From the NCBI GenBank assembly GCA_003551945.1, contig PUNZ01000143.1:1-33543 (forward strand): a stretch of 33,543 nt of DNA. Reading direction: 5' to 3'. The notes under the pieces are model-generated. The model did no database searches, was not told where the DNA came from, and saw only the letters and a list, made by a program, of their open reading frames with translations. This document shows positions 1 through 33,543 of this stretch, piece by piece. Each line of letters begins with the position of its first letter. Within the stretch, counting starts at the first letter, position 1. The translations under genes and the position numbers were made by a program. This stretch comes from Halovenus sp. (lineage in GTDB: Archaea > Halobacteriota > Halobacteria > Halobacteriales > Haloarculaceae).

Positions 1-421
1 CGATAATTGCGCCAATCATATCCGCTTCGATGTGTGGCACACAGTAATAATCGTATCTGCCCTCGTGTTCGAACGTATATTCGAATGATTCACGCGTTGA
101 TAGCTTCGTATACTGGTCCGTCGAGTACCAGTCATCAATTGCTTCCTGTTCCGACTCGATTCGGCCTTCAGGGTCCGAGGCCCAGTATTCCGCTTCGTCG
201 GGGTAGGAATCCTGAAATGCAGCGACGTTGTGTGAGTGAGAACTGGTGTTCCCGAACTCGACGGTCGTTCCGGGTTCGACTGTCAACTCTTGTGGACGAT
301 AGCTATCAATTGTCATTTCGACATCGAACGCGCCCGTTGATTCATCCCCAGCACTGAGACAGCCGGCAACTGCAAGACTCGCGCTCGCGCCTGTAACTGC
401 GAGAAACCTCCGGCGATTCAT
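1..421 (-). CDS. Halocyanin/plastocyanin-like cupredoxin lipoprotein (C-terminus truncated by window edge)
   Basis: Manual minus-strand translation: MNRRRFLAVTGASASLAVAGCLSAGDES...EPGTTVEFGNTSSHSHNVAAF...YDYYCVPHIEADMIGAII. Twin-Arg/lipobox (AVAGC) signal and cupredoxin-type His, Cys-x-x-His and Met ligands. Missing from the ORF track because it runs off the edge. Confidence 0.85.
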   Translation of the reverse strand, partial: MNRRRFLAVTGASASLAVAGCLSAGDESTGAFDVEMTIDSYRPQELTVEPGTTVEFGNTSSHSHNVAAFQDSYPDEAEYWASDPEGRIESEQEAIDDWYSTDQYTKLSTRESFEYTFEHEGRYDYYCVPHIEADMIGAII

Positions 422-517
422 GAAAGGTGATTAGGCGTGTACTAATAAATGGGGCACGATTGTTCCCTTCTGATGGGAAGGGAAACGCCTTTGGCCTGAT
501 GCGCCGCAGTGTCAAGT

Positions 518-1849
518 ATGACCACCGGGCCGGAATCATTCCACGAACGGCTTGATGCGGTAGCCGATGCCGTCGAGGCCGCCGAAACTGAGGATGACCT
601 TGATAAGATTGATGCAACGCTCTCGGAGATTGGAGATGACCTCGAAGCGGCTACCTTCGAAGGCGAAGACCTTGATGAAGAAGCCGAGGATGAAGATGAT
701 GACGAAGACGACCCTCGAGAAGAACTCGAAGACCGAATCTCTGACTTGCAAGACGACGCAGACGACCAACGTGGACCCTACGCGTCGGATGTTGCAGACG
801 ACCTTTCCGGTGCGAGCGGAACGGTCGAATCCAGCGAATGGACCGAAACTGGACTGATTTCCGTGATTGAGGCTGTCGAGGCAACCTTCGAAACTCTCAG
901 TGAGGACGTTTCTCCGGATGCGCTGTCCGATGATACTGAAGACGATGTGTTTGTGCTGTCAGTGACTGCTGAAGATGCCGGAGCGGACGGTGAAGCCGAC
1001 GATGAGACTATCGCGACCGTGAGTGAAGCACTTTTGATGGCAAGCGATGCACTTGAGTCGTCATCGCTTGACCCTGACGATGATGCCGAGACGATTGCGA
1101 CGCTTTTAGAGGCGACAGAGACACTCGATAGCGAGCTTGATGATGCGCAGGTGTTCGGTGACCTCGAAGTCAGAGAGCAACTCAGACGACTCGGCTTTTA
1201 TGATATTCTGACGGCGGACAAGCGCAAAGATTTCCCGCCGGAATGGAGCGCAATCAAGCAGTATGAACTCCGTGGCGAGGTTGAGCCGATGTTGCTCGCG
1301 ATGGAGATGTTTGACTCCGACCACTTTGAAGAAAACGTCCTCAAAGCGCTCGAACACATCGCACCGGAAGAGGCATTTGATGACGTACACGCCCTCGCCC
1401 AACGACGGAATCTGCTCCCCGTTCGTATTCTTGGACGAATCGGGGACGACCGTGCCTGCGACACACTACACAATTTCCTTGGGGGTGGCGATGTCGAACT
1501 TGAACAGACCTCTCTCCAAGCGCTTGGTGCAATCGGCAGCGAAGAGTCAACGGAACCTGTTGCAGAGCGACTGGTTGCCGACAATCCCGAAGTGCGTTCC
1601 AGTGCTGCACGTGCGCTCGGACGAATCGGCGATACTAGAGCGATTGACCCGCTTGTCGAGGTGCTCGAAGATGACGACGCTGAAACAGTTCGAGCAAGCG
1701 CCGCATGGGCGCTTAGACAGATTGGGACGCGAGCTGCGCTTTCGTCCGTTGCCTTCTTTACTGGCGACCGGTCCTATCTCGTGCAAGCAGAAGCACAAGA
1801 AGCCGCGGAGGCGCTCGGCGAGAAAACCGGTCCAGAGATGACTGCGTAA
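518..1849 (+). CDS. HEAT-repeat (PBS-lyase-like) domain protein with very acidic N-terminus
   Basis: C-terminal repeats 'ALGAIGSEESTEPVAERL', 'ARALGRIGDTRAIDPLVEVLEDDDAETVRASAAWALRQIG'; GTG alternative start at 509. Confidence 0.85.
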   Translation: MTTGPESFHERLDAVADAVEAAETEDDLDKIDATLSEIGDDLEAATFEGEDLDEEAEDEDDDEDDPREELEDRISDLQDDADDQRGPYASDVADDLSGASGTVESSEWTETGLISVIEAVEATFETLSEDVSPDALSDDTEDDVFVLSVTAEDAGADGEADDETIATVSEALLMASDALESSSLDPDDDAETIATLLEATETLDSELDDAQVFGDLEVREQLRRLGFYDILTADKRKDFPPEWSAIKQYELRGEVEPMLLAMEMFDSDHFEENVLKALEHIAPEEAFDDVHALAQRRNLLPVRILGRIGDDRACDTLHNFLGGGDVELEQTSLQALGAIGSEESTEPVAERLVADNPEVRSSAARALGRIGDTRAIDPLVEVLEDDDAETVRASAAWALRQIGTRAALSSVAFFTGDRSYLVQAEAQEAAEALGEKTGPEMTA

Positions 1850-1928
1850 ACTCCCCCTCTTTTCGGCTGTGGGTTTGTCCGCTACGCAACCCAAACGTTT
1901 CTATTTCGGCCCCAGCTATACCATCCTG

Positions 1929-2951
1929 ATGGACGCTCCGCTGTGGACTGAGACGCACGCACCGTCGCTTGACGAACTTCCCCAGCCTGCGGTGCGTGAT
2001 GCCCTCGGTCGTGCGCTTTCCGAACCGATGAACCTCGTCGTTCATGGCCCGAAAGGCAGCGGGAAAACTGCGGCTGTTCGGGCATTGTCTACAGAGGCTC
2101 ACGAGAATCCCGACGCCGACAGAATTGAGATTAACGTCGCTGACTTCTTTGATAACACAAAAAAAGAAATCGCAAACGACCCCCGCTTTTCCCCGTTTAT
2201 CGATGCGAAGCGACGGCGTGAATCCTCGAAAGCCGACCTTATCAACCACGTTCTGAAAGAGTCAGCAAGCTATGCTCCTGTTTCCGGGTCGTACAAAACA
2301 GTTGTTCTCGATAACGCTGAAGGGATGCGTGAGGACTTTCAACAGGCGCTCCGCCGTGTGATGGAACAGTATTACGAAACGACACAGTTTGTTATCGTGA
2401 CGCGGCAACCATCCGCGCTCATCTCGCCGATCCGCTCTCGGTGTTTCCCTGTTCCAGTCCGTGCACCGACGCAGGACGAACTCGTGTCGGTCCTTGAGGC
2501 GATTGTCACACGCGAGGAGGTCGACTACGAGGATGATGGGCTTGAATACATTGCCGGTGCTGCGGGTGGTGATTTGCGTGAGGCAATTCTCGGTACGCAG
2601 ACCACTGCCGAACAGGCGGGGGAAATCACCATGAACGCCGCGTATGAAACGCTGTCAACGGTGGGCACGGACGAACGGATTCAGGAGATGATTACGGATG
2701 CAGAGGCCGGAAACTTCACTGATGCTCGGTCAACGCTCGATGAGTTACTGGTCGAGGAGGGCTACAGCGGCGACGAAATTCTCGAATCTATCCTCGATGT
2801 TTCACGGTCCCGATACAGCGGGAGTGAACTCGCATCGGTGCATCGACTCGCTGGCGATGTCGATATGAACTTACATGAAGGGACAAGCGACCGAATTCAC
2901 CTCTCCTCGTTGTTGGCACAACTTGGCGATGGTATCGAACAGCCGTTGTGA
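1929..2951 (+). CDS. rfcC: Replication factor C small-subunit paralogue (clamp-loader AAA+ ATPase)
   Basis: Walker A HGPKGSGKTAAV, Walker-B-like VVLDNAEGM, EDFQQALRRVMEQ, PIRSRC arginine-finger motif; M at 1929 is the likely start, not 1869. Confidence 0.85.
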   Translation: MDAPLWTETHAPSLDELPQPAVRDALGRALSEPMNLVVHGPKGSGKTAAVRALSTEAHENPDADRIEINVADFFDNTKKEIANDPRFSPFIDAKRRRESSKADLINHVLKESASYAPVSGSYKTVVLDNAEGMREDFQQALRRVMEQYYETTQFVIVTRQPSALISPIRSRCFPVPVRAPTQDELVSVLEAIVTREEVDYEDDGLEYIAGAAGGDLREAILGTQTTAEQAGEITMNAAYETLSTVGTDERIQEMITDAEAGNFTDARSTLDELLVEEGYSGDEILESILDVSRSRYSGSELASVHRLAGDVDMNLHEGTSDRIHLSSLLAQLGDGIEQPL

Positions 2952-2956
2952 TACGC

Positions 2957-2962
2957 TTTTTT
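2957..2962 (+). terminator. Oligo-T terminator downstream of rfcC-like gene
   Basis: TTTTTT immediately after the stop codon; archaeal intrinsic termination commonly uses T-tracts. Confidence 0.5.
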
Positions 2963-3045
2963 ACCCATATACGTGCGGTCATAAAAGTGAGCGAGGACGA
3001 CCCTGTTGTTGAATACTTTATTATCTGGGTCTCCTATGACTAGCC

Positions 3046-3222
3046 ATGACTGATACGGAACAGACGATGGTCGAACAACTCAAAACCATCTATACCGACC
3101 CAATTTTGCTCATGACGATGCTATTTGGGTTTATTATCATGGTCATTGCGGGGACCCTCTTCGGGATGTTCTTTATTCTCGTCTTTAGCACGTTTTATAT
3201 CATGTGGCACGACAAATTCTGA
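3046..3222 (+). CDS. 58-aa small membrane protein
   Basis: Manual translation MTDTEQTMVEQLKTIYTDPILLMTMLFGFIIMVIAGTLFGMFFILVFSTFYIMWHDKF*; hydrophobic core. Below the ORF-track length cutoff. Confidence 0.65.
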   Translation: MTDTEQTMVEQLKTIYTDPILLMTMLFGFIIMVIAGTLFGMFFILVFSTFYIMWHDKF

Positions 3223-3264
3223 GGCCACGACAGGCACTTTCCACTGCTCCGGTTGCGTTGTGAG

Positions 3265-4365
3265 TTAGGACTGGTCACGAATCGCTGTGAGTGCACTCTC
3301 TTTGAGTTCTTCAATCCGTGGAACCGTGGTCACGTTCGAAAAGAGTACAGCAACACGCAAGTCATCAGCCGTTGGACGGGGTTCATCACCCGCAAGGACG
3401 ACGACTGTCTCAGTTTCCTGTTCGAGCCACTGGCGAGCTTTTTCAAACCCTTTTCTGGAACAGAGATGTGGTGGTCCCGAGAGGACGACAAGTGCTCGTT
3501 CGGTACTGGTGCGATCACAGGGGAGTGTCAACTCGGAGTTTGCAGCAGCCTTCACAAGTTGTGTGATTCGTATCGCATCCGTTGTCTCCTCTTCTCCGTT
3601 GTAAAAGAGTGCACGAAGCCGTTGAAAGAGCGTTGTCGGATTGTGAACTGCTATCTCAGCATAGCCAAGCGTTGAGACACCGCCAGTCTCCATAATCCGC
3701 ATGACATCGCTCGTATCCAGTCGATTCTCAGCAATGTCTGCTGACTGTCGTTCGCCAGCGGCAAAGACTGCCAACAGCCGGTGAGCAAGAAGCTCATTGA
3801 GTTCTTCGTATTGCTCTGCCAATGAACGCTCCTCGTCGTACCAACTTTCGTTATCAAAGAGGAGTGTGTTATCACCGTGCGTGACGAATGATTGGAGCGA
3901 ACGGGCGGCGTTAACTGTTATTGTCGCATCTTCAGCCGTTGTTGGAAGCACACCCAGTACGTAGATAGGCAGTTCGGAAACTGCAGTAAGTGCCTCGACG
4001 ATAACCGGTCCGACGCCACCGCCGGTTCCACCACCAAAGCCTGCAGCGACGAACACAGCATCCATCTCATGGAGGTCAAGTTTATCGAATTCGCGGTGGA
4101 GTTCATCACGGTCTTCTTGTGCAACGGCCGCTGCCTGGTCGATATCTCCGTCAGCACCCGTGCTTCCAAGCGCTTCGTGGGTATCCCCAACGAGGACGTG
4201 TCTATCGAGTGGGACGGCATCGAGCGTCTCGAAGATGGATTTATCCGTATCGTACGCCAGCACATTTCCGCCGGAAAACGACCTGTCAGAGTTCTGTTCG
4301 ACCTGCATGATGCGGTCGACCAACCGACAGCCGGCCCCCCCAACGCCCACAAGTGCAAATTTCAT
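3265..4365 (-). CDS. CetZ/FtsZ-family tubulin-superfamily GTPase (second gene of tandem pair)
   Basis: MKFALVGVGGAGCRLVDRI N-terminus, GFGGGTGGG G-box, VNAARSLQSFV, ETGGVSTLGYAEI, LPCDRTSTERALVVLSGPP. Confidence 0.88.
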   Translation of the reverse strand: MKFALVGVGGAGCRLVDRIMQVEQNSDRSFSGGNVLAYDTDKSIFETLDAVPLDRHVLVGDTHEALGSTGADGDIDQAAAVAQEDRDELHREFDKLDLHEMDAVFVAAGFGGGTGGGVGPVIVEALTAVSELPIYVLGVLPTTAEDATITVNAARSLQSFVTHGDNTLLFDNESWYDEERSLAEQYEELNELLAHRLLAVFAAGERQSADIAENRLDTSDVMRIMETGGVSTLGYAEIAVHNPTTLFQRLRALFYNGEEETTDAIRITQLVKAAANSELTLPCDRTSTERALVVLSGPPHLCSRKGFEKARQWLEQETETVVVLAGDEPRPTADDLRVAVLFSNVTTVPRIEELKESALTAIRDQS

Positions 4366-4368
4366 GGC

Positions 4369-5541
4369 CTAGATGACCGGGTCAAGTTCGTTATCTTCGT
4401 CAGTTATGAGGTCTTCAATCTCTTGCTCCCGGACGGCATCTTGTGCTTTGATTTTCTCCTGGGCGTCAACAGCCTGACTCTGGAGTTCTTTGATTCGAGG
4501 AGTCTCAGTGACGTTCGACAGGAGCACTACCGCAGACAGCTCAGCGGCATTGTCTCGTGGGTCGTCACCCGCAAGCACCTCAACGGTGTCTGCTTCTTGT
4601 TCGAGCCACTGTCGCGCACTTTCAAGCCCTTTTCTCGCGAACGTCTCAGGAGGACCGGAGAGCACAATGAGCGCGCGGTCTGCACTTGAGACTTCACATG
4701 GAATTGTCAATCGCGAGTTCACAGCGCGACGAACCAATCCCTTGATTTTTGCGGCATCAGTTGCCCCATCATCGAAATCTTGTCCATCGCCACGGAACTT
4801 TCCAATCAGTCCTGCTTCCTCGTCGACTTTACTCGATGCATAGCCGATAGAAGAGACACCGCCGGTATCAAGCGTTCGCATGATGTCGCTTGAGTCCATT
4901 GCATTCTCGGCGACCTCCGTGTTATCTTGCTCACCAGCAGCAAGTAAGGTGACAATGCGTGTGGCAAGTTCCCGGTTCATATCCTCATATCCTTCTTCGA
5001 TGGTCTGGTCACGCATTCGCCAAGCATCGTTGTCGAAGGCAATGAAGTTGTCAACGTTCGTCACGAACGACTGGAGCGAACGGGCGGCATTGAGTGCTGG
5101 GCGACCACCTTCGTACTTGCCGGGGAGGACACCGAGCCCATAAACCGGTTCGTCATACATCTTCTGGAGTTCGTCGATAACCACTGGTCCGGCACCGCTC
5201 CCTGTTCCTCCGCCGAGACCGGCAGAGACCAAAATTGCATCAACATCGTGAATTTCAACGTCGTCAAATGCACGGCGAATCTCTTCGATATCCGTTTTTG
5301 CAACGTCTGCTCCGATCTCGACGTCACCACCGACGCCGTGGCCTTTGGCTTTCTGGTGGGTATCTCCAATCAAGACACGTCGGTCTTCCGGGACAAAATC
5401 GGGCTTTGCCAGGTCAGTTCGTGCCGTATTGATTGCGAGGGCGTGACGGCAGAGATTCCGGTCAGTGTTGTATTCGAACTCGAGCATCCGGTCGAGAATT
5501 TTGGTACCGGCGTTACCGATACCGATAGTCGCGAGTTTCAT
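4369..5541 (-). CDS. CetZ-family tubulin-superfamily GTPase (first gene of tandem pair)
   Basis: MKLATIGIGNAGTKILDRM start at 5541, GLGGGTGSG G-box, LNAARSLQSFVTNVDN, C-terminal 'IEDLITDEDNELDPVI' resembling the CetZ acidic tail. Confidence 0.92.
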   Translation of the reverse strand: MKLATIGIGNAGTKILDRMLEFEYNTDRNLCRHALAINTARTDLAKPDFVPEDRRVLIGDTHQKAKGHGVGGDVEIGADVAKTDIEEIRRAFDDVEIHDVDAILVSAGLGGGTGSGAGPVVIDELQKMYDEPVYGLGVLPGKYEGGRPALNAARSLQSFVTNVDNFIAFDNDAWRMRDQTIEEGYEDMNRELATRIVTLLAAGEQDNTEVAENAMDSSDIMRTLDTGGVSSIGYASSKVDEEAGLIGKFRGDGQDFDDGATDAAKIKGLVRRAVNSRLTIPCEVSSADRALIVLSGPPETFARKGLESARQWLEQEADTVEVLAGDDPRDNAAELSAVVLLSNVTETPRIKELQSQAVDAQEKIKAQDAVREQEIEDLITDEDNELDPVI

Positions 5542-5743
5542 GGCTGGAAGTATGTGTTCTACCCCTCGTTCGCAGACCAACGGTGAGTGTGTTTCGACTC
5601 TTGGTCCCGTTCGAAGGGCGCGTTGTCGGAGGCTTGCGTCCCATCTATTTCAATGTGTGGCTGACAATGTTTGGCTGTTTGATATGAATCGCTCCTGTAG
5701 TATCCCCTGAGATTTATCACTGTCCCCGTCACCACTGGTAGGT

Positions 5744-6124
5744 ATGCGACGCGTCCTTCACACTGACGATGCACCGGAGGCAGTCGGTGCCTACAGCCAA
5801 GGTATCGAAACGGATGGGCTCATCTTTACTGCGGGGCAGATTCCGCTGACGCCCGAGGGTGACCTGCTTTCTGATGCCGCAATCGATGTTCAGACACAAC
5901 AGGCACTGGAGAACCTCTCTGCCGTCCTTGAATCTGCCGGTGCGAGCCTGAACGATATCGTCAAGGTGACTGTTTTCTTGACGGATATCGATGATTTCGA
6001 AAAGATGAACAACGTCTACGAAACGTTTTTCGACGACGAACCGCCAGCACGCAGCGCAGTGGGGGTGGCGGAACTCCCCAAAGGAGCGGATATCGAAATT
6101 GAGGCGATAGCTACGACTGAATGA
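5744..6124 (+). CDS. RidA/YjgF/YER057c family enamine/imine deaminase
   Basis: AVGAYSQGIETDGLIFTAGQIPLTPEG...VKVTVFLTDIDDFEKMNNVYETFF...PARSAVGVAELPKGADIEIEAIA. Confidence 0.95.
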   Translation: MRRVLHTDDAPEAVGAYSQGIETDGLIFTAGQIPLTPEGDLLSDAAIDVQTQQALENLSAVLESAGASLNDIVKVTVFLTDIDDFEKMNNVYETFFDDEPPARSAVGVAELPKGADIEIEAIATTE

Positions 6125-6330
6125 ACCGTGAGTACAAATCGAGTCTGCTCTGGGGGCTGATAGGCGGGCTTTCGTTTCTCGTCCTCATCCAAGCCTATCA
6201 TATCGTTACCGGTGAGTTTATCGGCATCCCCTTGATGGCGGGAGTTGCACTCCTTGTCTTTGGGCTCAGTGCGGTCTCTGCACAACTGCTTCGTCCCACG
6301 ATTCGCCGGCGCGCGAACGAAAGGACTTAA
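6121..6330 (+). CDS. Small membrane protein (69 aa)
   Basis: ATGA overlap with the RidA stop; two hydrophobic segments. Confidence 0.7.
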   Translation: MNREYKSSLLWGLIGGLSFLVLIQAYHIVTGEFIGIPLMAGVALLVFGLSAVSAQLLRPTIRRRANERT

Positions 6331-6357
6331 TTGGCCCGTCCCGCTACCTGCATACGA

Positions 6358-6439
6358 GCCAGGATGGCCGAACGGTAAGGCGCACGCCTGGAAAGCGTGT
6401 TCCCTTCCGGGATTCTGGGTTCAAATCCCAGTCCTGGCG
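6358..6439 (+). tRNA. tRNA-Ser (anticodon GGA)
   Basis: Folded by eye: acceptor GCCAGGA/TCCTGGC, anticodon arm CACGC-CTGGAAA-GCGTG, long variable arm, T-arm CTGGG-TTCAAAT-CCCAG, discriminator G; CCA not encoded. Confidence 0.95.
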
Positions 6440-6530
6440 CTTCTTGTGAGTCCCTCACCTGTGAAGAGTTTCATTGTCTCTCTGAGCGCCCGCCACCTAT
6501 TTTATTTATGTCGCTGAACGAACGCAGTAT

Positions 6531-6929
6531 ATGAGCGAGCGAAAAAAAGAATTTGTTGCCGAGGAGTTGTGGCTTCTAATTGCTGTGTTAACCGTCGGGA
6601 TTACTGCGCTCGCTGGAGCGATTGGTCTGCCAGATGTTATCCCTGGCGTCCTTGCCATTCTTGGCTTCGTTATTCTGACCCCGCTGTTTCTCTTTTGGGG
6701 CGAAGAGATTGCTGAGCTCTGGCTAGGGGAATCGGAAGCGAGTCAGGAGACCACAGCCCCTGATGCGCTCTCGGAGCTTAAGCGTCGGTATGCACAGGGG
6801 GAAATTGATGACGAGGAGTCTGAAAGGCGTCTCGACCGGTTGCTAGAACTCGATGACGACCTTGATCGCGGGCGGTATCGGGTTCTGGATGAAGAGCAAA
6901 CGCTTGAAAAGGAATCGGAGTACAGATAG
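6531..6929 (+). CDS. Two-TM membrane protein with C-terminal SHOCT-like domain
   Basis: Two hydrophobic helices, then DALSELKRRYAQGEIDDEESERRLDRLLELDD. Confidence 0.7.
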   Translation: MSERKKEFVAEELWLLIAVLTVGITALAGAIGLPDVIPGVLAILGFVILTPLFLFWGEEIAELWLGESEASQETTAPDALSELKRRYAQGEIDDEESERRLDRLLELDDDLDRGRYRVLDEEQTLEKESEYR

Positions 6930-6980
6930 ACCACCACTCAAAGCGGGACATTCATTTTCTCGGCCGGTGAGCGTGTGTAT

Positions 6981-7460
6981 ATGGAGATAAAATCGCGACA
7001 TCATCTTCGGTCGGATGCCATCGGGGAGATTGAGGAGGCCCTAGCGACCAACCTTGCCGTTGAACTTGACGCTGACTCGTTCGAAAAAGTGGAGCTGACG
7101 AACGACGACTGGGATGTTGTCCTTGTCGATGGAAAGCCGCTTGTTCTGTATCTCGATGATGAACCGTTTTTGACCGTTCGCGGTGCAAACGCATACCCGC
7201 CTGAAGACCACGTTGTTACCGTTGATGCAGGCGCTATTCAGTTCGTTTCAAATGGTGCTGATGTGATGCGTCCGGGTATCGTTGAGGCAGATGAAACCAT
7301 TGCTGCTGATGACCTAGTGGTCATTCAAGAGGAGACACATGGTAAGTTTCTTGCAGTCGGTCGCGCGCTCGCATCCGGTGAGGACATGGTAGGGGACGAG
7401 GGACGGGTTATTGAATCGCTCCATCATGTTGGGGATGACCTCTACGAACTGCAGGCGTGA
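6981..7460 (+). CDS. PUA-domain RNA-binding protein (archaeal MCT-1-like)
   Basis: Pre-PUA followed by VTVDAGAIQFVSNGADVMRPGIVEADETIAADDLVVIQEETHGKFLAVGRALASGEDM, a typical PUA fold motif. Confidence 0.85.
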   Translation: MEIKSRHHLRSDAIGEIEEALATNLAVELDADSFEKVELTNDDWDVVLVDGKPLVLYLDDEPFLTVRGANAYPPEDHVVTVDAGAIQFVSNGADVMRPGIVEADETIAADDLVVIQEETHGKFLAVGRALASGEDMVGDEGRVIESLHHVGDDLYELQA

Positions 7461-7583
7461 CCCTCACGCTCATTCCCACGTACCCATTATCCGATTCCAT
7501 TCGTTACCATTGAGTGGGCAAGACATCTCTGTTATGCGACGGATTCGGAAACTCTTAAGATTCCCACCGCCCCGTACTGTCGT

Positions 7584-8024
7584 ATGAGTGTTGAACTTCC
7601 GTTCGCGCCGGTCGACGAAGTAATCCGGCGCAATGCGGATGGGTTGCGTGTGAGCGCTGATGCTGCAGAGGAACTCGCACGGAAGATTCAACAGGAAGGG
7701 GCCCAGCGTGCAACAGTGGCTGCGCAACGAGCGGACGCAGACGGGCGAAAGACGCTGATGGCGTCGGATTTCGGTCATAACTCGCTTCCGGAAAAGGAGG
7801 AACTTGCGCTACCGATTGCTCCAGTTGACCGGGTAGCCCGATTGGATATTGACGACCGATACCGCGTCTCAATGGACGCCCGAATTGCACTTGCGTCCGA
7901 ACTTGAGGGGTACGCGGATACGGTTGCGGCCGCCGCTGCGTTGCTGGCACGACATGCTGACAGGCGAACAATCAAATCCGATGACATCCAACTATACACA
8001 GAGCTAACACAGTATTTCGAATGA
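7584..8024 (+). CDS. Haloarchaeal doublet (fused tandem histone-fold) histone
   Basis: Two histone folds: 'LPFAPVDEVIRRNADGLRVSADAAEELARKIQQ...LMASDF' and 'LPIAPVDRVARLDIDDRYRVSMDARIALASELEGYADTVAAAAALLARHADRRTIKSDDIQL'. Confidence 0.93.
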   Translation: MSVELPFAPVDEVIRRNADGLRVSADAAEELARKIQQEGAQRATVAAQRADADGRKTLMASDFGHNSLPEKEELALPIAPVDRVARLDIDDRYRVSMDARIALASELEGYADTVAAAAALLARHADRRTIKSDDIQLYTELTQYFE

Positions 8025-9034
8025 GGTTTGGATATCGCGAGGTCTGTCTGGAGCACGAAACTGGCCCACGCCACCCTGAGAGCCCAGACCGTCTCCGGGC
8101 AGTCAGACAGAAACTCAAAGAGTGTCATGGCGTCACCTACGTCGACGCTGATTCTGCCGACCGAGACCGTCTCGAAGCCGTCCATGATGATGAGTACGTT
8201 GAAACGTTTGAGGGGTTCTGTGCACGAGGCGGCGGTAACTGGGATGCAGATACCGTCGCCAGCCAAGAGACGTGGGATGCCGCGCGTGCAAGCGCCGGAC
8301 TTGCGGAGTGGGCAGCAGAGTCCGCCCTCGAAGGTAACGATGGCCGTGAGACACCATTCTCACTTGGCCGACCGCCTGGCCACCATGCTGTCGAAGACGA
8401 TGCCATGGGCTTTTGTTTTTTCAACAATGCCGCCGTCGCCGCCCAATCCGTCATCGACAGTGGTGCGGCCGAACGGGTTGCCATCTTTGACTGGGATGTC
8501 CATCACGGAAATGGCACCCAAGATATCTTCTATGAACAGGGGGATGTGTTCTATATCTCCATTCATGAACGAGGTCTCTATCCCGGAAGCGGTGCAATCG
8601 ATGAAACTGGATCGCACGACGGGGACGGGACGACAATGAATATCCCGTTCCCACCAGGAACAACTGGTGGTGCCTTTTTGGAAGCGCTCTCTTCAGTTAT
8701 CGGTCCAGCCCTTGTCGCATACGACCCAGATTTGTTTTTAATTAGTGCTGGATTCGATGCGCATGAACACGACCCAATCTCACGAATGCGTGTCTCAACG
8801 GAGGACTTCGGTCGCATGACACAATCAGTCAGTGAGATTGCTGCTGAGACCGACGCCGCGCTCGGGTTCATCCTCGAGGGTGGGTATGGCCTTGATACGC
8901 TCTCGGAGAGCATACGAATGGTACATGAAGTCTTTGACGGGTATCAACCCCCGCCGGCCGATGGCGAGATCAGCGACGGAGCACAGAGTGTCCTCGCTGA
9001 TGTCAAAGAACAAGGGTTTCGCGGCGTGGAGTGA
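8021..9034 (+). CDS. HDAC/AcuC-family deacetylase
   Basis: RPPGHHAVEDDAMGFCFFNNAAVAA, VAIFDWDVHHGNGTQDIFY, SAGFDAHEHDP, LEGGYGL; catalytic His-His and metal ligands intact. Confidence 0.95.
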   Translation: MRFGYREVCLEHETGPRHPESPDRLRAVRQKLKECHGVTYVDADSADRDRLEAVHDDEYVETFEGFCARGGGNWDADTVASQETWDAARASAGLAEWAAESALEGNDGRETPFSLGRPPGHHAVEDDAMGFCFFNNAAVAAQSVIDSGAAERVAIFDWDVHHGNGTQDIFYEQGDVFYISIHERGLYPGSGAIDETGSHDGDGTTMNIPFPPGTTGGAFLEALSSVIGPALVAYDPDLFLISAGFDAHEHDPISRMRVSTEDFGRMTQSVSEIAAETDAALGFILEGGYGLDTLSESIRMVHEVFDGYQPPPADGEISDGAQSVLADVKEQGFRGVE

Positions 9035-9083
9035 CGGTACCCAAACCGGATAGCATTTGACGGAGGCCATCGCATGCTCACTT

Positions 9084-10265
9084 ATGGATACCCAACCAAT
9101 TGGTGAGCTTTTGCCACCTGAACGGATGTTGATGGGCCCTGGTCCAAGCGATACGCACCCGCGCGTTTTGCGTGCGTTTTCGATACCGCCAGTCGGCCAT
9201 CTTGACCCGTCGTTCGTCGAGATTATGGATGAAGTGCAGTCGTTGTTGCGGACGGTATTTCGAACGGATAACAGATGGACGATTCCGGTGAGTGGGACCG
9301 GCTCAGCGGCGATGGAAACCGCGATTGGTAACCTGACAGAGCCGGGAGATACCGTGTTGGTTCCCGGGAATGGGTATTTCGGTGAGCGGATGGCGAAAAT
9401 GGTCAAACGGGCTGGTGGAGAGCCCGTGGTCGTCGACGCCCCTTGGGGCGAACCACTCTCCATTGAAGCAGTGAAAACGGAATGTGAAGCACATGACCCA
9501 GACATTGTGTGTTTCGTCCATGCTGAGACAAGCACAGGCGTCAAACAACCACGGGTTGCGGAGCTGACAGGCGTTGCACATGACCACGGTGCGATTGTCA
9601 TTGCCGATACGGTCACTTCACTTGGCGGCGTTGAACTCGAAGTTGACGACTGGGGTATCGACGCGGCATACTCGGCCGGCCAGAAGTGTCTTAGTTGCCC
9701 CCCGGGAGCAAGCCCGCTGACGCTCTCTGACCGGGCAGTGGAGAAAGTCACCAGCCGCGATGATCCTGTCCGGTCGTGGTATCTCGACTTGACAGAACTT
9801 GGCTCGTACTGGGGAGAGGAGCGTGCCTACCACCACACCGCCCCAATCAACAATATCTACGCGTTGCGAGAAGCACTCCGCATTGCTGTTGACGAGGGGC
9901 TTGAATCACGCTGGGACCGTCACGAGCGGGTTGCCGGAGCGCTTCGGGACGGTGTCACGGCAATGGGGCTTTCACTCAACGCTGACCCAGAGTTCTGGCT
10001 TCCATCGCTGAATGCGGTTCGACTCCCTGATGGGGTCGATGACGGGGCTGTTATCGAACACTTACTCACCGAGTACAGTATCGAAGTCGCCTCCGGACTC
10101 GGTGCGCTTTCCGGTGACATCCTTCGGATCGGCTGTATGGGCCACAGCGCAAAACCCGAGAACGTTCTGGCGGTTGTTGCTGCACTCGGTGATGCCCTCG
10201 AACGACAAGGGGCGGTCGTCGATGCTGCTGCTGGTCTCGAAGCAACGACTGAAGCTCTAAGATAG
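9084..10265 (+). CDS. Class V aminotransferase (alanine/serine-glyoxylate aminotransferase-like)
   Basis: MLMGPGPSDTHPRVL, SGTGSAAMETAIGNL, ADTVTSLGGVELEVDDWGIDAAYSAGQKCLSCPPG (PLP-Lys). Confidence 0.9.
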   Translation: MDTQPIGELLPPERMLMGPGPSDTHPRVLRAFSIPPVGHLDPSFVEIMDEVQSLLRTVFRTDNRWTIPVSGTGSAAMETAIGNLTEPGDTVLVPGNGYFGERMAKMVKRAGGEPVVVDAPWGEPLSIEAVKTECEAHDPDIVCFVHAETSTGVKQPRVAELTGVAHDHGAIVIADTVTSLGGVELEVDDWGIDAAYSAGQKCLSCPPGASPLTLSDRAVEKVTSRDDPVRSWYLDLTELGSYWGEERAYHHTAPINNIYALREALRIAVDEGLESRWDRHERVAGALRDGVTAMGLSLNADPEFWLPSLNAVRLPDGVDDGAVIEHLLTEYSIEVASGLGALSGDILRIGCMGHSAKPENVLAVVAALGDALERQGAVVDAAAGLEATTEALR

Positions 10266-10277
10266 CGCCTTCGCGGC

Positions 10278-10910
10278 CTAGTCACACAGGCGTCGCAGTG
10301 TTCGCTCAATTTTGGCGTGATACTCATCGGACGTATACCCGAGCCGCTTGACCCAGACGTTTTGATAGGACGGATGAATGAGCGGCACGACTGTCGTCCC
10401 AAGTGAGGGACAAGAAATTGGCTCAAGAACGGTCTCCAGAAACCCATTAAGGTGTTTGTCAGCGAGTGAGAGAACTGATTTTGTGGCGTGTTTACCAGTT
10501 GGCACGATAACGCTCGGCTCGATAGTCTCGATTTCAGTTTGAAGATACGGTCGACAGTTTCGTCGCTCCGCTGGCGTTGGCTCACGGTTGCTCCCTTCGT
10601 CGTTGCTCGGAAAGCATTTGACCGCGTTCGTAAAATAACAGTTGCCCGCACAAAATCCAGCCTCAGCGAGCATCTCTCTGATTTTTCGACCGGAGTGTCG
10701 TGAGGTGTATGCCATCCCCGTCCAGTTACCGCCCTGCCAGTCATTCGCGTTAGGATTGCCAGCACCGGGTGCCTCACCGACGACCACAAGTGAGGCATCG
10801 AGCGGCCCATTCCCCCATGAAATACAGTTTCGTGCGGAAACAAGTGCTGGACACTGTTGACAGTCGGGTGCCAGAGCATGCTGGAGGTCTGTTGACGGAA
10901 ACTGTGGCAT
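10278..10910 (-). CDS. Uracil-DNA glycosylase superfamily protein (family 4/5-like)
   Basis: VVVGEAPGAGNPN motif, Fe-S-like Cys set (CQQC, NAVKC, NCRPYL), HPSY motif; GTG alternative start at 10922. Confidence 0.8.
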   Translation of the reverse strand: MPQFPSTDLQHALAPDCQQCPALVSARNCISWGNGPLDASLVVVGEAPGAGNPNANDWQGGNWTGMAYTSRHSGRKIREMLAEAGFCAGNCYFTNAVKCFPSNDEGSNREPTPAERRNCRPYLQTEIETIEPSVIVPTGKHATKSVLSLADKHLNGFLETVLEPISCPSLGTTVVPLIHPSYQNVWVKRLGYTSDEYHAKIERTLRRLCD

Positions 10911-11002
10911 GTGCTCTATCACAACATTAGGTGCTGTAAGTGAGTATATTTCGGTGAGAATAGACCGGGTCGCTTTTGGCCTTCACGAGCAAATCCCAGG
11001 GT

Positions 11003-11677
11003 GTGCTTTCATTCGAGTTGCACTGTCACTCTGAACGGTCACACGATGGGGCTGACCCGGTTCCCACCATGCTCAAAGCGGCGAACGAGGCGGGATTGGA
11101 TGGCCTTGTTGTTACTGACCACGACGCTATCGAAGCGAGCAAGACCGCTGTCAAATTAGCCCCAGAATACGACTTACTGGCTATCCCAGGTATCGAAGTC
11201 TCTAGTTCGGATGGCCATGTACTGGCGCTAGGCGTTGACCAACTTGTTCCTGCTGGCGAGCCGTTCGTAGAGACCGTTGCGATGATTCATTCACAGGGTG
11301 GCGTTGCTGTCGTTCCGCATCCGTATCAGCGGTTGCGAAAAGGGGTGCTTGCGAACGTACCGGAAGCGGAACTATCTGTGGCGGATGCAATCGAGGTCTA
11401 TAATTCACGATTTCTGACGGGCTGGACAAACAGAAAGGCTGAGCGGCTAGCTGAACGACTTGATATGGCGAAGACGGCTGGAAGCGATGCGCACGTCGCC
11501 GAAATGGTTGGAAGGGCAATCACGAAAATTAACGCGGAACCGACGAGGGAGTCGGTGTTGGATGCGATTCGGTCCGGTCGAACCGCCGTCGATGGGCAAC
11601 GAACACCGCTCCCGGTCACGATTCGACAGGCAAGTGGTACTGCCCGCCGTCGATTCAAGAAGAAACTGAACCAATGA
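11003..11677 (+). CDS. PHP-domain metal-dependent phosphoesterase
   Basis: FELHCHSERSHDGADP, LVVTDHDAIEAS, IPGIEVSSSDGHVLALG, VVPHPYQRLRKG, TAGSDAHVAEMVG. Start uncertain (TTG 10976 or GTG 11003). Confidence 0.9.
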   Translation: MLSFELHCHSERSHDGADPVPTMLKAANEAGLDGLVVTDHDAIEASKTAVKLAPEYDLLAIPGIEVSSSDGHVLALGVDQLVPAGEPFVETVAMIHSQGGVAVVPHPYQRLRKGVLANVPEAELSVADAIEVYNSRFLTGWTNRKAERLAERLDMAKTAGSDAHVAEMVGRAITKINAEPTRESVLDAIRSGRTAVDGQRTPLPVTIRQASGTARRRFKKKLNQ

Positions 11678-12765
11678 CGCTCCGTGGCACCACTCCCGAG
11701 ACCGTCCGTCGTGCGCTTGAGACTGGGGAGCCGTTGCCCGGAACTGCCGGATTTGCTGGGGAGGTTGATGGAACACTCGTTCGTGATGTACTTGGCAGAC
11801 AGCCGCTCTTTTATGACACTGAAACCGACGCCTGGAGCTTTGAGCGAACTGCGCTGGAGCGGCCAGTGTCATTTCCTGCTGGCTCAGCTCTGGACGAGGG
11901 TCAACCGTCGCCAATCCAGACATGGACGCTTCCATCGATTGACCCTGAAACCGACCACGAGACAGCCATTGAGGCGGTTCGAACCGCCATTGAAACAGCA
12001 GTAGGGGCTGTGGATACCGACGGGTTGGCACTTGCGTTTTCTGGTGGTATCGACTCAGCGCTGCTTGCCGCGCTTTTGGATGTCCCGTTGTATACCGTTG
12101 GATTCCCGGATAGTCACGACCTTACGGCAGCCCGAACTGCAGCGGCGTTGCTGGATGCAGAGCTCAGAGAGGTCATTCTGACCCATGAAGACATTGAGCG
12201 TGCGCTCACTCCTGTCGTCGAAGCGGTTGGGCGAACAAATGCCATGGATATTCAGATTGCGCTTGGGCTATACTTTGCGGGCGAACAGATTGCTGCCGAC
12301 GGGTTTGAAACAGTCGCACTGGGGCAGGGTGCCGACGAACTGTTTGGGGGCTACGCCAAGGTTGAAAAGGCACCGGATGACCACCGGGTCGAGGCGGATA
12401 CTGTTCGGGGTGCACGCCGAGAGGTCATGAAAACACTCCCTGACCAACTTGAGCGAGATGTGCTCACGCTCCGAGCAGCTGGAGTGGAGCCCGTCACTCC
12501 ATTGCTTCATGATGCTGTTGTTCATGCAGCACTGGCGCTCCCGGACGAATTGTTAGTCAGCGAGAAGCATCGCAAAGTTGCGCTTCGTCGTGCTGTCTAT
12601 GACTGGCTCCCCAAAGAACTCGCATGCAGACCCAAAAAAGCCATGCAGTACGGAACGCTTGTTTCACGCGAACTTGACCGGCTTGCTCGACAAGCAGGAT
12701 ACAAACGGCGAATGGATAACCACATCCAACAGTTTATCGAATCCAGACGACCTGCTTCGGACTAG
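11674..12765 (+). CDS. Asparagine-synthetase-like PP-loop protein with reduced, Cys-lacking N-terminus
   Basis: PP-loop LAFSGGIDSALLAALL, ALGQGADELFGGYAK, LACRPKKAMQYGT; no catalytic Cys2. ATGA overlap with the PHP gene. Confidence 0.85.
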   Translation: MTLRGTTPETVRRALETGEPLPGTAGFAGEVDGTLVRDVLGRQPLFYDTETDAWSFERTALERPVSFPAGSALDEGQPSPIQTWTLPSIDPETDHETAIEAVRTAIETAVGAVDTDGLALAFSGGIDSALLAALLDVPLYTVGFPDSHDLTAARTAAALLDAELREVILTHEDIERALTPVVEAVGRTNAMDIQIALGLYFAGEQIAADGFETVALGQGADELFGGYAKVEKAPDDHRVEADTVRGARREVMKTLPDQLERDVLTLRAAGVEPVTPLLHDAVVHAALALPDELLVSEKHRKVALRRAVYDWLPKELACRPKKAMQYGTLVSRELDRLARQAGYKRRMDNHIQQFIESRRPASD

Positions 12766-13182
12766 TGCCCAACCAATTCTTATCTACAGTAAGGGACAGC
12801 CAGTCAGGGAATCATATCTCTTTTCTGAGCCCTTGCCAAAAACATATAATATGTGATATTATTTCAGGTAAAACGTGTGCATGAGTTGTATATATCTCTG
12901 TCAATATGTGTCACTATATCTGAGTAATATCCTATCATCTCGTTGCTTTGAGCGTGACAGTGTCAGCCGTAGAGTGTGGTGCGACTACCCTGAGCGGCGG
13001 ATTCATCTAATGAGAACCGACTGTACTGTTTCCCAAGGCTGTGCAATTCAGTAGTCTATTTCTACTTTCTCCGTGGTGGCAGTTTTCACACACCTTGGCT
13101 TTCGTCCTTCACGCTGACAGAGACGTATAGTGAACGACATATTTATTAGAATCAGACAAGTAACTAATTGTGGATACAAATA

Positions 13183-13458
13183 ATGTATGACCTGACAGGC
13201 TTTCAGCGTGACCTCCTCTATGTCATCGCTGGACGTGAGGAGCCCCATGGGCTTGCAATTAAACAAGAACTTGAACAGTACTACGAAAAAGAGATTCACC
13301 ACGGTCGGCTCTATCCAAACCTCGATACACTGGTTGACAAAGGGCTTGTCGAGAAAGGACAGCGCGACCGACGAACGAACTTTTACAGTCTGACCCGCCG
13401 AGGCCGTCGCGAGATTGAGGCCCGCCACGAGTGGGAAAGTCAGTACGTCGACGCCTGA
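13183..13458 (+). CDS. PadR-family winged-helix transcriptional regulator
   Basis: LTGFQRDLLYVIAGREEPHGLAIKQELEQYY...HHGRLYPNLDTLVDKGLVEKG...YSLTRRGRREI. Confidence 0.92.
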   Translation: MYDLTGFQRDLLYVIAGREEPHGLAIKQELEQYYEKEIHHGRLYPNLDTLVDKGLVEKGQRDRRTNFYSLTRRGRREIEARHEWESQYVDA

Positions 13459-13605
13459 TAGACCTCGGTTGTGCTATTTTCAGCGGGATATCTATTTTCA
13501 GGAATGCACTTGCTCGCGAAATACTTCAAGAATGTACATATGTATTGCTCTCTGTTCAACATTCGTCATACTATTCTCGTAGAAATGCGAATATGACAGT
13601 TGGAA

Positions 13606-13613
13606 TTATATAG
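13606..13613 (+). promoter_or_regulatory. TATA box for class III aminotransferase gene (leaderless arrangement)
   Basis: AT-rich ATTATATA centred ~25 nt upstream of ATG 13634. Confidence 0.55.
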
Positions 13614-13633
13614 GGTCTCTCCGAACCCTGGGT

Positions 13634-14977
13634 ATGGACCGCGATAGCGTCGAACCCAAGGTGGATAGTCTTCCAGGGGAGCAGGCAGCCGAGGTCGTTT
13701 CGTATCACCACCAATTTGCCGCACCGAGTACCTATATTTACGAGTTCGTCTGGGACCACACCGCACCAGCAATTGGTCCATTCTGTACCGATATTGATGG
13801 GAACGTGTTGATGGATTTCACCGGACAGGTTGGTGCGATGCCGTTGGGCTATAATAACCCGAAGCTACTCGATAGATTTGCCGAGTTCGATATCATCGAC
13901 CCGCTCAAAATTGCTGGGCAGGATTTTTACCTTCCGGCAGCTGCTGTTTCTGAAGACGACCGATTACCTGGGCCGGCGGATTTGATGTCGCGACTGACCG
14001 ACATCTCCTCGCAGTATGGGATGGATACGGTGTTTCTTTCGAACAGTGGTGCCGAGGCCGTCGAGAATGCGCTCAAAATCAGCTTTGATGACACGCACGG
14101 AAAGTATGTCATCACCTGCGAAGGTGCGTTTCACGGGCGAACGCTCGGGACGCTTTCGCTCAACCGGTCAAAGGAGGTCTACAGACGACATTTCCCAGAG
14201 ATTGCAAGCGTGCAGGAAATCCCATTTTGTACAGACCGGGCATGTACTGCTGAGACTTGCGACTGTGGCTTTTTCTTCGACGAGATATCGGCGCTCCGCC
14301 GGATGCTCGCTGACGGCTCAGGCTACGTGAACCCCGCAGAAGTTGCCGGCCTTATTTTCGAACCAATTCAGGGCGAAGGCGGATACCGATTCCCGAGCGA
14401 GTCCTTCGCCTCGGAAATTGCGGCCTGTGCAAAAGCGTTTGATATCCCGATTATCGTTGACGAAGTCCAGTCCGGGGTTGGCCGAACCGGCGAGTGGTGG
14501 GCGTCCGACCACTATCCGTTCGAACCGGACGTCATCGCCAGTGCGAAAGGGCTCCGCGTTGGTGCAACTATCTCTCGAAGTGATGTTTTCCCAGAAGAAA
14601 AGGGGCGTCTTTCCTCGACATGGGGTGCTGGTGATATCCTCTCGTCTGCACAGGGCGTTTTGACCCTCGATGCGATAGCGGAGTATGATTTGCGGGACAA
14701 TGCCGTCGCTCGCGGGATGTTGTTCAAAGACCTGTTAGCCGAACACGCTCCTGAGGGGGTCGTGGATGTCCGCGGAAAAGGGTTGATGTTGGGTGTCGAA
14801 TTTGTCTCCCAAGAATACCGTGACGCCGTCGAGGCCGCAGCATTCGAACGAGGATTGCTCGTTATTGGCTGTGGGACCAAAACAATCCGCCTCTTACCAC
14901 CGCTTGATGTGACCGAGCGGGAAGTGCATCTCGGTGTGGAGTTACTCACAGCGGCCTGTGCTGAAGCCGCGAATTAA
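13634..14977 (+). CDS. Class III PLP aminotransferase (4-aminobutyrate aminotransferase-like)
   Basis: FLSNSGAEAVENALKIS, GAFHGRTLGTLSLNRSK, EPIQGEGGYRFP, IIVDEVQSGVGRTGEWWA, ASAKGLRVGATI (PLP Lys). Confidence 0.92.
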   Translation: MDRDSVEPKVDSLPGEQAAEVVSYHHQFAAPSTYIYEFVWDHTAPAIGPFCTDIDGNVLMDFTGQVGAMPLGYNNPKLLDRFAEFDIIDPLKIAGQDFYLPAAAVSEDDRLPGPADLMSRLTDISSQYGMDTVFLSNSGAEAVENALKISFDDTHGKYVITCEGAFHGRTLGTLSLNRSKEVYRRHFPEIASVQEIPFCTDRACTAETCDCGFFFDEISALRRMLADGSGYVNPAEVAGLIFEPIQGEGGYRFPSESFASEIAACAKAFDIPIIVDEVQSGVGRTGEWWASDHYPFEPDVIASAKGLRVGATISRSDVFPEEKGRLSSTWGAGDILSSAQGVLTLDAIAEYDLRDNAVARGMLFKDLLAEHAPEGVVDVRGKGLMLGVEFVSQEYRDAVEAAAFERGLLVIGCGTKTIRLLPPLDVTEREVHLGVELLTAACAEAAN

Positions 14978-14980
14978 TCG

Positions 14981-15508
14981 TTAGTGGAGTGTCCCTTCTC
15001 GGTGCTTGACATCATAGGCAAACAAAGCGTATCCAACTGCCTCGGGCGAATAACCTGTCTGTTCTGCAATCTCACGGATTGGCCCAATCATCGTTACATA
15101 ATCTGCCGCATCGAATGATTCCTTACGTCCGTCCAGATACTCAAACCGTTCGAGCGTCGCCCACACCCGTGTATCAACGACAGCATGCGTTTCTGGGTCA
15201 AGTGCAGTAAGGACGCACGAAGCCGTTGGTGCCTTGAATCCACGTAGCCCAGAAAGTAGGTGAATCTTCGAAAAGTCGCCTGAGACGGAGATGACGTTCT
15301 CCGTCACTTCACGACAGCGTGATTGTGGATTCCGTTTGACGTGATGGGCACTGCGAGTTGAGGATTCATATGCAATTTCGTACAGTTGGTCGCGTGTGAG
15401 ATAGCCCTGCTCTCGATACCAGTTGCCAAACTCTGATAAGCGCTCCGGCAACACACCTTGTGTCTGTTCGTAGTACGCAAGATAGTCCTCGATGAGCGAG
15501 TGGTCCAT
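14981..15508 (-). CDS. Conserved hypothetical protein, possibly HhH/DNA-glycosylase-fold-like
   Basis: LLSGLRGFKAPTASCVLTALDPETHAVVDTRVWATLERF resembles the HhH-type 'G-x-TAS-x-LT-x-DP-x-VVD-x-R' pattern; no firm assignment. Confidence 0.65.
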   Translation of the reverse strand: MDHSLIEDYLAYYEQTQGVLPERLSEFGNWYREQGYLTRDQLYEIAYESSTRSAHHVKRNPQSRCREVTENVISVSGDFSKIHLLSGLRGFKAPTASCVLTALDPETHAVVDTRVWATLERFEYLDGRKESFDAADYVTMIGPIREIAEQTGYSPEAVGYALFAYDVKHREGTLH

Positions 15509-15561
15509 ACCAAGACAACTGTGCTTGTGTGCCGCAAAGATTCCGGTTTTTGTGTATTGCG

Positions 15562-16455
15562 TTAGGGAAGCGTCACATCGACGCCGGTCTGTAGACTGGT
15601 CGCCTTGATTGTGTTATAGAGCAACATTGCGCGGGTCATGGGTCCGACGCCGCCGGGAACGGGCGTAATCGCTCCGGCCTTTTCCGACGCGCTTGCAAAC
15701 TCAACATCGCCGACCAATTTGTACCCTTTGTCGGTATCTGCATCCACGCGGTTGATTCCAACGTCGATGACTGTTGCGCCCTCGCCGACCATTGACCCGT
15801 CTATGAGCTCCGGTACACCCGCTGCTGCGACAAGGATATCTGCTTCTCGCGTCTTTTCGGCCAGATTCTCCGTCCGGGAATGACACACGGTCGTTGTTGC
15901 GTTCCCCCCTGTTGCTTTCTGAATGAACAGGTTGGCCATTGGTTTTCCGACGATACGCGAACGGCCAACGACGACTGCTTCTTTCCCCGCTGTTTCGATA
16001 TCAGTTGCTTCGAGGAGCTTTTGAATTCCATGTGGTGTACAAGGTTTATACACCGGATAGCCAGCAACGAGCTTTCCGATATTTTCCGGGTGGAAGCCAT
16101 CAACGTCTTTCACTGGGTCAATCCGTTCAATGACCTCACGGTAATCGACGTGGTCCGGTACCGGCGACTGGACCAAAATCGCATTTACCGATTCGTCTGC
16201 GTTTAGCTCATCAATTGTCTCGAATAACTCTGCTGCTGGTGCGTCAAGTGGCAACTCAATGTCGAGCGCGTCAATACCCAACTCCTCACAGTCGTTTTGT
16301 TTCATTGCCACGTACGTCTCGCTTGCGGGGTCAGGGCTCATCAACACTGTCGCGAGCGTCGGCGTTTCATTTGCTGCGGTCAGCGTCTCAACACAGCTAC
16401 GAAGGTCAGCCCGGATATCCTCGGCGACGGCGTTTCCGTCGATACGTTCGGCCAT
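15562..16455 (-). CDS. folD: Bifunctional methylenetetrahydrofolate dehydrogenase/cyclohydrolase
   Basis: YVAMKQNDCEELGI, ILVQSPVPDHVD, KDVDGFHPENIGKL, VVVGRSRIVGKPMANL, ITPVPGGVGPMTRAMLLYNT. Confidence 0.97.
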   Translation of the reverse strand: MAERIDGNAVAEDIRADLRSCVETLTAANETPTLATVLMSPDPASETYVAMKQNDCEELGIDALDIELPLDAPAAELFETIDELNADESVNAILVQSPVPDHVDYREVIERIDPVKDVDGFHPENIGKLVAGYPVYKPCTPHGIQKLLEATDIETAGKEAVVVGRSRIVGKPMANLFIQKATGGNATTTVCHSRTENLAEKTREADILVAAAGVPELIDGSMVGEGATVIDVGINRVDADTDKGYKLVGDVEFASASEKAGAITPVPGGVGPMTRAMLLYNTIKATSLQTGVDVTLP

Positions 16456-16726
16456 ATACGATTTCGGGTGTCGGTTCGTTTCAACCTCTCGAATTGAAAC
16501 CGGATATCACAAGAGATTCAATGCAGAAGGTTCAAATTGTTAGCTATCCCGAATATTACCAACAACGAGTCAAAGCATGGCTGACCAAGGAACTTACATA
16601 TGTCTTTTGCTGTCCTTTGTTAGCGCATGTCATTACCAATCAATAGGTGTATTCACCAGACGTAACCGGAATCGTTCTATCCAATTAGCCCCTAGATGCT
16701 GCCCACCTCGACACTGACTGCACACC

Positions 16727-19700
16727 ATGCCTTCTCCACCAATCCAGCTTTCGATACTGTTTCTCGGTTCACCAGCGTGTGCAGCGTCCTCGGAGCCTTG
16801 TTTTGAGACTCTTCCGAGTGGAGCTGTTTCGGCTGAGACAGACGTAGAGTCCGTCATTGATGCGCTCTCGACCGGCCCACAGTGTATTCTGGTTGATGCG
16901 ACTACCGACCCCCGGCATGCTGTCGACTCGGTGCGAAGAATACGGGCGCATACGACAGTTCCCGTGATTGCATTCGTTGGGAAGCAACCTGACGATGTCA
17001 TTGAGAATCTGTTTAACGCAGGTGTGAGCGATATCCTGCAATCAACTCCCTCAGACACGAACCCAACAGTCCTCCAACGGCGAATCGAAACAACGCTCGA
17101 GGCTGATAAACGCGAGACGCTCCAGAGACTTGGACAGTATCGGACACTTGTTGAGGCTTCTGCTGACGCACTGTATCAACTTGATGTAGAGGGGAACTTT
17201 CTTGCTGTGAATGAGGCAACTGCTGACTTGCTTGGAACGTCTCGGTCCCAATTACTCCAATCGAACGTTCGTGAGTTTCTCAACGAAACAGATATCTCGC
17301 GGGCGGAACGAGCGCTTGTGCAACAACTCAAAGATGCAGATACGTCGTTTCACACGCTGGATTTGACCTTTGAGGCTGCGACTGGCGAATCAATACCCTG
17401 CAGTACACGCTTTTCAGCGTTGCAAGTCGACGGCGAGTTTGTCGGTTCGGTCGGCGTTATTCGCAGTGAACGAAAAAAACGTGCTCGTGAACATCGCCTC
17501 CAAGAGCGCGACCAATTATTACGTTATCTCAGTGAGAACCTTAATGCAGTCGTTTGGGTTGCGTACCCCTCTGGTGAGATTGATTTCGTCAGTAGCGCGT
17601 CCCAACAGATTCTCGGCCAACAACCGACACACATCTTCGACAGTGACGAGCCGCTGCTTAAACAGATTCATCCGGAGGATAGAGAACGAATTCGGGAAAC
17701 TCGCCAGCAAAAGCAAACTGCTCCTGACTCATATGACGAAGAGTACCGACTCTTGGGTGAGGATGGAGACATAACATGGGTCCGTGAACAGTGGTTTGAA
17801 GTCCACGAAGAGGAGGCACTCACTCGAATTGTCGGAATTATGCAAGATATTACTGCGATGAAAGAACGAGAACACGAACTTGAGCGCCAACGCGAGTTCG
17901 TTCAACAGACCCATGAGGTCGCCGATGTTGGTGGGTGGGAACTCCTTTTTGCCGACAACACTATCCGCTGGACGGATGAAGTGTACTCGCTTTTGGACTT
18001 ACCTCAGTCATATGAACCGACGTTTCCGGAGATATTTGATCTCTATCACCCTGCGGACAGGGAACTGATTAGGGAGGGGTATCAACGGGCGAAAAACGGC
18101 GAACCGATGGCAGATGGTGAAGTTCGTGTGCAAACCGGAGATGGTGAGATGCGGTGGTTCCAACTGTCCGGTGAGTTCATCATGGAGGATGGTGAGCACG
18201 TCGGCCTCCGTGGCGTGTTTAAAGATATTCACGAACGTAAACAGCGGGAACAAGCGCTCCAAAACGAGCGCGACCTTATCGAGCGCATCCTCGAAACAAG
18301 TCCGATCGGCATCATTGTCTATGACGCAGATGGGACGGTCATCCGAGCGAATAAACAGGCATCGACACTGCTTTCCGTTGACCACGAAACGCTTCTGGGT
18401 GTTGACCCCCATCCTGTTGACCTGACATTATTCTCACCAGAATCGGATACCGGTGACCAGATGGAACTTCCATTTGACCGCATTACACGGACTGAAAAAC
18501 CAGTCTACGATGTGGAAGTCGGTGTGAGACACCCCTCAGGCGAAGAGTTCATCCTCAATGTTGACGGGGTTCCCCTGTTCGATGGTGGTGAGTTAAGCCG
18601 AGTCGTTATTGCTTTTGATGATATTACTGAGCGGGTCAACCGAGAACAGCGGCTTAAAGCCAAGCGAAACGAACTCGCTCAACTTGACCGCCTGAACCAT
18701 CTCATCCGAGATGTCGATAAGGCGCTGCTTGAATCCACTTCACGAAGTGAGATTGAGCGAGCAGTCTGTGATAACCTCTCTTCGTCCGGGCGATATCAGT
18801 ATGTCATGGCGTTCCGACAGACGACAGATGACGAACTTGTTCTCGGTGAGGGCGGGCCGTCCACTGGGGAGTTTCCTGAGGATGTGTTCCCCATCGAGGG
18901 TGCAACGGCCGAAACGTGTCCTGGCTATCGCGCCATTGCAACCGGGAGAACGCAGGTCATACAGAACCTCCAAACATCCGATTCGTCGACCCCGCCAGGC
19001 TTTGAATCGCTTGCAGTTGAGTTAGACCTCGGTTCGATTGCTGCAATTCCGGTGCGTTATGGAGAACGGACATACGGTGCGATTACGGTCTACTCGACGG
19101 ATATTGATGCCTTTGGCGAGCGAGAGATTGAGGTCTTAAGCGAACTCGGTGAGGTCGTAGGATATGCGATTTCAGCGGTCGAAAGCCGCGAACGAGAGGA
19201 AACGCTGACCGCACTTTATGAGGCGACACAGGATTTACTCGCTGCCGAATCGCGGTGGGCTGTCAGTCGCGTGGTGGTGAACACGGCCGCTGACGTTCTC
19301 GGTCCCGCGGGGATTGGCATTTTCCTGTTTGATGATGAAGAGAATACCTTACGGCCGGCAGCAGCCACTGATGCGCTGCATGAGTCCTACGGTGACTTGA
19401 CGAGGTTTGGCCCGGGACACCCCGATTCGGCCATCTGGGATACGTACGTCACTGGTGAGACCAATATGTTCCCGGAGATTCACCACTCAGAGCAGGGTTC
19501 ATACCCGGCAACGGATACGAGACGGAGTTTGGTTGTTCCGCTTGGTGACCATGGTGTGTTTGTCGTTACTGACAACGACCATGGTACATTCGATGAGGAG
19601 ATGCAACGACTCATTGGATTGCTTGCAACAACGACTGAGGCGGCGCTTGACCGAGTTGAAGGGCAAGCAGACCTTGCAGAGCGTGATGAAAAACTCGCTG

Positions 19701-20890
19701 AACGTGGTGCACGAATCGACCGGTTCGAAGAAATGTTCTCGCTGATTGGGGATACAGACCGGCTGCTGCGGCAGGCGGGGACACGGACAGAAATTGAACG
19801 AGGAGTTTGTGAGCGATTCACCGAGACTGACCAGTATCTGTTTGCATGGATTGGTCGAATCACGCCACAACACACCCAGCTTGAACCACAGGCGTGGGAC
19901 GGCCTCAATGATGGCTATTTGGATGCATTGCCGTTCGATAGAACGTGCGAAGAACCCGCAGCCAAAACGGCACGAACTGGAGAGCCAACGGTGGTTCGGA
20001 ACGTGACCGACCACCTCCGAAAGGAGCCATGGGCACGCGAGGCACTTGATCGAGGCTATCAATCGATGCTCGCTGTCCCGCTCGCCTATGGTGATGCAAC
20101 GTACGGCGTCTTGGCGGTCTATGCGGACGAACCCAATGCCTTTGATGATATCGTCGAACCAGTCATCACAACGCTTGGCGAAACAATCGCATACAGCATC
20201 AACGCCATAGAAACACGTCGGGGGATTCTTGCCGACACGGTTGTCGAGCTTGAACTGGCGCTAGAAGGGACTAAAACGTTTCTGAATACTGTTGCGGAGG
20301 TTGCAGATGAAGCAGTTAGTTACCGAGAAATAACGCCGGATACGGATGGTCGTTCACAGGTTCTCTTTGCGGTCTCTCATCCTGTGGTTGACGATATTCT
20401 GGCACTTGAGTCCGAGTTCGTCGCTGTTGAATCGCTCACACACGTTGAAAACGGCGGCGAACATTTATTCCGTGCCGCTATTGCTGAACCAACGGTTGCT
20501 GATACGTTACTTGAGTGTGGTGCAATTCCGAAAGAAGTTACTGCAACTGCAAGGGGCTCTCAGGCACGCGTGCACCTCCCTCGTGAACGTGACGTCCGTG
20601 AGTTTCTTGACCGCGTCCGGGACCGGTATCCCCAGACAACGCTGCAGTCACAGCAGACGATTGATAGCCGTCAGACGGCCGATTCGCTCAATGCGACAGT
20701 AGAAAATGAGTTGACGGACCGACAGCGAGAAGTCTTGCTGACAGCGTTTGAAAGTGGCTATTTCGAGTCCCCGCGGGCAACCTCCGGCGTCGAGCTTTCG
20801 GAGTTACTTGATATCTCGCAACCCACCATGACTCACCATCTCCGCGAGGCACAGCGTCGACTGTTCACCTCGCTATTTGACGAGAAATAG
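16727..20890 (+). CDS. Large multi-domain sensor/regulator: degenerate receiver-like domain, ~4 PAS, ~3 GAF, C-terminal Bat-type HTH
   Basis: 1387 aa; PAS segments (e.g. ASADALYQLDVEGNFLAVNEATADLLG), PAC motifs, GAF segments, C-terminal LTDRQREVLLTAFESGYFESPRATSGVELSELLDISQPTMTHHLREAQRRL (bacterio-opsin-activator HTH). No kinase H/N boxes. Confidence 0.9.
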   Translation: MPSPPIQLSILFLGSPACAASSEPCFETLPSGAVSAETDVESVIDALSTGPQCILVDATTDPRHAVDSVRRIRAHTTVPVIAFVGKQPDDVIENLFNAGVSDILQSTPSDTNPTVLQRRIETTLEADKRETLQRLGQYRTLVEASADALYQLDVEGNFLAVNEATADLLGTSRSQLLQSNVREFLNETDISRAERALVQQLKDADTSFHTLDLTFEAATGESIPCSTRFSALQVDGEFVGSVGVIRSERKKRAREHRLQERDQLLRYLSENLNAVVWVAYPSGEIDFVSSASQQILGQQPTHIFDSDEPLLKQIHPEDRERIRETRQQKQTAPDSYDEEYRLLGEDGDITWVREQWFEVHEEEALTRIVGIMQDITAMKEREHELERQREFVQQTHEVADVGGWELLFADNTIRWTDEVYSLLDLPQSYEPTFPEIFDLYHPADRELIREGYQRAKNGEPMADGEVRVQTGDGEMRWFQLSGEFIMEDGEHVGLRGVFKDIHERKQREQALQNERDLIERILETSPIGIIVYDADGTVIRANKQASTLLSVDHETLLGVDPHPVDLTLFSPESDTGDQMELPFDRITRTEKPVYDVEVGVRHPSGEEFILNVDGVPLFDGGELSRVVIAFDDITERVNREQRLKAKRNELAQLDRLNHLIRDVDKALLESTSRSEIERAVCDNLSSSGRYQYVMAFRQTTDDELVLGEGGPSTGEFPEDVFPIEGATAETCPGYRAIATGRTQVIQNLQTSDSSTPPGFESLAVELDLGSIAAIPVRYGERTYGAITVYSTDIDAFGEREIEVLSELGEVVGYAISAVESREREETLTALYEATQDLLAAESRWAVSRVVVNTAADVLGPAGIGIFLFDDEENTLRPAAATDALHESYGDLTRFGPGHPDSAIWDTYVTGETNMFPEIHHSEQGSYPATDTRRSLVVPLGDHGVFVVTDNDHGTFDEEMQRLIGLLATTTEAALDRVEGQADLAERDEKLAERGARIDRFEEMFSLIGDTDRLLRQAGTRTEIERGVCERFTETDQYLFAWIGRITPQHTQLEPQAWDGLNDGYLDALPFDRTCEEPAAKTARTGEPTVVRNVTDHLRKEPWAREALDRGYQSMLAVPLAYGDATYGVLAVYADEPNAFDDIVEPVITTLGETIAYSINAIETRRGILADTVVELELALEGTKTFLNTVAEVADEAVSYREITPDTDGRSQVLFAVSHPVVDDILALESEFVAVESLTHVENGGEHLFRAAIAEPTVADTLLECGAIPKEVTATARGSQARVHLPRERDVREFLDRVRDRYPQTTLQSQQTIDSRQTADSLNATVENELTDRQREVLLTAFESGYFESPRATSGVELSELLDISQPTMTHHLREAQRRLFTSLFDEK

Positions 20891-21248
20891 CGTTGATGGT
20901 AGAGCGTGGGATTCGTCCATTCGTGTGACCAGTGTATCGATAGAATTGGTACTTGTACACAAATCCGGAGTGATTTATGATCTCCCTACCTGTTTCCATC
21001 TTTTATATTAACACCTTCAATAAATAATGTCATTGGTTGTGGATGTCTACAATTATTATCGGTGTCTGTTGGGGCTGTGCTGGGGCCAGTAGACAAATGC
21101 CCGTGCTACGTCTGCCACTTTTTGACGAACATCTAGATATTTAGCCCCCTTTGCCGGACTAGTTTTGTATGTTAGTAGTCATCTGTATGTGTAAACAGTT
21201 CTACTACTATAATGACGGTCATATTGGACCGTCTCTCCCACTAGTTGT

Positions 21249-21387
21249 GTGGGGCTCTGTCAGAGGCACACTGACTCCAGCGGGAGGCGGCATGTGACCG
21301 CGCTTGGACACCGCGGTTTGCTGCGTCCCGCTGGAGTTACGCCGTCACCGCCTCTTGCTCCCGAGGCCAGGACGGCTCTTGCCCCAC
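21249..21387. other. GC-rich, heavily self-complementary intergenic island (structured ncRNA or mobile-element remnant)
   Basis: Outer pair GTGGGGC (21249-21255)/GCCCCAC (21381-21387); perfect 12-bp inverted repeat ACTCCAGCGGGA (21274-21285)/TCCCGCTGGAGT (21326-21337); inner ACCGCG (21297-21302)/CGCGGT (21312-21317); alternative GAGGCGG (21284-21290)/CCGCCTC (21348-21354). Confidence 0.6.
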
Positions 21388-21480
21388 GCGTCTCTCCCAA
21401 CACCAGACAGTGAGTCTCTGGTCCCCACTCCGTTCTGGCATTATTCCTGAGACTTTAGTTACTTCCGTCCAAGAGTGCGT

Positions 21481-22029
21481 ATGGAACCGTGGCGAACGAT
21501 TTCACAGGAACGTGCCTATTCGTGTGGTGGTTTCGATATCATCAACGAGACCGTTGAACTCCCTGATGGCAACGAGGCTCCATTCGATTATCTTTCGGAA
21601 ACTGAAAGCGTCATCATTCTCCCGTTTACAACTGACGGCGATGTGGTTACTATCCGTGAGTGGCGACACGCAGTCAGACGGGTAAACCTCGGTCTTCCGG
21701 CTGGCTCTCTCGAACCGGAAGAGGAGCCACGTGAGGCGGTCAGTCGGGAACTGCTCGAAGAGACTGGCTATCAAGCGGGTGAGATCGCTCATCTCAGCAC
21801 TGTTGAACCCTCGAACGGGTTTTCCGATGCTATTTTTCATTACTTTGTTGTCTGGGACTGTCACCCGGCCGGCGAGCAGAACCTTGACTCGGATGAGACA
21901 ATCGAGCCAGTCCTTTCATCGTTCGACGAACTCAGCGAGGCCGTCCGAGCAGGCGAGTTCCGTGATGGGAGGTCTGCGTTTGCCATTGCACAGTATTTGC
22001 TTCAGTATCCTGCTGACCCACATCTCTGA
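21481..22029 (+). CDS. NUDIX hydrolase (ADP-ribose pyrophosphatase-like)
   Basis: [27 protein letters not shown] Nudix box. Confidence 0.92.
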
Positions 22030-22076
22030 GGCGGGCAAGCGCAATCCTTACCGCAGCGCTTCCCGAAAAGGCGCTA

Positions 22077-23624
22077 ATGCGAGACCATTTTGAACTCACG
22101 AGTCACGACGGGGCTGGGAGATGTGGCACCTTCCATGTTCCACGGGCGGATGTCACTGTTGAGACACCGGCGCTTCTTCCGGTAGTTAATCCGCACGTAC
22201 AGACACTTCCTCCAGCCGAGCTGGAATCGACGTTTGGCGCGCAAATTCTCATCACGAACAGCTATATTATCCACGGAAGCGACGATATCTGTGAACCAAT
22301 TCGCGAACAGGGGCTCCACGAGTTTCTTGACTTTTCAGGCGCTATTATGACCGACTCTGGGTCATTTCAGCTTGCCGAATATGGGGAAATTGATGTGACG
22401 ACCGAGGAAATCCTCTCGTTCCAACACGAAATTGGGTCGGATATCGGCACGCCTGTCGACATCCCGACGCCACCGGATGTCTCATACGAACGGGCTCACG
22501 ATGAGCTTCAGACGACACAGGAGCGACTTGAACTCGCCGAAACCATCGAAACCGGTGACATGCTGGTAAGCGCACCGATTCAGGGGTCAACCCACCCTAC
22601 ACTCCGTACTGAAGCCGCACGACACGCCAGAGAGACGACGCTTGATATGTTTCCAATCGGTGCTGTCGTCCCACTCCTTAACGAATATCGCTATGCTGAT
22701 ATCGTCGACCTCGTTGCGGCGGTCAAAGCAGGATTGGGGCAGTCTGGCCCAGTCCATCTTTTCGGTGCTGGCCACCCGATGATGTTTGCGCTTGCCGCTG
22801 CACTTGGCTGTGATCTCTTTGACTCTGCGGCCTATGCGTTGTATGCACGCGACGACCGGTACCTGACGGTCCGCGGGACCCGACATCTCGAAGATCTGAC
22901 CGAGTTTCCCTGCTCGTGTGCGGTCTGTACGGCACACAGCCCACAGGAACTCGAAGCGCTGGACGATGCAGAGCGCCATGACTTACTTGCCCGCCACAAC
23001 CTTGCTGTCTCGTTTGCGGAACTGCGCCGCATCCGTCAGGCAATTCGGGCAGGCCGATTGATGGAACTCGTCGAAACACGAGTGCGTGGCCACCCAACAC
23101 TCGTCGATGGCTTTCGCACACTTTTCGAACACGACCAGTGGCTTGAAGCCACGGAACCCGTCGCCAAGGATACGTTCTTTTATCTCTCCGCCGAAAGCGC
23201 ACGCCGACCCGAGGTTCGACGTCACCATGACCGATTGGCACGACTCACCACGCCTGATACTCTTTTGTTGACTGCGGGCAATCCGCATGACTCATTCGAG
23301 GAGTCCTGGCGGTTGGTTCCTCCGTTTGGTCCCGTTCCACGCCCACTGTCGGATGTGTATCCACTCACTGCGGAACTGCCCGAGAACCTTGACCGCGCCG
23401 CCTATGAATCCGCCGCACAGGGTATCTGTACGCTTGCGGACACTCACCCAGAGACCAGCATCACCGTTTACCATGACGACTGGCCCGATGAAGCGCTCTC
23501 GATGCTTCCCAAGACAGTTACCGTTGAACGCCTCGGCGAAACTGAGCACAAAGAGGCTGACTTGTTGACCGACGATTCAGAACCGACGCACAGTTATTCG
23601 GGAGCACCTGAGACCGACCAATGA
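22077..23624 (+). CDS. tgtA: tRNA-guanine(15) transglycosylase (archaeosine biosynthesis)
   Basis: [70 protein letters not shown] zinc motif. Confidence 0.96.
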
Positions 23625-25372
23625 CTGAGTATTTTGAGATTCACGAACGAGATGGTGCGGCACGACTCGGTGAACTCCGTCTCGCGGAGTCACACCGGAC
23701 TCCCGCACTTGCAGATGAGTTGCTCGTTGACGCTGGCAGTGAGTGGACACAGGAGCGTCAGCAACCTGCTGGTGATGGGTCCAAAGTGACGATTCTCCCA
23801 CACCGAGCGTTTCCCGGTGGCACCCCTGGGGAAGTCCAGGATGCGTTTGCTACCGACTATCCAGCTGTCGAGTTTCCGAGCGCTGCGGTCGTTCATTCGG
23901 AATCAGTTGCGAATCACGGAACCGATGTATACGTCCTTTCGAATGCACAGCAATTAGCTGGACATGCAGCAGCATTCGTTGATGCGATTATCGCAGTACG
24001 GGAGACGATACCGGCTGATACCGCACTGTATCTCCCTGGTGTCGCGACGCCAGCGACAGTTCCGATGCTTGTTGCTGCCGGTGTCGACCTCGTTGATTCG
24101 TATGCCGCCCAAATTGAAGGAACCCGTGGACAGTATCTCACAAGCAACGGTGCGCACTTCCTCGAAGACCTCGAAGAGCTGCCGTGTTCGTGCCCAGCCT
24201 GTCAGGGTCCGCGTGAGGAGTTTACGCTTGAAGCGTGTGCAGAACATAACGCAACTGTCCTGGAACAGGAACTCCGGACGGTTCGTGAACGGATTCGTGC
24301 CGGTCGGCTCCGTGATTATCTGGAAGGGCAGGTACGACACGACAACTGGGCAACGAGCGTTATGCGACAGCTCGACCAGCAGTATGGCTATCTTGAGCAG
24401 CGAACGCCGCTCATTCGCCGAGCCAACCTCACCGCTGCGACGGATGATACGCTCCGTCGCGTCGAAATCCAGCGCTACGCGGAGCGGGTCACCAGCCGGT
24501 ATCAAAACCGCTTTGATAATCCGTGTGTGCTCGTTCCATGCTCTGCTCGCAAGCCATACAGCGAATCTCAGAGTCACGCACAGTTTCACCAAGCAATTCA
24601 GTTCCGTGGACATCTTGTCTCAATGACGTCTCCTATCGGTGTCGTCCCGCAAGAGTTAGAACTCACATATCCCGCCCAGCATTATGACACGGTCGTGACC
24701 GGTCACTGGAGCGAGACTGAAAAGGAGTTTGTCAGCACCGTGCTCCGTGCGTATCTGGAGCGGACTTCTTACCCACGTATCATTGCCCACGTTCCTGATG
24801 AAGGATATCGGGCAATCTGTGAACGAGTTGAGGATGAACTTGGGCTCTCGTTTGAGTACACCGTCGAAGAACACCCAACAACGACTGACTCGCTCGCCAA
24901 CCTCTCTTCGACCCTTGCTGGTGAGGAGAAATATCTCAAACGCGACCGTCAACACAATACCATGCGGGCAATGGCGGATTATCAGTTCGGTGATGGTGCG
25001 GGCGATATGCTCTTTTCAGACATTCGCACTGAAGGCCGGTATCCAAAACTACGGGCACGAAACTCCGACGGAGACCAGCTTGCGGTGACGGTTCCGCAGT
25101 ATGGGGTTCTCGCATTGACACTGGCCGGTGCAAAGGAGTGGGTCGAGAGTGATGCACCGACGAAACGTGTCGAGATTGATGGGTTCGTCCCGCATGGCTC
25201 CGTTCTCGCCCCCGGTGTCGTCGATGCAAGCGAGGATATCCGGCCAGGCGATGAGGTCGTTATCGAAGGACCGAAAGCATTTGGCGTTGGCCGAGCGGAG
25301 ATGTCCGGGCCGGAGATGACTGACAGTACACGAGGGATAGCCAGTAGCGTCCGCCACGTCGAAGAACGATAA
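23621..25372 (+). CDS. arcS: Archaeosine synthase (TgtA2-type) with C-terminal PUA domain
   Basis: TGT-like N-terminal half, [18 protein letters not shown] motif, C-terminal PUA '[50 protein letters not shown]'; ATGA overlap with tgtA. Confidence 0.93.
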
Positions 25373-25434
25373 CTCCCCACACAATGGTGGCTGGTTCAAT
25401 CAGATACAAGAGGCCAGACGTCCTTGGCCCACGT

Positions 25435-25596
25435 ATGGCAACCCCAGGTGCAAACAAAGCGCTCGAATGTCGGTGCACGCGGTGTAAATACAATAACAAT
25501 GGCGACTGTGGCTATCCCGGTCGCGTCGTTATTAACCAAAACGGCGAATGTCAGGTTCGTCAGGATGGTTTTGGTGACGAACCGTTCCCGTACTGA
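25435..25596 (+). CDS. 53-aa Cys-rich protein, DUF1540-like
   Basis: MATPGANKALECRCTRCKYNNNGDCGYPGRVVINQNGECQVRQDGFGDEPFPY; Cys pattern with YN-N-C. Confidence 0.7.
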   Translation: MATPGANKALECRCTRCKYNNNGDCGYPGRVVINQNGECQVRQDGFGDEPFPY

Positions 25597-25597
25597 T

Positions 25598-26029
25598 ATG
25601 CAGGAGTATTCGGATGTTTCACCGGAGACACTGTCCGTTCGAATTATCGATAGCGATATCACCGTCACTTACTCTGACGGCAGGGAGGTCTTCTATCGTG
25701 GGCCAGCAACGCGCACAGAAAGTCCTCACCAGACTGCGCCCGGAAAAGACACACACGTTCTTGTGACTGATGAAAGCGAGACACAAGGCGTGTTACTCTA
25801 TGTGAACGAGGATAGAACAGATGATGCCATCCTCAAAGGTTCCGGCGTCGGACGCGTTCTGTTAGGTCAGGGCGAGGAATCGACGCTCTTTCCGGGTGTC
25901 ACTGTTCGCGGTGGCGGTATCCGTGATGAGATTCTCGTTGATCACGACCTACTCGATGGACGAGTCTTTGTCTTTGAAGAAGACCAGTTCGAAGAATTTG
26001 CGTTCGAGATTGTAGACCGGACCGCATAA
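25598..26029 (+). CDS. Haloarchaeal conserved hypothetical (DUF5796-like)
   Basis: ATG one nt after the preceding stop: MQEYSDVSPETLSVRIIDSDITVTYSDGREVFYRGP...; family number recalled, not searched. Confidence 0.65.
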   Translation: MQEYSDVSPETLSVRIIDSDITVTYSDGREVFYRGPATRTESPHQTAPGKDTHVLVTDESETQGVLLYVNEDRTDDAILKGSGVGRVLLGQGEESTLFPGVTVRGGGIRDEILVDHDLLDGRVFVFEEDQFEEFAFEIVDRTA

Positions 26030-26034
26030 AAGCG

Positions 26035-26150
26035 AAAAACTTGACCGCTGGTGGCAAAGCGGTCAGGCGCGAGTCCCCAGCTAGCCGGGCCATATATGGT
26101 CGGGTCAGGTCGCCCGGCAGTTTAGTGTAATCAGTGAAAGACAAAGAGCA
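26035..26150 (-). ncRNA. Candidate independent small RNA
   Basis: Minus-strand TATATAAA at 26173-26180; GCCGGGC/GCCCGGC stem (26084-26118); 3' hairpin TGACCGCT/AGCGGTCA (26042-26065) followed on the minus strand by AGTTTTTCGCTTTT. No ORF. Confidence 0.5.
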
Positions 26151-26172
26151 CCACTCGGTCATACTGCGGGTG

Positions 26173-26180
26173 TTTATATA
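26173..26180 (-). promoter_or_regulatory. TATA box for candidate small RNA
   Basis: TATATAAA on the minus strand, ~25 nt upstream of the predicted RNA start. Confidence 0.5.
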
Positions 26181-26211
26181 CTACCACTCTGGTTGCTTCA
26201 AAAGAGAGAAC

Positions 26212-26218
26212 AAAAAAA
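26212..26218 (-). terminator. Oligo-T terminator of acyl-CoA dehydrogenase gene
   Basis: TTTTTTT on the minus strand just downstream of the stop at 26233. Confidence 0.55.
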
Positions 26219-26232
26219 CAGCGACGGCCGAA

Positions 26233-27396
26233 TCAGGCGAAGCCTTTGCCCTGTAGCTCGCGAGCGATGATGTTTTTCTGGATTTCCGTCGTTCCCTCGT
26301 AGATTTGCGTAATCTTTGCGTCACGGTAGAACCGCTCGACATCGAAGTCGTTGACGTAGCCTGACCCACCGTGAATCTGAACGGCCTCGTTTGCAACGTC
26401 GACAGCCACGCGGGAGGCGTATTCTTTGGCCATCGAAGCGAGCATCGTCAGGTTGGTGTCATCATGGTCGTTATCGACTGCCCAGGCGGATTTGTAGGTG
26501 AGCAGACGTGCAGCTTCGGTCTTCGTGAACATATCAGCGAGTTTATGCTGGATTGCCTGGAACTCGCCAATGGATTTACCGAACTGCTCGCGCTCTTCGG
26601 CGTATTCGAGTGCGCGCTCTGCAGCACCACGGGCAATACCAACACCCTGTGCGGCAACAGCGGTTCGGGTCTCATCGAAGAACTGCATCTGCTGGAGGAA
26701 TCCTGCACCGCGAGTGCCGACGAGATTCTCCTCTGGCACACGGACATCGTTCAGGATAAGTTCAGCGGTATCGGACGCACGGATACCGAGTTTACCTTCG
26801 ATTTTCTCGGCGTCGAAGCCGTCCCGGTCGGTTTCGATGATAATCTGTGAGAAGCCGTTGTAGCGGCCCTTTGCATCTGGGTCAGTCTGGCAGAGTGCAA
26901 CGACGTAATCTGCGACGGTTCCGTTCGTAATCCACATTTTGTTCCCGTTGATGACCCACTCGTCACCATCCTTTTCGGCCTGCGTGGAAATGGACGATAC
27001 GTCGGAGCCAGCGTGTGGTTCGCTGATTGCCGCACCGGTAATCATTTCACCCTCAGTAACCGGACGCAGATACTGTTCTTTTTGCTCTTCCGTACCGAAG
27101 CTCGTCAGCACTTCTGTCCCGAACGCCGTCGAAATGAGCGACAGACCAATACCCGGGTCAGCAGCGAACAACTCTTCTGTGATAATCATTACGTCCTGAT
27201 TGGAGTAGCCTGCTCCACCGTACTCCATTGGGATGTGTGGTCCCATCAGGCCCATTTCCGCGGCTTTATCGATGACTTCGTGTGGGTACTTCTCCTCGAC
27301 ATCGTACTCACGAGCGATGGGTTTCACCTCGTTCTCGGCGAACTTTCGCACTTCATCGCGAATCTGTTCTTGCTCCGCGGATAATCCAAACTCCAT
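26233..27396 (-). CDS. Acyl-CoA dehydrogenase
   Basis: [96 protein letters not shown]. Confidence 0.96.
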
Positions 27397-27497
27397 GGTA
27401 ATTACTTAGTGCCCAATACAATAACGGTTCTGAAATGTGAATAAACTCGAATATAGTTTTATTTACTGGCTGTAATCTGACGTATTAGGTTCTCTGG

Positions 27498-27529
27498 CGG
27501 TTTGTAAACCGTCTAGATGTTTTCTAGAC
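27498..27529. repeat. Two abutting hairpins between lipoprotein and acyl-CoA dehydrogenase genes
   Basis: CGGTTT-GT-AAACCG (27498-27511) and GTCTAGA-TGTTT-TCTAGAC (27511-27529). Confidence 0.75.
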
Positions 27530-27628
27530 TCCGTAGCATTCGCACCGTTCCATACTGAGCGCATCTTTCAGTAGCCACTCGGAGTCATGTAACTCGATAT
27601 TCGCCGTTTTCAACGTCCGCTGTGCCTG

Positions 27629-29191
27629 TTACTCCTCGACATCAAACGCAACGGCGAGTGCCGGGTCCCAAAAGACGAACCGGTATCGTCCTGGTTGGAG
27701 GTCCGGGCAGACACTGAGGCGGTCCACATTTTCATTCTCGGAGATGATACCTTCTTCTGACAATTCAACCGTCCACTCGAATCCATCGCCTGCTGGGTGC
27801 AGTATTCCTTCGTCAGTGTATTCAACCGGCGAATCTGTCTCGTATCCGCGGACATCCTGCCAGCCTTCCTCGGTGTATAACTGGATATTATGTTTCGAAC
27901 TGTTTCCAGTCACGAGTTCTCTTTCCGAAACGTTTGTGAGTGTGATGGCAACTGTCTCCCCTAACTCGTAACTGGTCTCTTCGACACGCATTGACCACGT
28001 TGGTTCGCCATCCGACTCGCGGTCACCGAAGACGATTTTGTCTTCGTCAGTGCCCTGTGGATGTCGCTCAAACTCCTCATCCTCACACTCAAGCGTTTCG
28101 GGAACGACGTCTGGGTCACCATCAGGCTCAATATATCCAGCAAGGGACTCTGGGTCAACGGAACGGCCGTCCTCCGTCGAGACACGCGAGGTCTCACCCC
28201 AGCCATCCGTGATTTCGAAAGCTGCTTCCCCCGGCACTGCACCCTCAAATTTGACGGCCAGTAGTGCCCATGGGTAGGTTATGGCGTCGCCACCCACATC
28301 ACCCTCCGCTTTGACACGGACATCGCCGGTAACCACCTCATCTTCGAGGCTAATGTTCTCGAACGAAAGTTGGTTATAGTTCGTCCGTGGGCCGACAGAA
28401 CCGACCAGCAGGAGCAGTGTATCCTCACGTTCATGCTCTGCGAGAAACTCCTCCACCTCCTCATCGTCTGGGATAACATCAGCGTCGTGTTCGGCTGGCA
28501 GGTCATCCAGTTGGTAGACCACACCGGTTTGGTCAGTCTCAAACTCGTACCATCGTGGTTGGCTTCCGGTACCACCTAGCTGTAACACTGCTGTCTCTTT
28601 CACTGTTGTTTCCTCCATTTCAAAGGGAACCAGTTCAATCGTCTCCTGGTCATCTCCTGGTCCTGTGACCGTTATTTCCCCACCTTCCGGAATCCCTCCG
28701 TCGATATCAGCACGGACCAGCGCGTGTGGGTACGTAATTATATCATTACACGCTTCGGCGTCCTCGTCTTCTCGTGTCGCACGTGCTTCACCGACTACCT
28801 CTCCATCCTCAATTGAGAGATTCTCGACGGTCGCCTGATTGTAACAGCCGTTCGAGCCGATAACACCCACAAGGACCAGTAGTTCCTCAGAGAAGTTGGT
28901 TTCGTCAACGAACTCACCCGTCTCCACGTCAGACCACTCAAGTAACTCACGTTCCGCGGCATCATACGCCGATTGGCTTTGGAACTGATAGGCAATCCCC
29001 TTGGTTTCATCGTCGCGCGTCCACGCTGCTTGTCCACCCGTTCCTAACTGCAGGTGTTCGATGTCACCGACGGTTGTCTCATCGGTCCCGCGGTTTTCTT
29101 CATCACCTTCCTCTTCGAGACATCCCGCAACCAGCGTCCCAACACCAAGGCCACCAGCTAGGAGGGCATCGCGTCTCGTGATATCTCTCAT
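27629..29191 (-). CDS. Tat-type secreted lipoprotein with internally duplicated domain and C-terminal Ig-like (BsuPI-like) domain
   Basis: MRDITRRDALLAGGLGVGTLVAGC signal/lipobox; two ~130-aa repeats; C-terminal 'YELGETVAITLTNVSERELVTGNSSKHNIQLY'. Confidence 0.8.
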   Translation of the reverse strand: MRDITRRDALLAGGLGVGTLVAGCLEEEGDEENRGTDETTVGDIEHLQLGTGGQAAWTRDDETKGIAYQFQSQSAYDAAERELLEWSDVETGEFVDETNFSEELLVLVGVIGSNGCYNQATVENLSIEDGEVVGEARATREDEDAEACNDIITYPHALVRADIDGGIPEGGEITVTGPGDDQETIELVPFEMEETTVKETAVLQLGGTGSQPRWYEFETDQTGVVYQLDDLPAEHDADVIPDDEEVEEFLAEHEREDTLLLLVGSVGPRTNYNQLSFENISLEDEVVTGDVRVKAEGDVGGDAITYPWALLAVKFEGAVPGEAAFEITDGWGETSRVSTEDGRSVDPESLAGYIEPDGDPDVVPETLECEDEEFERHPQGTDEDKIVFGDRESDGEPTWSMRVEETSYELGETVAITLTNVSERELVTGNSSKHNIQLYTEEGWQDVRGYETDSPVEYTDEGILHPAGDGFEWTVELSEEGIISENENVDRLSVCPDLQPGRYRFVFWDPALAVAFDVEE

Positions 29192-29289
29192 AACTGTTTA
29201 ACCCTACGACAGGTTCTCATAAGTACTTCGTGAAGAGTGAAATCACTCTTTGAGTCACTGCTGAACGGTCCATCTAGCGCTTGCTGCCC

Positions 29290-29721
29290 TCACTCAATCT
29301 CGTCGTAGTGCTCGTCGATGAACTCGTGAGCCTCCTCGAGGATTTCGCGCGGGCCGTCCTGCGTGATGGTGTTGATTGCCTGTTCGTAATCGCGCCACTG
29401 GAGGTCGCGGTGCTCATGAGAGAGCTCCGCCGACGCCTCAAACGAGTGGGCGATAAAGAGGTGAACGGTTTTGTGTATCGTGTTACCGTTCGCCTCGAAT
29501 ACGTAGTCGTAGTCTTCTCGGAAGCCGTCTATGAGCCGGAAATCATCGATTCCGGCCTCCTCTTTCACTTCGCGGATGGCAGTCTGTTGGAGTTCTTCGC
29601 CGCCTTCGACGCCGCCTTTCGGAAACTCCCAGTCGCCGGGTCTGCTTTTGAGCAGCAGGTACTCCCGGCGGCCACGCGTATCGCGAAAGAGGATGGCTCC
29701 CGCGCTCGTGGCCTCTATCAT
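29290..29721 (-). CDS. NUDIX hydrolase (Ap4A hydrolase-like)
   Basis: WEFPKGGVEGGEELQQTAIREVKEEAGI Nudix box. Confidence 0.92.
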   Translation of the reverse strand: MIEATSAGAILFRDTRGRREYLLLKSRPGDWEFPKGGVEGGEELQQTAIREVKEEAGIDDFRLIDGFREDYDYVFEANGNTIHKTVHLFIAHSFEASAELSHEHRDLQWRDYEQAINTITQDGPREILEEAHEFIDEHYDEIE

Positions 29722-29956
29722 TATCAGTACATACTCGACCCCCCGTTAAGAGAATGTCGGAGTGGCTGACTGATTCATGACGACCCATCCCCCGCTCACA
29801 ACCGCCCTTCGATAGTGTTAGAAAGGACCGGTACAGAATCAGGCATATGGGTCTGTCTCGCTCAGGTGCCGCTCTCTTTCATCACACACTTGAGTGCGTG
29901 CGGGAACCAGTCGAGTATAGCTGTCGAGGGACGTGCGCTGTCAGCGGAGGGAACCG

Positions 29957-30382
29957 ATGAAACGCGTCGTTGCGCAAGGGACATTTGATATCCTTCATCC
30001 CGGTCACGTCCACTATCTCCGCGAGGCGAAAGCAATGGGCGACGAACTGACTGTTATCGTTGCTCGTGTCGATAATGTCACCCACAAAGCTTCCCCAGTG
30101 GTATCTGGGCGTCAACGCGTCGAGATGGTTGAAGCGCTTGAGCCAGTCGATGCTGCCCAGCTTGGCCACCCTGATGATATTTTCATCCCTATCGAGAAGC
30201 TTGAACCCGACATTATCGCGCTTGGCCATGACCAGCACCATGACGGTGATGCCATCAGGAAGGCACTTGCAGAACGTGGGATTGACTGTACTGTTCGCCG
30301 CTGTTCTGCCCGACCTGAAGAAGACGATGAAATGCTTTCAAGTCGAAAAATACTCCGACGGGCCATCGACCAGCGCGGGTAA
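29957..30382 (+). CDS. ribL: Archaeal FAD synthase (cytidylyltransferase family)
   Basis: [42 protein letters not shown] nucleotidyltransferase motif; SSRKILRR near the C-terminus. Confidence 0.92.
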
Positions 30383-30399
30383 ACTACTCCTACCTACTC

Positions 30400-30445
30400 A
30401 GCCGCAGGCGCGGCTTCCTTGAGGACGGGGGCTTCCCGCCCTCAA
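30400..30445. repeat. Double hairpin resembling haloarchaeal IS200/IS605-type end or bidirectional terminator
   Basis: AGCCGC-AGGC-GCGGCT (30400-30415) and TTGAGG-A-CGGG-GGCTT-CCCG-C-CCTCAA (30419-30445) between convergent genes. Confidence 0.55.
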
Positions 30446-30459
30446 TTTCCGCTAATCGA

Positions 30460-31329
30460 TTATTGTTCGTTCATTGCCTCGCTTGCTAAATTCCGACCAT
30501 GTGCGTTGAGTGCTACTTCTGTCCGGACGCGGATTTCATCTACTGCCCCGACCTCGAGTAGCTTCTGATAAATCTCTTCGACCTCGTCAACCGAGATACC
30601 GACAAAGTCGGCCATCTCAAACGGTGAGACGCCGGAATACAGTGCCATCAGTACTTGACTCTCTATCTCGGTCAACTCGTGGTCATTTTGTCTGTCCTCG
30701 ATAACGTGTCCAAGCAACCGTTCAAGCGCTTGCACGTGCCAGTCCATGCCAGAAAAGTGCGTTTCGACGCTTCGTTCTTGACTGTCGGTGTGTTCTACCT
30801 GTACCACCGATCGTTGCTCTCCCATTACCTGCTGTGTTGCTGTTTTAATCGTCCCGACGTCATCAAGTGGGAAACTGACTCGCTTGCTTCCCGGCAAGCC
30901 GAGCGTAATTTGGTCGCCATCCAACCCAAAGCGGGCTTTCGACCACGCTGCATTCTCCTGTACGACACCACCAACTATCGCAGGAGACTTTGCGAGAATG
31001 ATGGCATTCTGAAGCGCCGCCCGGCAGTATTCGATACCGAACGCCTCGCTGTCTTGCGTATCCAGTAAGACAATGGTATTTCCAATACGAAATGGGGTCG
31101 CAGATGCTGTGCGTTCAGGGAGAGAGACGGGAATGTCAGCCTCATCGAGTACCGTGATTTTCCCGTGAGGGATTGCTTGTTTCCCCCCGTTTGTCGAGAG
31201 AATCAATCGCTCGCTCGTCAGTATCACCCGACAGGAGTTCCAGGAGGGGTCTTCGACTGGCTGTCCATCCTTGACAGCATACAGGTAATCACCAGCAGAA
31301 TCGACGAGCTTCTGTTCCCCTGTACTCAT
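30460..31329 (-). CDS. CheF-like archaeal taxis protein
   Basis: N-terminal 'CRVILTSERLILSTNGGKQAIPHGKITVLDEADIP' and C-terminal wHTH-like 'LTEIESQVLMALYSGVSPFEMADFVGISVDEVEEIYQKLLEVGAV' match my recollection of CheF proteins. Confidence 0.75.
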   Translation of the reverse strand: MSTGEQKLVDSAGDYLYAVKDGQPVEDPSWNSCRVILTSERLILSTNGGKQAIPHGKITVLDEADIPVSLPERTASATPFRIGNTIVLLDTQDSEAFGIEYCRAALQNAIILAKSPAIVGGVVQENAAWSKARFGLDGDQITLGLPGSKRVSFPLDDVGTIKTATQQVMGEQRSVVQVEHTDSQERSVETHFSGMDWHVQALERLLGHVIEDRQNDHELTEIESQVLMALYSGVSPFEMADFVGISVDEVEEIYQKLLEVGAVDEIRVRTEVALNAHGRNLASEAMNEQ

Positions 31330-31400
31330 TGACGCGCTCTATGTCGAACTAGTCCGCCCTGCATATTTAATTGCTGCTGAGCCTCCTGCGCGGTTCCGGC

Positions 31401-31811
31401 TCAGTGTTCGACGAACTCGAGCAGAATGCCGCCAGTGGATTTTGGATGCAAAAAAGCAACCTCATGGCCCCAGGCACCGGGTCGTGGTTCTTCGTCGATA
31501 CACTCGATGCCTGCAGATTTCGCGATTTCCAGCGACTGGTCGATATCGGTTGTCTCAACGGCGAGATGATGAATTCCGTTCCCGTTCCGTTCAAGGTAGG
31601 TTGCGATGGTTCCATCGGAGTCCTGTGGCTCTAATAACTCAAAATAGCCGTTTCCGAAATCAAGGAAGACCACGGTCATTCCGTTAAACGTCTCACGGTG
31701 AACGTCTTCGCAGCCAAATAACTGGCTATACTGGGTTGCAAGGGTATCAGCGTCTGTTGTTGCGATACCGGCATGGTCGAACGCAGTCTCTGGCAGTTGG
31801 TCGCCTGTCAT
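31401..31811 (-). CDS. mce: Methylmalonyl-CoA epimerase (VOC superfamily)
   Basis: [57 protein letters not shown]. Confidence 0.93.
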
Positions 31812-33490
31812 ACTGCAGTCCCCGGGTTATATTCGCCAAATTCGTCACGGAGCGTGTGACAAATTTCACCAGTTGTCGCGTACACTTTCACTGCATCCAC
31901 AATATACGGAAGCAGATTATCATCACCGCGGGCGGCTTGGGCAAGGGCTGTGAGTTTGGCATCGACAGCCTCGTCATCCCGTTCTGCCCGGACCTCATCA
32001 AGCCGTCTTTGCTGGGCTCGCTGTTGCTCTGCGGAGACTTCTTCGATATCCACATGCTCTTTTTCATCAACTTTGAACTTGTTGACACCAACGATAATCC
32101 GCTCGCCCGACTCAATCTCTCGCTGGCGTTCGAACGCTGTATCCTGAATCTGACGTTGGACCCATTGTGACTCGATTGCTTGGCGCATCCCGCCACGCTC
32201 TCTGATTTCATCCAGCAACTCGAAGGCTTCTTGTTCAACTGAGTCCGTGAGCGATTCGACGTAGTAGCTGCCCGCTAACGGGTCAATGGTATCTGCAGCA
32301 CCTGACTCGTGGGCAAGTATCTGCTGGGTTCGAAGCGCGGTTCGGACAGACTTCTCGGTGGGGAGTGAGAGCGCCTCATCTTTTCCGTTGGTGTGCAAGC
32401 TTTGGGTCCCGCCGAGAACCGCTGCAAGCGCCTGATAGGCAACGCGGACGACGTTGTTTTCGACTTGCTGTGCGGTCAGCATCGAGCCAGCGGTCTGGGT
32501 GTGGAATTTCAGTTGCTTGGATTTCGGATTCTGTGCGTCAAACCGTTCATCCATAATCTCCGCCCACATCCGTCGTGCGGCACGGAACTTTGCAACCTCC
32601 TCTAAGATGTTGTTGTGTCCGTTGAAAAAGAACGAGAGCTGTGGGGCGAACTCATCAACGTCAAGGCCAGCCTCAATCGCGGCTTCGACGTACTCCATGC
32701 CGTTCCCGAGGGTGAATGCAAGCTCCTGTGCGGCGGTTGAGCCGGCTTCGCGGACGTGATAGCCGGAGATTGAGATGGTGTTGAACTTCGGCGTTTCTTC
32801 GGCACAGAACTCGAAGATATCGGTGATGATGCGCATCGAGGGCTCCGGCGGGAAAATGTAGGTGTTCCGCGCAATGTACTCTTTGAGGATATCGTTCTGA
32901 ATCGTTCCGCGGAGTTCTGACCGGTCGACGCCCTGTTGGTCACCAACAGCGATATACATCGCAAGCAGGACGGAGGCGGGCGCGTTGATTGTCATGCTGG
33001 TCGAGACTTCATCGAGTGGAATCCCATCAAAAACGGTCTCCATATCTCGCAGCGAGTCAATGGCGACTCCTGCTTTCCCAACCTCACCGGTTGCCATGCT
33101 GTCATCCGAGTCGTAGCCCATCTGTGTTGGCAGGTCGAACGCCATTGAGAGACCAGTCTGTCCCTCATCCAGCAGATAGTGAAACCGCTCGTTGGTCTCT
33201 GTTGCTGTTCCCATCCCAGCATACTGTCGCATGGTCCAGAGGCGGCCGCGGTAGCCAGTTGGATAGACACCGCGCGTGTACGGCTCCTCACCTGGGAAGC
33301 CCAGCTCTTCCTGATAGTCTACTTCACCACGGTCTGCGGGGGTGTAGAGCCGCTTTACCTCCTGACCACCAGTATCGGTTTCGAACGTTTCTTTTCGTTC
33401 GCCAAATCGCTCAAGTACTGGGTCGAGTTGTTCGTCCTCCCAGCGGTCTTTGGCCGACCGAATTTCGTCGAGTTCGTCGGCAGTGAACAT
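31808..33490 (-). CDS. mcmA1: Methylmalonyl-CoA mutase large (catalytic) subunit
   Basis: [88 protein letters not shown]. 4-bp overlap with the epimerase. Confidence 0.97.
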
Positions 33491-33543
33491 ATCCCAGCTA
33501 TTGCTGCCCGAGAGGTTAAGTCTTGCAACCTCATTCGTTCATC

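Follow-up and report, generated by a model that had tools for sequence, protein, structure and literature searches.

The 33,543-nucleotide stretch of Halovenus DNA analyzed here (contig PUNZ01000143.1, hereafter "the window") probably (at a rough probability of 0.62) contains a chromosomal small RNA (sRNA) gene that has its own promoter and is shared by Halovenus and Salinibaculum. The predicted transcript is ~115 to 120 nt long and would most likely act in trans. Comparison with related sequences established the promoter, the stem, the linker motif, their fixed spacing, and the independence of the gene from its neighbors. A sequence-only reading of the window had described a minus-strand TATA box, a GC-rich stem, an 8-bp hairpin, and a T-tract, and had proposed an independent ~115-nt minus-strand sRNA. 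Every one of these elements is present as described, and the proposal stands as the best reading, with support from the promoter, stem, and motif conserved in relatives and from the changing neighbors.

The candidate gene and its parts

The element lies on the minus strand between two convergent protein genes, and its parts are as follows.

26233 to 27396, minus strand: acyl-CoA dehydrogenase gene, the upstream neighbor (Pfam), with its stop end at 26233
26180 to 26173, minus strand: TATA box TATATAAA, read from the sequence; 14/14 homologues have a TATA-like A/T-rich block at an identical distance from the stem (-61 to -55)
26168 to 26169, minus strand: invariant CC, 4 nt past the TATA block (positions -51 and -50; 14/14 homologues)
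26154 to 26158, minus strand: CGGGA-like block just 5' of the predicted start (conserved at -40 to -36)
26119 to 26150, minus strand: predicted 5' leader of fixed length and nearly free sequence (alignment of 14 copies)
26084 to 26118, minus strand: stem 1, 7 bp, GCCGGGC (26118 to 26112) with GCCCGGC (26090 to 26084), from pairing and covariation
26069 to 26080, minus strand: near-invariant linker motif CTGGGGACTCGC, consensus CTGGGGACTCRC (homologue alignment)
26042 to 26065, minus strand: hairpin 2, perfect 8 bp, TGACCGCT (26065 to 26058) with AGCGGTCA (26049 to 26042), loop TTGCCACC, read from the sequence
26028 to 26041, minus strand: T-run AGTTTTTCGCTTTT, predicted terminator, read from the sequence
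25598 to 26029, plus strand: DUF5796 gene, the converging neighbor (Pfam PF19109, E = 5.6e-53)

In the window copy, the CGGGA block reads CCGAG and so departs from the consensus. The loop of stem 1 is 21 nt long (26111 to 26091) and contains CCATATATGG, the last G of which is shared with the stem, and a TAG links stem 1 to the CTGGGGACTCGC motif. A separate minus-strand T-rich tract at 26193 to 26219, directly after the acyl-CoA dehydrogenase stop, is the likely terminator of that gene; it precedes the sRNA promoter.

Taken alone, the window element folds with ordinary energy (z = -0.93; 38 of 200 shuffles fold equally well). The linker motif is mostly paired in single-sequence folds, with inconsistent partners and a low predicted exposure. 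The case that the element stands beyond chance is compelling from its relatives, not from the lone sequence.

No known RNA family fits the element, as the sequence-only reading had judged by eye; Rfam 15 covariance models and a tRNA scan agree. Across the window, Rfam 15 gave no match at the gathering score save a tRNA at 6358, and seven homologous loci had no plausible Rfam match at E up to 5. The tRNA, SRP RNA, RNase P RNA, box C/D, and H/ACA families of Rfam 15 yielded no covariance-model match to the element, and the homologue alignment has no conserved columns corresponding to box C (RUGAUGA) or box D (CUGA).

Distribution in Halovenus and Salinibaculum

Homologues occur in 14 genomes, 11 of Halovenus (counting that of the window) and 3 of Salinibaculum, so that 13 genomes besides that of the window keep the promoter, stem, and linker motif. 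A DNA search of 41 related genomes recovered six further copies, all in one genus, and the neighborhoods of acyl-CoA dehydrogenase genes yielded two in the second genus. Five more (L060, L061, L063, L065, and L085) were found with a covariance model of the stem and motif that omits the promoter, here called R1. L065 scored an E value of only 0.04 under R1, yet its stem, motif, and TATA box are all in place. The carriers include Halovenus carboxidivorans WSH3, uncultured Halovenus such as Tc-Br11_E2g27, SHR40, and QH_10_67_13, and, within Salinibaculum, KK48 and S. litoreum HD8-45. High-scoring copies occur once per genome.

A second model (R2), comprising promoter and core, was run over 151 genomes of the family and returned 13 copies at E ≤ 2.1e-17, followed by a gap to the next best match at 5.8e-4; the 13 are the set from which R2 was built, and it is the lack of further strong matches that carries information. 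A laxer scan covering 32 genomes added no confident member, a scan of 400 genomes of the order found no confident homologue outside Halovenus and Salinibaculum, and the GTDB r220 species set held no further confident member. Pattern matches outside the two genera among the 400 order genomes lack a symmetric stem and look chance-like, and a reversed-pattern control also produces matches. Non-haloarchaeal matches in the species-wide pattern scan were about as numerous as chance predicts. A viral or plasmid origin was considered and rejected, as searches of viral contigs, phages, and plasmids returned zero homologues. Within the genomes searched, the gene was thus found only in Halovenus and Salinibaculum, to which it appears confined. 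Because several Halovenus genomes that are near-complete lack it, it is dispensable at the genus level.

One copy (L006, about 1349 to 1430 on contig C25 of genome G016) carries an ~80-nt insertion between stem 1 and its CTGGGGACTC motif. The insertion is rich in inverted repeats and may be either a mobile mini-element or a tolerated extra hairpin.

A conserved core behind a length-locked leader

The homologues have in common a TATA box, the invariant CC, the CGGGA block, a covarying stem, and the near-invariant CTGGGGACTCRC. With the stem as anchor, all 14 copies align at a TATA-to-stem distance of exactly 63 nt and show no indel; the G at -38 within the CGGGA block is invariant, and TC at -29 and -28 is also conserved. 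The spacing is not an artifact of the search, because R1 omits the promoter and all five copies that it found still show the 63-nt offset of the TATA box. The leader (-33 to -1) has a mean identity of 0.35 in register, compared with 0.24 to 0.29 when shifted, and it appears to be constrained in length only, its sequence being nearly free.

From the TATA distance and the SRP RNA promoters of the same genera, we infer a start at about 26150 (±3), ~31 nt before the stem, which gives the predicted RNA length of ~115 to 120 nt.

Stem 1 is paired in 98.9% of cells among 13 sequences, and in 3 of its 7 pairs both partners vary; its covariation score exceeds those of all 500 shuffles and of every slid control. 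Coming from 13 related sequences, this covariation is supportive, not decisive. The loop varies from 13 to 22 nt among copies. Variants of the linker motif are limited to L005 (CTGCGGGCTC), L063 (CTGGGAACCC), L006 (ACTCTC), and the 3' end of L065. Compared with its nearest relative (G012), the window is identical at 76/76 positions of the RNA core, against 131/184 (71%) at fourfold sites of the acyl-CoA dehydrogenase gene, from which we take the core to be strongly constrained. The same pair shares 24/30 promoter and 17/33 leader positions.

Hairpin 2 is less general than stem 1. Its sequence is kept in window-like Halovenus copies but not in Salinibaculum or pheT-adjacent copies; where it is not kept, it is replaced or broken. 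By eye, T-rich tracts lie downstream of most homologues. The objection that promoter and stems might not be conserved in relatives, raised in the earlier reading, therefore fails, with the qualification that stem 1 is conserved across relatives and hairpin 2 clade-wise only.

Changing neighbors and alternative explanations

The 5' neighbor is acyl-CoA dehydrogenase in 8/14 genomes. The six copies that are not behind it are in G003, G009, G007, G013, G014, and G048; that of G003 follows pheT, as does that of G009, judging from the PheT terminal peptide. The 3' neighbors vary among DUF5796, NFACT (RqcH-like), creatininase, and unknown proteins, with DUF5796 next to the RNA in the window and G012 alone. 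G001 and G016 have the RNA between acyl-CoA dehydrogenase and NFACT, while in G002 and G004 (99% complete) the two protein genes converge directly and there is no RNA at this junction (loci L029 and L031). Given the change of flanking genes and these two Halovenus junctions that lack the RNA, we read the element as a gene in its own right and not as a UTR, and gain or loss as a unit would fit a free-standing gene.

These neighborhoods bear on two other explanations. Derivation of the RNA from the acyl-CoA dehydrogenase mRNA, as its 3' UTR or as a processing product, the TATA box being fortuitous, would suit the 8/14 copies behind that gene; we regard it as very unlikely, given that all 14 copies have the TATA box at the 63-nt offset, including the six beside other genes, and that in the window a T-tract stands between the dehydrogenase and the RNA promoter. 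Read-through from the dehydrogenase as the sole source of the RNA is likewise unlikely because of the conserved private promoter and the copies beside other genes. The T-run AGTTTTTCGCTTTT overlaps the stop codon (26027 to 26029) of the converging DUF5796 gene, as would be expected if the element served the plus-strand neighbor as a cis-antisense or convergent terminator element. However, the plus strand has no T-run at the site, as the earlier reading had pointed out in assigning the tract to the minus strand alone, and the identity of the converging gene changes from genome to genome, which makes such a role highly improbable.

The rigid 63-bp spacing between TATA box and palindrome and the GC-rich inverted repeat might instead mark a DNA element, such as a binding palindrome for a regulator or recombinase, but we consider this improbable: the palindrome spacer ranges from 13 to 22 nt without helical periodicity, the G016 copy has an ~80-nt insertion ahead of the motif, the TATA/CC/CGGGA block and T-run suit a transcription unit, and the viral contigs, phages, and plasmids are devoid of homologues. 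A small protein encoded by the minus-strand ORF at 26162 to 25899 is scarcely credible, even though this 87-aa ATG frame stays open across the element. The ORF has no Pfam match, the frame of the closest relative (L002) stops after 13 codons, and the differences in loop length are not multiples of three, and for these reasons the element appears to be non-coding.

Proposed mode of action

Our best guess is a trans-acting sRNA that uses its conserved core. The archaeal promoter (TATA, CC, CGGGA) would initiate the ~115- to 120-nt transcript near 26150, and a ~31-nt leader, constrained in length and almost free in sequence, would run into the 7-bp stem-loop. This would be followed by the conserved 12-nt CUGGGGACUCRC and a clade-specific hairpin, transcription stopping at the U-run near 26030. 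Stem 1 and CUGGGGACUCRC may together form a core that binds mRNA or protein in trans, with the leader and loop as spacers.

A base-pairing target is unsupported, since in nine RNA-carrying genomes no conserved place holds an exact complement of the 12-nt motif; the search with the 12-nt complement tolerated one mismatch, and an imperfectly paired target is conceivable. In the inspected genomes, the exact 12-mer complements lie at places that bear no relation to one another, and at the one site common to G048 and G067 the motif itself reads in the sense direction, within the terminal part of a coding frame. Pairing of the leader with the motif or the loop is not supported either, being in most sequences no better than that of shuffled leaders. 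The leader, variable and length-locked, might recall the variable 5' guide of a nuclease-associated guide RNA; no partner gene is constant among the neighbors.

The RNA might instead bind protein or play a structural part, for example, as a component of a ribonucleoprotein, and not regulate by base pairing, a possibility that we hold tentatively. The constant stem and near-invariant linker, set against a free loop and leader, suit a protein-recognition core, as does the failure to find a conserved complementary target. The gaps among near-complete Halovenus genomes nevertheless speak against a universal housekeeping RNA, and the element is not Rfam-like.

Relation to known RNAs and possible distant kin

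Intergenic sRNAs of Haloferax volcanii include sRNA132 (PMC6560208), and rancRNA_s194 of the same species is 97 nt long (PMC6104027). Like the window RNA, they are haloarchaeal, intergenic, and non-coding and have their own genes, and s194 is of similar size; the window RNA is set apart from sRNA132 and s194 by the genome searches, which found no homologue outside the two genera. Conserved intergenic sRNAs without a function have also been described from a halite community (PMC7002113), and the window RNA shares their setting and, roughly, their size, the likeness being one of description. Our literature search found no paper linking Halovenus with an sRNA. From these comparisons with the described examples, which are by description, the RNA is best placed as a putative new, narrowly distributed family within a known kind, the haloarchaeal intergenic sRNAs.

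The archaeal SRP RNA (RF01857) of the same genera is likewise a stable RNA gene with, by eye, a TATA-like box about 22 to 25 nt before the first base of the model and a downstream CC-C-GTA-like block. Its sequence and structure are unrelated to those of the window RNA, its promoters carry a CGAAAGGYCCTTATG-like sequence that the window RNA lacks, and in 8 of the 10 genomes searched its gene occupies a locus of its own. In Halovenus and Salinibaculum, the RNA start of the SRP genes (L191 to L198) is preceded by a promoter, CGAAAGGYCCTTATG, that is strongly conserved.

When a matrix of the 63-nt block was run on weak matches, two groups of loci showed the same geometry. L199, L113, and L216, in one further genus (near 1506 to 1650; L216 at about 206, minus strand), have the same 63-nt promoter-to-stem spacing, a GCCGGT..ACCGGC stem with a GCCGGTGGGTGGGTGGTTCATCG loop, and then GGGGGACG; they are plausible distant kin of the window RNA (best E, 6.5e-4). 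The second group (L109, L115 to L118, L204, L215, L219, L223, and L227) is a conserved RNA-like element from a different genus of the family, with about ten genomes carrying it. It lies between genes called by eye as radical-SAM-like and PHP-like, and it has a similar promoter geometry and a different conserved sequence, ending near TTTTTGCCCTGCC; these loci may merely share promoter features. Neither group has an Rfam match, and neither is claimed as a member. It is conceivable, if doubtful, that L199, L113, L216, L109, L115 to L118, and others are diverged members of an RNA class that evolves fast within one haloarchaeal family and shares a syntax of TATA, CC, GGGA, a free leader of fixed length, and a stem 63 nt after the TATA box, in which the leader would be ruler-like or guide-like.

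The unusual feature of the RNA described here is its length-locked, sequence-free leader. The presence and absence of the gene at the acyl-CoA dehydrogenase/NFACT junction offer a natural comparison of related species. In archaea, where few sRNA families have a defined anatomy, the finding contributes an RNA family for which there are a usable covariance model and, in H. carboxidivorans WSH3, a host that can be cultured.
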